Assembly (NCBI RefSeq): GCF_027011145.1 | Contig: NZ_JALVAO010000040.1 | Coordinates: 1-63,741, forward strand | Origin: Thermococcus sp. | GTDB taxonomy: Archaea; Methanobacteriota_B; Thermococci; Thermococcales; Thermococcaceae | Direction: 5' to 3' | Length of the DNA stretch: 63,741 bases | Part shown: in pieces, positions 1 to 63,741 of the stretch | Layout of the letters: every line of letters starts with the position of its first letter | Position numbering within the stretch: the stretch's first letter is position 1 | Notes under the pieces: model-generated | Databases searched by the model: none | The model's input: only the letters and a program-made list of their open reading frames with translations | What the model was told of the DNA's origin: nothing | Position numbers and translations under genes: made by a program

Positions 1-775
1 CGAAGTGAATTCTGCCCTTGACTTCAACGGCGAAGCGGTCGCCCATCCTCTGTATCTTCGGCTCGCTTCCGTCTCTACCGAGAATGAACTTGACGCCGAG
101 CTTTTCGGAGCGCCTCTTGAGGTAGGCAAAGTCGAAGTTGTCGCCGTTGTATGTTATGAGGACATCCGGGTCCTTCTCCTTGACGACCTTGAGAAAACGC
201 TTTATCATCTCCTTCTCCGTTGAAACTACGTCAACGTAGGGCAGGTCAACCTTTTTCCAGGTTATAACCCTCGCTCCCTCTTCGTCGGCGTAGCTTATCA
301 TCAGAATTGGCCCCTCTGCAAACTCCTCACCTTCGTGGTAGAGCGTCTCGATGTCGAAGGCGAGCATTTTAAGCTCCTCATCGCCCTCCATCGGGATTAA
401 GCCCTTGTCAATGAGGTAGCGCTTGGCAAAGGGAATGTCGTACTCGTAGATGTCTATGACAGCTGGATGCTCCCTTATCTTGTCCCTGATTGCCGGAACG
501 TCCTGGGGGTGAGTAAAATAGAGCTTCCACACCTCTATCGGCCTGCCGAGGAACTTCCTCTTAACCTTCTCGGCGCGCTTTACCTTGACTACCGTTCCGT
601 GCCTCTTGGCGATTATCTTTTTGACTTCCTCAATCGCTGAATCGTCTTTTAGGAGCGCGTAGAAGTAGGGCTCAAAGTTTCTGTCGTACTCGATTTTAAA
701 CTCGCCGTTCTCCTTTTTGAATATCCTTATGACCGGCCTCCCACCTTCTGTGATGTAATCAGTGTCGAGAATCAT
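1..775 (-). CDS. polB: Family-B DNA polymerase, N-terminal part (runs off the left edge)
   Basis: The reverse strand from an ATG at 775 encodes about 258 residues that begin [20 protein letters not shown] and contain the exonuclease I motif FDIET near residue 141 and the Exo II-type YNGDNFD segment near 210. These are the uracil-sensing N-terminal domain and the 3'-5' proofreading domain of an archaeal replicative/repair polymerase. The polymerase palm, and any inteins, lie outside the window. A TATA-like stretch upstream on this strand (about 810-838) gives it a promoter divergent from the next gene. The match to KOD/9°N-type polymerases is from memory, but the motifs are plain. Confidence 0.95.
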
Positions 776-858
776 TAACTTACACCCGAAAATTTTTGTG
801 AGTATATCCTAATAAACCTCACCACCACCTTTTTAAACTTCCCAGCAAAGGGCCGAGC

Positions 859-2214
859 ATGGAGCTGTTTTATAGGATAAGCTTTCAGGAGGTAGTTGCG
901 GACGCTTTAAGCTTAGTTGAGGAGCGTGAGCTCTCTTCCAAGCACGCCCTCGAGAGGGTCTTCAGGAAAGTGGCAGGAAGGGACCGTGAAAAGGCGCGCG
1001 GTTTGGCCCACGCTTACGTCTTCGAGATTGAGAAGTGGCGCGCTAAAATAGACTTCATAATCAACTCGGTTTTGAAGGGCTCAACGATTGAAGATTTGGA
1101 CCCCTATCTGGCGAACCTCCTTCGTATAGGGACGTTTGAGATACACTTCCGGAAGGTTCCGCCAGCGATAGCGACAGACTCTATAATCCGTGTCGTCAAG
1201 GAGCGCTTTGACTTCAGCAGGGCAAAATTTGTAAACGCTCTGATGCACTCTATAGAGAAGTTCGACGTCGAGAAAGCGTTGAAAAGGCTGAAAGAGAAGG
1301 ACAGAATAGCGTGGTTGAGCGTTCGCTTCTCCCACCCGCGCTGGTATGTTGAATACGTCATAGACTTGCTCGGCTACGACGAGGCCGTTCGCTTGCTCCT
1401 CAGCAACAACAGACCCCAGCGCTACTACGTCAGGGCCAACACGCTGAAGACTGACGTTGATTCTCTCAGAGATTACCTTGAGGAGAATGGCGTTAGAACT
1501 GCTCTGACTCCGGTTCCCGACGTTTTGAAAGTCCTCGAATACAAGACTCCTGTCACGAGGCTTGACTGGTACAAAGAAGGGAAGTTCGTGATTCAGGATT
1601 TGGCTAGTGCCTACGTCGCCCACGTCTTGAATCCGGAGCCGGGCGAGAGGGTTCTTGACCTAGCGGCCGCGCCGGGGAGTAAAACCTTCCACGCCGCGGC
1701 GCTTATGGAGAACAGGGGCGAAATAGTGGCGGTTGATTATTCCTACGACCGCTTAATGAGAATGAAGGAGAAAATGAAACTTCTGGGAATCAAAAACGTC
1801 AGGCTCGTTCATGCGGACGGCCAGAGCTTCAAAGATAAAGCCAAATTCGACAGAATAATCCTTGATGCGCCGTGTTCAAGCTCCGGGACTTACAGGCAGT
1901 TTCCGGAGGTAAAGTGGCGCTTTGATGAAAAAAAGATTAAGCGCATCATAAGCGTCCAGAGGAATATGCTCAAAAACGCGTACGAGAATCTCCGCGAGGA
2001 TGGCGAGATGACATACTCGACGTGCTCGATTAGAGTTGATGAAGACGAAGAAAACGTCCTCTTCGCCGTTGAACGGGTCGGGCTGGAGCTGATAAAGGAG
2101 AGCTTCAGCTGGGGGGATAGAGGCTTTCTCGAAATAGGGGATAAGGTCTTCCGTGCTTGGACCCACAGACACGACTGCAACGGGTTTTTCATAGCGAAGA
2201 TGAGGAAAAGGTAA
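859..2214 (+). CDS. RNA cytosine-C5 methyltransferase (NOL1/NOP2/Sun, RsmB-like) with N-terminal NusB-type domain
   Basis: A 451-residue protein. Residues about 1-150 form a helical NusB-like RNA-binding region. The rest is a class I methyltransferase with SAM motif DLAAAPGSKT (267-276), motif IV DAPCSSSG (336-343) and motif VI STCS (387-390). The two cysteines C339 and C389 are the release and catalytic residues expected of m5C RNA methylases. The substrate (tRNA or rRNA) cannot be read from sequence. A TATA box at about 829-838 lies 26 nt or so before the ATG, so the message is probably leaderless. Confidence 0.9.
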   Translation: MELFYRISFQEVVADALSLVEERELSSKHALERVFRKVAGRDREKARGLAHAYVFEIEKWRAKIDFIINSVLKGSTIEDLDPYLANLLRIGTFEIHFRKVPPAIATDSIIRVVKERFDFSRAKFVNALMHSIEKFDVEKALKRLKEKDRIAWLSVRFSHPRWYVEYVIDLLGYDEAVRLLLSNNRPQRYYVRANTLKTDVDSLRDYLEENGVRTALTPVPDVLKVLEYKTPVTRLDWYKEGKFVIQDLASAYVAHVLNPEPGERVLDLAAAPGSKTFHAAALMENRGEIVAVDYSYDRLMRMKEKMKLLGIKNVRLVHADGQSFKDKAKFDRIILDAPCSSSGTYRQFPEVKWRFDEKKIKRIISVQRNMLKNAYENLREDGEMTYSTCSIRVDEDEENVLFAVERVGLELIKESFSWGDRGFLEIGDKVFRAWTHRHDCNGFFIAKMRKR

Positions 2215-2288
2215 CCTTAGGCTTTAACAGTCTCAGTTTGGGAAAATACTTTTAACCAAAAAAGCAATAATAACACGGGTGATAATGA

Positions 2289-2804
2289 ATGAACGACACT
2301 ATCCGAGGTGTGGTGTATTCGACACTGCTTTCGGCAGTTATGTTGATGTATTTCCTGAGGGAATTAAAGGCCTCAACGGTCCAAGCGATAGGGCTATCAA
2401 CAGTTGTATTTGTTGTGTTTTTAGCAGTCTGGCTCGCGAGAAAGGAAACGACGAACAAAACTAAAAGGGCCATTGCTTTAATCGGCCTAATAGCCATCCT
2501 TTCCCTAGCTCTAGTGCCTATCAGCGTTCCCTTCGCCATTAACACGTTCATCACCTTTACTGCAGGTGCATTTGCCCTGATTTACAGGGATGAACTTCTA
2601 AAGGGAATGCCGGCATTTATGTACGGATGGATCGGTGCGGGCATTGGCTTCATACTGGCCATAATTGTTGTTCCCAGAGTGGTTGCTGGGGACGTTGAGA
2701 GGGCCTTCGCGTTGGTGGGGCTTATGATCGTTTCAATGGTCGTTTTTCTGTTTCTGGGAAGGAAGCTCCACTACAGGCCCTTCAACAGGTATCCCAGCTA
2801 CTAG
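2289..2804 (+). CDS. Small multi-pass membrane protein of unknown function
   Basis: The gene encodes 171 residues with about five hydrophobic helices and short charged loops (RELK, RKETTNKTKR), ending in a polar RKLHYRPFNRYPSY tail. I do not recognise the family; it somewhat recalls short archaeal DUF2178-like membrane proteins, a weak impression. The start is supported by a GGGTGAT ribosome site 5 nt before the ATG and a TATA-like ACTTTTAACC at about 2248-2257. It stands alone, followed by degenerate sequence on the other strand. Confidence 0.6.
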   Translation: MNDTIRGVVYSTLLSAVMLMYFLRELKASTVQAIGLSTVVFVVFLAVWLARKETTNKTKRAIALIGLIAILSLALVPISVPFAINTFITFTAGAFALIYRDELLKGMPAFMYGWIGAGIGFILAIIVVPRVVAGDVERAFALVGLMIVSMVVFLFLGRKLHYRPFNRYPSY

Positions 2805-2955
2805 ATATTCTCTCATTCTTTTGATTTAACGGGTCAAAAACAGCGTAAAGGGTCATCAGGTAGTACAACGCCGTGTAGGCCACGGCTTCTCTTCTCCATA
2901 CTTTTCAATCATTTTTGCACTCAGCTCACGCTGTTGAAGAGCTAGGGATTTAATT
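2782..2955 (-). pseudogene. Probable 3' remnant of a decayed gene
   Basis: On the reverse strand an open frame reads LQQRELSAKMIEKYGEEK (about 2955-2895). After a one-base shift it continues as REAVAYTALYYLMTLYAV, then FDPLNQKNERI, and runs to a stop at 2782. The composition (amphipathic helix, then a hydrophobic segment) looks like real protein sequence, yet there is no start, the 5' part is missing and the frame is broken. I read it as a gene relic; family unknown. The rest of 2805-3036 shows nothing else. Confidence 0.35.
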
Positions 2956-3036
2956 ATTTAAGGGAAGACATTTTCGAGACTATCACTTACTATCGTTGCC
3001 TGTTCCAGTAATTGAACCAACCGTTTGGAAATGGAA

Positions 3037-3050
3037 AGGGTTAAAACCCT
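3037..3050. promoter_or_regulatory. TATA-containing dyad before vapBC (possible operator)
   Basis: The sequence AGGGTTAAAACCCT is a 6-bp inverted repeat with a 2-nt centre that contains the likely TATA element. It lies about 26 nt before the vapB ATG at 3069, so the message would be leaderless. Toxin-antitoxin operons usually repress themselves through dyads over the promoter; that this dyad does so is inference. Confidence 0.35.
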
Positions 3051-3068
3051 CCCCTCCAATTTTCACAC

Positions 3069-3227
3069 ATGGAGAGTGTGGCATCTAACTTTGACGAAGT
3101 CTTCGCCCTGGCTAATCTTTTCAGAGCTGGCTACTTTTCAAAAAAACCAAGAAAGAGGAAGCTAAAAGGCTCATGGAGGGAACTGCGTGAATACATCGAA
3201 GAGTACAGGGACGTTTCTGGACAGTAG
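3069..3227 (+). CDS. vapB: VapB-type antitoxin (short)
   Basis: The gene encodes 52 residues starting MESVASNFDEVFALANLFRA, with a basic centre (KKPRKRK) and an acidic C-terminal helix (REYIEEYRD). It has no obvious recognised family motif and is called antitoxin from position: it directly precedes and overlaps a PIN-domain toxin gene by 41 nt in another frame, and has the size and charge of small archaeal VapB proteins. The promoter dyad upstream fits an autoregulated pair. Confidence 0.6.
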   Translation: MESVASNFDEVFALANLFRAGYFSKKPRKRKLKGSWRELREYIEEYRDVSGQ

Positions 3228-3675
3228 CATCATAATCAATGCTATAGTCGAGACTGAGCTCACCAAGTTTACCGACAGAGTCTTTGAGCGGTTTCCCCTT
3301 ATAACGTCTGAAACTGTCATAGACGAAAGTGTTTACGTAATAATTCGCAAGCTGTTCGCCGAAATGGGAGTCAAAAATCGCTTCGATGTCAAAAGAAAAC
3401 TTCAAACTCCCGAGGGTGAGGAAATTATTGAAGAGGCGATAACACTCGTTACGGAGCTTATCGAGGAAAGGAATGTGGCAATAGTCAGGGATGCGGACAT
3501 ATACTTAACGCTCGCAACCATGAAGAAGTATTCGCTCCTTCCTCATGATGCTAAGATAATAGCCACGATGCTTCAAAACGGAATTAGGGAACTGGCAACA
3601 TTCGATGAGGATTATAAAGTGGTCCAGGGAATTGTTTTGCTCCCCAGAGAATACTGGGAAAAGAAGAAAGATTAA
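3187..3675 (+). CDS. vapC: PIN-domain ribonuclease toxin, VapC type
   Basis: The gene encodes 162 residues with the PIN-domain order of acidic residues: D12 in FLDSS near the N-terminus, E47 in the helix DESVY, D121 in HDAKI and D140 in TFDED. PIN toxins are Mg-dependent RNases held in check by the partner antitoxin. The GTG start lies inside vapB and is preceded by GGAGGG at a 6-nt spacing, so translational coupling is likely. The 3' end overlaps the convergent AMMECR1 gene by 4 nt. Confidence 0.85.
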   Translation: MNTSKSTGTFLDSSIIINAIVETELTKFTDRVFERFPLITSETVIDESVYVIIRKLFAEMGVKNRFDVKRKLQTPEGEEIIEEAITLVTELIEERNVAIVRDADIYLTLATMKKYSLLPHDAKIIATMLQNGIRELATFDEDYKVVQGIVLLPREYWEKKKD

Positions 3676-4289
3676 ACCAACGGCTTCCTCCTAACGGGGC
3701 CCCTTGGGTACTCCTCCTCGAATATCTCCGCTGTGAAGCGGTAGACCTTCGTGTCGGGGTCAAGCCAGCAGTCGGGTGGAAGGCCGGCCTTCCAGCAGGT
3801 CTGCGATAAAAACTCCTCCTCGTCCCAGCCCCACTCGATGGGCACCTGCGGGAGCAGTAGCCCGGAGTAAATGCCTTTCTCGATTATCAGCCCGTCCCTG
3901 CCGACCTTTATCTTCTTGGGCCTCTCCTCCGGCGGACCTTCGATAGGTTCTGGAGGCGTTAAAACGCTCACCTCGACGACGATATCGTCAAGCTCGCTCT
4001 CCCTCACCGGAGGAAAGCGCGGATCATCTACAGCCGCGTAGATTGCCGCCTTTATGGTAGCCTCGACCAACGGGTAAATCGGGAGCGGGAAGCCTATGCA
4101 ACCCCTCAGGGCCATCTGCGGGGGAACGTTGTGCCTGTTGAGCGTTACGAAGACGCCCATCTTCTCCCATAGCTCCGGGGGGGTGTCTTCTGGTGGTTTT
4201 ATCACCCTTCCGTACCTCACGTATTCCTCAACGGCTTTTCTCGCGAGCCTGACGAGGAACTCGCCCCACTCGTCCTTTATTCGGTACAT
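3672..4289 (-). CDS. AMMECR1-domain protein (AmmeMemoRadiSam component A)
   Basis: The gene encodes 205 residues carrying the family signature LRGCIGFPLP at 61-70, followed by the conserved DPRFPPV and EVSVLTPPEP segments. The length is normal for archaeal AMMECR1 proteins. The family is often linked with a MEMO-type protein and a radical SAM enzyme; a MEMO gene is present at 53.4 kb, but no radical SAM gene is in the window. The biochemical role is unknown. A GGGTGAGG ribosome site precedes the ATG. Confidence 0.9.
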   Translation of the reverse strand: MYRIKDEWGEFLVRLARKAVEEYVRYGRVIKPPEDTPPELWEKMGVFVTLNRHNVPPQMALRGCIGFPLPIYPLVEATIKAAIYAAVDDPRFPPVRESELDDIVVEVSVLTPPEPIEGPPEERPKKIKVGRDGLIIEKGIYSGLLLPQVPIEWGWDEEEFLSQTCWKAGLPPDCWLDPDTKVYRFTAEIFEEEYPRGPVRRKPLV

Positions 4290-4373
4290 CTTTCCTCACC
4301 CTTTAAAATTACCTCACGTTAGTTTATTAACCTATCGCAACCCTTAAATTACTGCCGATAGAGATTAAAGCGG

Positions 4374-4685
4374 GTGTCGAAGGTGGTCATCGTTGAGTTC
4401 GTGGTTGTGCCCCTCGGGGAGAAGAGTCTCAGCAGGTACGTTGCGGAGGTGATAAAGCTTTTAGAGAGGAAGGGCGTTAAATACCAGTTGACACCCATGG
4501 CTACAATCATCGAGACCGAGACTGTAAGAGAGGCCCTTCAGATAATCGAAGAGGCGCACGAGCTCATGTTTAAACTCGGCGCCGAGAGGGTTTCAACCAC
4601 AATCAGGATTGACGACCGCAGGGACAAGGAAAGGCACATGGAGGACAAGGTAAAATCCGTGATGGAAAAGGTCAGGGGTGGTTGA
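4374..4685 (+). CDS. MTH1187/YkoF-type thiamine-binding family protein
   Basis: The gene encodes 103 residues with the ferredoxin-like pattern of the MTH1187 (DUF77) family: a strand VVIVEFVVVPLGEKSLSRYV, a central YQLTPMATIIE and the helix EALQIIEEAHELMFKLGAER. Members bind thiamine or similar small molecules, probably as carriers or sensors. The start is GTG, about 26 nt after a TATA element (CCCTTAAATTA, about 4341-4351), hence leaderless. It overlaps the next gene by 8 nt, so the two form an operon. Confidence 0.8.
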   Translation: MSKVVIVEFVVVPLGEKSLSRYVAEVIKLLERKGVKYQLTPMATIIETETVREALQIIEEAHELMFKLGAERVSTTIRIDDRRDKERHMEDKVKSVMEKVRGG

Positions 4686-5853
4686 GATTAGGGTTCTCGT
4701 TCTGGCTATTGACCGAGACGACGACTTCGGGAAGAAGGCGGGCGTTAAGGGGCCGGTCATCGGGCGAGAGGTCTGTATAGACGCAGCCTTAAAGCTCAGC
4801 CTGGCAGATCCGGAAGACAGCGATGCCAACGTTGTTTACGCCGCCGTTAAGCTCGCCGATGAGCTCAAAGAAAAGGGGGAGTTCGACGAAGTTGAAGTTG
4901 CGATAATAACCGGTCACCCGAAGGTTGGGCTAAAGAGCGATATGGAGCTGGCAAGGCAACTTGAGGAAGTCCTCAAGGTCTTCCCGGCTGATGGCGTCAT
5001 TCCCGTAACTGACGGCGCCGAGGACGAGCAGATTTTCCCGATAATAACTTCCAGGGTGCCGATAATAACATCTCATCGCGTTGTGGTCAAGCAGAGCCCG
5101 GGTATAGAAACCACGTGGTACATCATAGTGAAGTACCTTAAGGAAATTCTGAGCGACCCGGAGGTCGCGAGGGTTGTCTTTGGAATCCCCGGTTTGATGG
5201 CGTTGCTCTATGGAATAGCCAAACTTGTTGGTGTCTGGTATCCCGAGAGCGAGAAGATAGTCTCAACGGTAATATGGGGAACCGTTCTCCTCATAATCGG
5301 TGGAATCTTCTTCGCCAAGGGCTTTAACTTCAGTCTGGGTAGTGTGGTATCCTCCCTGCGGAAGGCAGTAGTTGAGCAGTTCGTTGTGGTTCTGTCTTTC
5401 GTTGCCGGAATCCTTATAATAATAAGTGGGGCAATTAACGCCTATCTCAACCTCGAAAGCTACTCCCTGAAACTGATAGGTAGTTACCCCGGGACGTCTT
5501 TACTTGCAACCCTGATTTATCTTAATGCACTGTCAGCTTCCATCGCCTTGGGAATAGCCGTCATGATGGCCGGAAGGGTAATCCAGGCTTACCTCAAGAG
5601 GGACCACCACATCTGGTACTATGCCTCTGCCCTTCTCATGACCCCCGCTTTGTGGGTGACGATTGACCTAACTACCCGGTATGCTTTAGCTATACTCACG
5701 ATTTCTGATATCGATGTCTTCCAGAAGTTGCTCTTTGCTATATTTGATGTTGCCCTTGCAGTCGTGATTGGTGTCTATCTCAGGGGAAAAGTTAGAGGGT
5801 GGGTAAAAGTTGAAACTGGAGGAAGCGATACGAAAATACGAACTAAGGCGTGA
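4678..5853 (+). CDS. DUF373 family membrane protein
   Basis: The gene encodes 391 residues. The N-terminal half (about 1-145) is soluble and resembles an alpha/beta domain (VLVLAIDRDDDFGKKAG, then AIITGHPKVG and DGAEDEQIFPIITSRVPI). The C-terminal half has about seven hydrophobic helices. This two-part layout is that of archaeal DUF373 proteins, whose function is not known. The GTG start sits inside the end of the previous gene. The stop lies 44 nt inside the next gene. Confidence 0.8.
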   Translation: MVEIRVLVLAIDRDDDFGKKAGVKGPVIGREVCIDAALKLSLADPEDSDANVVYAAVKLADELKEKGEFDEVEVAIITGHPKVGLKSDMELARQLEEVLKVFPADGVIPVTDGAEDEQIFPIITSRVPIITSHRVVVKQSPGIETTWYIIVKYLKEILSDPEVARVVFGIPGLMALLYGIAKLVGVWYPESEKIVSTVIWGTVLLIIGGIFFAKGFNFSLGSVVSSLRKAVVEQFVVVLSFVAGILIIISGAINAYLNLESYSLKLIGSYPGTSLLATLIYLNALSASIALGIAVMMAGRVIQAYLKRDHHIWYYASALLMTPALWVTIDLTTRYALAILTISDIDVFQKLLFAIFDVALAVVIGVYLRGKVRGWVKVETGGSDTKIRTKA

Positions 5854-6868
5854 AGAAGGCCTAAGACGGGCCGAAAAGCTCAGAAAAAAATACAACAAGT
5901 GGCTTGAAAAGAAGAAACGGGAACTTTTGAAGGCCCTTGAAAGGCTTGAAAGGGCCCGACCTCCAAAGAAAGTCGATGAGAGGTTGCTCCAGATTGTTGA
6001 GGCCGATAGGAGAAACTATGTAAGCGCGATGAGACACGCCTTGGAAGGCATTCGAACAATGGAGGAACTTGGAAAACGGCTCTCGGACCTCTCAAAGATT
6101 CATCTTGACTATGGGAAGCACGTCATGATTCTCTTCGAGAAGGAGGTATACGCCATAAACTCTATCCTAAAGGAGCTCAGTGAAGGTTATTCAGAGTTCA
6201 TGAAGCAACTCGTGAAGGTCCTTCCCCCCGAAATAGAGGTCTCTACAAAGCTGGAAGAGTTAAAAAGAACCCATGAGGAGTTCGTTGAGAAAAAGAAAAG
6301 GCTGATTGAACTTGCAGGGCGAGTCGAGGGGGAGAGGAAGAAAGTGGAAGAAGTTCTGTCATCAAAGGAATTCCGCGATATTGAGAAGGAAATCAACGCT
6401 GTTTCGGGAAGAATTCGCTCCATAGAACTTGAACTCCGCTCGAAGGTTTCAAAGCTCCAGAAGCCCCTCAAAAGAATGAGGCTCGGAGGAATAGCCGATG
6501 AAATCGCCAGGGACAGCGGGGTTGCTCTCGAAAAGCCTGATGAGTTCATTTCGCTCCTCAAGTCTGTATACCCCCGTCTCGACGGAAAGGCCAGAAAATC
6601 CGCGGAGTGGTTGCTTGCCAATTTTGAATCGGAGCTTTTGGAGATAAGCAAACTCAAGAGAGAGCTTGTTGAGCTTGAGGAACGGAAAAAGAATGTAGTT
6701 GAGAGTATTAAACCCGTTCGTGAAGAACTCGGCTCTTTGGAGAGGGAACTCGCCGTGATTTCCGAGGAACTTCATAAGCTCGAAAAGAAGCTCTCAAAAA
6801 TTGAGAAAGAGCTCGAAGGTGAGTTGAACAAGCTGGAAGAATACCTCGGCGAGAGAATCGAACGGTAG
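5810..6868 (+). CDS. Long coiled-coil protein, unknown function
   Basis: The gene encodes 352 residues, nearly all charged heptad-type coiled coil (Glu, Lys, Arg and Leu rich) in two long stretches, about 1-130 and 150-345, with a short non-coil segment around 220-270. No Walker motifs are present, so it is not an SMC or Rad50 ATPase. Start: the frame opens only after a TAA at 5804, and the TTG at 5810 follows GAGGGTGGG, so a TTG start with a 44-nt overlap with DUF373 is the only good choice. The coupling suggests a partner or scaffold for the DUF373 protein. Confidence 0.7.
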   Translation: MKLEEAIRKYELRREEGLRRAEKLRKKYNKWLEKKKRELLKALERLERARPPKKVDERLLQIVEADRRNYVSAMRHALEGIRTMEELGKRLSDLSKIHLDYGKHVMILFEKEVYAINSILKELSEGYSEFMKQLVKVLPPEIEVSTKLEELKRTHEEFVEKKKRLIELAGRVEGERKKVEEVLSSKEFRDIEKEINAVSGRIRSIELELRSKVSKLQKPLKRMRLGGIADEIARDSGVALEKPDEFISLLKSVYPRLDGKARKSAEWLLANFESELLEISKLKRELVELEERKKNVVESIKPVREELGSLERELAVISEELHKLEKKLSKIEKELEGELNKLEEYLGERIER

Positions 6869-6910
6869 TCTTATAAGTTAGGCTTTCCTAATTATTTAGG
6901 GTGGTGAGGG

Positions 6911-7756
6911 ATGTTCAGGGTGGATAGGCTACGCTTCGGAACGGCAGGAATACCGCTGTCAACCCCTAAGCGCTCAACGATAGACGGTATAATCCACGTC
7001 AGGAACCTTGGTCTGGATGCCATGGAGCTTGAGTTCGTCCGCGGGGTCAACATCAAACCCGAGCTGGCGAAGAAGATAAAGTACACCGCCAAAAAGCACG
7101 ACGTTCTTCTAACGGCTCACGCGCCCTATTACATCAACCTCAATGCGAGCGAGAAAGCCAAAGTTGAAGCAAGCAAGAGGAGGATAATCCAGAGCGCCGA
7201 GAGGCTTCACCAGGCCGGTGGCTGGAGCGTCGTTTTCCACGCCGGTTATTACCTCAAGCAACCGAAGGAGAGCGTTTATCAGAGAATCCTTGAGGCCCTG
7301 AAGGACGTGCAGAGGGAACTGATGGACAAAGGTGTTAAGGTATGGCTCAGGCCGGAACTCACGGGAAAGCCGACCCAGTTCGGCGAGCTGAGGGAGATAG
7401 TAAAGCTGAGCGAAGAACTGGAGATGGTTCTCCCCGCCATAGACTTCGCCCACGCCCATGCGAGAAACAAAGGAAAGTGCAACTCCGTCGAGGAATGGCG
7501 CGAGATGCTGGCGTTCATTGAGGACAGGCTCGGTAGGGAAGCCCTCGACAACATGCACATCCACATGTCCGGTATAGAGTACACTGAGAAGGGCGAGAAA
7601 AGACACCTACCCCTCAGGGAGAGTGACATGAGGTGGGAGGACTTACTCCGCGTTCTGAAGGAGTTTAGGGTAAAAGGCGTCGTCATAAGCGAGAGTCCCA
7701 ACATTGAGGAAGATGCACTGCTCATGAAAAGGAAATACGAGGAGATAAAGGTCTAA
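6911..7756 (+). CDS. nfo: Endonuclease IV-family AP endonuclease
   Basis: The gene encodes 281 residues with the TIM-barrel endonuclease IV layout: RFGTAGIPLS at the N-terminus, LLTAHAPYYINL, VVFHAGYY, RPELTGK, AIDFAHAHA, MHIHMSG and a final VISESP. The His, Glu and Asp residues in these segments are the zinc ligands. The enzyme cuts DNA at abasic sites in base excision repair. A TATA element (CTTATAAGTTAGG) at about 6870-6882 and a GGGTGGTGAGGG ribosome site precede the ATG. Its stop directly abuts that of the convergent peptidase gene. Confidence 0.9.
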   Translation: MFRVDRLRFGTAGIPLSTPKRSTIDGIIHVRNLGLDAMELEFVRGVNIKPELAKKIKYTAKKHDVLLTAHAPYYINLNASEKAKVEASKRRIIQSAERLHQAGGWSVVFHAGYYLKQPKESVYQRILEALKDVQRELMDKGVKVWLRPELTGKPTQFGELREIVKLSEELEMVLPAIDFAHAHARNKGKCNSVEEWREMLAFIEDRLGREALDNMHIHMSGIEYTEKGEKRHLPLRESDMRWEDLLRVLKEFRVKGVVISESPNIEEDALLMKRKYEEIKV

Positions 7757-8800
7757 TCAGGCTCTCTCAACTACTCCGTGCTTTTCCAAAATTTCGAGGA
7801 CCTCCTCAACCGGCAGGGCGTATCTGACATGACCGTTGCCCTCCATCGTCTTCGCCTGCAACAATGCGTTGATTATCGCTTCCTCGGTTGCTTCTGCGGT
7901 TGCTCTAAAGAGCCTGCTCAGTGCGTTGTCCGGGAGGAAGCTTACCATTTCTGGTTCTTTTCCAAATGGAACGCTCTGGGCTGTTGAGAACGCTAAAACG
8001 ACGTCCCCGCTCCCGTGGTATGCGTAGCCACCGGTTCTTGCCAGGCCGATAACCGCTCTCTTCGCGAGCCTCTTCAACTGCCGGGCCGTCAGGGGGGCAT
8101 CTGTGGCCACCACCATTGATATGCTCCCCCTTCCAGAGGTGCCCCTTCCCGGGTAGTCCTTCAGGTAGAGGCCAACGGGAATTCCGGCAATTGTTAAATC
8201 CTCCCTCCTACCGAAGTTTGCCAGAACGAGTGATGCAACTCTGTATTCCTCACCGCCAATCTCGACGACCCTCGACGAAGAGCCTATCCCGCCCTTGAAC
8301 TCGAAGGCGCTCATTCCAGTGCCAGCCCCAACGGAGCCCTCCTTGAAGTCCAGTCTGGCATTTTTGAGGGCCTCAAAGTAATGCTCCTCCCTAACGGCCA
8401 TCTTCCGGACGTTGTTGAGATAAGAGTCGTTGCACTCCATAACGACCGGAGAGACGCTCTTCAAATCTTGATTGAGTTCAACCATGTGCTTAACCACCGC
8501 ACTAGCAACGATATAGACGCTCAGCGTGTTTGTCAGAGCTATTGGCGTCTCGATGTAGCCGAGTTCCTCAACCTGAATGAAGCCTATCGGTTTTGAGAAG
8601 CCGTTCATGACGAAGGTTGCCGAGAAAAGCCTCTCCCTGTAGGGGTTCTTTACAGGCGGAAGGAGAACGGTAACGCCCGTCCTTACGTCGTTATCCTCTA
8701 TTAGCGTTGCGTGACCGACCTTAACGCCTAAATCCGCCATGGAGTTCCTTTTCCCGTGCTCGTAGAGGCCGATTTTTATTCCCAGCTCGGGGGCCTTCAT
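7757..8800 (-). CDS. P1-family (DmpA/BapA-like) aminopeptidase
   Basis: The gene encodes 347 residues. The family hallmark is GGIGSSSR around residue 173, where autoproteolysis in front of a serine generates the N-terminal nucleophile. Further conserved parts are GVTVLLPP, LTNTLSVY and the preceding GAGTGMSAFE. Relatives cleave N-terminal residues from peptides or amides; substrate unknown here. I chose ATG 8800 because GGGTGGG lies just before it; a GTG at 8809 is possible. The gene converges on nfo with no gap. Confidence 0.85.
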   Translation of the reverse strand: MKAPELGIKIGLYEHGKRNSMADLGVKVGHATLIEDNDVRTGVTVLLPPVKNPYRERLFSATFVMNGFSKPIGFIQVEELGYIETPIALTNTLSVYIVASAVVKHMVELNQDLKSVSPVVMECNDSYLNNVRKMAVREEHYFEALKNARLDFKEGSVGAGTGMSAFEFKGGIGSSSRVVEIGGEEYRVASLVLANFGRREDLTIAGIPVGLYLKDYPGRGTSGRGSISMVVATDAPLTARQLKRLAKRAVIGLARTGGYAYHGSGDVVLAFSTAQSVPFGKEPEMVSFLPDNALSRLFRATAEATEEAIINALLQAKTMEGNGHVRYALPVEEVLEILEKHGVVERA

Positions 8801-8856
8801 GGTACCCACCCAGTTTACCTTGGAAAAGAAGATTTAACAAACTTGTCCAATCAACG

Positions 8857-8865
8857 CTTATAAAG
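8857..8865. promoter_or_regulatory. Shared near-symmetric TATA element between divergent genes
   Basis: The sequence CTTATAAAG reads as a good TATA box on both strands. To the right it predicts a start of transcription near 8886, exactly at the permease ATG 8887. To the left it predicts a start near 8833 and a 30-nt leader carrying the GGGTGGG site of the peptidase gene. No other convincing TATA box lies in this 86-nt gap. Confidence 0.5.
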
Positions 8866-8886
8866 ATGCAAAACCGAGTTGTGACC

Positions 8887-10512
8887 ATGAAACTCAGGAC
8901 TGGTTGCCTCATCGCGGTTCCCTCCCTTGCCTTCCTCCTGATTTTCTTCTACCTGCCCCTAGCCGATATCCTACGGCTGGGCCTCTGGGAAGACGGCCCG
9001 ACGTTACGGTTTATCTCATCCGTTTTGAGCAACTCCTACCACCGCTGGGTTATCCTCTTCACAATCGGTCAGGCCGTGGCGTCGACCATTTTGACTCTCC
9101 TAATTGGACTTCCGGGAGCTTACATCTTTGCCAAGTACGACTTCCCGGGAAAGAGGCTAATCCGGGCCCTTCTGACGGTTCCATTCGTAATGCCCGGCAT
9201 AATGGTGGCCCTTGGATTTATCCTCCTCTTCGGAAAGGACGGGTTCATAGCACACCTGATAGGCCATGACCCCGGGATAATCTACACCTGGAAGGCAATT
9301 CTTTTGGCCCACGCATTCTACAACTTTCCGATTGTTGTTAGAATGGTCTCGTCGCTCTGGCAGAGGGTCAATCCCCACTACGAGGAGATGGCCAAAACGC
9401 TCGGCGCGAGGGGCTTTAAGCTCTTCTGGAAGGTCACCCTGCCCTTAATCTCGCCGGCGATATTTGCATCCGCAATGCTTACCTTCGTCTTCTGCTTCCT
9501 GAGCTTTTCCGTTCCCCTAATCCTCGGTGGTTACCGCTACGTTACAATGGAGGTTGACATCTTCTCGACGGTGATGACGCTCCTTGATTTCAGAACAGGC
9601 GCGGCCCTAGCAGTTATTCAGATAGCCCTCAGCGCGCTCTTCATGTACATATACCTTCGTTCCCTCGATGCCTACTCAAAAAGGGAAGAGCAGAGGGTTC
9701 TCCAGAGGCCGGCGAGACTTACACGTGAAGACCTTTTCAGCCTCGAGGGACTGGGAATAATCCTATATTCCACTCTCGTTTTCGTCTTCATCGTCGCTCC
9801 CCTGATTGCTATAGTATACGATTCCCTTCTCTATAACGGTCATCTGAGCCTTGAGAACTACCGCAGGGTTTTTTCCCCCGAGTATAACCCGATGTTCGGA
9901 ATCTCTACTCTCGGAACGATTAAAAACTCCCTCCTCTTCGGCTTCACAACCGTTGTCCTCTCAATCCTAATAGCCCTTCCTCTGGCGTATTTCCTCAACC
10001 GCTACGATTTCAGGGGGAAAAGGGTTCTCGACGTTTTCGTAATGCTCCCTCTTGCGAGCTCACCAGTAACGGTTGCCCTCGGCTACATCATGGCTTTCCA
10101 GTCAACACCTCTCTACTACACCTTCTGGATTGTGGCGATAGCGCATTCCGTGATTGCTTACCCCTTCGTCTTCCGCTCCCTTTCAACGGGGCTCGGTAAG
10201 ATAAAACGGAACCTGCGCGAGGCGGCCTTAACCCTCGGGGCCAATGAGTGGAGGGCCTTTTTAAAGGTCGAGCTCCCCCTCGCCTTCGGAAGCCTCCTCG
10301 TCGGGGCAATCTTTGCCTTCGCGATGAGCATTGCCGAGCTCGGCGCGACCTACATGCTTGCCAAGCCCGAATACACGACCATGAGCCTCGCGGTCTACAA
10401 GTTCCTGGGTGCGAGGCATTTTGGGAGTGCCTCGGCTTTATCCGTGCTCCTCATGCTAGTTTCGGCAGTTGGATTCCTGATAATAGAGAGGGTCGGTGAG
10501 GAGGTATGGTGA
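8887..10512 (+). CDS. ABC transporter permease, fused two-domain type (iron(III)/thiamine family)
   Basis: The gene encodes 541 residues with about twelve membrane helices in two homologous halves. Each half carries an EAA loop for contact with the ATPase: EEMAKTLGARGFKLFWKV in the first and REAALTLGANEWRAFLKV in the second. This FbpB/ThiP architecture imports iron(III), thiamine or polyamines; substrate undetermined. The start is placed at ATG 8887 because an upstream in-frame ATG at 8866 lies against the TATA box and would not be transcribed. It overlaps its ATPase gene by 7 nt. Confidence 0.85.
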   Translation: MKLRTGCLIAVPSLAFLLIFFYLPLADILRLGLWEDGPTLRFISSVLSNSYHRWVILFTIGQAVASTILTLLIGLPGAYIFAKYDFPGKRLIRALLTVPFVMPGIMVALGFILLFGKDGFIAHLIGHDPGIIYTWKAILLAHAFYNFPIVVRMVSSLWQRVNPHYEEMAKTLGARGFKLFWKVTLPLISPAIFASAMLTFVFCFLSFSVPLILGGYRYVTMEVDIFSTVMTLLDFRTGAALAVIQIALSALFMYIYLRSLDAYSKREEQRVLQRPARLTREDLFSLEGLGIILYSTLVFVFIVAPLIAIVYDSLLYNGHLSLENYRRVFSPEYNPMFGISTLGTIKNSLLFGFTTVVLSILIALPLAYFLNRYDFRGKRVLDVFVMLPLASSPVTVALGYIMAFQSTPLYYTFWIVAIAHSVIAYPFVFRSLSTGLGKIKRNLREAALTLGANEWRAFLKVELPLAFGSLLVGAIFAFAMSIAELGATYMLAKPEYTTMSLAVYKFLGARHFGSASALSVLLMLVSAVGFLIIERVGEEVW

Positions 10513-11510
10513 GTGTAGAGCTAAGAAACGTTGAAAAGCGCTGGGAGGGTTTTGAACTTCACGTTGACCTCTCCGTTAAAGACGGCGAGCTTCTCACTTT
10601 CCTCGGCCCGAGCGGTTGCGGAAAGACGACGACGCTGAGGATAATAGCGGGCCTTGAGAGGCCCGACTCCGGGAAGGTTCTCTTCAGTGGGAGGGACGTT
10701 ACCGAACTGGAACCCTACGAGAGGAACATTGGCATAGTTTTCCAGGATTACGCGCTCTTTCCGCACATGACCGTGTTTAAAAACATCGCCTTCGGCCTCG
10801 AGATGAGAAAGCTTCCAAGGGCTGAAATCGAAAAAAGAGTGAAGTGGGCCCTTGAGCTCGTGGGTTTGAGGGGGTTTGAGAACCGCTATCCCGAACAGCT
10901 CTCCGGTGGACAGCAACAGAGGGTTGCACTTGCCAGGGCCCTCGTCGTTGAGCCGGAGGTTCTCCTCCTCGATGAACCGCTCAGCAACCTCGACGCCAAG
11001 ATAAGGGAACGTTTGCGGTCGGAAATACGAAGAATCCAGCGTGAGCTCGGCATAACGACGATTTACGTTACCCACGACCAGGAAGAGGCTATGGCGATAA
11101 GCGATAGGATAGCCGTCATGAACGTCGGAACCGTTGAACAGGTCGGAAAACCTCTGGAGCTCTATTACAGGCCAAGAACAGAGTTCGTGGCACGTTTTCT
11201 CGGGACGGGTAACATACTGGAGCTCGAAGCCGAGAATGGAGTTGCGAGGCTCGGAAACCTTGAGTTCCGTGTTGGTACTAACGGAAAGGTTAGGGTGTTC
11301 TTCAGGCCGGAGAGCGTTATTATCACCGAGGGAAACGATGGGAAGGTCGTTGACTACGAGCTCCTTCCCGGCAGAATGAGGCTCTACCTCGATGTTGAGG
11401 GCCGTTCAATAATCGCCGAGCGCCCCCTGCCGGATTTGCCATTCGAACCGAATCACGTCCCTTCGAGGGTTGGGATAGTTGTAAGGTCTTTCTCCCTCCT
11501 CGGTTTGTAA
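10506..11510 (+). CDS. ABC transporter ATP-binding subunit (PotA/FbpC-like)
   Basis: The gene encodes 334 residues: Walker A GPSGCGKT at 34-41, Q-loop VFQDYALFPHM, signature LSGGQQQR from 132, Walker B LLLDEP at 153-158, switch H in VTHDQEEA, then a C-terminal regulatory OB-type (TOBE) region from about 240. It powers the two-domain permease encoded just upstream. No solute-binding protein gene is adjacent, so the receptor must be encoded elsewhere. Confidence 0.92.
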   Translation: MVSVELRNVEKRWEGFELHVDLSVKDGELLTFLGPSGCGKTTTLRIIAGLERPDSGKVLFSGRDVTELEPYERNIGIVFQDYALFPHMTVFKNIAFGLEMRKLPRAEIEKRVKWALELVGLRGFENRYPEQLSGGQQQRVALARALVVEPEVLLLDEPLSNLDAKIRERLRSEIRRIQRELGITTIYVTHDQEEAMAISDRIAVMNVGTVEQVGKPLELYYRPRTEFVARFLGTGNILELEAENGVARLGNLEFRVGTNGKVRVFFRPESVIITEGNDGKVVDYELLPGRMRLYLDVEGRSIIAERPLPDLPFEPNHVPSRVGIVVRSFSLLGL

Positions 11511-11530
11511 CAAATTTATGTTAAAAAAAG

Positions 11531-11575
11531 CTTTATAAATTCCAAATATAGCCTTTTTTGTGTCAATTAGGGGGG
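11531..11575 (+). promoter_or_regulatory. Promoter and ribosome site of the purine permease gene
   Basis: A TATA element CTTTATAAAT at 11531-11540 predicts transcription from near 11560. A run of six G (about 11570-11575) then serves as ribosome site for ATG 11582. This rules out the upstream TTG at 11558 as the translation start. Confidence 0.5.
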
Positions 11576-11581
11576 ACGCTC

Positions 11582-12955
11582 ATGAGATGGTTTGAGGAGT
11601 ACTTCCAGTTTGGAAGGTATGGAACCAACATGAGAACTGAAATCCTTGCCGGCGTGACAACTTTCCTCACAATGGCGTATATCCTCTTTGTGAATCCCCA
11701 GATACTCAGCGCTGCAATGGGTAAAGATGCGTTTAATTCGCTCGTCGCGGTTACTGCGCTCTCTGCTGGCATAACGACGATTATCATGGGCCTTTACGCC
11801 AGAAAGCCCTTCGCCCTCGCCCCGGGAATGGGACTCAACGCGTACTTCGCCTATACGGTTGCCCCCAAATACGGCTGGAGGGTTGCCCTCGCGGCAGTTT
11901 TTGTGGAGGGCTTGATTTTCATAGCGCTCACGCTGACAAGGGTCAGGAGTGCAGTAATCCATGCAATTCCAAAGAGCCAGAAGTACGCCATCGGTGCCGG
12001 AATAGGTCTGTTTCTCACACTAATTGGCCTGAACGACGTTGGAATCCTCTCGGCTCAGGTGGAGGGATCGAAGAACGCTATAATATCCCTCGGAAAGACC
12101 GTCCTCCTTTCGGGAACACTCAAGTTTACCGGACTTAACACGAGCGTTCTGCTTTCAAAACAGGTTCTCCTGTTCCTCTTTGGTCTCCTCCTAACTGGCG
12201 TTCTCATAGCTATGCGCATCAAGGGTGCCCTCCTGATATCAATCCTGACGACAAGCGTTCTCGGCTGGATTACCGGAGCGGCACCTTGGCCGGAGAAACT
12301 GTTCTCGACACCCACAATAAGCTACACCTTCATGAAGATGGACCTCCACGGTCTCATTAACGCCGGGGCCCTTGGTGTCGTCTTTGCCTTCTTCATGGTG
12401 GACTTCTTCGATACCCTCGGAACGGTAACGGGTCTCAGCGCCAAGGCCGGCTTCCTCACCAAGGACGGCAAGGTTCCGGACGCGGAGAAGGTTCTCCTCA
12501 CCGATGCGATAGGAACGACTCTCGGTGCCGTCCTCGGAACATCAACCGTTACCACCTACATCGAGAGCGCCGCTGGAATTGAGGAAGGCGGAAGGACGGG
12601 AATGACTGCCCTCGTCACGGGCCTGCTCTTCCTTGCGATAGGACTCTTTATTGCACCCTTGGCAAGTTCTATTCCAAGTTTTGCAACGGCCCCTGCACTG
12701 GTTATAGTCGGCTACTACATGCTCACCGCCCTTAAGGAGGTTGACTTCAGTGACCACACCGAAGCTTTACCCGCTTTCCTTGTGCTCATCACGATACCAT
12801 ACACATACTCAATAGCCGACGGAATAGGCGTTGGTTTCATAAGCTACACCCTTCTCAAGGTCTTCAGCGGCCGCTGGAAGGAAGTCCACCCGTTAATGTA
12901 CATCTTGGCCCTGGTTTTTGTGGCCTACTTTGCCTACCTCGGAGGTCTCTTCTGA
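11582..12955 (+). CDS. NCS2-family purine (adenine/guanine/hypoxanthine) permease
   Basis: The gene encodes 457 residues with 12-14 hydrophobic helices. Family segments include GVTTFLTMAYILFVNP, APGMGLNAYFAYTV, FDTLGTVTGLSAKAG and GTSTVTTYIESAAGI, as in the AzgA/PbuG branch of proton-coupled nucleobase carriers. It presumably imports purine bases for salvage. The gene is monocistronic, with its own TATA box and ribosome site, and is followed by a convergent regulator gene. Confidence 0.9.
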   Translation: MRWFEEYFQFGRYGTNMRTEILAGVTTFLTMAYILFVNPQILSAAMGKDAFNSLVAVTALSAGITTIIMGLYARKPFALAPGMGLNAYFAYTVAPKYGWRVALAAVFVEGLIFIALTLTRVRSAVIHAIPKSQKYAIGAGIGLFLTLIGLNDVGILSAQVEGSKNAIISLGKTVLLSGTLKFTGLNTSVLLSKQVLLFLFGLLLTGVLIAMRIKGALLISILTTSVLGWITGAAPWPEKLFSTPTISYTFMKMDLHGLINAGALGVVFAFFMVDFFDTLGTVTGLSAKAGFLTKDGKVPDAEKVLLTDAIGTTLGAVLGTSTVTTYIESAAGIEEGGRTGMTALVTGLLFLAIGLFIAPLASSIPSFATAPALVIVGYYMLTALKEVDFSDHTEALPAFLVLITIPYTYSIADGIGVGFISYTLLKVFSGRWKEVHPLMYILALVFVAYFAYLGGLF

Positions 12956-13011
12956 TTTTTATTCCTTATTATGAAGAAGAGGAATCGGCCATTAAACGAA
13001 AAGCGTTAAAA

Positions 13012-13443
13012 TCACTCGTCCAGTTTCTCTTTCAGAAACTGCTTGAGGACGTATGGGCACTGCTCCTGTATGAACTTCGCGAACTCCTTCATTCTCTTAA
13101 CGGTTACCTCGCTCACGTAATGCTCGAACTGGCAGGCGTCGCGCTCCGCTATCTCGGGTGGGATTCCTAGTATGTCAACGAAGAACTTCGTCAGGAAGAC
13201 GTGCTTTGAATAAGTTTCTTCGGCTATTTTTCTGCCTTCTTCCGTGAGAAGAATCCTGTCGTACTTCTCATACTCCACGAGGCCCTTTTCGGCGAGCTTC
13301 TTGAGGGCATCAACAACGCTCGGCGGTTTGACGTTCATTATCTTGGCTATGTCCTTCACCCTGATTACACCCTTGTTTTTGTGAAGGATGTACATTGCCT
13401 CCAGATACTCCTCCTCCCTCTTGCTGACATGCACGGCCCTCAC
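13012..13443 (-). CDS. DtxR/MntR-family metal-dependent transcriptional regulator
   Basis: The gene encodes 143 residues with an N-terminal winged helix (YLEAMYILHKNKG, then VKDIAKIMNVKPPSVVDALK and LVEYEKYDRILLTEEG) and a helical dimerisation and metal-binding part containing E and H residues (ERDACQFEHYVS). Family members repress metal uptake when bound to Mn or Fe. The GTG start follows a TATA-like CTTTAAG on this strand (about 13465-13473) by some 25 nt, suggesting a leaderless transcript. There is no SH3-like C-terminal domain. Confidence 0.85.
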   Translation of the reverse strand: MRAVHVSKREEEYLEAMYILHKNKGVIRVKDIAKIMNVKPPSVVDALKKLAEKGLVEYEKYDRILLTEEGRKIAEETYSKHVFLTKFFVDILGIPPEIAERDACQFEHYVSEVTVKRMKEFAKFIQEQCPYVLKQFLKEKLDE

Positions 13444-13481
13444 CGGGTTAGGGTTGCCAAAAACCTTTAAGTAGTTTTCCC

Positions 13482-13497
13482 AAAACTTAAAAGTTTT
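13482..13497. promoter_or_regulatory. Inverted repeat between dtxR-like gene and dph5
   Basis: The sequence AAAACTT-AA-AAGTTTT is a perfect 7-bp dyad with a 2-nt centre. It overlaps the TATA-like ACTTAAAAGT that would serve dph5 and lies just upstream of the regulator's own promoter. It could be an operator for the DtxR-type protein; this is inference. Confidence 0.3.
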
Positions 13498-13523
13498 AGG
13501 TAAATCGGCTATCGGTGGTGGCT

Positions 13524-14318
13524 ATGGCACTTTACTTCATTGGCCTTGGGCTTTACGATGAGAAGGACATTACACTCAAGGGCCTCGAAGTGGTGAGGAA
13601 ATGCGATAGAGTTTTTGCGGAGTTCTATACCTCACTCCTTGCTGGGACGAGTATAGACAGGATTGAAGAACTTGTAGGCAAGCCGATAGTGAGGCTAAAC
13701 CGGGAAGACGTGGAGCTGAACTTTGAGAAAATCGTTCTTCCAGAGGCAAAGGAAAAGGACGTCGCATTTCTGACCGCCGGCGACCCGATGGTGGCGACGA
13801 CACACCCCGACCTGAGGATTAGGGCCAAAAAAGCCGGAGTTGAGAGCTACGTTATCCACGCCCCGAGCATATACTCGGCGGTGGCAATCACGGGACTTCA
13901 GATTTACAAGTTCGGAAAGAGTGCCACAGTGGCCTATCCAGAGAAGAACTGGTTTCCGACGAGTCACTACGACGTCATAAAGGAGAACCGCGAGAGGGGC
14001 CTTCACACGCTCCTGTTCCTTGACATAAAGGCCGATAGAGGTAGGTACATGACGGCAAATGAGGCCATGGATATACTCCTGAAGGTCGAGGAGATGAAGA
14101 AAGCGGGGGTTTTTACACCCGAGACCCTCGTCGTGGTTCTGGCGAGGGCTGGCTCCCTGAACCCGACCATAAGGGCCGGTTACGTAAAGGACCTAATCAG
14201 CGAGGATTTTGGAAGACAGCCCCACGTCCTCATCGTTCCGGGAAGGCTCCACATAGTTGAGGCAGAATATTTGGTTGAGTTCGCCAATGCCCCAGAGGAG
14301 ATTCTGGAGGACGTTTAG
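13524..14318 (+). CDS. dphB: Diphthine synthase
   Basis: The gene encodes 264 residues. The N-terminus MALYFIGLGLYDEKDITLKG, the middle FLTAGDPMVATTH and the C-terminal RPHVLIVPG-like QPHVLIVPGRLHIVEAEYL match the SAM-dependent methyltransferase Dph5/DphB, which methylates the modified histidine of elongation factor 2 on the way to diphthamide. I chose ATG 13524, 3 nt after a GGTGGTG ribosome site, over the upstream GTG codons. Confidence 0.93.
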   Translation: MALYFIGLGLYDEKDITLKGLEVVRKCDRVFAEFYTSLLAGTSIDRIEELVGKPIVRLNREDVELNFEKIVLPEAKEKDVAFLTAGDPMVATTHPDLRIRAKKAGVESYVIHAPSIYSAVAITGLQIYKFGKSATVAYPEKNWFPTSHYDVIKENRERGLHTLLFLDIKADRGRYMTANEAMDILLKVEEMKKAGVFTPETLVVVLARAGSLNPTIRAGYVKDLISEDFGRQPHVLIVPGRLHIVEAEYLVEFANAPEEILEDV

Positions 14319-14358
14319 CGAAAGGTTTATATTTTTGTCCGCTCCCCATACTCCGGGC

Positions 14359-14436
14359 GGGCCCGTGGTCTAGTCTGGTTATGACGCCGCCCTCACGAGG
14401 CGGAGGTCCGGGGTTCGAAGCCCCGCGGGCCCACCA
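14359..14436 (+). tRNA. tRNA-Val (CAC)
   Basis: The acceptor GGGCCCG pairs with CGGGCCC, followed by discriminator A and encoded CCA. The anticodon stem CCGCC/GGCGG holds the loop CTCACGA with anticodon CAC. The T-arm is CCGGG-type with GTTCGAA. The tRNA is 78 nt without intron. It lies 40 nt after dph5 and directly before a gene-free, hairpin-rich stretch. Confidence 0.95.
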
Positions 14437-14622
14437 GTTACAAACTTCTCCTGCGCGAAGTTTGATCAAGGTTGGCATGTCATTTTTGAGGAATTGTAGT
14501 TTTAAGGGAGTTTATTCTTGTAGTTGCTTGTTTTGTTTGATGGAAAACCTGCTTTGAGTTTGAAATGTTTAGAGGACATGCAAACTTATTCTTGTTATTT
14601 TGGTGGAAGTTTATTTTTTGGT

Positions 14623-14645
14623 CAAACTTTGCAAAGCAAAGTTTG
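14623..14645. repeat. Perfect hairpin: 10-bp stem, 3-nt loop
   Basis: The sequence CAAACTTTGC-AAA-GCAAAGTTTG forms a perfect stem-loop. It directly precedes the 25-nt element shared with the tRNA-Arg downstream region. A similar but different perfect hairpin (GAAACTTTT/AAAAGTTTC) lies in that second region at 42131-42151. Confidence 0.7.
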
Positions 14646-14670
14646 CTTGCTTGTGCAAGCGCTGGCGGAA
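14646..14670 (+). repeat. 25-nt dispersed element, copy 1 (after tRNA-Val)
   Basis: This segment starts CTTGCTTGTGCAAGC, ends GCTGGCGGAA and contains the small palindrome GCTTG-TG-CAAGC. It matches positions 42329-42305 of the opposite strand in 24 of 25 positions. Both copies have the same orientation relative to the 3' end of the neighbouring tRNA gene. Confidence 0.8.
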
Positions 14671-14745
14671 GAGTAAATGCCTTTTTTAGATGAACATGCG
14701 GGTTTCTGGCCTATTGGCCATTTGTGAGTTTTTCTCTCTAGAAGA

Positions 14746-14760
14746 GCGTCCTTTGGACGC
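14746..14760 (+). repeat. GC-rich hairpin module GCGTCC-TTT-GGACGC, copy 1
   Basis: A perfect 6-bp stem with a TTT loop, followed by CAAAAAC. The related hairpin GCACCC-TTT-GGGCGC followed by CAATAAA occurs at 42052-42038 on the other strand. The paired changes keep the stem, which suggests selection for structure. Confidence 0.6.
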
Positions 14761-14952
14761 CAAAAACAAAGGTGAAACCCCTAAGAAGGCTTCGTTTAGT
14801 GTTAAACCCTAACTTGAGTTGCTTTTTGAGTAGTGCACGGCTAAGCTAATTTGCCCTTCTTGAATGGCAAGGGCCAATTTTTGGCCAAGCTTTGGGCAGG
14901 TATAGTTTGTTCACCTGCACGACGTTTGCTTTGCAAAAAAATTTTACACTTT

Positions 14953-15017
14953 CAACCCTAAAAAAGGGTTGCAGGGTTCGAAAGCCTTTTAAATAGTCTT
15001 CATAAGCTCCCTCCAGC
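14953..15017 (+). promoter_or_regulatory. Promoter of the S10/spc ribosomal superoperon
   Basis: The TATA element CTTTTAAATA at 14986-14995 predicts transcription from about 15017, 34 nt before the first gene. Just upstream, CAACCCT-AAAAA-AGGGTTG (about 14953-14971) is a perfect 7-bp inverted repeat that could be an operator. A GAGGGGAA ribosome site precedes ATG 15051. Confidence 0.5.
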
Positions 15018-15050
15018 TTAGGGGAGACAGTAGGGACAGGATGAGGGGAA

Positions 15051-15818
15051 ATGGCCTGGCACGTCTTTATTCCCGATTCCCTGCTTGAAGAAACAGACGA
15101 CCCGAAAATTCGAACATACAAGGTCGGACAGGTTGCAAGGGCCTGTGCAATATTTGGCGTCGAGCATATCTGGATTTACAGGGCCGGCGGGAGAGACGGA
15201 AAGTTCATAAAAACCGTCCTCGAGTACATGGAAACTCCCCAGTACCTCAGGAAGAGGCTGTTTCCCATAATGCCCGAGCTGAAATACATTGGCGTTGTCC
15301 CGCCCCTTAGAACGCCTCATCACAAACTCAAGGGAAAACCAAAGGTCGGCGAAATACGTGAGGGCTACGCCTTTCGAAAGGGGAAACGGGTTTACGCGGA
15401 CATCGGCCTCGACGAGCTGGCAATTGTTGAAGGGAACGTGGAAGGCAGGGCAACGTTCAGGATCGTTTCAACGAGGCCTTTGAAGGTCGTGCTGGCGAAA
15501 CCAGTGGAATATTGGGGTTACAGGGTTCATTTAAGTGGAAGGTCACTGGCGAAAACACTTAAAAAGGCTCATCTGGATTTGGCAATCGCGACCTCAAGGA
15601 AAGGTCGCGACGTGAGAAAGGTCCGTCTTCCCCCGCTCGATGGGGAAGTGGGTATTGCCTTTGGTTCGCCGAGGAAGGGTGTTATGGAACTCCTCGGCGG
15701 TGAGTACGACTTTGACTTCGTGCTCAACACGATTCCAAATCAGAAAACTAAAACCGTCCGTACTGAGGAGGCTCTCCTCGCCACGTTGGCGGTATTCAAT
15801 CTCATGAGGAGGGATTGA
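15051..15818 (+). CDS. SPOUT-family RNA methyltransferase (COG2106), first gene of the ribosomal operon
   Basis: The gene encodes 255 residues. It begins [20 protein letters not shown] and has the alpha/beta SPOUT pattern with an inserted OB-like part (about 95-150) and a C-terminal knot region containing [16 protein letters not shown] and [20 protein letters not shown]. Relatives are putative RNA uridine-N3 methyltransferases. Position directly upstream of uL3 is common in archaea, which suggests action on rRNA; that is inference. The next gene starts 1 nt after its stop. Confidence 0.8.
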
Positions 15819-15819
15819 G

Positions 15820-16860
15820 ATGGGAAAAGTTCACAGACCAAGGAGAGGTTCACTCGCCTTCAGCCCGAGAAAGAGGGCTAAAAGCGTAGTTCCAAGAATC
15901 AAGAAGTGGCCGAAGGACAGTGAGGTCAGGATGTTGGGATTTGCTGGCTACAAGGCCGGAATGACCCACATCCTCATGATAGACGACAGCCCAGGACTTA
16001 CCAAGGGGAAGGAAATATTCGTCCCTGTGACAATAGTCGAGGTTCCACCGCTCTTCGTCTACGGAATAAGGGCCTACAAGCAGGGTTACCTTGGGCTTGA
16101 GACTGCCACAGAGGTCTGGTTCCACGAGCTCAACGAGAACGTAAGGAGAAGGATAAAGACCCTGCCCAAGAACTACAATGAGGAAGCCTTTAAGGCCAAG
16201 CTCAGCCAGCTTGAGGAGCTTGTGGAGAGCGGTGAGATAGTTGATATCAGGCTTCTCGTCCACACCCAGCCTTGGCTCATCAAGCTCAAGAAGAAGCCGG
16301 AAGTCATGGAGTATGCCATTGGTGGCGACGACGTTAAGGCCAAGTTCGAGTACGCCAAGGAGAAGATAGGCAAGGAAATAAGGGCTAGCGAGGTTCTCCA
16401 CGAGGGTGAACTCCTCGACGTCATAGCAGTCACGAAGGGTAAGGGAACCCAGGGGCCGGTTAAGAGATGGGGTGTTAAGGTTCAGTTCCACAAGGCCCAG
16501 CGTGCTGGGAAAGGTAGGCATGTTGGTAACCTCGGTCCTTGGCATCCAGCCCGCGTCATGTGGACCGTTCCACAGGCCGGTCAGATGGGCTTCCACCACA
16601 GAACCGAGTTCAACAAGAGGCTCATCGCGATAGGCGAGAACGGGAAGCTTGAGCTTAACGGCAACGAAATTGAGATAACCCCCAAGGGCGGCTTCCCGCA
16701 CTATGGCATCGTAAGGAGCGACTTCCTCATGATTGAGGGTAGCGTTCCCGGTTCCTTCAAGAGGATAATTAGGGTTAGACCCGCCATAAGGCCACCCAAG
16801 AAGAAGCCGCCCGTTGAGAGGCCGCAGATAACCTACGTCAGTAGGGAGTCCAAGCAGTGA
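15820..16860 (+). CDS. rpl3: Large-subunit ribosomal protein uL3
   Basis: The gene encodes 346 residues with the N-terminus [20 protein letters not shown], the conserved [14 protein letters not shown] and the peptidyl-transferase-facing loop [20 protein letters not shown] and [20 protein letters not shown]. It is the archaeal/eukaryotic long form. First ribosomal protein of the S10-type cluster, transcribed with the SPOUT gene. Confidence 0.97.
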
Positions 16861-16870
16861 GGTGAGATAA

Positions 16871-17638
16871 ATGAAGGTTAAGGTCTTTAACCTCGAAGGC
16901 GAGCCCGTTGAGGAGATAGAGCTCCCCAAGGTATTTAGCACACCCTTTAGACCCGACCTCATAAGGCGTGCAGTCATCGCTTCCTGGACCCACAGGATAC
17001 AGCCCCAGGGAAGGGATCCGCAGGCCGGTAAGAGACGCGTCACTGAGAACATCGGAAAGGGCCACGGAATGGCGAGGGTCGAGAGGATAAAGACACCACC
17101 GAGGTTCGCGGCCTTCGTTCCCTTCGCTCGTGGTGGGAGGAGAACCCACCCGCCGAAGGTCGAGAAGATAATCTGGGAGGACATCAACAAGAAGGAGCGT
17201 AGGCTTGCTATAATGAGCGCCATCGCTGCCACCGCTAACCCCGACCTCGTGAAGGCAAGGGGGCACATTATAGACAACGTTCCAGCCTTCCCACTCGTCG
17301 TCGTTGACGACCTTGAGAAGGTCTTTAAGACGGCACAGACCAGGGAGATATTCAAGAAGCTCGGCGTCTGGGACGACATTGAGAGGGCCAAGAGGAACAC
17401 CAAGATTCGCGCCGGAAAGGGTAAAATGCGTGGCAGGAGGTATAAGAAGGCCAAGGGCCCGCTCATCGTCGTGGCCAAGAACGAGGGCATCTTCCAGGGA
17501 GCGAGGAACCACCCGGGTGTCGATGTGGTCACCGTTGACAACCTCGGCGTTGAGTTGCTCGCCCCGGGAACCCACCCCGGAAGGCTTACCATCTGGACTA
17601 AAGGCGCTATAGAGAGGCTTAGGGAAATCTACGGGTGA
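16871..17638 (+). CDS. rpl4: Large-subunit ribosomal protein uL4
   Basis: The gene encodes 255 residues with the long internal loop [20 protein letters not shown] and GGRRTHPPK that lines the exit tunnel, and the archaeal [19 protein letters not shown]-terminal half. The ATG follows a GAGGTGAG ribosome site 10 nt after the uL3 stop. Confidence 0.97.
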
Positions 17639-17644
17639 TGAGAG

Positions 17645-17905
17645 ATGGACCCCTATAAGGTTATCATAAGGCCTCTCGTTACCGAGAAGGCCGTTTCGCT
17701 TATCGAGAGGGAGAACAAGCTCACCTTCATAGTTGACAGAAGAGCCACCAAGGCCGACATCAAGAGGGCCGTGGAAGAGATGTTCAACGTCAAGGTCGAA
17801 AAGGTCAACACCCTCATAACCATGAGGGGCGAGAAAAAGGCCTACGTCAAGCTCAAGCCCGAATACGATGCGAGTGAAGTGGCCGCGAGGTTGGGATTGT
17901 TCTGA
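17645..17905 (+). CDS. rpl23: Large-subunit ribosomal protein uL23
   Basis: The gene encodes 86 residues, [20 protein letters not shown] with the central [20 protein letters not shown] and the end [20 protein letters not shown]. uL23 sits at the tunnel exit and docks SRP and the translocon. Gap to uL4 is 6 nt. Confidence 0.97.
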
Positions 17906-17916
17906 GGTGATGTGAT

Positions 17917-18636
17917 ATGGGAAAGAGTCTCATCCAGCAGAGAAGGGGTAAGGGAACCACGACCTTTAGGGCTCCCTCTCACAGGTACAGGGGAGCCGTA
18001 AAATACGTTCCTCTCAACGTGACAAAGGATAAGACCATCAGGGGAATCGTCGAGGAAATCCTCCACGACCCTGGAAGAACCGCCCCGGTTGCTCGCGTTA
18101 AGTTCGAGGACGGAACCAAGAAGCTCATCCTTGCTCCTGAGGGAGTTCTCGTTGGACAGGAGGTCTACATTGGGCCCGAGGCTCCCATAGCGATAGGCAA
18201 CACCCTTCCACTTGCCAAGATACCGGAGGGAACCTATGTTTACAACATTGAGGGAATTCCGGGCGACGGTGGAAAGTACGTTCGCGCTGGAGGAACATAC
18301 GCCCTCGTCGTGAGCAGGGAGAAGGACAAGGTCATAGTCCAGCTCCCGAGCGGTGAGCTCAAGCAGTTCAAGCCCGAGTGCAGGGCAACGATAGGTGTCG
18401 TTGCCGGCGGTGGAAGGCTTGAGAAGCCAATCGTCAAGGCCGGTAAGGCCTACTACATCGCCAAAGCCAGAAACAGGTTCTGGCCGAAGCCCAGAGGTGT
18501 TAAGATGAACGCCGTCAACCACCCGCACGGTGGTAAGGAGCACCACATTGGTAGGCCTTCAACCGTTTCGAGGCGCGCTCCGCCCGGAAGGAAGGTCGGT
18601 CACATAGCCGCGAGAAGAACCGGTAGGAGGAAGTGA
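17917..18636 (+). CDS. rpl2: Large-subunit ribosomal protein uL2
   Basis: The gene encodes 239 residues, [20 protein letters not shown] at the start and the hallmark [20 protein letters not shown] near the C-terminus, which includes the conserved histidine close to the peptidyl transferase centre. Its stop lies 2 nt before the uS19 ATG. Confidence 0.97.
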
Positions 18637-18638
18637 AG

Positions 18639-19040
18639 ATGGCGAGAAAGAAGGAGTTTAGATACAGGGGTTATACCCTTGATGAGTTGCTCAACATGTC
18701 CCTTGAGGAGTTCGCCAAGCTCCTTCCGGCCAGGCAGAGGAGGAGCCTTAAGCGTGGTCTTTCCCCGGAGCAGAAGAAGCTCCTCAGGAAGATTCGCCTG
18801 GCTAAGAAGGGCAAGTACAACAAGCCTATAAGGACCCACAGCAGAGACATGGTCATTCTCCCTGAGATGGTCGGCATGACCATTCACGTCTACAACGGCA
18901 AGGAGTTCGTCCCAGTTCAGATTAAGGAGGAGATGATAGGCCACTACCTTGGTGAGTTCGCCATGACTAGAAAGGTTGTCCAGCATGGCTCACCGGGTGT
19001 CGGAGCTACCAGGTCCTCGATGTTCGTGGCAATCAAGTGA
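18639..19040 (+). CDS. rps19: Small-subunit ribosomal protein uS19
   Basis: The gene encodes 133 residues, [20 protein letters not shown] with the rRNA-binding [20 protein letters not shown] and [23 protein letters not shown] 18639 is chosen over the GTG at 18633 because GGAGG lies 8 nt before it. Confidence 0.96.
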
Positions 19041-19050
19041 GGTGGTCTAG

Positions 19051-19521
19051 ATGAGCAGGGGCAGGTTTTCCTACTCATTCCAAAATTTTGACCCCGAGAG
19101 GATGGCTCGCGCCAGCGGTAGGGACCTTAGAATTTCACCCAAGCACAGCGTTGAGCTTCTCAGGGAGATAAGGGGCATGATGCTCAACGACGCTCTCAAA
19201 TACCTCGACGACGTCATAGCCAAGAAGAGACCGGTTCCTATGAAGCGCTACAACGACAGCCAGGGACACAAGCCGGGTAAGGGCTTTGGTCCCGGTAGGT
19301 ATCCTGTCAAAGTAGCTAAGGCCGTCAAGAAGATACTCCTCAACGCCAAGAACAACGCCGAGCAGAAGGGCCTCGACGTTGACCGGCTTAAGATAATCCA
19401 CGCGGCGGCGCACAGGGGACCAGTCCTCAGGGGTTACATTCCGAGGGCATTTGGAAGGGCAACTCCCTTCAACGAGGAAACCACTCACATAGAGATAGTG
19501 GTCGAGGAGATTAGGAGGTGA
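19051..19521 (+). CDS. rpl22: Large-subunit ribosomal protein uL22
   Basis: The gene encodes 156 residues, [20 protein letters not shown] with the tunnel hairpin region [20 protein letters not shown] and [20 protein letters not shown] near the C-terminus. The GGTGG ribosome site overlaps the end of uS19's stop region. Confidence 0.96.
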
Positions 19522-19526
19522 GACCT

Positions 19527-20156
19527 TTGGCCATCGAGAGGTACTTCATCAAGGAAGGAGTTAAGGAGATGCTCATCGACGAGTACCTTGAGAAGGAGCT
19601 CAGGCGTGGGGGCTATGGCGGTCTTGACATAAAGAAGACCCCCCTCGGAACCAAGGTCATTATCTTTGCCGCCCACCCCGGTTACGTTATAGGCAGGGGT
19701 GGAAGGAGAATAAGGGAGCTCACTAGAATCCTCGAGAGGCAGTTTGGCCTTGAGAACCCGCAGATTGAGGTCGAGGAAATCAAGAACCCCTACCTCAACG
19801 CCAAGGTTCAGGCGGTGAGGCTTGCCCAGGCCCTTGAGAGGGGAATCCACTTCAGGAGGGCCGCTTACTCTGCCATAAGGGCCATCATGAGGAACGGAGC
19901 TAGAGGTGTCGAGATTCGCCTGAGCGGAAAGCTTACCGGTGAGAGGGCTAAGAGCGTCAGGTTTTATCAGGGTTATCTAGCGAAGGTTGGAAACCCGGCA
20001 GAGACACTCGTCAGCAAGGGCTATGCCCAGGCCCTGCTCAAGCTCGGTGTCATAGGCGTTAAGGTCGCTATAATGCCACCCGATGCTAGGTTGCCAGATG
20101 AGATTGAGATCAAGGAGATAGTCGAGGAAGAGGTGAGTGGCAATGAAGCCCAGTGA
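19527..20156 (+). CDS. rps3: Small-subunit ribosomal protein uS3
   Basis: The gene encodes 209 residues with a KH domain ([19 protein letters not shown]) and the uS3 C-terminal fold ([20 protein letters not shown]). I place the start at the TTG 19527 (reading [11 protein letters not shown]), about 8 nt from GGAGGTGA; an in-frame GTG at 19518 overlaps the ribosome site itself. It overlaps uL29 by 14 nt. Confidence 0.94.
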
Positions 20157-20343
20157 GATTAGGGAGATGAGCATTGAAGAGATAGACAAGAAGATTAGGG
20201 AGCTCCGCCTTGAGCTTGCCAAGGAAAGGGGTGTGCTCACCATGGGGGCCTCCCTTGAAAACCCCATGGTCATTAGGAACCTCAGGCGCGACATCGCGCG
20301 CCTGCTTACAATAAAGAAGGAGAAGCTTAGGGAGAAAAGGTGA
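20143..20343 (+). CDS. rpl29: Large-subunit ribosomal protein uL29
   Basis: The gene encodes 66 residues, [20 protein letters not shown], the two-helix hairpin form, with [17 protein letters not shown] at the end. ATG 20143 is 7 nt from GAGGTGA; the GTG at 20137 is too close. It starts inside the end of uS3, so it is probably translated by coupling. Confidence 0.95.
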
Positions 20344-20349
20344 GGTTAG

Positions 20350-20646
20350 GTGCCGAGGATTGTTAACCCTCTGGATGAGATGCTCTTTAAGGAAGTCCTG
20401 AAGGAACAGCAGAGGATTAGGGTTTACATCGAAAGGGCCCGTTACGGAAAGCTCAAGACCATAATTGAAGGCATAGATGAGAAAGAGTTTGACCTTGAGG
20501 ACATAGCAAAGAAGCTGAAGGCGAAGCTGGCATGTGGCGGAACCGTAAAGAAGGGAAGAATAGAGCTTCAGGGCGACCACAGGGATCGTATCAAGAAGTT
20601 GCTCGCCGACCTTGGATTTTCAGAGGAGCTCATAGAGGTCGAGTAA
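20350..20646 (+). CDS. Translation initiation factor aIF1 (SUI1 family)
   Basis: The gene encodes 98 residues with the SUI1 core: [12 protein letters not shown], then [20 protein letters not shown] and [15 protein letters not shown]. The factor secures start-codon selection on the small subunit. The start is GTG after GAGGTTA. Its last 115 nt are shared in another frame with the RNase P protein gene. Confidence 0.95.
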
Positions 20647-20909
20647 CGCGGAAAAATATAATCTGGCACGAGCTCATAGGGCTGAAAGCAAAGATTATAA
20701 GGGCATCTCATCCAGAGCTGGTCGGCATCGAGGGCTACGTCCTTGACGAGACGAGGAACACCCTCACCATAGGTGGGGAGAGGGTTTGGGTAGTTCCAAA
20801 GGACGTGGTCGAGATTGAGTTCGACCTCGGTGATGAAAAAATCCGAATCAACGGTCGTGATTTGATTGGAAGGCCCGAGATGAGACTGAAGAAGAGGTGG
20901 CGGAAATGA
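20532..20909 (+). CDS. rnp1: RNase P protein subunit Rpp29 (aRpp29/Rnp1), overlapping aIF1
   Basis: The well-conserved part runs from about residue 40: [20 protein letters not shown], then [18 protein letters not shown] and the end [15 protein letters not shown]. This is the OB/Sm-like Rpp29 subunit of RNase P. The only ATG, GTG or TTG upstream of that core is ATG 20532, giving 125 residues, of which the first 38 are read inside aIF1. Either the long overlap is real, or translation starts at a rare codon such as AUA or AUC near 20654-20660. As I recall, Pyrococcus records carry a similar basic N-terminal extension. Confidence 0.85.
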
Positions 20910-21250
20910 GAGAGATTGGATTGAGGGTTCAGCCTCCCGCTGAGGTGTGTAATGACCCCAAGTGCCCCTGGCATGGGAACCTCAAGATACACGGGAGATA
21001 CTTTGAGGGTGTAGTCGTCAGCGATAAGGGTAAGAAGACTGTCGTCGTTGAGAGGCAGTACTACCACTACCTCAAGAAATACGAGCGTTATGAGCTCAGG
21101 AGGAGCAAGATTCATGCCCACAACCCCGAGTGTATCAACGCTAGGGTAGGGGACAAGGTTCTTATAGCCGAGACTAGGCCCATAAGCAAGACCAAGAGCT
21201 GGGTCGTCGTGGCGGTCCTCGAGAGGGCCGAGAGGAAGGAGGGGGTGTGA
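20906..21250 (+). CDS. rps17: Small-subunit ribosomal protein uS17
   Basis: The gene encodes 114 residues, [20 protein letters not shown] with the OB-fold core [20 protein letters not shown] and [20 protein letters not shown]. The ATG overlaps the stop of rnp1 (ATGA) and is served by a GAGGTGG site. Confidence 0.96.
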
Positions 21251-21254
21251 AGCC

Positions 21255-21680
21255 ATGGCCAAGAAGGGTGCAGGTGCAACCAGAGGAATTAGCCCCGTCA
21301 GGCCAACTCGTGCCCTTCCGATTGGTGCCTACCTCAAGGTCGCCGACAACAGTGGTGCCAAGGTCATTCAGATAATCGGCGTCGTCGGTTACAAGGGAAC
21401 GAGGAGGAGGCTTGCCTCAGCTGGCGTTGGCGACATGGTCGTTGCCACCGTTAAGAAGGGAAGGCCCGACATTAGACACCAAGTCGTTAGGGCAGTTATT
21501 GTCAGGCAGAGGAAAGAATACAGGCGCCTCGACGGAATGCGCGTCAAGTTCGAGGACAACGCGGCAGCTATAGTCACCCCCGAAGGTGTTCCGAGGGGAA
21601 CCGAAATCAGGGGTGCCATAGCCAGGGAAGCCGCCGAGAGGTGGGTCAGGCTCGGTAGTATAGCGAGCATAGTGCTGTGA
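21255..21680 (+). CDS. rpl14: Large-subunit ribosomal protein uL14
   Basis: The gene encodes 141 residues with [20 protein letters not shown] and the conserved C-terminal [20 protein letters not shown]. It lies 4 nt after uS17 with standard spc order and belongs to the same transcript. Confidence 0.97.
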
Positions 21681-21690
21681 GGTGAGAGTT

Positions 21691-22056
21691 ATGAAGCTTG
21701 ATATGAAGCAATCGAGAAAGCAGAGGAAGTTCCTCTATAACGCTCCCCTTCATCTCAGGGGCAAGATAATGAGCGCTACCCTGAGCAAGGAACTCAGGGA
21801 GAAGTACGGCGTCAGGAACCTTCCTATTAGGGTCGGTGACAAGGTTAAGGTCATGTGTGGCGACTTCAAGGGTAAGGAAGGAAAGGTCGTCGAGGTTGAC
21901 CTCAAGAGGTACAGGATTCACGTTGAGGGCGTTACCCAGAAGAGAACCGATGGAACCGAGGTGTTCTACCCGCTTCACCCGTCGAACGTTATGATTGTTG
22001 AGCTCAACCTCGACGATGAGAGGAGAGAGAAGATAATTAAGAGGAGGGCTGAGTGA
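21691..22056 (+). CDS. rpl24: Large-subunit ribosomal protein uL24
   Basis: The gene encodes 121 residues, [20 protein letters not shown], with the KOW-type stretch [23 protein letters not shown] 21691 has a GAGGTGAG site 4 nt upstream; the GTG at 21682 is part of that site. The stop overlaps the eS4 ATG by one base. Confidence 0.95.
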
Positions 22057-22787
22057 TGGCGAGAAAGGGTCCGAAGAGGCACCTTAAGAGGCTTGCCGCC
22101 CCAACCGCCTGGTACATTCACAGGAAGGCCTATAAGTGGGCGGTCAGGCCGAGTCCGGGTCCGCACAGCATGAAGACGTCGATACCCTTGATTTACATAG
22201 TCAGGGACTACCTCGGCTACGCGAGAACCGCGAGGGAGGCAAGGAAGATACTCAACGAGGGTAAGATACTCGTCGACGGTCGCGTTAGGAAGGACTACAA
22301 GTTCCCGGTTGGAATCATGGATGTGGTTTCGATACCCGAAACCGGCGAGCACTACCGGGTTCTGCCCAACAGGATTGGCAAGCTCATCCTCCACCCGATA
22401 AGCGAGGAGGAGGCAAAGCTCAAGCCCTTCAGGATTGACAACAAGAGAATGGTCAAGGGTGCCAAGGTTCAGCTCAACCTTCACGATGGAAGTAACCACT
22501 TGGTCAGCCTCGCCGAGAAGGACGCCTACAGGACCTCTTACACTGTCATCATGAAGGTTCCGGAGAGGCAGATAGTCAAGATACTGCCCTTCGAGGTCGG
22601 TGCCTACGTCTTCGTCACCCAGGGTAAGAACGTTGCCAGAAAGGGTAAGATAGTTGAAGTCAGGCACTTCCCGATGGGCTGGCCCGACGTCGTTACAATC
22701 GAGGACGAAAACGGAGAGCTCTTCGACACCCTGAAGGAGTATGCCTTTGTCGTTGGTAAGGATAAGCCGGAGATTTCCCTTCCGTGA
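22056..22787 (+). CDS. rps4e: Small-subunit ribosomal protein eS4
   Basis: The gene encodes 243 residues, [20 protein letters not shown], with an S4-like RNA-binding segment ([19 protein letters not shown]) and a KOW region ([20 protein letters not shown]). It is an archaeal/eukaryotic protein absent from bacteria. The TGATG junction with uL24 and GGAGGG upstream support this start. Confidence 0.96.
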
Positions 22788-22798
22788 GGTGAGAGACG

Positions 22799-23350
22799 AT
22801 GCAGATTAACAGAGAGGCTATCTTAGCGGACTGGGAAGCTCACCCGATGAGGAAGCCGAGGATTGCGAAGGTCACGATAAACATAGGCGTTGGCGAGAGC
22901 GGTGAGAGGCTTACCAAAGCCGAGAAGATGCTCCGGGACTTGGTCGGCCAGAAGCCGATAAGGAGAAGGGCCAAGCAGACCAACAAGGACTTCGGAATAA
23001 GGCGCGGTGAGCCGATAGCCGTTAAGGTCACCCTCCGTGGGAAGAAGGCCTACGAGATGCTCGACAGGCTTTTGGAGGCTGTTGACAGGAAGCTCAGCGT
23101 CGGCAACTTCGACGAGCACGGAAACTTCTGCTTTGGAATCCAGGAGCACATAAACATACCGGGGGTTGAATACGACCCCGAGATTGGCATCTTCGGTATG
23201 GACGTCTGCGTTACCCTCGAGAGGCCCGGCTTTAGGGTCGCCAAGAGGAAGAGGCAGAGGAGGAAGATACCGAACAGGCACAAGCTGACGAAGGAAGAGG
23301 GTATAGTCTTTGCTATTGAGGAGTTCAAGGTCAACGTGGAGGGATTGTGA
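22799..23350 (+). CDS. rpl5: Large-subunit ribosomal protein uL5
   Basis: The gene encodes 183 residues with [40 protein letters not shown] and the archaeal [20 protein letters not shown]. It binds 5S rRNA in the central protuberance. The uS14 ATG starts 1 nt after its stop. Confidence 0.97.
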
Positions 23351-23351
23351 G

Positions 23352-23522
23352 ATGGCGAAGGCTGATTACAACAAGAGGAAGCCGAGAAAGTTTGGTAAGG
23401 GAGCGAGAAGGTGCATGCGCTGCGGCCAGTACGGTCCGATAATCAGGATACACGGGCTCATGCTCTGCAGGCACTGCTTCCGCGAGGTCGCTCCAAAACT
23501 CGGCTTCAAGAAGTATGAGTGA
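23352..23522 (+). CDS. rps14: Small-subunit ribosomal protein uS14, zinc type
   Basis: The gene encodes 56 residues, [20 protein letters not shown], with the zinc ribbon CMRC and CRHC pairs. I placed the start at ATG 23352, directly after the uL5 stop, on the basis of the family's usual 56-residue length. An upstream in-frame extension inside uL5 lacks support. Confidence 0.96.
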
Positions 23523-23533
23523 GGTGAGAAAAA

Positions 23534-23926
23534 ATGACTCTGCTTGACCCGCTTGCGAACGCTCTTTCCCACATAACCAACAGCGAGAGGGTTGGAAAGA
23601 AGGAAGTTTACATAAAGCCCGCCTCCAAGCTAATCGGCGAAGTGCTGAGGGTTATGCAGGAGAACGGCTACATCGGCGAGTTCGAGTTCATAGACGACGG
23701 CAGGGCCGGCATCTACAGGGTTCAGCTCATAGGCAAGATAAACAAGGCCGGAGCTATTAAACCGAGGTTTCCGGTCAAAGCTAGAGACTACGAGTACTGG
23801 GAGAAGAGGTTCCTTCCGGCCTTCGAGTTCGGGATTCTTATAGTGTCAACTTCCCAAGGCGTTATGACCCACAAAGAGGCCCGTGAGAAGGGCATCGGCG
23901 GAAGGCTGATAGCCTACGTCTACTGA
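23534..23926 (+). CDS. rps8: Small-subunit ribosomal protein uS8
   Basis: The gene encodes 130 residues, [20 protein letters not shown] at the N-terminus and the conserved [20 protein letters not shown], then GGRLIAYVY at the C-terminus. It is 11 nt from uS14 with a GAGGTGAG ribosome site. Confidence 0.97.
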
Positions 23927-23936
23927 GGTGAGAGAG

Positions 23937-24491
23937 ATGCCGGTAGACGCTTGGATAAGGGAGGAAGTTGAGATTCCAGAGGGAGTCGAAGTTACAGTTG
24001 AAGGAAACACGGTCAAGGTCAAGGGGCCGAAGGGAGAACTCCAGAGAGAGCTCAAGTATCCGGGAGTTAAGATATTCACAGAGGACGGTAAGGTCGTCAT
24101 CTACAAGGAGTTCCCGAGGAAGAAGGACATCGCCATAGCGAGAACCTTCAAGGCTCACATAGCCAATATGATTAAAGGCGTCACCGAGGGCTTCACATAC
24201 AGGCTCAAAGTGGTTTATAGTCACTTCCCAATCTCAGTTAAAGTTCAGGGTGATGAAGTCATCATCGAGAACTTCCTCGGTGAGAAGGCTCCGAGAAGGG
24301 CCAAGATACTCCCAGGAGTTACCGTCAAGGTTCGCGGTCAGGAAATAGTTGTTGAGGGTATAGACAAGGAGGCAGTTGGTCAGACCGCGGCAAACATCGA
24401 GCAGGCCACGAGAATAACGAAGTGGGATAGGAGAGTATTCCAAGACGGTATTTACATAGTTGAGAAGGCTGGCAAGCCGATAAAGTTCTGA
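23937..24491 (+). CDS. rpl6: Large-subunit ribosomal protein uL6
   Basis: The gene encodes 184 residues, [20 protein letters not shown], with the duplicated fold and the motif [20 protein letters not shown]. The second half contains [23 protein letters not shown] 23937 follows GAGGTGAG; the in-frame GTG at 23928 lies within that site. Confidence 0.96.
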
Positions 24492-24501
24492 GGTGTGAGA
24501 A

Positions 24502-24885
24502 ATGGACGAGAAGGCGAGACTCCTTAAGATAAGGGCCAAGCTCAAGAGGAAGAAACCGAGATTCCTCCGCCAGGAGTGGTGGAGGTATCCCAAGTTCAAG
24601 AACGATCCCAAGTGGAGAAGGCCAAAGGGAATTGACAGCAAGATGAGACTCAAGAAGAAGGGCAAGCCCCGCTCGCCGAGCATAGGCTGGAGCTCACCTA
24701 AAGCCGTTCGCGGACTTCACCCGAGTGGTTACGAGGAGGTCCTCGTTCACAACGTCAAGGAGCTTGAGGCCATAGACCCGACCAGGCAGGCCGCGAGGAT
24801 AGCGAGAACCGTTGGTGCGAGAAAGAGGGAGATTATACTTGCTAGGGCTAAAGAACTTGGGATTAAGGTCCTCAACGCGAGGTGA
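24502..24885 (+). CDS. rpl32e: Large-subunit ribosomal protein eL32
   Basis: The gene encodes 127 residues with [20 protein letters not shown] and [20 protein letters not shown], hallmarks of eL32. It is an archaeal/eukaryotic insertion in the spc order between uL6 and eL19. Confidence 0.97.
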
Positions 24886-24890
24886 TTATC

Positions 24891-25337
24891 ATGCTCAAGA
24901 TGCAGAGAAGGATTGCCGCCGACATTTTGAAGTGCGGTGAGAACAGGATCTGGATCGACCCGGAGAGAATTGATGATGTTGCCTCGGCTATAACCCGTGA
25001 GGACATTAAGAGGCTCATTCACGATGGCGTCATAAAGAAGAAGCCCATCAAGGGCCAGAGCAGAGCAAGGGCAAGGGCCTTCCACGAGGCTAGGAAGAAG
25101 GGACGCCACAGGGGTCCTGGAAGCAAGAAGGGTAAGAAGACCGCCAGGATGGGCAAGAAGGAAGTTTGGATGATGACCATAAGGGCCCTCAGGAAGGAAC
25201 TCAGGAAGCTCAAGGCTGAGGGCAAGATTGACGCCCATACTTACAGGAGGCTCTACATAAGGGCCAAGGGTGGTCAGTTCAAGAACAAGAGACAGCTCTA
25301 TCTGTTCATGCAGGAACACGGTATTTTGAAGGAGTGA
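24891..25337 (+). CDS. rpl19e: Large-subunit ribosomal protein eL19
   Basis: The gene encodes 148 residues, [20 protein letters not shown], then [20 protein letters not shown] and the long basic helix [23 protein letters not shown] 24891 has GAGGTGA at a 7-nt distance; the GTG at 24882 belongs to that site. Confidence 0.96.
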
Positions 25338-25347
25338 GGTGAGAAAA

Positions 25348-25953
25348 ATGGCAAGGGGACCAAGGTATAGGGTTCCATTCAGGAGGAGGAGAGAGGGCAA
25401 GACCAACTATCACAAGAGGCTCAAGCTCCTCAAGAGCAAGAAGCCGAGGCTCGTTGTTAGAAAGAGTCTTAACCACCACATAGCCCAGATTATAGTCTAC
25501 GACCCGAAGGGCGACAGGACGATAGTTTCCGCCCACACCAGGGAGCTCATCAGGGACTTCGGCTGGAAGGGCCACACTGGAAACACTCCGAGCGCTTACC
25601 TGCTCGGTCTCCTCATTGGTTACAAGGCCAAGAAGGCTGGAGTAGGGGAGGCAATACTCGACATAGGCCTTCACCCGCCGACAAGGGGTTCAAGCGTTTT
25701 CGCGGTCCTCAAGGGTGCAGTTGATGCTGGTCTCAACGTCCCGCACAGCGAGGAGATATTTCCCGAGGACTACAGGATTAGGGGCGAGCACATAGCGGAA
25801 TACGCCAAGGCCCTTAAGGAGGAGGACGAGAGTCTCTACAGAAGGCAGTTTGGTGGTTATCTTGTCAAGGGCCTCGAGCCCGAGAAGCTTCCCGAGCACT
25901 TTGATGAGGTTAAGGCCAAGATAATCGAGAAGTTTGAGGGGGCGAGAGAATGA
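25348..25953 (+). CDS. rpl18: Large-subunit ribosomal protein uL18
   Basis: The gene encodes 201 residues, [20 protein letters not shown], of the longer archaeal type. The 5S-binding region includes [20 protein letters not shown] and the segment [20 protein letters not shown]. It overlaps uS5 by 4 nt. Confidence 0.96.
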
Positions 25954-26654
25954 GCGACCCGAGAGAGATTGCCCAGAGGGTTCTTGAGGAGTGGGAGCCA
26001 AAAACAAAACTCGGCAGGCTCGTTAAGGAGGGTCAGATAACTGACATTCACGAGATATTCAGGAAGGGTTACCAGATAAAGGAACCCGAGATAGTTGACG
26101 TCCTCCTTCCCGAGGTCAACCTCAGGGAGAATCAGGAAGTGCTTGACATCGCTTTGACCGTTAGAATGACCGACAGCGGTAGGAGGATTCGCTTCCGCGT
26201 TCTCGCGGCCGTTGGCAATAGGGACGGTTACGTTGGCCTCGGAATTGGTCACGGAAGGGAAGTTGGTATAGCCATCAGGAAAGCTATTAACTACGCTAAG
26301 ATGAATCTCATCGAAATCAAGCGCGGTTGTGGAAGCTGGGAGTGCAGGTGCAGGAGGCCCCACTCGATTCCATTCGCCGTTGAGGGCAAGGAGGGTAGCG
26401 TTAGGGTTAAGCTCATGCCCGGACCGCGTGGCCTTGGCCTCGTTATCGGTGACGTCGGCAAGAAGATACTGAGCCTCGCTGGTGTGCAGGACGTCTGGTC
26501 TCAGACCCTCGGTGAGACGAGAACAACTGTCAACTTCGCCAAAGCTGTCTTTAACGCCCTCTACAACACCAACCGCGTAGCCATACAGCCGGGTATGGAG
26601 GAGAAATACGGTATTGTCGTCGGCAGGGCGATGCCCCAGAGCTTTGAGCTGTGA
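25950..26654 (+). CDS. rps5: Small-subunit ribosomal protein uS5
   Basis: The gene encodes 234 residues with the double-stranded RNA-binding part [20 protein letters not shown] and the loop [17 protein letters not shown], as in archaeal uS5. The start overlaps the uL18 stop (ATGA). Confidence 0.96.
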
Positions 26655-26665
26655 GGTGAGAAAAG

Positions 26666-27133
26666 ATGGCTAAGTTAGCGCTCATAAGGCTTAGGAGCGG
26701 GATTAGGGCGAGGGGCGAAGTAAGGGACACATTAGCTATGCTCCGCCTTCACAGGATTAACCACCTCGTCATAGTCGATGATACCCCCAGCTACCGCGGG
26801 ATGATACAGAAGGTCAAGGACTACATCACCTGGGGCGAGATTGACAAGGAGACCCTGGTAAAGCTCCTCAGAAAGCGCGGAAGGCTCGTCGGCAACAAGC
26901 CCATCACAGACGAGTACGTTCAGGAGAAGCTCGGGATGAGCCTTGAGGAGTTCGCTGAAAAAGTTATCAACGGAGAGATGAAGCTCAGGGACTTGCCGAA
27001 CATCAAGCCCGTCTTCAGGCTCCACCCGCCGAGGGGAGGACTCAAGGGAAGCAAGAAGCGCTCCTTCAAGGAGGGCGGAGCCCTCGGTTACAGGGGCGAG
27101 AAGATTAACGAGCTCATTGAGAGAATGCTCTGA
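26666..27133 (+). CDS. rpl30: Large-subunit ribosomal protein uL30
   Basis: The gene encodes 155 residues, [20 protein letters not shown], of the long archaeal form, with [20 protein letters not shown] and [20 protein letters not shown]. It lies 11 nt after uS5 with a GAGGTGAG site. Confidence 0.96.
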
Positions 27134-27144
27134 GGTGGCGAGAG

Positions 27145-27591
27145 ATGATTAGGAGGAGGAAGAAGGTTAGGAAACTTCGTGGAAGTCACACTCACGGATG
27201 GGGCTGTAAGAAGAAGCACCGCGGTGGTGGAAGCAAGGGCGGTCGCGGTATGGCAGGTACCGGTAAGAGGAAGGACCAGAAGTTCACCTGGACCATCAAG
27301 TACGCCCCCGACCACCTCGGCAAGAGGGGCTTCCACAGGCCCAAGGCCGTAACTTACGTCCCCAAGGTCATCAACCTGAGTGACATCGACGAGAACTTCG
27401 AGCTCTTTAAAGACATGGGCGTTATCTACGAGGAGGAAGGAAAGCTCGTCTTCGATGCGACCCAGCTTGGCGTTGACAAGGTTCTCGGCACAGGGAAGCT
27501 TACCCGCGCAATCGTTGTCAAGGCCTACTACGTTACGCCGAAGGCCGAGGAGAAAATTAAGGCTGCCGGTGGCGAGGTTATCCTCGCCTGA
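27145..27591 (+). CDS. rpl15: Large-subunit ribosomal protein uL15
   Basis: The gene encodes 148 residues, [20 protein letters not shown], glycine- and lysine-rich N-terminal arm ([20 protein letters not shown]) and the C-terminal [20 protein letters not shown]-like domain. It is the last ribosomal gene before secY, as is standard. Confidence 0.96.
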
Positions 27592-27620
27592 TTTCTTTCA
27601 ACTTTTGGCAGGTGTCGGCT

Positions 27621-29072
27621 ATGGGGAAGGTAAGGGACATCATATATGCTATTGAGCGTTATTTCCCTGAAGTTGAACGACCAAAAAGGCACGTCCCACT
27701 TAAGGAAAAGTTCATGTGGACTGGGATAGTTCTACTGCTGTATTTCATACTCTCGGAAATACCTCTCTATGGAATTCCTCCTAAAGTTCAGGATTATTTT
27801 GCAACACTTAGATTTGTTCTTGCCGGTAGAAGCGGTTCGCTTTTAACCCTGGGTATCGGTCCTATCGTTACCGCGAGTATAATCATGCAACTTCTCGTTG
27901 GTTCTGAGATAGTGAAGCTCGACCTATCAAATCCAGAGGATAGGAGGTTTTACCAGGCCACTCAGAAGTTGTTCTCAGTGTTCATGAGCTTCTTTGAAGC
28001 TGCCATCTACGTCTTTGCCGGTGCCTTCGGTAAGGTTAGTACATCAATTGGAGCATTTCAGACAGTTACGAGTCCTGAGGGGTTTATATATATTGGTCTT
28101 GGTCTCGCAATCCTCATAATCCTTCAGCTCGGCTTTGCATCAACAATGCTAATACTCCTTGATGAGCTTGTAAGCAAGTGGGGAATAGGAAGTGGTATAA
28201 GTCTTTTCATCGCCGCCGGAGTCTCGCAGACCGTCATCTATAAGGCCCTTGCCCCCGTTCCGAGCAAGGAGTATATAGATCCACTCACAGGTCAGCCGGC
28301 AATAGTCGGTGCCATCCCGGCTTTCATTCAGCACCTGCTTAAGGGGGACATAACCGGTGCCATTTATCGCGGTGGAACCCTGCCGGACATGGTCAAACTC
28401 CTAGGCACGATAGCCGTGTTCCTTGTTGTCGTTTACCTTGAGAGCATGCGCGTTGAGATTCCCCTCAGCTACGGCCGCGTTACCGTCCGCGGTAGGTATC
28501 CAATAAGGTTCATGTATGTTAGCAACATTCCGATAATCCTCACCATGGCTCTCTACGCCAACATTCAGCTCTGGGCCAGGCTACTTAACAACTATGGCAT
28601 AACGTGGCTAGGAACCTTTGACCAGAACGGATACCCGGCGAGCGGTTTCGTTACATACCTCTACCCGCCCAGGGATATCTTCCATGTCATCGCCGATCCT
28701 TGGAGGGCGTTCGTGTACGCTATAATGACAATATTCTGGTCGCTGATATTTGGTTTCCTGTGGGTTGAACTTACCGGTCTCGATGCCAAGAGCATAGCAA
28801 GACAACTCCAGCAGGCGGGACTTCAGATTCCGGGATTCAGGCGCGACCCGAGAATCCTTGAGAGAGTCCTCCAGCGCTATATACCATACGTTACCTTCTG
28901 GGGTTCCTTCACACTAGCGTTAGTTGCAGTGCTTGCAGACTTCCTCGGTGCCTTGGGAACGGGAACTGGAATCCTGCTGACAGTTGGTATACTCTACAGG
29001 TTCTACGAAGAGATAGCCAGGGAGCAGGCAACGGAGATGTTCCCGGCCCTTAGAAGATTCTTTGCTAAGTGA
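27621..29072 (+). CDS. secY: Protein translocase subunit SecY
   Basis: The gene encodes 483 residues with ten membrane helices, including [20 protein letters not shown] (helix 2), [18 protein letters not shown] and the cytoplasmic loop [20 protein letters not shown]. It is the channel subunit of the SecYE-beta translocon. ATG 27621 follows AGGTG by 6 nt. Co-transcription with uL15 is likely: the 29-nt gap shows no clear TATA box. Confidence 0.96.
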
Positions 29073-29141
29073 CTTTCCTTTTTCGCAAAACCTTTTAAGG
29101 CTGTTTTTCCTTTACCAATCAGAACCTCCTGGGTGAGAGCT

Positions 29142-29732
29142 ATGCCGTTTGTCGTCATGATTACTGGTATTCCAGGAGTTGGTAAGAGTACCATCACAAG
29201 ACTCGCTCTCAAGAGAACCCGGGCCAAGTTCAGGCTCGTTAACTTTGGGGACTTGATGTTTGAAGAGGCCGTTAAAGCGGGTCTCGTTGAGCACAGAGAT
29301 GAAATGAGAAAGCTCGATCCTAAAACTCAAAAGGAACTTCAGCTTAGGGCAGCACAGAAGATAGTGGAAATAGCCAGGGAAGAACCGGTTTTGCTTGACA
29401 CTCACGCAACGATAAAGACCCCCGTTGGCTATCTGCTTGGTTTTCCTAGGGAGGTTATCGAGGTCATAAACCCAAACTTCATAGTTATAATTGAAGCAAC
29501 GCCCAGCGAGATTCTGGGCAGACGTCTCAGAGACCTCAAGAGGGACAGGGACGTTGAGACAGAAGAGCAGATTGAGAGACACCAAGACCTAAATAGGGCT
29601 GCTGCAGTAAGTTATGCCATGCACTCAAACGCCCTAATAAAAATAATCGAGAATCACGAGGACAAAGGTTTGGAGGAAGCTGTTAACGAACTCGTTCAAG
29701 TGCTTGATCTGGCGGTGAGTGAGTATGATTGA
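29142..29732 (+). CDS. adkA: Archaeal-type adenylate kinase
   Basis: The gene encodes 196 residues with the P-loop [14 protein letters not shown] at about 7-20 and the archaeal trimeric AdkA pattern ([42 protein letters not shown]). It converts AMP and ATP to two ADP. It may have its own promoter: ACCTTTTAAGG at about 29090-29100. It sits directly after secY as in other euryarchaea. Confidence 0.95.
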
Positions 29733-30248
29733 GAGTATATACAGATTCCTTAATGATATATTCGGACCGTTTATAATGAACTACCAGCCTCTCTGGGTTA
29801 TAACCTTCATGGGGTTCATAATTGGAGGGTTTTATACCCTACTTTACTACTTCGTCACTGACATTGAGAAACAGAAAAAACTCCAGAAGCTCGCAAAGGA
29901 AGTTCAAAAGGAAATGAGGGAAGCCCAGAAGAGTGGAGATGAAAAGAGGCTCAGAAAGGCCCAGCAAAAACAGCTTGAGCTCATGAAAATGCAAGGGGAA
30001 ATAATGAGACAACAAATGATCCCAATGCTTCTCACTATGCCCATATTTTGGATATTCTTCAGCTGGCTTAGAATGTGGTACACGGAGGTTGCTATCGTCA
30101 AGGCCCCCTTCACTTCTTTCTCTTTGACTGGTTCCACAGGATGTATCACTCTGTGCTCTCAGGCAGTGAGCTGGGCTACATTGGCTGGTATGTCCTTTCG
30201 AGCTATGTGATTGGTATGGTTCTGAGAAAGCTCCTTGACATGGGATAA
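29725..30248 (+). pseudogene. DUF106/EMC3-type (YidC/Oxa1 superfamily) membrane protein, broken by a one-base frameshift
   Basis: The first frame gives a membrane helix (about 20-45), a long charged coiled coil (EKQKKLQKLAKEVQKEMREA onward) and a second helix (MLLTMPIFWIFFSWL), then goes astray after EVAIVKAP and stops at 30210. The -1 frame restores family sequence, HFFLFDWFHRMYHSVLSGSE and GWYVLSSYVIGMVLRKLL, up to a stop at 30248. One missing C at about 30104-30112 explains this. The family inserts membrane proteins and is conserved beside secY, so a sequencing error is at least as likely as true loss. Confidence 0.8.
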
Positions 30249-30289
30249 ATTTAAAAACGCTCCGCTGAAAGGGGTTGCGAGGTGAGAAC

Positions 30290-30559
30290 ATGAAGCCGAT
30301 GTATCGCTCAAGGTCATGGAGAAGGAAGTACGTTAGGACTCCGGGAGGAAGAACCGTAATTCACTTTGAGAGGAGAAAGCCAAAGATCGCCCACTGCGCT
30401 CTCTGTGGCAGACCGCTCAACGGAGTTCCTCGGGGAAGGCCGAGCGAGCTCAGGAAGCTCCCCAAGACCAAGAAGAGGCCCGAGAGGCCCTACCCGAACC
30501 TCTGCCCGAGCTGTATGAGGAAGGTTATGAAGGCCCAGGTCAGGGCTTCCCTCAGCTGA
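30290..30559 (+). CDS. rpl34e: Large-subunit ribosomal protein eL34
   Basis: The gene encodes 89 residues, [20 protein letters not shown], with a zinc ribbon of CALC and CPSC pairs. ATG 30290 follows GAGGTGAGAAC. A TATA element (AAATTTAAAAACG, about 30247-30259) suggests a promoter within the cluster. Confidence 0.96.
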
Positions 30560-30568
30560 GGTGCGTCT

Positions 30569-31147
30569 ATGCCGAAGGGCTGCCTCGTCATAACCGTCAG
30601 TGGCCTGGCTGGTTCAGGCACTACAACCCTATGCCGGAATCTGGCCAAGCATTATGGCTTTAAGCACATCTACGCCGGTTTGATATTCCGGCAGATGGCC
30701 AAGGAAAGGGGCATGACCCTTGAGGAGTTCCAGAAGTACGTTGAACTCCACCCCGAGATAGACAGAGAAGTTGACAGGAGGCAGGTCGAGGCGGCCAAGG
30801 AATGTAACGTTGTCATTGAGGGTCGTTTAGCTGGCTGGATGGTTAAGGACGCCGACCTTAAGATATGGCTCGACGCTCCCATAATGGAGCGCGCCAAGAG
30901 AGTCGCTCAGAGGGAAGGCATCTCAGTTGAGGAGGCCTTCGTTCAGATTGCCGAGAGGGAAAAGCAGAACAGGAAAAGGTATTTAAACCTCTATGGGATT
31001 GACATCGAGGACAAGTCGATTTATGATTTAATCATAAACACTGCCAAATGGGGTCCCGATGGGGTCTTCGCGATCGTGAAGGCCGCCATCGACCACCTTT
31101 ACCCCGACGGCGACGCGGGGTCTGACAAAGGTAAGGAGGTGGGATGA
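30569..31147 (+). CDS. cmk: Cytidylate kinase, archaeal type
   Basis: The gene encodes 192 residues with a P-loop VSGLAGSGTTTLCRNLAKHY near residue 10, the NMP-binding IYAGLIFRQMAKERGM and VIEGRLAGWM. It phosphorylates CMP/dCMP. It is embedded between eL34 and eL14, an arrangement widespread in archaea; the eL14 ATG follows its stop with no gap. Confidence 0.95.
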   Translation: MPKGCLVITVSGLAGSGTTTLCRNLAKHYGFKHIYAGLIFRQMAKERGMTLEEFQKYVELHPEIDREVDRRQVEAAKECNVVIEGRLAGWMVKDADLKIWLDAPIMERAKRVAQREGISVEEAFVQIAEREKQNRKRYLNLYGIDIEDKSIYDLIINTAKWGPDGVFAIVKAAIDHLYPDGDAGSDKGKEVG

Positions 31148-31399
31148 ATGCCAGCTATCGAGATTGGGAGGATTGCCGTCGTTATTGCCGGAAGGAGGGC
31201 CGGACAGAAGGTCGTCGTTGCCGACATAATAGACAAGAACTTCGTCCTCGTTACCGGCGCTGGACTGAACAAGGTCAAGCGCAGGAGGATGAACGTCAAG
31301 CACCTTGAACCCCTTCCGGAGAAGGTTAACATCGAGCGCGGTGCTTCCGACGAGGAGATAAAGAAGGCCCTCGAAGAGGCCGGCATAAGCCTTGAGTGA
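31148..31399 (+). CDS. rpl14e: Large-subunit ribosomal protein eL14
   Basis: The gene encodes 83 residues, [20 protein letters not shown], a KOW-type fold with [17 protein letters not shown]. Its final codons form the left arm of a terminator-like hairpin, so the stop codon lies in the stem. Confidence 0.95.
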
Positions 31400-31420
31400 G
31401 GAATGTTTCCTCACTCTTTT
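31394..31420 (+). terminator. Terminator-like hairpin after eL14
   Basis: GAGTGAGGAA (31394-31403) pairs perfectly with TTCCTCACTC (31407-31416) around a 3-nt loop and is followed by TTTT. Archaeal terminators usually need only the T run, so the strong stem is unusual. It overlaps the stop codon of eL14 and separates the ribosomal operon from the SDR gene. Confidence 0.6.
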
Positions 31421-31470
31421 CCCCAATAATTTCTTAACACCTTTCCCATGTTCTTTTCTTGGTGGTGAGA

Positions 31471-32187
31471 ATGAAAACCGCTCTGGTTACTGGCGCAACC
31501 GGGGGCATCGGCAGGCTCCTTGTCAGGGCTCTTATTGAAAAGGGCTTTCACGTTGTTGGTGTGGGCAGGAGGAAGGAACGGCTTGAGGAACTAAAGTCTC
31601 TTGGGAACTTCTCCTATATCGTGGCCGATTTGAGCGAGCCCAACGTCGCAAGAAAGATTGCCGATTCCCTTGGAGGGTTTGGTGTTAAAAGGCTTGATGT
31701 TCTCGTAAACAACGTCGGTTACGCAATCAAGAAACCTCTGCTTGACCATACCGACGAAGAGCTTGAGAACCTTTTCAAGGTAAACGCCCTCGCTCCTGTG
31801 GAACTTACCCGTGAGCTTCTGCCCCTCCTTGGTGAGGGTTCGACCGTTGTTTTTGTGAGAAGCGAAGTTGCCTTCGTGAACATCCCGGAGTTGCCGTCAT
31901 ACTGCGCCGCTAAGGGAGCCCTGCACTATCTTACGGTAAACCTTGAGAGGGAACTAAAGGACAGGGGAATCCAGGTTATGCGCGTTTATCCCAAGCAGGT
32001 TAAAACGGAGTTTTTCACAAGGAATAACGTGCCCTATCCAACGGGTTCGATAGAACCCGAAGATGTCGTTAAGGAAATAATGAGAGGCCTTGAGAAGGGC
32101 AAGCGGGAGGTTTTCGTGCCCGGTTATCTGAAGCTCATCAGGTACCTTCCCAACTGGCCCGTTTTCACGTATCGCTTCCGGCATTAG
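31471..32187 (+). CDS. Short-chain dehydrogenase/reductase (SDR)
   Basis: The gene encodes 238 residues with the classical nucleotide-binding TGATGGIG at about 7-14, the NNVGYA segment (the NNAG position) and the active-site YCAAK. The third catalytic position, usually a serine, reads VRSEVAF. The substrate is not predictable. It stands between eL14 and cbf5, which are neighbours in many relatives, and is bracketed by a terminator-like hairpin and a new TATA box, so it looks inserted. ATG 31471 follows GGTGGTGAG. Confidence 0.85.
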   Translation: MKTALVTGATGGIGRLLVRALIEKGFHVVGVGRRKERLEELKSLGNFSYIVADLSEPNVARKIADSLGGFGVKRLDVLVNNVGYAIKKPLLDHTDEELENLFKVNALAPVELTRELLPLLGEGSTVVFVRSEVAFVNIPELPSYCAAKGALHYLTVNLERELKDRGIQVMRVYPKQVKTEFFTRNNVPYPTGSIEPEDVVKEIMRGLEKGKREVFVPGYLKLIRYLPNWPVFTYRFRH

Positions 32188-32245
32188 GTGGGTTTATAAG
32201 GCAATATTTTGAGTCTAGGCTGATAACGCTCACCTGGTGATGCTC

Positions 32246-33256
32246 ATGGCAAGGGATGAAGTTAGGAGAATCCTTCCGGCAGATATAAAGCGGGAAGTGT
32301 TGATTAAGGACGAGAAGGCCGAGACCAACCCGAAGTGGGGCTTTCCGCCAGAGAAGAGACCGATAGAGATGCACATGCAGTTCGGCATAATAAACCTCGA
32401 CAAACCGCCGGGACCCACGAGTCATGAAGTTGTTGCGTGGATTAAGAAGCTCTTCAACTTGAGCAAAGCCGGCCACGGTGGAACCCTTGACCCGAAGGTC
32501 AGTGGTGTTTTGCCGGTTGCTCTGGAGAGGGCCACCAGAGTTGTTCAGGCACTTTTGCCAGCAGGAAAGGAGTACGTTGCTTTGATGCACCTCCACGGTG
32601 ACGTCCCCGAGGACAAAATCCTAGCCGTAATGAAGGAGTTCCAGGGAGAGATTATCCAGAGACCACCGCTGAGGAGCGCGGTTAAAAGAAGGTTGAGGAC
32701 GAGGAAGGTTTACTACATTGATGTCCTCGAGATAGATGGCAGGGACGTTTTGTTCAGGGTGGGTGTCGAGGCAGGAACCTACATCCGTTCGCTCATTCAC
32801 CACATAGGTTTAGCCCTTGGCGTCGGCGCCCACATGGCCGAGCTTAGGAGGACGAGAAGTGGCCCATTTAAGGAAGACGAGACGCTGGTGACGCTTCACG
32901 ACCTCGTTGATTACTACCACTTCTGGAAGGAGGACGGCATTGAGAAATATTTCCGGCAGGCTATACAACCGATGGAGAAGGCAGTGGAACACCTTCCCAA
33001 GGTCTGGATTAGGGATTCTGCAGTTTCAGCGGTCACCCATGGTGCCGATTTGGCCGTTCCGGGGATAGTCAAGCTCCACAAGGGCATCAAGAGGGGCGAT
33101 CTTGTTGCCATAATGACCCTCAAGGACGAGCTGGTTGCGCTTGGAAAGGCCATGATGACAAGCGGTGAGATGCTTCAGAGGAGCAAGGGTATAGCCGTCG
33201 ATGTGGACAAGGTCTTCATGCCGAGGGAGTGGTATCCGAAACTTTGGGCCAAGTGA
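32246..33256 (+). CDS. cbf5: tRNA/rRNA pseudouridine synthase Cbf5 (H/ACA RNP catalytic subunit)
   Basis: The gene encodes 336 residues: MARDEVRRILPADIKREVLI, the catalytic GHGGTLDPKVSGVL with the aspartate in TLDP, RPPLRSAVKRRLRTRKVYY, and a C-terminal PUA domain (VAVPGIVKL-like to MPREWYPKLW). It isomerises uridines guided by H/ACA RNAs and can act on tRNA U55. A GGTTTATAAGG TATA element at about 32190-32200 gives it its own promoter. ATG 32246 is preferred to 32240 or GTG 32237 for spacing to the GGTGATG site. Confidence 0.95.
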   Translation: MARDEVRRILPADIKREVLIKDEKAETNPKWGFPPEKRPIEMHMQFGIINLDKPPGPTSHEVVAWIKKLFNLSKAGHGGTLDPKVSGVLPVALERATRVVQALLPAGKEYVALMHLHGDVPEDKILAVMKEFQGEIIQRPPLRSAVKRRLRTRKVYYIDVLEIDGRDVLFRVGVEAGTYIRSLIHHIGLALGVGAHMAELRRTRSGPFKEDETLVTLHDLVDYYHFWKEDGIEKYFRQAIQPMEKAVEHLPKVWIRDSAVSAVTHGADLAVPGIVKLHKGIKRGDLVAIMTLKDELVALGKAMMTSGEMLQRSKGIAVDVDKVFMPREWYPKLWAK

Positions 33257-33330
33257 GTGCGTTTTTGTCACCTCTTTTCCCTAACTTTGCGCAAGCAAAG
33301 GTTGATAAACCCCTTACCTTATCCCCGACC

Positions 33331-33918
33331 ATGACCCACTACTACTCAGAAGAGCCGGGCACGCCTTTGAAGACCAAGACCATAGAGGTCTGTCTTAGGG
33401 GGCACTGCTTCAAGTTCATCACAGCTAGCGGGGTGTTTTCCTTCGGCAAACTCGACAGGGGAACCGAACTTCTGATAGAGAACATGGTTCTCGATGAGAA
33501 CTGGCGCGTTCTGGATTTGGGCTGTGGCTACGGTGCCATTGGCATCGTCGCCTCCCGCTTCGTTGACCATGTTATTATGACCGACGTGAACAGGAGAGCG
33601 GTTAGCATAGCGAGGAAAAACTTAAAAATCAACGGCGTTAGAAACGCCGAGGTCAGGTGGGGAAGCCTCTACGAGCCAGTTAAAGGGGAAAAATTCGACT
33701 CAATCATCACCAATCCCCCAGTGCACGCGGGAAAGGAAATCCTGAGGGAAATAGTTATAAACGCTCCCCGGCATCTCAACGATGGTGGCCTCCTGCAACT
33801 GGTGATTAAGACGAAGCAGGGGGCAAAGTATATTAAGGCCCTCATGGAGGAGCACTTTACCGAAGTGAGAGAGCTCGCGAAGGGGAGCGGTTACCGCGTG
33901 TACGCCGGGATTGCCTAG
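33331..33918 (+). CDS. Class I SAM methyltransferase, RsmC/N-methylase type, ending inside tRNA-Ser
   Basis: The gene encodes 195 residues, MTHYYSEEPGTPLKTKTIEV, with SAM motif VLDLGCGYGAIGIV and the N-methyltransferase motif NPPVHAG. It resembles the RsmC catalytic domain that makes m2G in rRNA; the target here is unknown. ATG 33331 lies about 26 nt after a TATA-like TTGATAAAC, so it is probably leaderless; upstream in-frame codons would sit before the promoter. The last four codons and the stop (33904-33918) form the 5' acceptor strand and start of the D-arm of tRNA-Ser. Confidence 0.85.
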   Translation: MTHYYSEEPGTPLKTKTIEVCLRGHCFKFITASGVFSFGKLDRGTELLIENMVLDENWRVLDLGCGYGAIGIVASRFVDHVIMTDVNRRAVSIARKNLKINGVRNAEVRWGSLYEPVKGEKFDSIITNPPVHAGKEILREIVINAPRHLNDGGLLQLVIKTKQGAKYIKALMEEHFTEVRELAKGSGYRVYAGIA

Positions 33919-33990
33919 CCTGGGAAGGCGCGGGCCTTGAGAGCCCGTGGGCGTTTGCCCGCCGGGGTTCAAATCCCCGTCCCGGCGCCA
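33904..33990 (+). tRNA. tRNA-Ser (TGA)
   Basis: The acceptor GCCGGGA pairs with TCCCGGC, then G and CCA. The anticodon stem CGGGC/GCCCG holds the loop CTTGAGA with anticodon TGA. The long variable arm (GGGCG-TTTG-CCCGC type) is that of class II tRNAs. It overlaps the preceding coding sequence by 15 nt and precedes uS13 by about 40 nt. Confidence 0.95.
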
Positions 33991-34032
33991 AAATCCCTTT
34001 GATTCCCAAGAGGGATGGGAGGTGTATTCGTA

Positions 34033-34482
34033 ATGACCGAGAACTTCAGGCACATAGTCCGTGTTGCGGGCGTTGATTTGGACGGACATAAGCAGTTGAG
34101 ATGGGCACTGACAGGGATTAAGGGAATAGGAATAAACTTCGCAACTATGGTGCTCAGGGTTGCAGGGCTTGACCCCTACATGAAGGCCGGTTACCTCACC
34201 GACGAGCAGGTTAAGCTCATAGAGAAAATCCTTGAGGACCCCGTGGCCCACGGAATCCCTGCATGGGCGGTTAACAGGCCGAAGGACTACGAGACCGGCA
34301 AGGACATGCACCTCATTACGGCCAAGCTCGTTATGGCATGGCGTGAGGACATCAACAGGCTGAGGAGGATAAGGGCTTACCGCGGTATAAGGCACGAGCT
34401 TGGTCTGCCTCTCCGCGGTCAGAGAACGAGGTCCAACTTCAGGCACGGAACTACCGTCGGTGTTAGCAGGAGGAAGAAGTGA
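34033..34482 (+). CDS. rps13: Small-subunit ribosomal protein uS13
   Basis: The gene encodes 149 residues, [20 protein letters not shown], with [20 protein letters not shown] and [23 protein letters not shown] 34033 is 8 nt from GGGAGGTG; the ATG at 34015 lies before that site. It opens the alpha-type operon uS13-uS4-uS11-RpoD. Confidence 0.96.
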
Positions 34483-34492
34483 GGTGGTGTAA

Positions 34493-35035
34493 ATGGGAGA
34501 CCCGAAGAGGCAGAGGAAGAAGTATGAAACTCCCTCTCACCCCTGGATTAAGGAGAGACTCGACCGCGAGAGGGTTCTGAAGAGGAAGTACGCCCTCAAG
34601 AACAAGAAGGAGCTCTGGCGCCACGAGACCCAGCTCAAGGAGTTCAGGCGTAGGGCGAGAAGACTCCTCGCGGCCCGTGGAAAGCAGGCCGAAATTGAGA
34701 GGCAGCAGCTCCTCCAGAGGCTCTACAGGCTCGGCCTTCTCCCGGCCGATGCCGTTCTCGATGACGTTCTCTCTCTCACAGTTGAGGACGTCCTCGAGAG
34801 AAGGTTGCAGACCATCGTTTACAAGAAGGGTCTCGCTAGAACAATTAAGCAGGCCAGACAGCTCATAGTCCACGGCCATATCGAGGTCAACGGCCAGATA
34901 ATCCGCTCGCCGGGTTATCTCGTCCTCCGCGAGGAGGAGGATGCCATAACCTACGCGAAGAACTCTCCCTTCGCCAAGGAATCCCACCCCGAGAGGATGG
35001 TTATTGAACAGGCCAAGCAGGGTGGTGAGGCATGA
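34493..35035 (+). CDS. rps4: Small-subunit ribosomal protein uS4
   Basis: The gene encodes 180 residues, [20 protein letters not shown], with the S4 RNA-binding domain [20 protein letters not shown] and [17 protein letters not shown]. It overlaps uS11 by 4 nt. Confidence 0.96.
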
Positions 35036-35451
35036 GCGAGGAAACCCAGCAGGTTAACCTTAAGAAGAAGGAGAAGTGGGGAGTTGCTCACATTTACTCC
35101 TCCTACAACAACACGATAATACACATCACTGACCTCACCGGGGCCGAGACGGTCTCTAGATGGAGCGGTGGTATGGTCGTCAAGGCCGACAGGGACGAGC
35201 CTTCTCCGTACGCGGCCATGATTGCCGCCAAGAGGGCCGCTGAAGAGGCTATGGAGAAGGGCTTCGTCGGCGTTCACATCAAGGTTCGCGCCCCGGGAGG
35301 AAGCAAGAGCAAGACCCCCGGTCCGGGTGCCCAGGCGGCCATTAGAGCTCTCGCCAGGGCAGGCCTCAAGATAGGGCGCGTCGAGGACGTCACACCGATA
35401 CCGCACGACGGAACCAGACCCAAGGGCGGTAGGCGCGGTAGGCGCGTCTGA
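35032..35451 (+). CDS. rps11: Small-subunit ribosomal protein uS11
   Basis: The gene encodes 139 residues with [40 protein letters not shown] and the C-terminal [18 protein letters not shown], all typical of uS11. Confidence 0.97.
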
Positions 35452-35480
35452 TCCCTACAACTTCTTTTTTGGTGGTGCAA

Positions 35481-36263
35481 ATGGAGCCGAAGTTTAAGAT
35501 TCTGGAAAAGAGGGAGGACTCGATAAAGTTCATCGTTGAAGGCATAGACGTTGCCTTTGCCAACGCCCTCAGAAGGACTATTCTTGCCGAAGTTCCAACC
35601 TTTGCCGTTGATGAGGTCGAGTTCTTTGAAAACGACTCGGCTCTCTTTGATGAGATAATCGCCCACAGGCTCGCTATGATTCCCCTTACAACCCCGGTTG
35701 AAAGGTTTTCGCTCGATTCACTTGAGCTCGACGACTACACCGTTACCCTCTCCCTCGAGGCTGAGGGTCCGGGCGTGGTTTACTCCGGCGACCTCAAGAG
35801 TAGCGACGAGGAGATAAAACCCGCCAACCCTGACATTCCGATAGTCAAGCTCGCCGAGGGCCAGCGGTTAGTTTTCAACGCCTACGCAAAGCTCGGCCGT
35901 GGAAAGGACCACGCAAAGTGGCAACCCGGCTTCGTTTACTACAAGTATCTCACGAGAATACACGTGAGCAAGGAAGTCCCCGACTGGGAGGAGCTCAAGG
36001 GGCTCGCCGAGAGGAGAGGACTGCCCGTTGAGGAAAAGGACGACGAGCTTGTCATAACCACGACCAAGGCCTTCTACCTCCCGAGGAAGTTCGAGCCATA
36101 TGAGGGCGAGAAGATTAGGGAAGAAGTAGTGCCCGAAACGTTCGTCTTTACCGTTGAAACTAACGGAGAGCTCCCCGTTGAGGAAATAGTGAGCATAGCT
36201 CTCAAGATACTGATGAGGAAGAGCGATAGATTTATAAACGAACTCCATAAATTAGCCGACTGA
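35481..36263 (+). CDS. rpoD: DNA-directed RNA polymerase subunit D
   Basis: The gene encodes 260 residues, [20 protein letters not shown], with the alpha-like dimerisation motif [20 protein letters not shown] and [11 protein letters not shown]. It pairs with subunit L to nucleate polymerase assembly. The whole sequence has no cysteine, so this version lacks the iron-sulfur cluster found in subunit D of some archaea. The stop is one base before tRNA-Leu(CAG). ATG 35481 follows GGTGGTG. Confidence 0.96.
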
Positions 36264-36264
36264 C

Positions 36265-36352
36265 GCGGGGGTAGCCGAGCCTGGCCAAAGGCGCGGGATT
36301 CAGGGTCCCGTCCCGTAGGGGTTCCGGGGTTCAAATCCCCGCCCCCGCACCA
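36265..36352 (+). tRNA. tRNA-Leu (CAG)
   Basis: The acceptor GCGGGGG pairs with CCCCCGC, followed by A and CCA. The anticodon stem CGGGA/TCCCG holds the loop TTCAGGG with anticodon CAG. The long variable arm marks class II. It is wedged between rpoD (1 nt) and eL18 (58 nt), so it is probably cut out of the operon transcript. Confidence 0.95.
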
Positions 36353-36410
36353 TAACGCTCACCCCGTCCACCTGTCGGTTTCCCTGCGAGAGCGTTGAGG
36401 AGGTATGTTC

Positions 36411-36776
36411 ATGGTCAAGAGAACAGGACCCACCGATATTAACCTGAGGAGGCTCATTCGGGCACTCAGGAAGAAATCAAACGAGGAAGGAGTTAAGATA
36501 TGGAAGGACATTGCCTGGCGCCTTGAGAGGCCGAGAAGACAGAGGGCCGAGGTAAACGTCAGCAAGATAAACCGCTACACCAAGGAGGGTGACACCGTTA
36601 TCGTCCCGGGAAGCGTTCTTGGTGCAGGAAAGCTTGAGCACAAGGTTATCGTCGCCGCCTGGAAGTTCAGCGAGACTGCTAGGAAAAAGATAGTCGAGGC
36701 CGGGGGAGAGGCCATAACCATCGAGGAGCTTATGGAGAGGAACCCGAAGGGTAGTGGAGTAATCATAATGGAGTGA
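36411..36776 (+). CDS. rpl18e: Large-subunit ribosomal protein eL18
   Basis: The gene encodes 121 residues, [20 protein letters not shown], with [20 protein letters not shown], the uL15-like fold. ATG 36411 is 8 nt from GAGGAGG; the ATG at 36405 is too close. The leader contains AACGCTC and GAGCGTT (36354-36360, 36389-36395), which could pair around the tRNA trailer. Confidence 0.95.
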
Positions 36777-36782
36777 TGGGCC

Positions 36783-37211
36783 ATGAGGATTATTAATGCT
36801 GAAGGACTTATCCTTGGAAGGCTCGCCTCGAAGGTTGCCAAGATGCTCCTCGAGGGTGAGGAGGTCGTCATAGTCAACGCCGAGAAGGCCATCATCACCG
36901 GTAACAGGGAGGACATATTCGCCAAGTACAAGCAGAGAACCGAGCTCAGAACCAGGACCAACCCGAGAAGGGGTCCCTTCTACCCGAAGAGGAGCGATGA
37001 GATTGTCAGGAGAACAGTCAGGGGCATGCTCCCCTGGAAGACCGACCGCGGAAGGAAGGCTTTCAGAAGGCTTAGGGTCTACGTTGGTATTCCAAAGGAA
37101 TTCGAGGGCAAGGAACTTGAGACCATAAGCGAGGCTCACATGTCGAGGCTTTCGACTCCAAAGTATGTCACCGTTGGTGAGGTTGCCAAGTTCCTCGGTG
37201 GAAAGTTCTGA
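36783..37211 (+). CDS. rpl13: Large-subunit ribosomal protein uL13
   Basis: The gene encodes 142 residues, [20 protein letters not shown], with [20 protein letters not shown] and [18 protein letters not shown]. It is 6 nt after eL18 in the classic order eL18-uL13-uS9-RpoN. Confidence 0.97.
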
Positions 37212-37221
37212 GGTGAGAAAG

Positions 37222-37629
37222 ATGAGGGTCATCCAGACTGCCGGAAAGAGGAAGACGGCCATTGCGAGGGCCACTATAAGAGAAGGAAAGGGAAGGGTGA
37301 GAATCAACCACAAGCCCGTTGAGATAATTGAACCCGAGATAGCGCGCTTCACCATCATGGAACCGCTCATCCTTGCCGGCGAGGAGATAGTCAGCAAGGT
37401 TGACATCGACGTCAAGGTCGAGGGCGGTGGCTTCATGGGACAGGCCGAAGCGGCTCGTGTTGCCATAGCCCGCGCGTTAGTTGAGTGGACCAACGACATG
37501 AACTTGAAGGAAAAGTTTATGAAGTACGACAGGACTATGCTCGTTGGCGACAGCAGGAGAACCGAGCCCCACAAGCCCAACCGCTCAACCAAGGGTCCGA
37601 GAGCCAAGAGGCAGAAGTCCTACCGTTGA
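37222..37629 (+). CDS. rps9: Small-subunit ribosomal protein uS9
   Basis: The gene encodes 135 residues, [20 protein letters not shown], ending in the conserved [20 protein letters not shown] and KSYR tail that reaches the P-site tRNA. ATG 37222 follows GAGGTGAG. Confidence 0.96.
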
Positions 37630-37661
37630 TGCCTTTCCTTTAACAATTTGAGGTGTGGAAA

Positions 37662-37859
37662 ATGATAGTTCCCGTCAGGTGCTTCACCTGCGGAAAGGTG
37701 CTGGCCGACAAATACTACGAGTTCAAGAAGAGGGTCGAGGCAGGGGAAGACCCTGCTAAAGTGCTGGACGACCTCGGTGTCGAGAGGTACTGTTGCAGGA
37801 GAACGCTCCTCAGCCACGTGGAGCTCATCGACCAGGTAATGGTTTATAAAGTCTACTAA
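37662..37859 (+). CDS. rpoN: DNA-directed RNA polymerase subunit N
   Basis: The gene encodes 65 residues, [20 protein letters not shown], with the zinc-bundle ligands CFTC and the later CC pair in [16 protein letters not shown]. It is the Rpb10 homologue. tRNA-Pro starts 17 nt after the stop. Confidence 0.97.
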
Positions 37860-37876
37860 AAACCGCAATTCTGGGC

Positions 37877-37954
37877 GGGGCCGTGGGGTAGCTTGGTCTA
37901 TCCTCCCGGCTTGGGGTGCCGGAGACCCGGGTTCAAATCCCGGCGGCCCCACCA
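37877..37954 (+). tRNA. tRNA-Pro (GGG)
   Basis: The acceptor GGGGCCG pairs with CGGCCCC, then A and CCA. The anticodon stem CCGGC/GCCGG holds TTGGGGT with anticodon GGG. It lies between rpoN and rpoK. A second proline tRNA (TGG) with a nearly identical body is at 49.9 kb. Confidence 0.95.
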
Positions 37955-38011
37955 ACATTACGTTCACTGAAAAAACCTCTCTTGAAGGCGTTGGGAAAAG
38001 GGGTGGTAAGT

Positions 38012-38185
38012 ATGTTCAAGTACACCCGCTTTGAGAAGGCCCGCATTATCGGTGCGAGGGCGTTGCAGATAGCCATGGGCGCTCCCGTGCTTATAGACGT
38101 CCCTGAGGGAATCACGCCCCTCCAGGCGGCCCTCATGGAGTTCGAGAAGGGAATAATACCCCTCACCGTAATAAGGCCGAGCTGA
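38012..38185 (+). CDS. rpoK: DNA-directed RNA polymerase subunit K
   Basis: The gene encodes 57 residues, [20 protein letters not shown], then [20 protein letters not shown], the Rpb6/omega homologue. ATG 38012 follows GGGGTGGTAAGT. An upstream in-frame extension would read through tRNA-Pro and is rejected. Confidence 0.96.
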
Positions 38186-38191
38186 TGAAAA

Positions 38192-39217
38192 ATGACGGTG
38201 ATAGAGAACATAGTCGGCAGGGTTGCAGTGCTCAAGGGCGGCAAATATTCCGTTGAGGTAGATGTTATCACGAGCTCGGGCTTCGGTAGGTTCGCCTCTC
38301 CAATAGACGAAAATCCGAGCCTCTACATAGCTGAAGCCCACCGGGCCGTGAGCGAGGTGGATGAGATAATCGGCCCCGAGCTTATAGGCTTCGATGCAAC
38401 CGAGCAGGAGCTGATAGACAGCTACCTCTGGGAGATAGACGGTACCGAGGACTTCAGTCATATCGGAGCCAACACGGCATTGGCCGTCTCAATAGCCACC
38501 GCGAAGGCCGCCGCCAGCGAAAAGAACCTTCCCCTCTACAGCTACCTCGGGGGAACCTTCACCACCGAGTTACCGGTCCCCATCCTTGAGCTTGGCCACG
38601 GTGACGATTTTGACTACTACGTAATGGTCCGCGATTTGATGGAGATAACCGATGTCGTTGATGCTTTCACCAGCGTTCTTGAGAACGTCGATGATAACAC
38701 CGTTGAGGCATATTCTAAAGCTACTGAAAAAGCGACCGATGAACTCGGCCTTGAGGTGGCCCTTGGCCTGGTTCAGAAAAGAGAACTCGATATTGAAACG
38801 GTCCTCTCAACGGTTGAGGATAACAACGTTGCCTACATAAAACCCCTGGGCGATGAGGAGCTCTTTCTCGAGCTAATAGCCGGAACCCATGGGGTTTTTG
38901 TTGACGGCGAGTACCTCTTCCGTGAGAAGGACATACTCGACAGGCGCTACTACAATGCTCTCTCCATAAAACCCATAAACCTTGGTACTCTCACCGACTT
39001 GTACAACCTCATAAACGACGCCAAGTCGGAGAGAATTGCTCCAATCCTCTCGGAGGCTCGCTATGAGTCCTCCGATGAGGCCCTTGCCCACCTCGCGGTG
39101 GGTTTCCGTTGCCCGGCGATGGTGCTCCGCAAAGACTCCATCGCCAGGCTGAATGAGCTCATAAGAATAGCCGAGGATTTGGGTGAAAGGGGCAGGATAA
39201 TAACCTTTGAAGGATGA
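38192..39217 (+). CDS. Enolase-like protein, apparent pseudoenzyme
   Basis: The gene encodes 341 residues, against about 430 for active enolases. Homology is clear in [20 protein letters not shown] and in the barrel part ([20 protein letters not shown], then [11 protein letters not shown] and [12 protein letters not shown]). The metal and catalytic segments are altered: VGDD reads VDGE, LEDP is not found, SHRSGE reads SEARYESSD, and the NGGxHA region reads ELGHGDD. Only the lysine in the IK-x-N-x-GT segment is kept. It sits between rpoK and uS2, where many archaea carry true enolase. Function unknown. Confidence 0.8.
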
Positions 39218-39231
39218 GGAGGTGTGAAAAG

Positions 39232-39837
39232 ATGGAGGAATATCTCGTTCCACTTGATCAGTATCTAGCGGCCGGTGTCCACATCGGAACCCAGCAGAAG
39301 ACCCAAGACATGAAGAAGTTTATCTACCGTGTCAGGCAGGACGGTCTCTACGTCCTTGACGTGAGGAAGACCGACGAGAGGCTTAAAGTTGCAGGTAAAT
39401 TCTTGGCTAAGTTCGACCCAGAGAGCATTCTCGCGGTTAGTGTCAGGCTCTACGGTCAGAAGCCGGTTAAGAAGTTCGGTGAGGTCACCGGTGCGAGGGC
39501 AATCCCCGGCCGTTTCCTCCCGGGAACAATGACTAACCCCCAGGTCAAGAACTTCTTTGAGCCGGACGTCATTATCGTTACCGACCCAAGGGCAGACCAC
39601 CAGGCCATGAAGGAGGCCGTTGAGATTGGAATCCCGATTGTTGCCCTCGTTGACACAGAAAACTTCCTCAGCTACGTTGATCTTGCCATTCCAACGAACA
39701 ACAAGGGAAGGAAAGCACTCGCGCTCATCTACTGGATACTCGCGAGGGAGATACTCTACAACAGGAAGGAAATTGAAAATAGGGAGGACTTTAAGATTCC
39801 AGTTGAAGACTTTGAGATGAGAATTATAAGAACCTGA
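39232..39837 (+). CDS. rps2: Small-subunit ribosomal protein uS2
   Basis: The gene encodes 201 residues, [20 protein letters not shown] with [40 protein letters not shown] and the end [22 protein letters not shown] 39232 follows GGAGGTGTG. It is the last large gene of the cluster. Confidence 0.96.
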
Positions 39838-39878
39838 GGGGAAGTTTTTTAACTCCCCTCCCACTTTAATCTCCTCGC

Positions 39879-39966
39879 GCGGGGGTGCCCGAGCCTGGCC
39901 AAAGGGGCCGGACTTAAGATCCGGTGCCGTAGGGCTTCGCGGGTTCGAATCCCGTCCCCCGCACCA
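39879..39966 (+). tRNA. tRNA-Leu (TAA)
   Basis: The acceptor GCGGGGG pairs with CCCCCGC, then A and CCA. The anticodon stem CCGGA/TCCGG holds CTTAAGA with anticodon TAA. It has a class II variable arm. It lies between uS2 and eL40. Confidence 0.95.
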
Positions 39967-40023
39967 AACCTTTAAAAGTCCTTTCGTGAAGGAAACCCGT
40001 CAAGGTCATTTGAGGTGGTTGAG

Positions 40024-40179
40024 ATGGCGAGATTTCCCGAGGCTGAGGCAAGAATCTTTAGAAAGCTTATCTGCATGCGCTGTGGTGCAACGAACCCATG
40101 GGGCGCAAAAAAATGCAGGAAGTGTGGCTACAAGGGGCTTCGCCCTAAGGCCAGAGAACCACGCGGTGGAGGACGCTGA
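40024..40179 (+). CDS. rpl40e: Large-subunit ribosomal protein eL40
   Basis: The gene encodes 51 residues, [20 protein letters not shown], a zinc ribbon with C17, C20, C31 and C34 (CMRC and CRKC pairs) and a basic, glycine-rich end. It is the ubiquitin-free archaeal form. A TATA-like ACCTTTAAAAG at about 39967-39977 and a GAGGTGG site precede it. Its stop abuts that of the convergent PadR gene. Confidence 0.93.
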
Positions 40180-40509
40180 CTAGGTTTTCTTCAACTTTTT
40201 CAGTGTTTCTTCCAGAAACTCTATCCCCTCTTTTAGCAATTCTTCGCCCTTGGGCGTGAGCCTGTAGTACTTTCTGGCCGGTTTTCCAGTCTCGCTTTCC
40301 TGCCATTCCGCAGTTACATAACCTTCCTTTTCAAGCTTGTAGAGAACTACATATGAACTGACTGTTGCTGGTTCAAAATCAAATGCCTCTTTTATGCGCT
40401 CTTTCAGTTCATAGGCATACATTGGCCTTTCTTTGAGAAGCCTCAAGATATAAAGCCAGAGCACTTCCTTCGTGACCTTATTCCTTAATCTTTCTATTGG
40501 GGTTGTCAT
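40180..40509 (-). CDS. PadR-family transcriptional regulator
   Basis: The gene encodes 109 residues: winged helix with LLKERPMYAYELKERIKEAF, the wing SSYVVLYKLEKEGYVTAEW and KPARKYYRLTPKGEELLKEG, then a C-terminal dimerisation helix. PadR proteins are usually repressors that respond to small molecules. The divergent FUN14-type gene across a 106-nt gap is its obvious candidate target. The start is ATG after AGGTGAG. Confidence 0.85.
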   Translation of the reverse strand: MTTPIERLRNKVTKEVLWLYILRLLKERPMYAYELKERIKEAFDFEPATVSSYVVLYKLEKEGYVTAEWQESETGKPARKYYRLTPKGEELLKEGIEFLEETLKKLKKT

Positions 40510-40615
40510 AATCTCACCTGTTTTATGTCTTGTAAATATTTTTGGAAGATGTAATTTAAGCCTTTTGGGGAAAGGTTTTATACACAGTTATCCTTAAGAA
40601 CCATTGGGATGAGCC

Positions 40616-40915
40616 ATGGAGTTCAACATAAATACCATGTTTAGTGATATGGGTGTTGGGGCTATTGTGGGTTTTGTTACTGGATATGCCCTTAAAAAAT
40701 TGATGAAACTGGCTATGGCTTTGATAGGAGTATACGTTCTAAGTCTGTTTTACCTCCAACAGAAAGGCGTGATAACCATCAACACGGATAAGCTTTTCAA
40801 CCTCACAAACAACATTACTCAGCAGGTTGTTAACGTAAGTCAGAAAGTTCTTGGAATCCTTCCAGGGACTAGTGCTTTTGTTGCAGGCTTTTATTTGGGT
40901 TTTAAAAAAGGTTAA
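40616..40915 (+). CDS. FUN14-family small membrane protein
   Basis: The gene encodes 99 residues. The stretch DMGVGAIVGFVTGYALKKLM, then ALIGVYVLSLFYLQQKG, is the FUN14 pattern of two glycine-containing helices, followed by a third helix near the C-terminus (SAFVAGFYLGFKKG). Its role in archaea is unknown. TATA element TTTTATAC at 40577-40584 predicts a short leader with GGGATGAG before ATG 40616. PadR control is inference from position. Confidence 0.75.
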   Translation: MEFNINTMFSDMGVGAIVGFVTGYALKKLMKLAMALIGVYVLSLFYLQQKGVITINTDKLFNLTNNITQQVVNVSQKVLGILPGTSAFVAGFYLGFKKG

Positions 40916-40919
40916 GGGG

Positions 40920-41681
40920 TTAAACCTTCCCGCGGTAGAGAATCTTGACGAGCTCCTCAGGGAGGCCTTCCCTTTTGATTTTCTCCTCCACAAGCTTCTT
41001 CTCCTTCTCATATTCAACCTCGATGAACTTTGCATGAAGCGTGTCAACATCAACCAGAGCGAAAGTTGCTTTGTGGTTCTTGCTTGGTGGATAACCAATG
41101 CTTCCCGGACAGATTACCCTACCATACCGGGTCATTGCATTAACTGGGTATTTCGGTGATGCAACGAATAATATCTCGTAGTCCTTCACGGGCCTCATTA
41201 TGGCCTCGTAGTAGCTCGTCGGCTGGTCGGGGAGAACTTGTCCCTCGAATGGGTTCAGTGGACTTCCGTAGACACCAAAGATGTCGTTTTTACCAATCTT
41301 GTCCACTAAATAAATCGGCAGGTCCCTTATGAACTCTCTGCCTTCATGTCCGAGGTTTTCCCATGTGTACTTGAGGGCCTTCTTGACGTAATCTGGATAG
41401 TTGAGCTTATCAATGTAATCAGGACCCTCTGCATGAGGATCGCTGGCCGCTATTACTTGGTCAAACTCGCCCCTGATGACCTTGACGGTGTTGTTCCTGA
41501 TGAGGTCATCGAGAGTATCAAGAACCTCCCGCGGATACGGGAATAGTCCTACAACGTTTCCAAGAATGTAGTACTTTTCAATCTCGTATCCTTCCTCCTT
41601 AAGGGCCTCTATCTTTTCGAGAGCCTTGGCCAAAGCCGGAAGGTTACCGTTTATGTTCGCTAAAACGGCCACGTACACCAT
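40920..41681 (-). CDS. Calcineurin-like phosphoesterase fold protein lacking metal ligands
   Basis: The gene encodes 253 residues aligned throughout with YfcE/MJ0936-type phosphoesterases, but every metal-ligand motif is changed: SDIHGN reads ANINGN, LGDxVGYGPYP reads LGNVVGLFPYP, GNHD reads GEFD, LVHGSP reads GVYGSP, and VGHTH reads VASPK. The structural parts (RGRVI-type RYGRVICPGSIGYP, YILGN) are intact. It is therefore probably not a metallophosphatase but a binding or regulatory protein. A TATA element GTTTAAATACT (about 41727-41737) and a GGGGGTGAT site precede the ATG. Confidence 0.8.
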   Translation of the reverse strand: MVYVAVLANINGNLPALAKALEKIEALKEEGYEIEKYYILGNVVGLFPYPREVLDTLDDLIRNNTVKVIRGEFDQVIAASDPHAEGPDYIDKLNYPDYVKKALKYTWENLGHEGREFIRDLPIYLVDKIGKNDIFGVYGSPLNPFEGQVLPDQPTSYYEAIMRPVKDYEILFVASPKYPVNAMTRYGRVICPGSIGYPPSKNHKATFALVDVDTLHAKFIEVEYEKEKKLVEEKIKREGLPEELVKILYRGKV

Positions 41682-41787
41682 GGTATCACCCCCTTTTTCT
41701 TACCAAAAGAAACTAAAAAATCTAGAGTATTTAAACATTTCGGATTGTCCTATAGTCTAAAATCTTGGAGCGTCCAAAAGGGAGAAG

Positions 41788-41877
41788 TCAGAAGGGGAGA
41801 ATCTTTTTCCTTCTTTTTCTGCTCTTCTTCTCCCTGTTTATACTCTCGAGGTAGAGCAGGAGGGCGTCCTCTATCAT
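41788..41877 (-). CDS. Small basic-tailed protein (29 residues) with strong ribosome site
   Basis: The frame reads MIEDALLLYLESINREKKSR, then KRRKKILPF. ATG 41877 has AAGGAGGTGA 6-8 nt upstream, as good a ribosome site as in the ribosomal operon; the ATG at 41883 is too close to it. An amphipathic acidic helix is followed by a very basic tail, a layout shared with the 33-residue gene at 46.36 kb. TATA-like sequence (AAATTTATCTCC, about 41935-41945) lies upstream. Family unknown. Confidence 0.5.
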   Translation of the reverse strand: MIEDALLLYLESINREKKSRKRRKKILPF

Positions 41878-42037
41878 CTGCATCACCTCCTTTTGTTTTT
41901 TATTTGAATTCCGATATGGCCAGGTCTTTGTGGAGATAAATTTTGATAAAGGATAATTAACCATGCACTGACTGAGTGTGATTTTAAAGTAAGGTTTTAA
42001 CACCAAATTGAATCTTTAAGTGGTTTCACTTTTATTG

Positions 42038-42052
42038 GCGCCCAAAGGGTGC
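42038..42052 (-). repeat. GC-rich hairpin module, copy 2
   Basis: On the reverse strand GCACCC-TTT-GGGCGC forms a 6-bp stem (one wobble pair) with a TTT loop, followed by CAATAAA. It corresponds to 14746-14760, with changes on both sides of the stem. Confidence 0.55.
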
Positions 42053-42130
42053 ATTCTCAGTGAAACACTAGTCAAGGGAGCGAATAAAGAGGAAACCTCC
42101 TTGAGAGGCACCTCATCTTTTGCCAGCGCT

Positions 42131-42151
42131 GAAACTTTTGGAAAAAGTTTC
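42131..42151. repeat. Perfect hairpin: 9-bp stem, 3-nt loop
   Basis: The sequence GAAACTTTT-GGA-AAAAGTTTC is a perfect inverted repeat. It is close in composition to the hairpin at 14623-14645 and directly follows a partial copy of the 25-nt element. Confidence 0.6.
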
Positions 42152-42304
42152 ATCAAAGTTTGTGATTCTTTTGAGTGCCCTTTTAAGAGTGTCCGCGTCC
42201 CTGAAAGGCCTTTTGAAACTTGGATTGTACTTTTCTAAACCAAAAACACTCTCCAGGGGCAAGCAACGAGAACCCACTTGGAAATGAAATTTTTCATACT
42301 TAAT

Positions 42305-42329
42305 TTCCGCCAGCGCTTGCGCAAGCAAG
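42305..42329 (-). repeat. 25-nt dispersed element, copy 2 (after tRNA-Arg)
   Basis: Read on the reverse strand it matches 14646-14670 in 24 of 25 positions. It begins 6 nt after the 3' end of tRNA-Arg(CCT). It contains the palindrome GCTTGCGCAAGC. Confidence 0.8.
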
Positions 42330-42335
42330 GGCTGA

Positions 42336-42413
42336 TGGCGGACCGGCGGGGCTTCGAACCCCGGACCTGCGGCTTAGGAGGCCGCCGCCCTATCCTGGCT
42401 AGGCTACCGGTCC
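42336..42413 (-). tRNA. tRNA-Arg (CCT)
   Basis: On the reverse strand the acceptor GGACCGG pairs with CCGGTCC, then G and CCA. The anticodon stem GCGGC/GCCGC holds CTCCTAA with anticodon CCT. It has no intron. Confidence 0.95.
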
Positions 42414-42481
42414 ATTATCCCCTAATCCCTCCCAGAGAATAATATTTAAAGTTTACGGTTTACTTTCAGTGGTGGATAGAC

Positions 42482-42931
42482 ATGATAGATGACCTAGATA
42501 TCAAGATAATATCCCTTCTTCAGAAGAATGCAAGGCTCTCTTATAGAGAGATAGCGAGAGAACTTAATGTTGCCGTTGGAACAGTATATAACAGAATAAA
42601 GAAACTTGAAGATGGGGGGGTTATTAAGGGCTATGCTCCAGTTTTAGATTACGAAAAACTTGGATTTGGGTTGACTGCGATCATTGGAATTAAAGCCCAG
42701 GGTAGGAAAATAACTGAGATAGAGAGGCAGATTGCCAAGAAAGCAAGGGCAATGATGGTCTACGACATAACTGGTGAGTTCGATATAATTGTTGTGGCAA
42801 AGTTCAAAAGCAGAGAAGAAATGAATAGTTTTGTTAAGTGGATACTTTCATTAGATGGTGTTGAAAAAACAAACACAAGTGTTGTTATGCAGGTCATTAA
42901 AGAAGAGCCGAGATTATCCCTTGAGGATTAA
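42482..42931 (+). CDS. Lrp/AsnC-family transcriptional regulator
   Basis: The gene encodes 149 residues: N-terminal helix-turn-helix (MIDDLDIKIISLLQKNARLS, REIARELNVAVGTVYNRIKK) and a C-terminal RAM effector domain (YDITGEFDIIVVAKFKSREE). Members regulate amino-acid and central metabolism. Own promoter upstream (TATA-like ATATTTAAAG, about 42441-42450); a GGTGG site precedes ATG 42482. The 3' end overlaps the convergent gene by 18 nt. Confidence 0.88.
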   Translation: MIDDLDIKIISLLQKNARLSYREIARELNVAVGTVYNRIKKLEDGGVIKGYAPVLDYEKLGFGLTAIIGIKAQGRKITEIERQIAKKARAMMVYDITGEFDIIVVAKFKSREEMNSFVKWILSLDGVEKTNTSVVMQVIKEEPRLSLED

Positions 42932-43243
42932 GATTTCACCTAAAAAGCGCTTTGCAAAGTCTTCAAAACTTTCCACAGGAAGCTCGACTTCTTTCCCGTT
43001 TACTTTTCCCCTAAATACATACCGTCTTGCAGTTATCTCCTTGATTTTTTTGAACTCTGGACTTTTTCTTACTGTCTCCTCGAGAACCCTTGTGAACTCA
43101 TCGCTGTCCACTTCAACGACGACTCCCTCTATTACAACGCGCTTTCCGCACTCGTTCTCATCGCACTCAAACTTAAAAGGAACGCCGGGGGCGAACTCTA
43201 TTGGCAGGCTCAGCCCCTCGGCGTTGTATATAAATCCCTTCAT
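42914..43243 (-). CDS. Conserved-looking hypothetical protein
   Basis: The gene encodes 109 residues starting MKGFIYNAEGLSLPIEFAPG, acidic, with a Cys pair (CDENEC) at about 27-32 and a central beta-rich stretch VIEGVVVEVDSDEFTRVLEE. I do not recognise the family. It lies 1 nt after the stop of the GfcR-like gene and is surely cotranscribed with it. The single Cys pair is not enough to claim metal binding. Confidence 0.6.
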   Translation of the reverse strand: MKGFIYNAEGLSLPIEFAPGVPFKFECDENECGKRVVIEGVVVEVDSDEFTRVLEETVRKSPEFKKIKEITARRYVFRGKVNGKEVELPVESFEDFAKRFLGEILILKG

Positions 43244-43244
43244 T

Positions 43245-43961
43245 TCAATCCAACCTTATGAGGCTTTCAACGGGGAACTCGTATTCCTCCCGGAGTTTCT
43301 CCACGATGTCACCAACGCTTATGAGAAAGAACATGCCTACCGGCTTTGCACCCGCCTGCCTCGTCATCTCCACGAGGGCCCTCTGGGTTTCTCCGCTCCT
43401 TATGACGTCGTCAACTATGAGTACGTTCTCTCCCTTCTTCAGTGCCCACTGGGGCAGGTAGAGCGTCATGACACTCCCCGAGGCACTTGGGACGTAGCTG
43501 ACCTCGTAGAACTTCTCAACACCGACTTCTTTCTTCTTCTTGGCGTATACGACATCAACCCCAAGTTCTCTCGCTATATGAACACCCAAGGGTATGCCAT
43601 CTGTTGCTGCTGTTAAAACTTTGTCAACATCTTTATCAAAGTATCTTCCCGCGACTTCTTCGGCTATGAGGCTCATGAGAGCAGTATCACTAAGAACGGA
43701 CATATTGTCAAAAAATCCGTGTCTGTCAAACTTTATCCTCTTCTTAACTTCCTCCTCAAGGTTTATGTAAGGCAGAAGGAGTTCGAGTAGTTCCTTTGTT
43801 CTCTCAGCGCTTGGCAGAACCTTTCCACGAACGTATCTATTCAATACCGTTATTGGAAGACCGGTTATTTTAGATAGTTCTTCGTAGGTGTAACTTTTCT
43901 TTAGGAGCCTTAAGATTCTGATGAGTCTGAGCTTTTCTTGAACGGACTTCAACTGGCTCAT
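43245..43961 (-). CDS. gfcR: GfcR-like transcriptional regulator: HTH plus phosphoribosyltransferase domain
   Basis: The gene encodes 238 residues. An N-terminal helix-turn-helix (YEELSKITGLPITVLNRYVR) is joined to a type I phosphoribosyltransferase fold with the PRPP loop VLIVDDVIRSGET near residue 190. Such proteins are annotated as PRT-like and act as regulators in haloarchaea (sugar genes); the ligand here is unknown. ATG 43961 follows GGAGGTGAGAGA; a TATA element (TTTATACA) lies at about 44000-44007. The frame upstream of this ATG lacks support. Confidence 0.82.
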   Translation of the reverse strand: MSQLKSVQEKLRLIRILRLLKKSYTYEELSKITGLPITVLNRYVRGKVLPSAERTKELLELLLPYINLEEEVKKRIKFDRHGFFDNMSVLSDTALMSLIAEEVAGRYFDKDVDKVLTAATDGIPLGVHIARELGVDVVYAKKKKEVGVEKFYEVSYVPSASGSVMTLYLPQWALKKGENVLIVDDVIRSGETQRALVEMTRQAGAKPVGMFFLISVGDIVEKLREEYEFPVESLIRLD

Positions 43962-44017
43962 TCTCTCACCTCCGCGTGCCCGTGGTTTAACAAAAAAATG
44001 TATAAATACGTTTCGGT

Positions 44018-44506
44018 TCACCCGAGAACCTTTCGGCGGTAGCTCTCTATGATATCCTGGTATTCCTTCAGAAGAAACTCCTTGGTTACGGGTTTTCCCT
44101 CAGGATGGTCAAGTCCGGGACAGAAGGAATCCTCCTTCACGTAGATTTCCATCTTTTTTCCATGCTTAACGAAGATAAACGGATAGAGCCTACAGGCGAG
44201 GGGACGGTGGTCGTAGATTTTGCACCTTTTCGTTTCGGGGTCGAGGAAGATACACGCCCCATCGAAGGGTCTCTTTCTTATTGCGTAGCCGAGGAATTTG
44301 TTTCCCCTGTAGAAGAGCTTCTCGTAGTCAACGAACTCCCAGGCATTGTAGCCGAGCTCCTCGATTTTGGCTATATCTTCATCCCGCAGGGGAATTTCAA
44401 GCTCATAACAGCATTTGCCACAGTTTTCAACGCATTTAAATTTAAAAGATGGGTCGTAGTCCACTTCAAGTGTTTCTAAATCAATGGTTGCGACCCATCT
44501 TTTCAC
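44018..44506 (-). CDS. YkgJ-family cysteine cluster protein
   Basis: The gene encodes 162 residues with CVENCGKCC at about 25-33 and later CIFL, CKIYDHRPLACRLYPF and the C in SFCPG, the pattern of the CxxxCxxCC zinc/iron family. The chemical role is unknown. The start is GTG, 4 nt after a GGGGGTGA site that overlaps the stop of the preceding RAM gene. It is part of an srp54-RAM-YkgJ operon. Confidence 0.8.
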   Translation of the reverse strand: MKRWVATIDLETLEVDYDPSFKFKCVENCGKCCYELEIPLRDEDIAKIEELGYNAWEFVDYEKLFYRGNKFLGYAIRKRPFDGACIFLDPETKRCKIYDHRPLACRLYPFIFVKHGKKMEIYVKEDSFCPGLDHPEGKPVTKEFLLKEYQDIIESYRRKVLG

Positions 44507-44510
44507 TACT

Positions 44511-44750
44511 TCACCCCCGATATGTGCTGGCTATCAGAGTTTCGGTCATCTCGATTTCCTTTATTTTTCTGAGGGTTTCGTCGTGGAACTTGTCCAAGTC
44601 GTCAATGGTCGGAACCTCAACGCGAAGGATTATGTCGTATTCCCCGTAAACCCTGTACGCCTCCTTGACTCTAGGATCGTTCTTAAGCTTCTCATAGACT
44701 TTTTCTTCATTTCCGGGCTTAACAACTATCAGGACAAAGGCCTCAATCAT
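44511..44750 (-). CDS. Stand-alone Lrp-type ligand-binding (RAM) domain protein
   Basis: The gene encodes 79 residues, [20 protein letters not shown], then [20 protein letters not shown]: exactly the alpha/beta effector domain of Lrp/AsnC regulators without any DNA-binding part. Such proteins bind amino acids and oligomerise, and may modulate full-length Lrp proteins. It overlaps srp54 by 4 nt. Confidence 0.85.
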
Positions 44751-46093
44751 ATCCCAAACCCCCCAAGGTTGAATTTTTTGGCCATCTTGGCGAGTTTTCT
44801 CTTGTTCATACTCTTAAACATCTTCTTCATTTGGTTGTACTGGTTTAAAAGCTCTCTGACTTCAGCGGTGCTCGTTCCCGAACCTCTGGCTATTCTCTTT
44901 ATCCTTGAGTAGTTGATTATCTCCGGGTGTTCAAGCTCCTCTTCGGTCATGGAGTCCATAATCACGCGGTATCTTTTCAGCTTCTCCTCGCCAACCCTTA
45001 TTGCGTCGTCGGGCAAAGAGTAACCGAGACCCGGAATCATCTGGAGTATCTGCTTTAGCGGTCCCATCTTCTGCATCGCTTCAAGCTGGACGTACATGTC
45101 CTTGAGGTTGAATTTGCCCTTGAGGAACTTCTCCACGTCCTCTTCCTTGAACTCCTGCTGTTTCTGGAGCTCTTCAATCTTCTCCAAGAGACCCTGAATG
45201 TCACCAAGGCCGAGGAGCCTTGATACGAAGCGCTTGGGGTCGAAAGGCTCCAAATCGTCTATTCTCTCACCGACGCCTATGAACTTAATCGGTGCACCTG
45301 TTGCGGCAACTGCAGAGAGGGCACCTCCACCCTTTGCGCTTCCGTCGAGCTTCGTCACTATTATTGAGCCTATCGGGGTAGCCTCCTTAAATGCCAGCGC
45401 CTGGTTGTATGCCTGCTGACCAATGGTTCCGTCTATGACAAGGATGACCTCGTGGGGCTTTATTGCCTCGCTTATCTGCCTCATCTCCTCGATTAGTCCT
45501 TTCTCTTCCTTGTGCCTTCCGGCAGAGTCCACGATGATAACATCAACGCCCTTCTCGCGGAAGTGCTCAACTCCCTCTCTTGCGAGCTTAACCGCGTCCT
45601 TCTCCTCTGGATTTCCAAAGACCTCAATACCGTACGGGTCGAGGAGCTGTCTGAGCTGATGGTAGGCTCCGGGACGCCAGGTGTCGGAGCATACGACGCC
45701 GACCTTGTAGCCCCTCTTCTGAAGGTATCTCGCAAGCTTCGCCACACTGGTCGTCTTTCCCGAACCCTGAATACCCACAGTAAGCAGAACGGTTGGCTTC
45801 TCCTTTATCTCGAGGGGCTTCGCCTCTGTTCCAAGGAACTTTGTGAGCTCCTCGTAGACTATTTTGATTATGTGCTCCTTCCTGCTTACGCCCGCGGGCG
45901 GTTCCTCCTCAAGGGCCCTTTTCTGTATCGTCTTAGTGAGCTGTAGGACAAGTTTAACGTTGACGTCCGCCTGCAGAAGGGCCCTCTGGATGTCCCTGAC
46001 CACTTCCTTTATCGTTGCCTCATCAACAGTTCCGGAGCGGGCGAGTTTTTTAAGGGCGTTGTTGAGGGCCTTTCCGAGCTTTTCTAATGCCAT
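44747..46093 (-). CDS. srp54: Signal recognition particle protein SRP54
   Basis: The gene encodes 448 residues: N-domain helices, G-domain with P-loop [18 protein letters not shown] (about 108-125), [17 protein letters not shown] and [10 protein letters not shown], and a methionine-rich M domain from about 300 ([29 protein letters not shown]). It is the GTPase that binds signal sequences and 7S RNA. The TATA element GTTTATAAACTT at about 46118-46129 lies upstream. First gene of a leftward operon. Confidence 0.96.
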
Positions 46094-46299
46094 CTCACCA
46101 CCGCTACTATGATGGTTGAGAAGTTTATAAACGGTTGGGTGAGCAATCTATGTATAAATGCATTCATTTTCTCGAAATAGAGACTTTATACCTCTGTTTT
46201 CTGAACAAACATATACATTAAAGTCCAAAAACCGTCCTGAGACACTTTTTGAGCGAGCATAGCTCTGAAAATGTCATTTCTGCTAAAAACAGCGCTGAA

Positions 46300-46360
46300 A
46301 ACCTTTTTAAACTGGAAAAAGCCTATAACATTATGGAAAAAACGGAAAGGAGGTGAGAAA
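46300..46360 (+). promoter_or_regulatory. Promoter and ribosome site of the 33-residue gene
   Basis: A TATA element CTTTTTAAACTGG at about 46301-46313 predicts transcription from near 46337. AAAGGAGGTGAG then precedes ATG 46362. The remaining 46094-46300 stretch is AT-rich with the srp54 promoter at its left end and shows no gene. Confidence 0.5.
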
Positions 46361-46361
46361 C

Positions 46362-46463
46362 ATGATTTGGCCGATGGTCATGTACGAGTACATGCTCATG
46401 CGTGAGAAAAAGAGGAGGAAACCAATCCCGGAGGAACTCGAGTACGTCGAGATGCTCGAGTGA
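46362..46463 (+). CDS. Small protein of 33 residues with strong promoter and ribosome site
   Basis: The frame reads MIWPMVMYEYMLMREKKRRK, then PIPEELEYVEMLE. A hydrophobic, methionine-rich N-terminal half is followed by a basic patch and an acidic end. The TATA box and a perfect GGAGGTGA at 6 nt strongly suggest translation. It precedes the DUF89 gene by 39 nt. No family recognised. Confidence 0.55.
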   Translation: MIWPMVMYEYMLMREKKRRKPIPEELEYVEMLE

Positions 46464-46502
46464 ACTATTTAAGGGTCTTTTCTATTTCCTTCCGGTGATG
46501 CT

Positions 46503-47357
46503 ATGAGGATTCATCACGAGTGCGTTGCCTGTGCTATAAACCAGTGTCAGAAGATAGTTGAAATGAGTCTGGCAGATGAAGCCTCCCGCAGGAAGGCAAT
46601 GTTGTTCTCGCTGAAGCGTGCCTCGGAGCTTTTCTCTGAGGATTCCATTCCAGCGGTCGTCGGTGGCCTTCTTTTCCTCGACCTCTACGACTTTATTGGA
46701 AACAACGACCCCTTTGAGAACTACAAGAGGGTTTCCAATGAGGTTGCAAAAGGGCTCGTTGGCCATTTCAGTGGCGCTGACCTGGGGATGGCGTTAAAGC
46801 TGGCAATAGCCGGTAACGTTGTTGACTTCTCGACCGGTTACAACCCCGAGAAGCTTGAAGGGGATATAAAACGGGTTCTTGAAGAAGACCTTTACATAGA
46901 CCACAGCGATGAGCTTTTTAGGAGGCTTAAGGGCGCGAAAACCCTCCTTTACCTTGTGGACAACTGCGGTGAAATATACTTTGACAGGCTTTTCATTGAG
47001 CAATTACTTGAGGAGTTCCCCCATCTCAGGGTTACCGTGGCCGGAAAGGAAGGCCCAATAATAAACGACGCAACCGTTGAGGACTTAGTCAACGCGGGCT
47101 TTGGGGAACTCGCGGAGGTAATCTCGACGGGCTCACGGTTGCCCGGAACGCCCATTGAACACGTTTCAGATGAGTTCCTTGAAGTCTTTCGCTCGGTGGA
47201 TGTTATAATAGCCAAGGGGCAGGCCAACTTCGAGACCCTCAGCGAGCTTAATGATTCCAGGATTTTCTTCCTGCTGAAGGCCAAGTGTCCTGCGATAGCG
47301 AGGGAAATCGGCGTCCCAATGGGTTCCCTGCTGTGCCTCAACTCGTATCTTCGCTGA
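46503..47357 (+). CDS. DUF89/ARMT1-type metal-dependent phosphatase
   Basis: The gene encodes 284 residues with the N-terminal HHECVACAINQC cysteine cluster, the catalytic LVDNCGEIYFDRL (metal Asp and Asn) near 155-170 and GPIINDATVEDL near 185. DUF89 proteins are damage-control phosphatases for phosphometabolites such as sugar phosphates. The length is that of the short archaeal subgroup. GGTGATGCT precedes ATG 46503. Confidence 0.85.
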   Translation: MRIHHECVACAINQCQKIVEMSLADEASRRKAMLFSLKRASELFSEDSIPAVVGGLLFLDLYDFIGNNDPFENYKRVSNEVAKGLVGHFSGADLGMALKLAIAGNVVDFSTGYNPEKLEGDIKRVLEEDLYIDHSDELFRRLKGAKTLLYLVDNCGEIYFDRLFIEQLLEEFPHLRVTVAGKEGPIINDATVEDLVNAGFGELAEVISTGSRLPGTPIEHVSDEFLEVFRSVDVIIAKGQANFETLSELNDSRIFFLLKAKCPAIAREIGVPMGSLLCLNSYLR

Positions 47358-47435
47358 TTGTCGATATTATTTTTAACGAATGTCTATCAGAAAGCTTTTT
47401 ATACTTTGAAGTTGTATATACTTGTGGTGAGCGGT

Positions 47436-47645
47436 ATGTCGACGATTATTAAACGCGACCCCAAGAAGTTTTTGAGAGAAATGAGCGTCCACTATGGCGA
47501 CGTATGGAGAATGCCTTCAAGCAAATACCTTCTCAGGCCGGACTTTGTTGTTGTTGACCCCAAAACCGGAAAGAAAACGAAGGTCAGCTTTGTGTCACTT
47601 GATGATGGTGAGGTCGTCGGTGTCGTTTACGACGAGATGGGATGA
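47436..47645 (+). CDS. Small hypothetical protein
   Basis: The gene encodes 69 residues, MSTIIKRDPKKFLREMSVHY, with a beta-rich second half FVVVDPKTGKKTKVSFVSLD. I recognise no family. A TATA element (CTTTTTATAC, about 47394-47403) and a GGTGAGC site before ATG 47436 make it a credible monocistronic gene. An upstream in-frame extension would lie before the promoter's start. Confidence 0.6.
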   Translation: MSTIIKRDPKKFLREMSVHYGDVWRMPSSKYLLRPDFVVVDPKTGKKTKVSFVSLDDGEVVGVVYDEMG

Positions 47646-47724
47646 TTTCGTCTTTTGTCTTACAACTTCTGGCTCTGGCCGGAAGTCATAAATAGAGTTC
47701 TGTTCTATCTGACTCGGTGGGAGC

Positions 47725-49026
47725 ATGCCTGTTGACCTTTCCAATGAGGCCCTCTATTTAGCGAGAAGCATTAAAGACCCATACTTAAGGGCCATAACCT
47801 ACGCGAGAATCGGATATTACATGCACAGGATGAAAAACCCGCGCTATGGAGAAGCCTTCACAAGAGCCCTTAAAGCTGTGGCATCAATTGACAACCCGGT
47901 TCTCCTTGTAAAGGCCCTCATCGAGGTTGCCACCTTCCTTGGAAAGACCGGCTCCAAGAGCGCGACCAAAACGTTCCTTCAGGCTTACGAATCGATTAAA
48001 ACGTTCCCCCAACCTCTTAGGGATGAGATGCTTGAGGAGCTCGTACACAAACTTCTGGAACTCGGCAGGACGGATGATGCATTCTTCTACGCCAAGGAGA
48101 TTGAGAACAACGTTAAGCGCAACGATGCCCTCCTTAGGGTTCTCCACAACTACATTGAAGCTGGCAACCTCAGAAAGGCACGGCTCATTCTCGAGCTCAT
48201 CGAGGACGAACCCTGGCACTCAATAGCGGCTTACGAGGTTCTCAAAGAACACCTCAAGAGGGAGGAGTTTGGTAGTGCCATAAAGGTGCTTTCCGAGTTC
48301 AGGAGCGAGTACTGGCTTGGAGAGGCCATGAAAGCCGTTGCGGTTCATCTCAAAAAGGCCAACGTTCCGGAGGGAACCTACGAGAAGTTCGTTGACGTCG
48401 CCCTCAGCATATCGTCCAAGGTTGGCTTTGAGGTTCTGATGTCCTTCCTCGTTGGTGTGGCCTCGCAGGGGGAGGTCGACTTTGTAATCGGGGTGCTTTC
48501 AAAGGTTCCGCGCGAGTTTCATCCCGACCTTCTAAGGTCAGTTGTGCAGGCCGTTCTTGACAGGCCCGAGCTCCTTGAGAGGCTCCTTGACAGACTAATC
48601 GGCGATGAGAAAGAGTTCGTTATGAGCTTGATACTCGATTCCCTTCTCGAAAGGGAGCCAAGCAACAACTACCGCGAACTCGTTAAGAGAATCGGCTCTG
48701 AAACCGACAGCGAGAGGATAATCGTCAAGGCAGTCCGCTACCTGTCGAAGCTCCACGCCTACGATGACGCATGGGAGCTCGCTTCGAAGGTCACCGATCC
48801 CTACCTTCGCTCGCTGGCCTTCGGGAGCATTGCCGTTGAGAAACTCAAGGAAAACGACGTTGACGGGGCAATTGATGCGGCCCTTGAGGTTAAGGACCCC
48901 CGCTGGGGTTCCTGGCTACTCAGCGAAATCCTCGCCAAAATCCTTGAGGTTCAGGCCGGCGGCGAGCTGAAAGAGGACATCGAAGAGAGAGCAGAGGCAC
49001 AGCGCAAACTGTGGGAGACCAGCTAA
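47725..49026 (+). CDS. Alpha-helical (HEAT/TPR-like) repeat protein A
   Basis: The gene encodes 433 residues made of about 35-residue helical units with a recurring D-P-x-L/W-R motif: IKDPYLRAITYARIGYYM, VTDPYLRSLAFGSIAVEKL and VKDPRWGSWLLSEILAKIL. Such solenoids mediate protein contacts. It shares this motif with the protein at 50.4-51.4 kb (EIEDPYWRSYALKWVAEAL). It lies 42 nt before mtnP on the same strand, with its own TATA box (CATAAATAG, about 47685-47693). Confidence 0.7.
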   Translation: MPVDLSNEALYLARSIKDPYLRAITYARIGYYMHRMKNPRYGEAFTRALKAVASIDNPVLLVKALIEVATFLGKTGSKSATKTFLQAYESIKTFPQPLRDEMLEELVHKLLELGRTDDAFFYAKEIENNVKRNDALLRVLHNYIEAGNLRKARLILELIEDEPWHSIAAYEVLKEHLKREEFGSAIKVLSEFRSEYWLGEAMKAVAVHLKKANVPEGTYEKFVDVALSISSKVGFEVLMSFLVGVASQGEVDFVIGVLSKVPREFHPDLLRSVVQAVLDRPELLERLLDRLIGDEKEFVMSLILDSLLEREPSNNYRELVKRIGSETDSERIIVKAVRYLSKLHAYDDAWELASKVTDPYLRSLAFGSIAVEKLKENDVDGAIDAALEVKDPRWGSWLLSEILAKILEVQAGGELKEDIEERAEAQRKLWETS

Positions 49027-49068
49027 GGTTTTAAAGTCCTTCCTTCAATTCTCTTTTCAGGTGATACC

Positions 49069-49872
49069 ATGCCGAGGATAGCCATTATTGGGGGCTCCGG
49101 TGTCTACGACCCGAAACTGCTCGAAAACATAAGGGAAGAGATAGTTGAAACGCCTTACGGAACCGTTAGGGTCAAGGTTGGAACGTACAAGGACGAGGAA
49201 ATAGCGTTCCTGCCCAGACACGGCGAAAAGCACAGTGTTCCACCCCACAAGATAAACTACCACGCCAACATCTGGGCCCTTCATGAGCTCGGCGTTGAGA
49301 GGATTCTAGCGACTTCTGCAGTCGGTTCGCTCAACCTCGACATGAAGCCCGGCGACTTCGTAATCCTTGACCAGTTGATGGACTTCACAAAAACCCGGCA
49401 TTACACCTTCTACGACGGTGAGGACAGCCCGCACGACAGGAAGTTCGTTGCCCACGTGGACTTCACCGACCCCTACTGCCCCGAGCTCAGGAAGGCCCTA
49501 ATCACCGCCGCAAAGGAGCTCGGCTTCACCTATCATCCCACTGGAACCTACGCCTGCATGGAGGGGCCGAGGTTCGAGACGAGGGCCGAAATCAGGGCCT
49601 TAAAGATACTCGGTGCGGACGTCGTTGGCATGACACAGTGTCCGGAAGCAGTTCTCGCGAGGGAGCTTGAGATGTGCTACGCGAGCGTCGCCATTGTGAC
49701 AAACTACGCCGCTGGGATAAGCAAGGAGAAGCTCACCCACACCGAGGTGGTTGAACTGATGGCCAGGAAGGGTGAGGAAATAAAGCTTCTCCTCATGAAG
49801 GCCGTCGAGCACATTCCGAAGGAACGTCGCTGTCCGTGCAAGGATGCCCTTAAGGGTGCAACGGGCGAGTGA
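49069..49872 (+). CDS. mtnP: S-methyl-5'-thioadenosine phosphorylase (MTAP/PNP family)
   Basis: The gene encodes 267 residues: MPRIAIIGGSGVYDPKLLEN, phosphate site RHGEKHSVPPHKINYHAN, purine site CMEGPRFETRAEIRALKILG and GMTQCPEAVLARELEMCYA. The C-terminus has a CPC motif (C255, C257), the CxC redox pair known in hyperthermophilic members. It splits methylthioadenosine into adenine and methylthioribose phosphate; activity on other purine nucleosides is possible. Confidence 0.92.
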   Translation: MPRIAIIGGSGVYDPKLLENIREEIVETPYGTVRVKVGTYKDEEIAFLPRHGEKHSVPPHKINYHANIWALHELGVERILATSAVGSLNLDMKPGDFVILDQLMDFTKTRHYTFYDGEDSPHDRKFVAHVDFTDPYCPELRKALITAAKELGFTYHPTGTYACMEGPRFETRAEIRALKILGADVVGMTQCPEAVLARELEMCYASVAIVTNYAAGISKEKLTHTEVVELMARKGEEIKLLLMKAVEHIPKERRCPCKDALKGATGE

Positions 49873-49911
49873 TTTCACCTTTAATTTTTTAGAGAAAGGA
49901 TTGTTCAGTTG

Positions 49912-49989
49912 TGGTGGGGCCGCCGGGATTTGAACCCGGGTCACGGGCTCCCAAAGCCCGCAGGATAGACCAAGCTACCCCACGGCCCC
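49912..49989 (-). tRNA. tRNA-Pro (TGG)
   Basis: On the reverse strand the acceptor GGGGCCG pairs with CGGCCCC, then A and CCA. The anticodon stem CGGGC/GCCCG holds TTTGGGA with anticodon TGG. Upstream AATTTAATA on this strand (about 50014-50024) is a likely TATA box. Confidence 0.95.
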
Positions 49990-50058
49990 AGCGGTAGGAG
50001 CATCATGACATTCCCTTATTAAATTTTTCGCTCTGATTTGGCACTAGAAGAGGTATAA

Positions 50059-50072
50059 CAAATTTAAATTTG
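50059..50072. repeat. 14-nt perfect palindrome
   Basis: CAAATTTAAATTTG is fully self-complementary. It lies between the leftward tRNA-Pro and tRNA-Gly genes, and could be a TATA element or an AT-rich chance palindrome. Confidence 0.4.
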
Positions 50073-50108
50073 TAGAGAATGTCGATGTAACAAGACAAGT
50101 AAAATAGC

Positions 50109-50185
50109 TGGTGCGGTGGCCGGGATTTGAACCCGGGCCAGCGGCGTGGCAGGCCGCTGTCCTAGCCAGGCTAGACTACCACCGC
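50109..50185 (-). tRNA. tRNA-Gly (GCC)
   Basis: On the reverse strand the acceptor GCGGTGG pairs with CCACCGC, then A and CCA. The anticodon stem ends GCGGC/GCCGC around CTGCCAC with anticodon GCC. A TATA box (CTTATAAACGC on this strand, near 50220) lies upstream. Confidence 0.95.
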
Positions 50186-50285
50186 ACAGACCCGATAGTA
50201 ACTCATCAGGAGAGCGTTTATAAGTTTTTCGGTTTAATTAAAGGTTAAATTTATAAACACTCTTCTAGAAGGGTTAGCGGGCAGT

Positions 50286-50363
50286 GCCCCGGTGGCCTAG
50301 TCTGGATAGGGCGCGAGGCTGCGGACCTCGAGGTCCGGGGTTCAAATCCCCGCCGGGGCGCCA
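50286..50363 (+). tRNA. tRNA-Arg (GCG)
   Basis: The acceptor GCCCCGG pairs with CCGGGGC, then G and CCA. The anticodon stem CGAGG/CCTCG holds CTGCGGA with anticodon GCG. TATA element ATTTATAAAC at about 50249-50258. It ends 1 nt before the stop of the convergent repeat-protein gene. Confidence 0.95.
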
Positions 50364-50364
50364 G

Positions 50365-51429
50365 TTAAACTTCGTTTCTCTCAACACTCACGCCGAGTTC
50401 AAAGAGCTCCCTTGAGATTTTCCTCAACCTCTCGTCGCCCATCCTCTTGGCCTCCTCCAGCATCTCAAAGGCGAGGAACTTGAGGATTCTGCCCCTCTTC
50501 CAGCCGTCAGTGGCCCAGATGAGGACATTTCTCAGGAAATCTTTGTCAACGCCCCTCGCCTTTGTGACCTCGTAGGCGACCATCAGCCTAGTCACCGGAT
50601 TGTGGGTTTTTTCCAGATATCTCAGGACGAGTTCCGGGTTTTCGACGTTCCTCCTAGCGAGAAGTGAACCAAGAACCTGGGAGAACTCCAGTTCGTCAAA
50701 AATCTTCTCGGCCTTACTTACGTCACCGCCCTCGAAAAGTTTCACGCCTATCTCCTCAAGATAGAAGCTCCTGAAGGGCTCTGGTAGGCCTCTGGCAAGT
50801 TTTTCGGCCTCTTCAAGTTCCCCTTCATCAAGTAGTTTCCGGATGTATTCAAAAACGTAGCTTTCGGGCTCCCTTTCCTCCTTAAAAACGGGCTTCGGTG
50901 GTTCCCATTTTGGAGCTTTCTCGGTTCTCTCAACTAACCCGGTCTTTACATCCCCCTTTATTCTGTGGACTACCGAACCGGGCATTAGCTTGCCGTCTTT
51001 GTAGACAATCCCGTATGGGAGGGGTTTCAGGTCTTCTAAATCCCTCTCGTCGAGTTTTAGGTCGCTCAGGCGAATCTCGATGCCTTTCGTTGCTATTGCC
51101 CTCGCCAGAAAGTTGCTAATCGCCCGAAAAGCCTTCTTCCTGAGAAAGGCGTTCCCAATCTTTCTGGCCGTTTCGAGGGCCTCCTTGAACCTTCCATCCC
51201 TGGAAAAGATGTAGGCAAGGGAACGAAGGGTTTCATCCCTTATGGTTGGCTCCTCTATGGAGGTTGCAACCTCAATGGCCCTCTGGGGGTTATCTGCCAG
51301 CGCCTCTGCAACCCATTTGAGTGCGTAGGAGCGCCAGTAGGGGTCTTCTATTTCCTGCGCTACCTTCCCGGCTTTTTCAACATCCCCCTCTCCGAGGAGC
51401 TGTCTGACGAGCAGAAGCCTCTCGTCCAT
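50365..51429 (-). CDS. Alpha-helical repeat protein B, paired with udp
   Basis: The gene encodes 354 residues of helical repeats with the D-P-x-W-R motif (EIEDPYWRSYALKWVAEAL, IEEPTIRDETLRSLAYIF, LPEPFRSFYLEEIGVKLF) and a non-helical linker at about 115-195 (LPYGIVYKDGKLMPGSVVHR) that protein A lacks. It starts 1 nt after the stop of udp and must be cotranscribed with it. The resemblance to protein A beside mtnP suggests a shared role near nucleoside phosphorylases. Confidence 0.7.
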   Translation of the reverse strand: MDERLLLVRQLLGEGDVEKAGKVAQEIEDPYWRSYALKWVAEALADNPQRAIEVATSIEEPTIRDETLRSLAYIFSRDGRFKEALETARKIGNAFLRKKAFRAISNFLARAIATKGIEIRLSDLKLDERDLEDLKPLPYGIVYKDGKLMPGSVVHRIKGDVKTGLVERTEKAPKWEPPKPVFKEEREPESYVFEYIRKLLDEGELEEAEKLARGLPEPFRSFYLEEIGVKLFEGGDVSKAEKIFDELEFSQVLGSLLARRNVENPELVLRYLEKTHNPVTRLMVAYEVTKARGVDKDFLRNVLIWATDGWKRGRILKFLAFEMLEEAKRMGDERLRKISRELFELGVSVERNEV

Positions 51430-51430
51430 C

Positions 51431-52264
51431 TCAACCCCTCAGCCCGGGGAACCATACCTTCTTTCCGGCCTTCTCCTTTTCCTCGTCCCATTCGTGGAGG
51501 ATTTTAACAGCTTCACTTGCAACTAAAGCGGCTTCCCTTTCTCCAGCCTTTCCAAACTCGTTGGTAATCCTGTTGGCGAAGACCGCGCAAACGCAACCGG
51601 CCCTCAGTCCATAGATGTTCGCCAGCGTGTAGAGGGTAGCCGCCTCCATCTCGAAGTTCGTAACCCTCGCCTGTCTCAGGTCGTCGAGTATGTTCCTGGC
51701 AAAGCTCGGGAAGTAGCCGTTTAGGCCCGGTCTTCCCTGGCCGAGGTAGAAGCTGTCGGTTGAAGCGGTAATGCCGAGGTGGTACCTAACGCCCAGGCTC
51801 TCTGCCGCTTCAATCAGAGCCATCGTTACCTCCAAGTCGGCCACCGCCGGATACTCAACGCGAACGTACTGCTTTGAAGTTCCCTCGAGCCTAACGGCCG
51901 CCCTCGCTATAATCAAATCCCCTATCTCCATCCCCGGCTGTATCGCTCCGGTTGAGCCAACCCTGATGAAGGTATCCGCTCCAATAGCGGCAAGCTCCTC
52001 AACAGCTATGGCAGTGGAAGGCCCGCCTATTCCGGTGGAGGTAACGCTTATGCGGACGCCCTTGTATTTACCCGTGTGCGTCCTGTACTCGCGGTGGAAG
52101 GCTATCTCTTTAGCTTCGTCCCAGAGGGAGCTTATCTTCGGAACCCTCTCGGGGTCTCCGGGAAGGAGGACGTAGCGCGCAACATCACCAGGCTTGCAGG
52201 CTATGTGGTACTGGTAGCCTTCCTCCGTCTGTGGTCTCTCAGCGGAGATAAACTTCTCTACCAT
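51431..52264 (-). CDS. udp: Uridine phosphorylase-type nucleoside phosphorylase
   Basis: The gene encodes 277 residues starting MVEKFISAERPQTEEGYQYH, with YVLLPGDPERVPKISSLWDE, GIGGPSTAIAVEELAAIGAD, FIRVGSTGAIQP and NFEMEAATLYTLANIYGLRA, the NP-I family uridine phosphorylase pattern. It releases uracil and ribose-1-phosphate for salvage. ATG 52264 follows AAGGTGG. A TATA-like ATTATAGTG is near 52290. First gene of a two-gene operon with repeat protein B. Confidence 0.9.
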   Translation of the reverse strand: MVEKFISAERPQTEEGYQYHIACKPGDVARYVLLPGDPERVPKISSLWDEAKEIAFHREYRTHTGKYKGVRISVTSTGIGGPSTAIAVEELAAIGADTFIRVGSTGAIQPGMEIGDLIIARAAVRLEGTSKQYVRVEYPAVADLEVTMALIEAAESLGVRYHLGITASTDSFYLGQGRPGLNGYFPSFARNILDDLRQARVTNFEMEAATLYTLANIYGLRAGCVCAVFANRITNEFGKAGEREAALVASEAVKILHEWDEEKEKAGKKVWFPGLRG

Positions 52265-52334
52265 GGCAACCACCTTTTTATGCGTTTGTGCACTATAATC
52301 GACGTTAAACTAAAAAGCCTTTGGGGTTGGGAGC

Positions 52335-53399
52335 ATGCTCCGGTGCACCCGCTGTGGGAAGACCTATCCAGAGAGCTTCCGTTTGAGATGCGACTGCGGA
52401 GGAACGTTGCTCGTTGAGCGGGAGCACTACGACTTCTTCGGGAACCTTTTGAATTACTTGGACATGCGTCGCTACCTCAACTTTCTTCCCGTTGGCGGTA
52501 ACTATCTCCCCCCGGCCGTTCCGGTAATAACTCCAACCGTTCCACTTGACATCAACGGCGTCCTGGCCCTCTTCAAGCTCGACTACCTCCAGCCGAGCGG
52601 TTCCTTCAAGGACAGGGGAACCTTCGTAACCGTGGGGAAGCTCATGGAGGAGGGAATCAGAGAGGTCGTCCTCGACAGTTCCGGAAACGCCGCTTTGAGC
52701 ATGGCCCTCTACTCCCTCCCGGCGGGCATAAAGGCGCATATCTTCGTCTCCTACGATGCAATGCCAGGGAAGGTTTCTCTCCTCCAGAGGCTTGGTGCGG
52801 TCATTCACTTCGTTGATGGGGACAGGATGGCCGTCCACGGCAAAGCCGAGGAGTTCGCGGAGAGGGAGGGCCTAACCTACGTCTCCCACTGGCTCAACCC
52901 CTACTTCATCGAGGGAACCAAGACGGTTGCATTCGAGGTTTACGAGCAGGTCGGCCTTCCTGACTACGTTCTGGTTCCAACTGGAAGTGGAACGCTCTTC
53001 CTCGGCCTCTGGAAGGGTTTCAGGGAGCTTGAGAAGATGGGCGAGATAGCAAAGCTTCCTATCTTTGTGGCCGTCCAGGCTTCTGGTTATGAGAGCCTCT
53101 GTGAGCGCTCCCCCGTGAGGAACAACCTGGCAGATGGGATAGCCATTCCAAACCCCCCGCGCCTTGAGGAGATGAAAAGGGTTTTGGAAGAAACCAGCGG
53201 CCTCTGCGTTAGCGTTGATGAAATTGAAACCAAAGGGGCATTGAGCTGGCTGAAGAGGGCGGGCTTTCTCGTTGAGCCCACCTCGGCCGTTGTTCTAAGT
53301 GCCCTCTGGAGGCTGATTGAGACCGGTGAGATTGCCGAAGGCTCGAGGGTTCTGCTGCCCCTTACTGGTTCGGGCCTTAAACTAACCGAAGGTATTTAA
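52335..53399 (+). CDS. thrC: Threonine synthase
   Basis: The gene encodes 354 residues: an N-terminal zinc ribbon (CTRC, CDC at 4-21), the PLP lysine in PSGSFKDRG (K92), the phosphate-binding SSGNAALSMA and GSGTLFLGLWKG. It converts phosphohomoserine to threonine. The zinc ribbon and length mark the archaeal subgroup; other PLP fold II activities cannot be excluded. GGGAG precedes ATG 52335. Confidence 0.85.
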   Translation: MLRCTRCGKTYPESFRLRCDCGGTLLVEREHYDFFGNLLNYLDMRRYLNFLPVGGNYLPPAVPVITPTVPLDINGVLALFKLDYLQPSGSFKDRGTFVTVGKLMEEGIREVVLDSSGNAALSMALYSLPAGIKAHIFVSYDAMPGKVSLLQRLGAVIHFVDGDRMAVHGKAEEFAEREGLTYVSHWLNPYFIEGTKTVAFEVYEQVGLPDYVLVPTGSGTLFLGLWKGFRELEKMGEIAKLPIFVAVQASGYESLCERSPVRNNLADGIAIPNPPRLEEMKRVLEETSGLCVSVDEIETKGALSWLKRAGFLVEPTSAVVLSALWRLIETGEIAEGSRVLLPLTGSGLKLTEGI

Positions 53400-53434
53400 A
53401 GTCTCACAACTATTAAAGGGTGGAGGTGAGGGAG

Positions 53435-54310
53435 ATGATTAGGTATCCAGCGGTTGCCGGAAGCTTCTATCCGGCTGACGATACGCTCATAGAGATGCTG
53501 GAGGAGTTTTTCAGCGACCTGGGTGAGGAAGGAAGCGAGAGGAAAATCACAGCCGGAGTTGCGCCCCACGCTGGTTACGTATTCTCGGGCTACACTGCCA
53601 GCAGGACATACAAGGCGATATTTGAGGACGGCCTGCCCGAGACCTTCGTAATCCTCGGGCCGAACCATACCGGCCTGGGCTCGCCCATAGCGGTCTATCC
53701 TGAAGGCGAGTGGCTCACTCCTCTGGGGAGCATAGAGGTCGATGCTGAGATGGCAAAGGCCATAGCGAGGCTATCGGGAATTGCTGATTTGGACGAGCTG
53801 GCCCACAAATACGAGCATTCCATAGAGGTGCAGGTTCCTTTCATCCAGTATCTCGCTGAGAAAGCCGGAAAGGACGTTAAAATCGTCCCGATAACCCTCG
53901 GCATTCAGGACGAAGACGTCGCGAGGGCGCTTGGAAAGGCAATCTTCGAAGCCAGTGAGGAACTCGGCAGGGACGTTGTTGTCATAGCCAGCACGGACTT
54001 CATGCACTACGGCCCGGTTTATGGCTACGTGCCGTTTAGGGCTAGGGCCGATGAGCTCCCGCATAGAATCAAGGAGTGGGACTTCAGGCTAATCAGGAGA
54101 ATCCTTGAATTCGACGTTGACGGCCTGTTTAGAGAACTTCGTGAGATGAGGCACACGATGTGCGGGCCCGGTGGCGTTGGAACGGCGATAGTCTACTCGC
54201 GCCTCGCTGGAGCGGTTGAGGCTGAACTTTTGCACTACACGACGAGCTATGAGGTCAGCCGCTCGACGGACGCGGTAGTTGGCTACGCGAGTATAGTGAT
54301 GAGGAAGTGA
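53435..54310 (+). CDS. MEMO1-family protein (AmmeMemoRadiSam component B)
   Basis: The gene encodes 291 residues starting [20 protein letters not shown], with [13 protein letters not shown] (H45), [26 protein letters not shown] and STDFMHYG, the dioxygenase-like MEMO fold with conserved His residues. The function is unsettled. Phylogenetically linked with AMMECR1 (found at 3.7 kb) and a radical SAM enzyme (not seen here). ATG 53435 follows GGAGGTGAG. A TATA-like ATTAAAGG is adjacent, and the mevalonate cluster follows. Confidence 0.9.
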
Positions 54311-54364
54311 AAACCAAAAGTCAGATAAAACTTTTCCCTCTTTTGCATTTTGGGAGGGTCGAAG

Positions 54365-55369
54365 ATGAGGGTTCTAGCTTCAGCCCCGGCTAAAATTATC
54401 CTCTTCGGCGAACATAGCGTGGTTTACGGAAAGCCTGCCATCGCTGCCGCGATAAACTTGAGAACCTATGTGCGTGCGGAGTTCAACGATTCTGGCAGAA
54501 TAAAGATAGAGGCCCACGACATAAAGACTCCAGGTTTAATAGTGTCCTTCTCCGAGAGCGAGATTTACTTTGAGAGCGACTACGGAAAAGCAGCTGAGGT
54601 TCTCAGCTACGTCAGACAGGCGATAGAACTCGTGAAGGAAGAAGCGGACAAAAACGGGAGGGGCATAACGGTCTCGATAACCTCCCAGATACCGGTTGGG
54701 GCGGGTCTCGGCTCATCGGCGGCAGTTGCGGTTGCCACAATAGGCGCGGTTTCAAAGCTCCTTGGTCTGGAACTCACCAACGAGGAGATTGGAAAGCTCG
54801 GCCATAAGGTTGAACTCCTCGTCCAGGGAGCTTCAAGCGGTATAGACCCGACGGTTTCGGCAATCGGAGGCTTCATTCACTATGAGAAGGGCAAGTTCGA
54901 GCACCTACCCTTTATGGAACTGCCGATAGTCGTGGGTTACACGGGCTCAAGTGGCTCGACCAAAGAGCTGGTTGCGATGGTCAGGAGGACATACGAGGAG
55001 ATGCCCGAGATTGTTGAGCCGATACTGGTCTCGATGGGCAAGGTAGTGGAGAAAGCTAGAGAAGTTATCCTCTCGGATTTGGACGATGAAACGCGCTTCA
55101 AGACCCTTGGAAAACTCATGAACATAAACCACGGCCTTTTAGATGCCCTCGGCGTTTCCACGAAAAAGCTGAGCGAACTCGTTTATGCGGCTAGAACCGC
55201 CGGAGCCCTGGGAGCAAAAATAACCGGTGCCGGTGGCGGTGGATGTATGTACGCGTTAGCTCCAGAGAAGCAGAGCGAAGTGGCAACGGCCATAACAATA
55301 GCCGGCGGAACGCCGATGGTAACGGAGATAAGCAGGGAAGGGCTTCGCATAGAGGAGGTGATACCGTGA
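54365..55369 (+). CDS. mvk: Mevalonate kinase
   Basis: The gene encodes 334 residues of the GHMP family: [20 protein letters not shown] at the N-terminus, the ATP loop [17 protein letters not shown] and the C-terminal [16 protein letters not shown]. It makes phosphomevalonate for archaeal lipids. GGGAGG precedes ATG 54365. The stop overlaps the GTG start of the next gene, so translation is coupled. Confidence 0.94.
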
Positions 55370-56163
55370 TAATAGTTAAGCTCGGCGGGAGCGTTTTCAG
55401 CGACAAGAAAGGAAAAGCCGAGAACTTCAGGGAGAAAGTCGTCCGCTCGATAGCGCGGGAAATCGGGGAGTTCTACCCCGATGAAGAGTTCATCGTCGTT
55501 CACGGCGGGGGAAGCTTCGGGCATCCGGAGGCAAAGAAATACGGGATTAGGGATGGCCTCCTCGGCCTTTCGGGCGAGTCCCTCTTTTGGCGCAAAAAGG
55601 GGTTCTCACTCACTCACCATGCGATGCTCAGGGCGAGCATGAAAATAGTGGAGGCGTTCATTGGGGAGGGTTTGCCTGCCGTTTCAGTCTCAAGCTCCTC
55701 CGTTTTCCTCATGGACTCCAACAGGGTTGCCTACGGTGACGTTGAGCCGGTTAGAAAGCTGATTGAAACGGGCTTTATCCCGGTTCTCTTTGGAGACGTT
55801 GCCGTTGATTTGGCCCGGGGCGTTGACATACTCTCCGGCGACCAGATAGTTACCTACCTCACAAAGCTCTTCAGGCCGAGGAAGGTCGTTTTCCTGATGA
55901 GCGTTGACGGCATCTACGAGGGAAAGCCCGGCGAGGGAACACTGCTCTTCGAGATTCCCTCCGGGGAAATCGACGGCCTCATAGAGCGCCTCAAGAAACT
56001 TTCTGGCCCAGACGGTGACGTCACGGGGGGGATAATCAACAAGCTTAGGGAAGCAAAGGAGATAGCCCGCTTTTCAGAGGTCTGGTTTGTCAACGGCTTG
56101 ATTCCGGGAAGGCTGAGCGGGGCCATCAAGGGGGACGGCTTCGGCACGAGGATTGTTCCCTGA
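55366..56163 (+). CDS. Isopentenyl phosphate kinase
   Basis: The gene encodes 265 residues of the amino-acid kinase fold: [15 protein letters not shown], the catalytic-histidine region [18 protein letters not shown], and [14 protein letters not shown]. It phosphorylates isopentenyl phosphate to IPP in the archaeal variant of the mevalonate pathway. The GTG start lies 7-8 nt after GAGGAGGTG and overlaps the mvk stop by 4 nt. Confidence 0.93.
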
Positions 56164-56202
56164 TTCGAAAACTTTTTATTTTTGTTCGTAATCCTGATAA
56201 CC

Positions 56203-56942
56203 ATGCTACGTAAGACAATCGCACTCGTCCTTCTCCTCATGGTAGCCCTCTTGGGCCTCCTGAAGGCATCTTCCAGCGGTTACCTCAGCGCTCTCGATGC
56301 ACATCCAAGCGACCTTAACCTGAGCGTAAGGGCCGAAAACAACACGCTCACCGTTGAGTGGACCCTTGAGGGCTGTAAAATCGTAAGGTCTCTCTCCAGG
56401 GGAAGGGATGCCGTGATTCTCGTCTACCCCGGCTGGGTGGAGAAGGGAGACGGCGTGTGGTCGGTCATTGGGGATGTCTCCAACGTCTCGGTGGTTTTAA
56501 ACGGAAGGAAAGTCAATTTCACAGCTATCTACCACCCCTATCGGCTCATCGTCTCGAACGGGAGCAGAAACGCAACGATTATAGAATCTTCGACGTCCCC
56601 TTCGACTTCCCCTCGGCGGTGACATCCGGAAGGATTGAGCTTCGCTTTAGCACATACTATACCTGCAACAACTTCACGGTGGACGTTATCTACTTCCACA
56701 GCACCGGGAGAGGGGAATACCACGACCTCGTGCTCCCCCTGTCGGTAAGCCTCGGCGAGGGATTCCCCGAGTTTTCTAACTTCCGGTCTGAGTTCAACTT
56801 TACAATCGGCTCCTCCGGGATGGTGAGATTCCTGAGCTCGGCCGTAAACGCCCACTACCTTGGCGACTGGATTGAAGAGCCCAGGGGCTGGCTGGTTGTC
56901 AAACGTGTGAACGTCACGGTCTGTCCACCCAAAACCTCTTAA
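56203..56942 (+). pseudogene. Exported glycoprotein-like gene broken by a one-base frameshift
   Basis: Frame one (from ATG 56203) gives a signal/anchor helix MLRKTIALVLLLMVALLGLL and a beta-rich ectodomain, then stops at 56622. From about 56574 the -1 frame continues smoothly, YRIFDVPFDFPSAVTSGRIE to VVKRVNVTVCPPKTS, with the stop at 56942. The two parts together carry many N-x-S/T glycosylation sites (NLS, NNT, NVS, NFT, NGS, NVT). One base is missing near 56560-56580. TATA element ACTTTTTATT at about 56170-56179 predicts a leaderless start. It interrupts the isoprenoid gene row; function unknown. Confidence 0.7.
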
Positions 56943-56974
56943 CTCTTCACGCCTTCTCTTTTCCGGTGGTGTGA

Positions 56975-58093
56975 ATGGAGGCCTTTGACAGGGAGGAACT
57001 CACTATCATCAGAAAGTTCGAGCACATAGAACACTGCCTCAAGAGGAACGTTCAGGCTCATGTGAGCAATGGCTTTGAAGATGTGCACTTCGTTCACATG
57101 AGTCTGCCCGAGATAGACAAGGACGAAATAGACCTGAGCGTCGAGTTTCTGGGCAGGCGCTTCGATTATCCAATCTTCATAGCCGGCATGACGGGGGGAA
57201 CTAAGGGTTCCCAGCTGGCCGGAAGGATAAACAAGACCCTTGCCAAAGCCGCGCAGGAGCTCAACATACCGATGGGCGTTGGAAGTCAGAGGGCGATGAT
57301 AAGGAAGCCGGAAACCTGGGAGAGCTACTACGTTAGGGACGTTGCCCCCGATGTTTTCCTCGTCGGCAACCTTGGCGCCCCCCAGTTCTCTGAAACGATA
57401 CCGGAGCGCTACGGTATCGAGGAGGCCCTTAAAGCTGTTGAAACAATTCAGGCCGATGCTTTGGCGATACACATGAACCCCCTCCAGGAGAGCGTCCAGC
57501 CCGAGGGAGATACTCAATACCGGGGCGTTCTCAAAGCGTTGGCGGAGCTCAAGGCCGAGTTCCCGTATCCGATAATAGCGAAGGAAACCGGTGCCGGGGT
57601 CTCCAAGGAAGTCGCGATAAGGCTTGAGAGCATAGGGATTGATGCCATCGATGTTGGTGGACTCGGCGGGACGAGCTGGAGCGCCGTGGAGTACTACCGG
57701 GCGAAGGACGAGCTCGGAAGAAACTTGGCCCTGCGCTTCTGGGACTGGGGGATTAAAACGGCCATAAGCGTTGCTGAAGTTCGCTACTCGACGGATTTGC
57801 CCATCATAGCCACAGGTGGAATGCGCGACGGAATAACGATGGCCAAGGCCTTGGCAATGGGTGCAACCTTTGCCGGAGTGGCGTTGCCCCTCTTAAAGCC
57901 CGCCGTGAAGGGTGACGTTGAAGGCGTCATAAAAATCCTCAGGAGGTACATCGAGGAGATAAGGAACGCGATGTTTCTGGTAGGTGCCAAGAACGTCGAG
58001 GAGCTCAGGAAGGTCCCGCTCGTGATTACGGGCTTCACCCGGGAGTGGCTTGAGCAGAGGATTGACTTATCTGCGTATCTCAGGAATAGGTGA
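56975..58093 (+). CDS. fni: Type 2 isopentenyl-diphosphate isomerase (FMN-dependent)
   Basis: The gene encodes 372 residues: [15 protein letters not shown] at the N-terminus, [56 protein letters not shown] and GVGGLGG-type [25 protein letters not shown]. It interconverts IPP and DMAPP with FMN and NADPH. GGTGGTGTG precedes ATG 56975. Confidence 0.94.
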
Positions 58094-58156
58094 GCTCCTT
58101 TTCTTTCCTAAAATGCACACCTTTTTAAACCCCTGAACAGAGTAAAGAGCAACGCA

Positions 58157-58184
58157 GCCCCACGCCTCAAGAGGGGCCTGGGGC
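58157..58184 (+). promoter_or_regulatory. Strong hairpin at the predicted 5' end of the RNase J mRNA
   Basis: GCCCCACGCCTC (58157-58168) pairs with GGGGCCTGGGGC (58173-58184) around an AAGA loop: ten Watson-Crick pairs, one wobble and one C-C mismatch. The TATA box CTTTTTAAAC at 58121-58130 predicts transcription from about 58150, so the stem is nearly at the mRNA's 5' end. The ribosome site GGGAGG (58185-58190) begins right after it. It could protect the message or serve in autoregulation. Confidence 0.55.
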
Positions 58185-58199
58185 GGGAGGATGATGCAG

Positions 58200-59543
58200 A
58201 TGATACGAATCTACACAATCAGTGGTTACGAGGAAGTCGGCAAGAACATGACCGCCGTTGGCTATTCCGACGGCAGGAAGGAGGAAGTCGTGATAATAGA
58301 CATGGGCATAATGCTCGACAGGGTAATGATTCACGAGGACACGAGCATTCAGAAGTTTTCGGATAAAGAACTCCAGAAGCTCGGGGCAATTCCCGACGAC
58401 AGAATCCTTTGGAAAAGCAGGAACAAGAAGGTCGTCGCGATAGCCCTCACCCACGGCCACCTTGACCACATAGGGGCAATAGCCAAGCTCGCGCCCCACT
58501 ACCCGGACACGCCTGTCTATGGGACGCCCTACACGATTAAGCTCGCAAAGGCAGAGGTTAAGAGCGAGGAGTATTTTGAAGTGAAAAACCCCATGTACGA
58601 AACGAACTTCGGGGAAATCGTCCAGGTGAGCGAGAACATCGCAATAGAGTTCATCCGTTCAACCCATTCAATTCCACAGGCCTCAATGGTTGCTATACAC
58701 ACGCCTGATGGGATAGTCCTCCATACCGGAGATTTTAAGTTCGACAACAACAACCCCCTCGGCGAGAGGCCGGACTACAAGAGGCTGAAGGAGCTCGGTA
58801 AGGAGGGCGTTAAGGTTCTAATTGCTGAATCCACCCGCGTTGCCGAGCCGACGAAAACGCCGAGTGAGGCCGTTGCCCAGATGCTCCTCGAGGACTTCTT
58901 TCTCTACGAGGGCATGGACGAGAAGGGACTGATAGCCACTACCTTCGCGAGCCACATCTTCCGCCTTCAGGAGCTCATCTGGATAGCCAACAAGATGGGC
59001 AGGCAGGCCGTCCTCGTCGGTCGCTCGCTGGCGAAGTACACGGGCATAGCGAAACAGCTCGGCCTCATAAAGATGAAGGGGGCTAGGGCCGTTAGGAGCC
59101 CAAACGCCGTTAGGAAGGTCCTGAAGGAGGTTTCCCAGGCGAGGGAAAACTACCTCCTCATAGTTACTGGCCATCAGGGGGAGCCCGGAGCGGTTTTAAC
59201 GAGGATGGCCGACGGTGAACTCTACGACATCGGCAAGGACGATACCGTCGTCTTCTCCGCGGGGACGATACCCAACCCCCTAAACTACGCCCAGAGGTAC
59301 AAACTCGAGACAAAGCTGAAGATGAGGGGCGTCAGAATGATTAAGGACCTCCACGTTTCTGGACATGCAAGCAGGGAAGACCACCGCTACCTCGTCAGAA
59401 TGCTCAATCCGGAGAACATCGTCCCGGCCCACGGCGAGTTCAGAATGCTAACCCACTACGCTGAGCTCGCTGAGGAAGAGGGTTACATGATTGGAAAGGA
59501 CGTCTTCGTTTCGAGGAACGGCTACGTCGTTGAGATTCCGTGA
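58200..59543 (+). CDS. Archaeal RNase J (5'-3' exoribonuclease, metallo-beta-lactamase/beta-CASP)
   Basis: The gene encodes 447 residues: MIRIYTISGYEEVGKNMTAV, the zinc motif THGHLDHIG (85-90 core), HTGDFKFDNN, the beta-CASP signatures ATTFASHIFRLQ and HVSGHASREDH, and PAHGEFRM near the end. Euryarchaeal aRNase J degrades RNA from 5' monophosphate ends. ATG 58200 is 9 nt from GGGAGG; ATGs at 58191 and 58194 touch that site. It lies within the isoprenoid gene row. Confidence 0.93.
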   Translation: MIRIYTISGYEEVGKNMTAVGYSDGRKEEVVIIDMGIMLDRVMIHEDTSIQKFSDKELQKLGAIPDDRILWKSRNKKVVAIALTHGHLDHIGAIAKLAPHYPDTPVYGTPYTIKLAKAEVKSEEYFEVKNPMYETNFGEIVQVSENIAIEFIRSTHSIPQASMVAIHTPDGIVLHTGDFKFDNNNPLGERPDYKRLKELGKEGVKVLIAESTRVAEPTKTPSEAVAQMLLEDFFLYEGMDEKGLIATTFASHIFRLQELIWIANKMGRQAVLVGRSLAKYTGIAKQLGLIKMKGARAVRSPNAVRKVLKEVSQARENYLLIVTGHQGEPGAVLTRMADGELYDIGKDDTVVFSAGTIPNPLNYAQRYKLETKLKMRGVRMIKDLHVSGHASREDHRYLVRMLNPENIVPAHGEFRMLTHYAELAEEEGYMIGKDVFVSRNGYVVEIP

Positions 59544-59619
59544 AACACCGTATGCCGTAAGACTGATAAAGGGTTCCTCTCTTTTTCCATTAGCTCTTTC
59601 ATGCTCACGGGGTGATAGC

Positions 59620-60651
59620 ATGGGAAAGTACGATGAGCTGTTCAAGAGGATTAAAATCATGGCCAGAGCCGTTGACGAGAAAATCTTCGAGCTCATTCCC
59701 GAGAAGGAACCAAAGAGCCTCTACGATGCCGCGAGGCATTATCCACTCGCCGGTGGGAAGAGGGTAAGACCCTTTGTAGTTCTGCGCGCCACCGAGGCAG
59801 TTGGCGGCGACCCTGAGAAGGCACTCTATCCTGCGAGCGCCGTGGAGCTAATCCACAACTACTCCCTCGTCCACGACGACATTATGGACATGGACGAGCT
59901 CAGAAGGGGAAGGCCGACCGTCCACAAGCTCTGGGGCGTTAACATGGCCATTTTAGCGGGCGATTTGCTCTTCAGCAAGGCCTTTGAGGCGATAGCCAGG
60001 GCCGAGGTAAGCCCGGAGAAAAAGGCCAGAATCCTTGAGGTTCTGGTAAAGACCTCCAACGAGCTCTGCGAGGGGCAGGCTCTGGACATAGAGTTCGAAA
60101 AAAGGAACACGGTGACTGTTGATGAATACCTCAGAATGATAAGCGGTAAAACTGGGGCCCTCTTTGACGGCTCTGCAACCATCGGGGCAATCGTTGGGAC
60201 GGATAACGAGGAGTACATTAGGGCCCTGTCAAAGTGGGGAAGGAACGTTGGAATAGCTTTCCAGATATGGGACGATGTCCTTGACCTGATAGCCGACGAG
60301 GAGAAGCTGGGTAAACCCGTGGGAAGCGACATAAGGAAGGGTAAGAAGACGCTGATAGTTAGTCACTTCTTCAGCAAGGCCAGTGATGAGGATAAGGCCG
60401 AGTTCCTGAAGGTTTTCGGTAAATACGCCGGCGATGCAAAGGGCGACGCGTTAATACACGACGAGAAGGTGAAGGAAGAGGTTGCAAAGGCCATTGAACT
60501 CCTCAAAAAGTACGGAAGCATTGACTACGCGGCAGAATACGCCAGGAACCTCGTTAGGGAAGCGAACGAAGCGTTAAAAGTCCTCCCCGAGAGCGAAGCC
60601 AGGAAAGATTTGGAGCTTCTGGCGGAGTTTCTGGTCGAGAGGGAATTTTGA
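59620..60651 (+). CDS. idsA: Geranylgeranyl/farnesyl diphosphate synthase
   Basis: The gene encodes 343 residues: GGKRVRPFVVLRATEAVGGD, first Asp-rich motif DDIMD (86-90), RRGRPTVHKLWG, and second motif DDVLD (218-222) with KGKKTL. An aromatic residue (Y81) five positions before the first motif influences product length. It supplies C15/C20 prenyl chains for ether lipids. ATG 59620 follows GGGGTGATAG; frames further upstream run into the end of the RNase J gene and are rejected. Confidence 0.93.
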   Translation: MGKYDELFKRIKIMARAVDEKIFELIPEKEPKSLYDAARHYPLAGGKRVRPFVVLRATEAVGGDPEKALYPASAVELIHNYSLVHDDIMDMDELRRGRPTVHKLWGVNMAILAGDLLFSKAFEAIARAEVSPEKKARILEVLVKTSNELCEGQALDIEFEKRNTVTVDEYLRMISGKTGALFDGSATIGAIVGTDNEEYIRALSKWGRNVGIAFQIWDDVLDLIADEEKLGKPVGSDIRKGKKTLIVSHFFSKASDEDKAEFLKVFGKYAGDAKGDALIHDEKVKEEVAKAIELLKKYGSIDYAAEYARNLVREANEALKVLPESEARKDLELLAEFLVEREF

Positions 60652-61228
60652 TGGGGGAGCTCAGGCTCTCCGATTATTCCTCCGATATCGTTATCCTGTC
60701 CCTCCTCCTTCTCATAGTCTCGGCTCTGGCGGTTCCATGGGTTGAAGTTTCCGTGAGCTCCCCGGGCGATGCCCTCTACTTCCTCCTCCTGCCGTGGGTT
60801 TTTGGTGGTTCCGCTCCACGAGGGCCTCCATGTCTTTCGGCGTTACGACGATTGGCAAGGTTGCTATAGCGCCCTACGTGGCAATAGAGACTCCATTACC
60901 TGCGAAGAGGTACATGCTCGTTTCCCTATCTCCACTGGCACTCTCGGCCAGTTCCCTCTCCCTTGCCTGGGCCTTCCGTTCTAACTTCTGGGCGCTCGTT
61001 TACATCTTCAACACGGCGGGAATGGCTGGCGACTTCATTACTGCGCTCGTGCTCTTAAAGATGCCCGGAGATGCAAAGGTCTTCGACGAGGGAACAGTTC
61101 TCAGCTCAAAAGATGAAATACCGAGACCTTACCCGTTGTGGGTTTCGTCACTTCTAAAGGCCATCATAGTGCTGGCTTTCCTGTTAGTTCTCCTCCTCGG
61201 CCGTGTGGAAGTTGTGGTCGAGAGGTGA
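60651..61228 (+). pseudogene. DUF3267-like membrane zinc-protease-type gene with two frameshifts
   Basis: The reading jumps between three frames. Frame one gives a helix (IVILSLLLLIVSALAVPWVE) up to LLLPWV. Frame two carries LVVPLHEGLHVF with the metalloprotease motif HEGLH (60817-60831). Frame three gives GVTTIGKVAIAPYVAIETPL and two to three helices to the stop at 61228. Removing one T from the run at 60799-60803 and one from 60835-60837 restores one continuous protein of about 190 residues. The start ATG overlaps the idsA stop. Its end overlaps the convergent methyltransferase gene by 45 nt. Confidence 0.65.
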
Positions 61229-62029
61229 ACTTTCCGCCAGAATCCACCCAACCGGCGGGTGCTTGGTTCCTCTCTTCCACTTCTCGTAGGCTCTATCCCA
61301 CCTTTTTAAAAGCTCGGTGCGCTTATCTTTGTCTTTTATACCTTCCACGTATTCCCGCGGGAGGTAAGCTAGATAGTGGGGTAAAGCAGGCTCAAAGGTT
61401 CCGCTCTCTATTACATTCCCTCCCGCTTTCTCGACAAGTTCCGTGAGCTTTTCAAGCGTCGGGTAGTGCAGGTCGTCCTTTTCGCCGAACAGCGCCTCGA
61501 AGATTTCCTCGCGGAGGTTGTATAGCTCCAAATGTGCCTCCTGCCTCTCGTTGTTCGCTACCGGCAGGCTCTCGGCTATGAAGACTCGCTCAGAGACCCT
61601 GAGCATCTCGGAGATAACCCTGACCATTGTCCCCTCATTTTTCAGGCTCCTAACTCCGTGAACAAGAACGGCCAAGTCGAAGGTTTTGAATGGGAAGGGA
61701 AGCTCCCTCGCGTCGAGCTTCAGGGGGATTATCCTGTGCTTAACGCCTGTGACTGAAGTTATCTCCTCGAAGAAGCGCCACCTTGATTTATCAACGGCCA
61801 CAACGCGACCGGTTTCGCCAACGAGGTGGGCGAGTGGAACGGTCGTTAGGGCATGCGCTCCGCAACCGACTTCGAGAACGTTCATGCCCTCTTTGATTGG
61901 CGCGAACTCAAGGACGCGGAAGCGTTCGAGCATTTCTACATGCAACCAGTTTGGAGGAAGTGGAGATTCATCTCGGAGCGGGATTTTGGAGAGAACTTCT
62001 CTCTTGAACGTTTCCTCGTCAAAAGACAT
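61184..62029 (-). CDS. Class I SAM-dependent methyltransferase, unknown substrate
   Basis: The gene encodes 281 residues with SAM motif NVLEVGCGAHALTTVPLAHL and VVAVDKSRWRFFEEI, ARELPFPFKTFDLAVLVHGV as motif IV-V region, then a helical C-terminal half (LPHYLAYLPREYVEGIKDKD). It resembles small-molecule methylases of the UbiE/Methyltransf_11 kind. ATG 62029 has GGTG 6-9 nt before it; a GTG at 62038 is an alternative. A TATA element (CTTATAAAACC on this strand, about 62085-62095) lies upstream. Confidence 0.75.
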   Translation of the reverse strand: MSFDEETFKREVLSKIPLRDESPLPPNWLHVEMLERFRVLEFAPIKEGMNVLEVGCGAHALTTVPLAHLVGETGRVVAVDKSRWRFFEEITSVTGVKHRIIPLKLDARELPFPFKTFDLAVLVHGVRSLKNEGTMVRVISEMLRVSERVFIAESLPVANNERQEAHLELYNLREEIFEALFGEKDDLHYPTLEKLTELVEKAGGNVIESGTFEPALPHYLAYLPREYVEGIKDKDKRTELLKRWDRAYEKWKRGTKHPPVGWILAESSPLDHNFHTAEEEN

Positions 62030-62146
62030 GGACGACACCGAGAAAGGCTAAAAACGTTCTCTTTAAGGAGCTTTCGGAGAAAAGGTTTTATAAGTTGATG
62101 CTGAATTAATGGCAATTAAAAATTCTGAAAGGAGAAAGAATAAAAT

Positions 62147-63741
62147 TCACTCCACATAAACAGCTGGCTTCAGTGGCATTGCCTGCCTCTTCTTTCCGCC
62201 CTTGTCTTCTTCGGGGTTGATGATTATCTCGAGGCCGAGTTCCTTCTCAATGAATTCCTTTGCCTCTCTCAGAGCCTTCTCCTCGTCTATGCGCTTCACT
62301 TCAAAGGCCCTCTCCCTGATGAGTCTCTGGATGAGCTTGCTTACCTCCTTGCCGTGCTTCCTCATCTCCTGCTCTTTCATCAGCTCGGCCATCGCTGACT
62401 TGAAGTCCCTCTTCTCTGCAACAACTTCAACTACCTTCCACTTCCACTCTGGTGAAGTGTAGATGTAGGCCTTCTTCGCATCTTCGAGCTTGGCGACCCT
62501 TATTATCTCCTTGATGTCCTCGATGACGGACTGGACGAACTGCTCCTCAGCCTCTACCGTCTCGTTCCACCACTCCTCAACGGGTTCAGGCCATTTCGCC
62601 AAGCTCACAAAGCCCTCTCCGCCGAGCTTCTCCCACAGTTCCTCGCTTATGTGTGGAGTGAACGGCGCCATGAGCCTGACCCAGACCTCAGCGAGCTTTC
62701 TCAATACGTAGCGCTTCGCCTCGTCGTCCCTGCCTTCAGTTCTCCTCATGTACCAGCGGAGGTCGTTTAAAACCGTGTAGAAGGCCCATTGAACTGCCGT
62801 CCTCGTCCTGAACTCCTCAAGGGCCTTCGTTGCTCCTTCAATGGCCTTGTTGAGCCTGTGGAGCATCCACTTATCTATGTTCTTCAGCTCAACGCCGTCC
62901 TTGGCCTCATAGCTTGCGAACTCGCTTATCAGCTCGTAGAACCTCTCTACCTGTCTGCGGAGCTTTCCTACTTCTTTCCTGCGCCAGTCGAAGTCGCTGT
63001 CGTGCTCGGCAAGGCTCATTATGTAGAGCCTGACTACATCGGCACCGTTCTCCTCGATTGCATCTATGAAGTTCAGCACGTTGCCCTTGCTCTTGCTCAT
63101 CTTCTGTCCTTCCAGCGTTCCGAAGCCGTTGACGGCTATTCCCCTCGGCCAGTGCTCCTTCCTGAATATCGCGGTGTGGTTGAAGATGAAGAACGTCAGG
63201 TGGTTCGGTATGAGGTCTTTGGCGGAGCAACGCCAGTCTAGGGGATACCAGTACTCGAACTCCTCCTTCATCTCATGGATTGTCTCCGCCGGAATTCCGG
63301 TCTTCTCCTCAAGCTCTTTCTCGCGCTTCTCGTTAAATTCCTCGCGGAAGATATAGTCGAAGAACTCCCTCGTGAGCTTCTCCGGGTTGAGTTTGCCCTC
63401 CTTCCTCAGCTGGTTGATGTGTCTGCTTATAGTATAGTAGGCCATGTAGATTGTGGAGTCGCTCAGGCTCTCGATTACCCACTCCGGGTCCCAGGGCAGA
63501 GGCGTTCCCAATCCAACTTTCCTCGCGCAGGCCTTCTTGTCTAGCCACTCTATTACGGCCTCGAACTGTGCCCTTCTGCTCTCCGGGTAAATCGTCATGT
63601 TTGCTAAAGCCTCTCTCGCCTTCTCCTTCCACTCGGGGTTACCGTAGTCGATGAACCACTGGTCGTGGATTATCTTGATGACTGCCTGGTTGCCAAAGCG
63701 CGAAATGACTGGCTTCTCTGCGAACTCGTACATTATCTCGG
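62147..63741 (-). CDS. leuS: Leucyl-tRNA synthetase, C-terminal part (runs off the right edge)
   Basis: The 531 visible residues include WFIDYGNPEWKEKAREALAN, YYTISRHINQLRKEGKL, the class I motif QKMSKSKGN, the anticodon-binding helices (EEFRTRTAVQWAFYTVLNDL, LMAPFTPHISEELWEKLGGE) and an archaeal C-terminal extension. The HIGH motif and editing domain lie beyond the window. It charges tRNA-Leu, of which two genes are in this window. Confidence 0.95.
   Translation of the reverse strand, partial: EIMYEFAEKPVISRFGNQAVIKIIHDQWFIDYGNPEWKEKAREALANMTIYPESRRAQFEAVIEWLDKKACARKVGLGTPLPWDPEWVIESLSDSTIYMAYYTISRHINQLRKEGKLNPEKLTREFFDYIFREEFNEKREKELEEKTGIPAETIHEMKEEFEYWYPLDWRCSAKDLIPNHLTFFIFNHTAIFRKEHWPRGIAVNGFGTLEGQKMSKSKGNVLNFIDAIEENGADVVRLYIMSLAEHDSDFDWRRKEVGKLRRQVERFYELISEFASYEAKDGVELKNIDKWMLHRLNKAIEGATKALEEFRTRTAVQWAFYTVLNDLRWYMRRTEGRDDEAKRYVLRKLAEVWVRLMAPFTPHISEELWEKLGGEGFVSLAKWPEPVEEWWNETVEAEEQFVQSVIEDIKEIIRVAKLEDAKKAYIYTSPEWKWKVVEVVAEKRDFKSAMAELMKEQEMRKHGKEVSKLIQRLIRERAFEVKRIDEEKALREAKEFIEKELGLEIIINPEEDKGGKKRQAMPLKPAVYVE

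Follow-up and report, generated by a model that had tools for sequence, protein, structure and literature searches.

The ompA mRNA offers an example of a stabilizing stem-loop at a 5' terminus. Stem-loops of the ompA, papA, and aprE type resemble the structure described here in that the stem lies at or near the mRNA 5' end behind a short overhang (predicted in our case), but ours occurs at one gene across a family, carries a conserved pyrimidine mismatch, and has a stabilizing role that is proposed. In Escherichia coli, a stem-loop in the 5' untranslated region of rne, encoding RNase E, likewise acts in cis in the leader of a gene for a major decay RNase, as outlined in PMC10303841 and PMC3997798; aRNase J, the archaeal 5'-3' exoribonuclease considered here, belongs to a different enzyme family and a different domain of life, and its binding to the leader and the ensuing decay are proposed. 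In Bacillus subtilis, RNase Y limits its own rny mRNA and RNase J1 trims the leader, but control operates through endonucleolytic cleavage within a 164-nt leader and the first part of the reading frame, with no conserved terminal stem in the account outlined in PMC10303841. Among archaea, the L7Ae leader likewise forms a stem-loop, a k-turn, for which autogenous control is proposed (outlined in PMC6298567), whereas the aRNase J leaders, inspected by eye, contained no k-turn (i.e., a three-nucleotide bulge with tandem G·A pairs) and have a 1×1 mismatch as their conserved feature. Structured RNAs derived from Thermococcales leaders also include sRk28, sRk33, and sRk61 of Pyrococcus abyssi, which come from other loci according to Table 1 of PMC3124441. 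In a literature search whose scope left out supplements and most subscription journals, no title or abstract opening among the matches listed dealt with the present element. RNase leader elements as such are known; this one differs in that it is archaeal, lies on the gene of a 5'-3' exonuclease, and comes in two exchangeable architectures.

We analyzed a 63,741-nt stretch of Thermococcus DNA (referred to here as the window), in which a hairpin lies between the promoter and the coding region of an aRNase J gene (Table 1). The product belongs to the RNase J family (TIGR00649 profile, 525.9 bits against a cutoff of 400, for the 450-amino-acid frame from 58191), as a preliminary description of the locus had supposed. 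The hairpin consists of 11 pairs and one C·C mismatch, with 12 positions per arm, which bears out the 12-position GC-rich stem with an AAGA loop in that description. Its two other structural claims also stood: the predicted start, placed from the TATA box, leaves 6 nt ahead of the stem, and GGGAGG begins at 58185, directly 3' of the stem, so that no gap separates the stem from the ribosome site.

TABLE 1 Features of the aRNase J promoter, leader, and coding region in the window
Feature	Position	Strand	Basis
TATA box, TTTTTAAA	58122-58129	+	Read in the sequence, within the promoter TGCACACCTTTTTAAACC
Predicted transcription start, A	58151	+	Inferred: base 29 nt past the first T of the TATA box
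Predicted leader, 49 nt	58151-58199	+	TATA spacing (start) and folding
Leader hairpin (6 bp, C·C mismatch, 5 bp, AAGA loop)	58157-58184	+	Folding and conservation
Hairpin, 5' arm	58157-58168	+	
Hairpin, AAGA loop	58169-58172	+	
Hairpin, 3' arm	58173-58184	+	
Mismatch, 5' side (C; partner 58178)	58163	+	Fold and relatives
Mismatch, 3' side (C; partner 58163)	58178	+	Fold and relatives
Shine-Dalgarno (SD) sequence GGAGG	58186-58190	+	Read in the sequence
aRNase J coding sequence, 447 amino acids, conserved start	58200-59543	+	TIGR00649 profile; start from orthologue comparison

Three in-frame ATGs lie within 58191 to 58202, and the mechanical start of the open reading frame is the ATG at 58191. 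A start there would give the SD sequence zero spacing; the orthologues, which share the N-terminus M-I-[RKTNS]-[IV]-[YH]-T, point to the ATG at 58200, 9 nt after GGAGG. The promoter, or a close form of it, was seen by eye ahead of most orthologues, including most of those with a single hairpin. Neither sigma-70 type promoters nor terminator-like sites were found in 57900 to 58400 (0 of each).

Regarding stability, the 28-nt hairpin had a predicted energy of -20.4 kcal/mol (z, -3.59; 0 of 200 shuffles as good) and was the single lowest-energy stretch among 42,474 stretches of 30 nt (3-nt steps, both strands, whole window). Values for the 49-nt leader were less extreme (z, -2.28; 3 of 200 shuffles as good), and the 80-nt interval given in the preliminary description (58121 to 58200) was ordinary (z, -0.65; 55 of 200). 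The bare pattern (i.e., 6 bp, a pyrimidine mismatch, and at least 4 bp, with G-U allowed) is not rare, with 24 matches in the window when both strands are searched and overlaps counted; among these, the leader hairpin has the most G-C pairs. A control scan, in which leaders varied in length and control stretches were 60 to 62 nt, found the pattern in 63 of 68 distinct leaders (the misses being L100, L105, L107, L159, and L167) and in 46 of 3,400 shuffles. It occurred in none of 21 leaders of idsA (9 of 30 loci were lost because the start was not found) and at 21 of 528 TATA-like sites in 400 kb of one relative, where overlapping sites were counted singly and the target was counted twice. The energy rank in the window, the z-score of the hairpin, and the shuffle and control counts speak against a chance hairpin, which was rejected. 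At 85°C, predicted energies were modest (median, -4.7 kcal/mol for single-hairpin and -1.7 kcal/mol for two-hairpin leaders), and two single-hairpin leaders were predicted to be unfolded.

We compared the leader with those in 94 genomes of the window's family, taken to be Thermococcaceae since the nearest named loci belong to Thermococcus (98% identity), and obtained 86 aRNase J orthologues with readable leaders; the other eight genomes comprised one with a 3' fragment only (G053), three with weak matches, and four with no match. The 86 leaders fell into a single-hairpin class (class A; 71 loci, including the window locus and three imperfect ones) and a two-hairpin class (class B; 14 loci), with one locus in neither. 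The exception, L152 (the aRNase J gene of G008, genus code g3), has neither the usual promoter spacing nor the leader structure. Class A arms vary from CCCCAYGCCTC/GAGGCYTGGGG to CCUUAUGCUC/GAGCUUAGAGG and CCCCGUGCCC/GGGCUCGGGG. In class B, the first hairpin is closed by a CCC/GGG stem starting 2 nt past the predicted transcription start, and the mismatch sits in the second hairpin. The mismatch scan covered 69 distinct leaders (L152 included) and the alignments covered 65, since they start 4 nt later, omit L152, and hold identical stretches once; counts of spacing, leader folds, and pattern controls omit L152 (68 distinct leaders).

The stem noted in the window recurs in nearly all 86 leaders with its pairing kept. 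When leaders were aligned by sequence only, the proportion of cells that pair was 86.6% in class A (54 distinct rows; 28 to 68% in slid versions) and 97.1% in class B (11 rows; 33 to 49% in slid versions). Both sides changed in 8 of the 19 class B pairs; in the closing stem of that class, one of three pairs had such a change, in a single row. Of 68 scored class A loci, 53 have A-U and 15 have G-C as the pair under the mismatch, and this pair changed at least three times on the gene tree; the outermost G-C pair of the window hairpin was kept in only 17 of the 54 class A rows. The covariation that the preliminary description had asked about was borne out in part. Compensatory changes occur in both classes. 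In class A, shuffles were beaten by the number of paired cells, the number of cells with changes on both sides, and the covariation score, although relatedness among sequences can produce such a result even where no structure exists. They were not beaten by the count of pairs with changes on both sides (5, compared with a mean of 4.7 in shuffles) or by that of further pair types (12, compared with 13.3). RNAalifold called only 3 pairs on the class A sequence-only alignment, a low count that we attribute to the misalignment of lineages that have an upper stem of 4 bp or carry a bulged G. On this comparative evidence, leader pairing is under selection in both classes and is kept through sequence change.

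An inverted repeat at about +7 to +34 relative to the predicted start, adjoining a conserved promoter, might also be a DNA operator for a transcription factor that binds just downstream of the start. This reading is disfavored, and we regard it as most improbable, because arm sequences differ between lineages while the pairing stays, because the scanned leaders include G-U pairs, a bulge, and loops of 3 to 7 nt, and because the two-hairpin class differs in both sequence and layout.

To describe the distribution of the element, covariance models of class A (R1) and class B (R2) were searched against the 94 genomes. R1 matched 70 and R2 matched 14 of them, all at the start of aRNase J; given that the models were built from these leaders, matches there are expected by construction, and the absence of others is the informative part. 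No second strong copy was detected in any of the 94 genomes with these models, which scored 59 and 45 candidates per genome under stricter filters that weak copies could escape; elsewhere, there were three weak places (E, 0.05 to 0.06). A regulon was rejected accordingly, as no other strong match appeared among the candidates scored. A known RNA family was likewise rejected, since Rfam 15 gave no match up to an E value of 1 for window positions 57900 to 58500 or for nine relatives of both classes. Outside the family, just 2 of the 59 aRNase J leaders examined from other archaea had the pattern, in AU-rich form, which indicates that aRNase J in general needs no such element; it was present in 19 of 21 loci titled Thermococcus, Thermococcaceae, or Thermococci. 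Methanobrevibacter-type aRNase J leaders (L041, L047, L049 to L052, L055, and L067) share a different conserved stretch, roughly TTTACGGAAAA...AAGGAGG, with no stem evident by eye.

We take PAB1751 to be the aRNase J gene of P. abyssi. Table 1 of PMC3124441, a study with 82 candidates, names no neighbor recognized as aRNase J, and we consider it very unlikely that a processed leader fragment works elsewhere as a small RNA that the structure would serve, even though the same source proposes leader-derived small RNAs in that organism.

The most distinctive feature of the stem is its mismatch. A 1×1 pyrimidine·pyrimidine mismatch was scored in 82 of the 86 loci (C·C, 55; U·U, 26; U·C, 1) by a scan that was designed around the pattern and requires the mismatch, so the count is biased and a closed pair would register as a miss. 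By eye, however, none of the four unscored loci has a closed pair: L100 retains U·U on a lower stem of reduced length, L159 contains a single bulged base, L167 is degenerate, and the element is absent from L152. Two further loci, L105 and L107, pass the scan only with a 4-bp lower stem. The pair above the mismatch is always G-C (65 distinct leaders scored with the mismatch). Switches between C·C and U·U numbered at least nine on the coding-sequence tree, and 6 changes fell within class A; the tree was built quickly, and support was poor at 21 of its 83 inner branches. A plain blocking stem, as envisaged in the preliminary description, does not explain why a pyrimidine mismatch is conserved. 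Because selection for stability alone would hardly retain it, we infer that the mismatch serves as a recognition site with some reader.

The same observations bear on whether the stem is a constitutive stabilizer of the ompA type, giving an important mRNA a longer life with neither feedback nor a specific reader. The stem does lie near the predicted 5' end behind a short predicted overhang, and a review of bacterial systems outlines how 5' structures stabilize mRNA and notes that B. subtilis RppH requires two or more unpaired nucleotides at the 5' end (PMC3997798). A stabilizer should, however, tolerate or even prefer a closed pair, contrary to the retention and repeated switching of the mismatch, and the restriction to one gene in the R1 and R2 searches also speaks against it. 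Stable stems are available elsewhere: 400 kb of one relative held 19 places as stable as -18.5 kcal/mol (including the two strands of the target), 10 of which beat that relative's own aRNase J hairpin, yet only two of the 19 had an upstream TATA-like site, namely, the aRNase J leader and a place in L200 that by eye is no leader. We therefore consider a constitutive stabilizer rather unlikely.

The position of the element also proved to be constrained. From the first T of the TATA box to the mismatch, the distance was 40 to 42 nt in all 54 scored distinct class A leaders, whereas the distance from the stem to the ATG in the same leaders ranged from 15 to 27 nt (15 to 18 nt in 41). Because the former is nearly fixed and the latter varies, the element is, as its spacing indicates, anchored at the predicted mRNA 5' end. 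At the position 29 nt past the first T of the TATA box, 63 of the 68 distinct leaders, that of the window among them, have an A, which is likely the transcription start. Promoters of Thermococcus onnurineus have the TATA box at -30 to -20, a pyrimidine at -1, and purine-rich starts, as outlined in PMC5316973. If transcription does start at this A, the aRNase J leaders (predicted medians, 50 nt in class A and 82 nt in class B) are long, given the median leader lengths of 12 and 16 nt outlined for Thermococcus in PMC5316973 and PMC4247193. Minimum-energy folds at 37°C from the predicted A left 0 to 7 unpaired 5' nucleotides in class A and 2 to 5 in class B, some of these counts depending on lone outer pairs (e.g., in the window, 2 nt by the fold and 6 nt before the core stem).

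The SD sequence was mostly predicted to be open at 37°C (median probability of being unpaired, 0.82 in class A and 0.55 in class B), and general occlusion of the ribosome site was rejected as a shared feature. The suggestion that the stem gates access to this site thus failed as a common design, but it retains some room in the minority of leaders with a probability below 0.5 (10 of 57 single-hairpin and 5 of 11 two-hairpin leaders). This minority, together with the closeness of the last GGAG (starting 3 to 14 nt past the last of the five lower pairs) and a conserved mismatch that suggests a reader, would suit an operator bound by a different protein or by a ligand that governs initiation at the ribosome site close by, in the manner proposed for L7Ae and its own leader. 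We judge such an operator to be unlikely, given that spacing from the stem to the SD sequence and ATG is more variable than promoter spacing, that the SD sequence is mostly open, and that neither a regulon among the R1 and R2 matches nor an Rfam match was found.

Because pairing, mismatch, and promoter distance are all kept and strong matches occur only at aRNase J, the leader is, on comparative grounds, a real cis-acting RNA element of the aRNase J gene in Thermococcaceae. It has the makings of an RNase-gene leader element, i.e., a conserved structure, in cis, at aRNase J only, in genome searches of limited capacity with strict filters. In the best reading, to which we give slightly less than an even chance, the 5'-terminal structure protects the mRNA against 5'-3' decay and is recognized by way of its mismatch, probably in feedback by aRNase J. 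A short structured 5' end would resist the entry of a 5'-3' exonuclease or a 5'-pyrophosphatase, and the aRNase J message may be shielded from its own enzyme because its 5' end is too short and too structured for easy entry. The mismatch would be recognized, in the simplest case, by aRNase J or its partners. Free aRNase J would then bind its own leader and lower its own synthesis, either via decay or via hindered initiation just downstream, and the result would be a feedback loop resembling that of RNase E on rne. Autogenous control fits a cis element confined to one gene, that of an RNase, as for RNase E in the outline of PMC10303841. Counting against this shielding-and-feedback reading, the half-life argument is drawn from bacteria, and the 6 unpaired nucleotides before the core stem in the window may let an exonuclease start. 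Further points against it are the near absence of the pattern from aRNase J leaders of other archaea, the family loci that have no element (L152) or escape the scan (L100, L159, and L167), the modest stability predicted at 85°C, the seldom-kept outermost pair, the two weaker pair measures and the low RNAalifold count in class A, and the ordinary z-score of the 80-nt interval. The more specific proposal, in which aRNase J itself reads its leader via the pyrimidine·pyrimidine mismatch and sets its own level, with two interchangeable architectures presenting the same mismatch, is possible but doubtful. If true, an archaeal 5'-3' exoribonuclease would be autoregulated by an RNA element. The element is compact, conserved, and located on the exonuclease's own gene in a group with genetic tools, and the mismatch can be closed or swapped, offering a clean test of its role.

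On the aRNase J gene tree, which was built quickly, single- and two-hairpin leaders replaced one another at least six times, which suggests that promoter and leader have been swapped together. The loci involved are L121, L135, L149, L150, and L153 to L158; for example, L153 lies within a two-hairpin group (support, 87 to 97). Upstream of the promoter, the window sequence (58094 to 58121) looks unrelated to that of the near relatives L083, L084, and L086, although the leaders are nearly identical. The gene for IDI-2 was found upstream of aRNase J in 62 of the 86 loci, with up to 1,500 bases examined and fewer for many loci.
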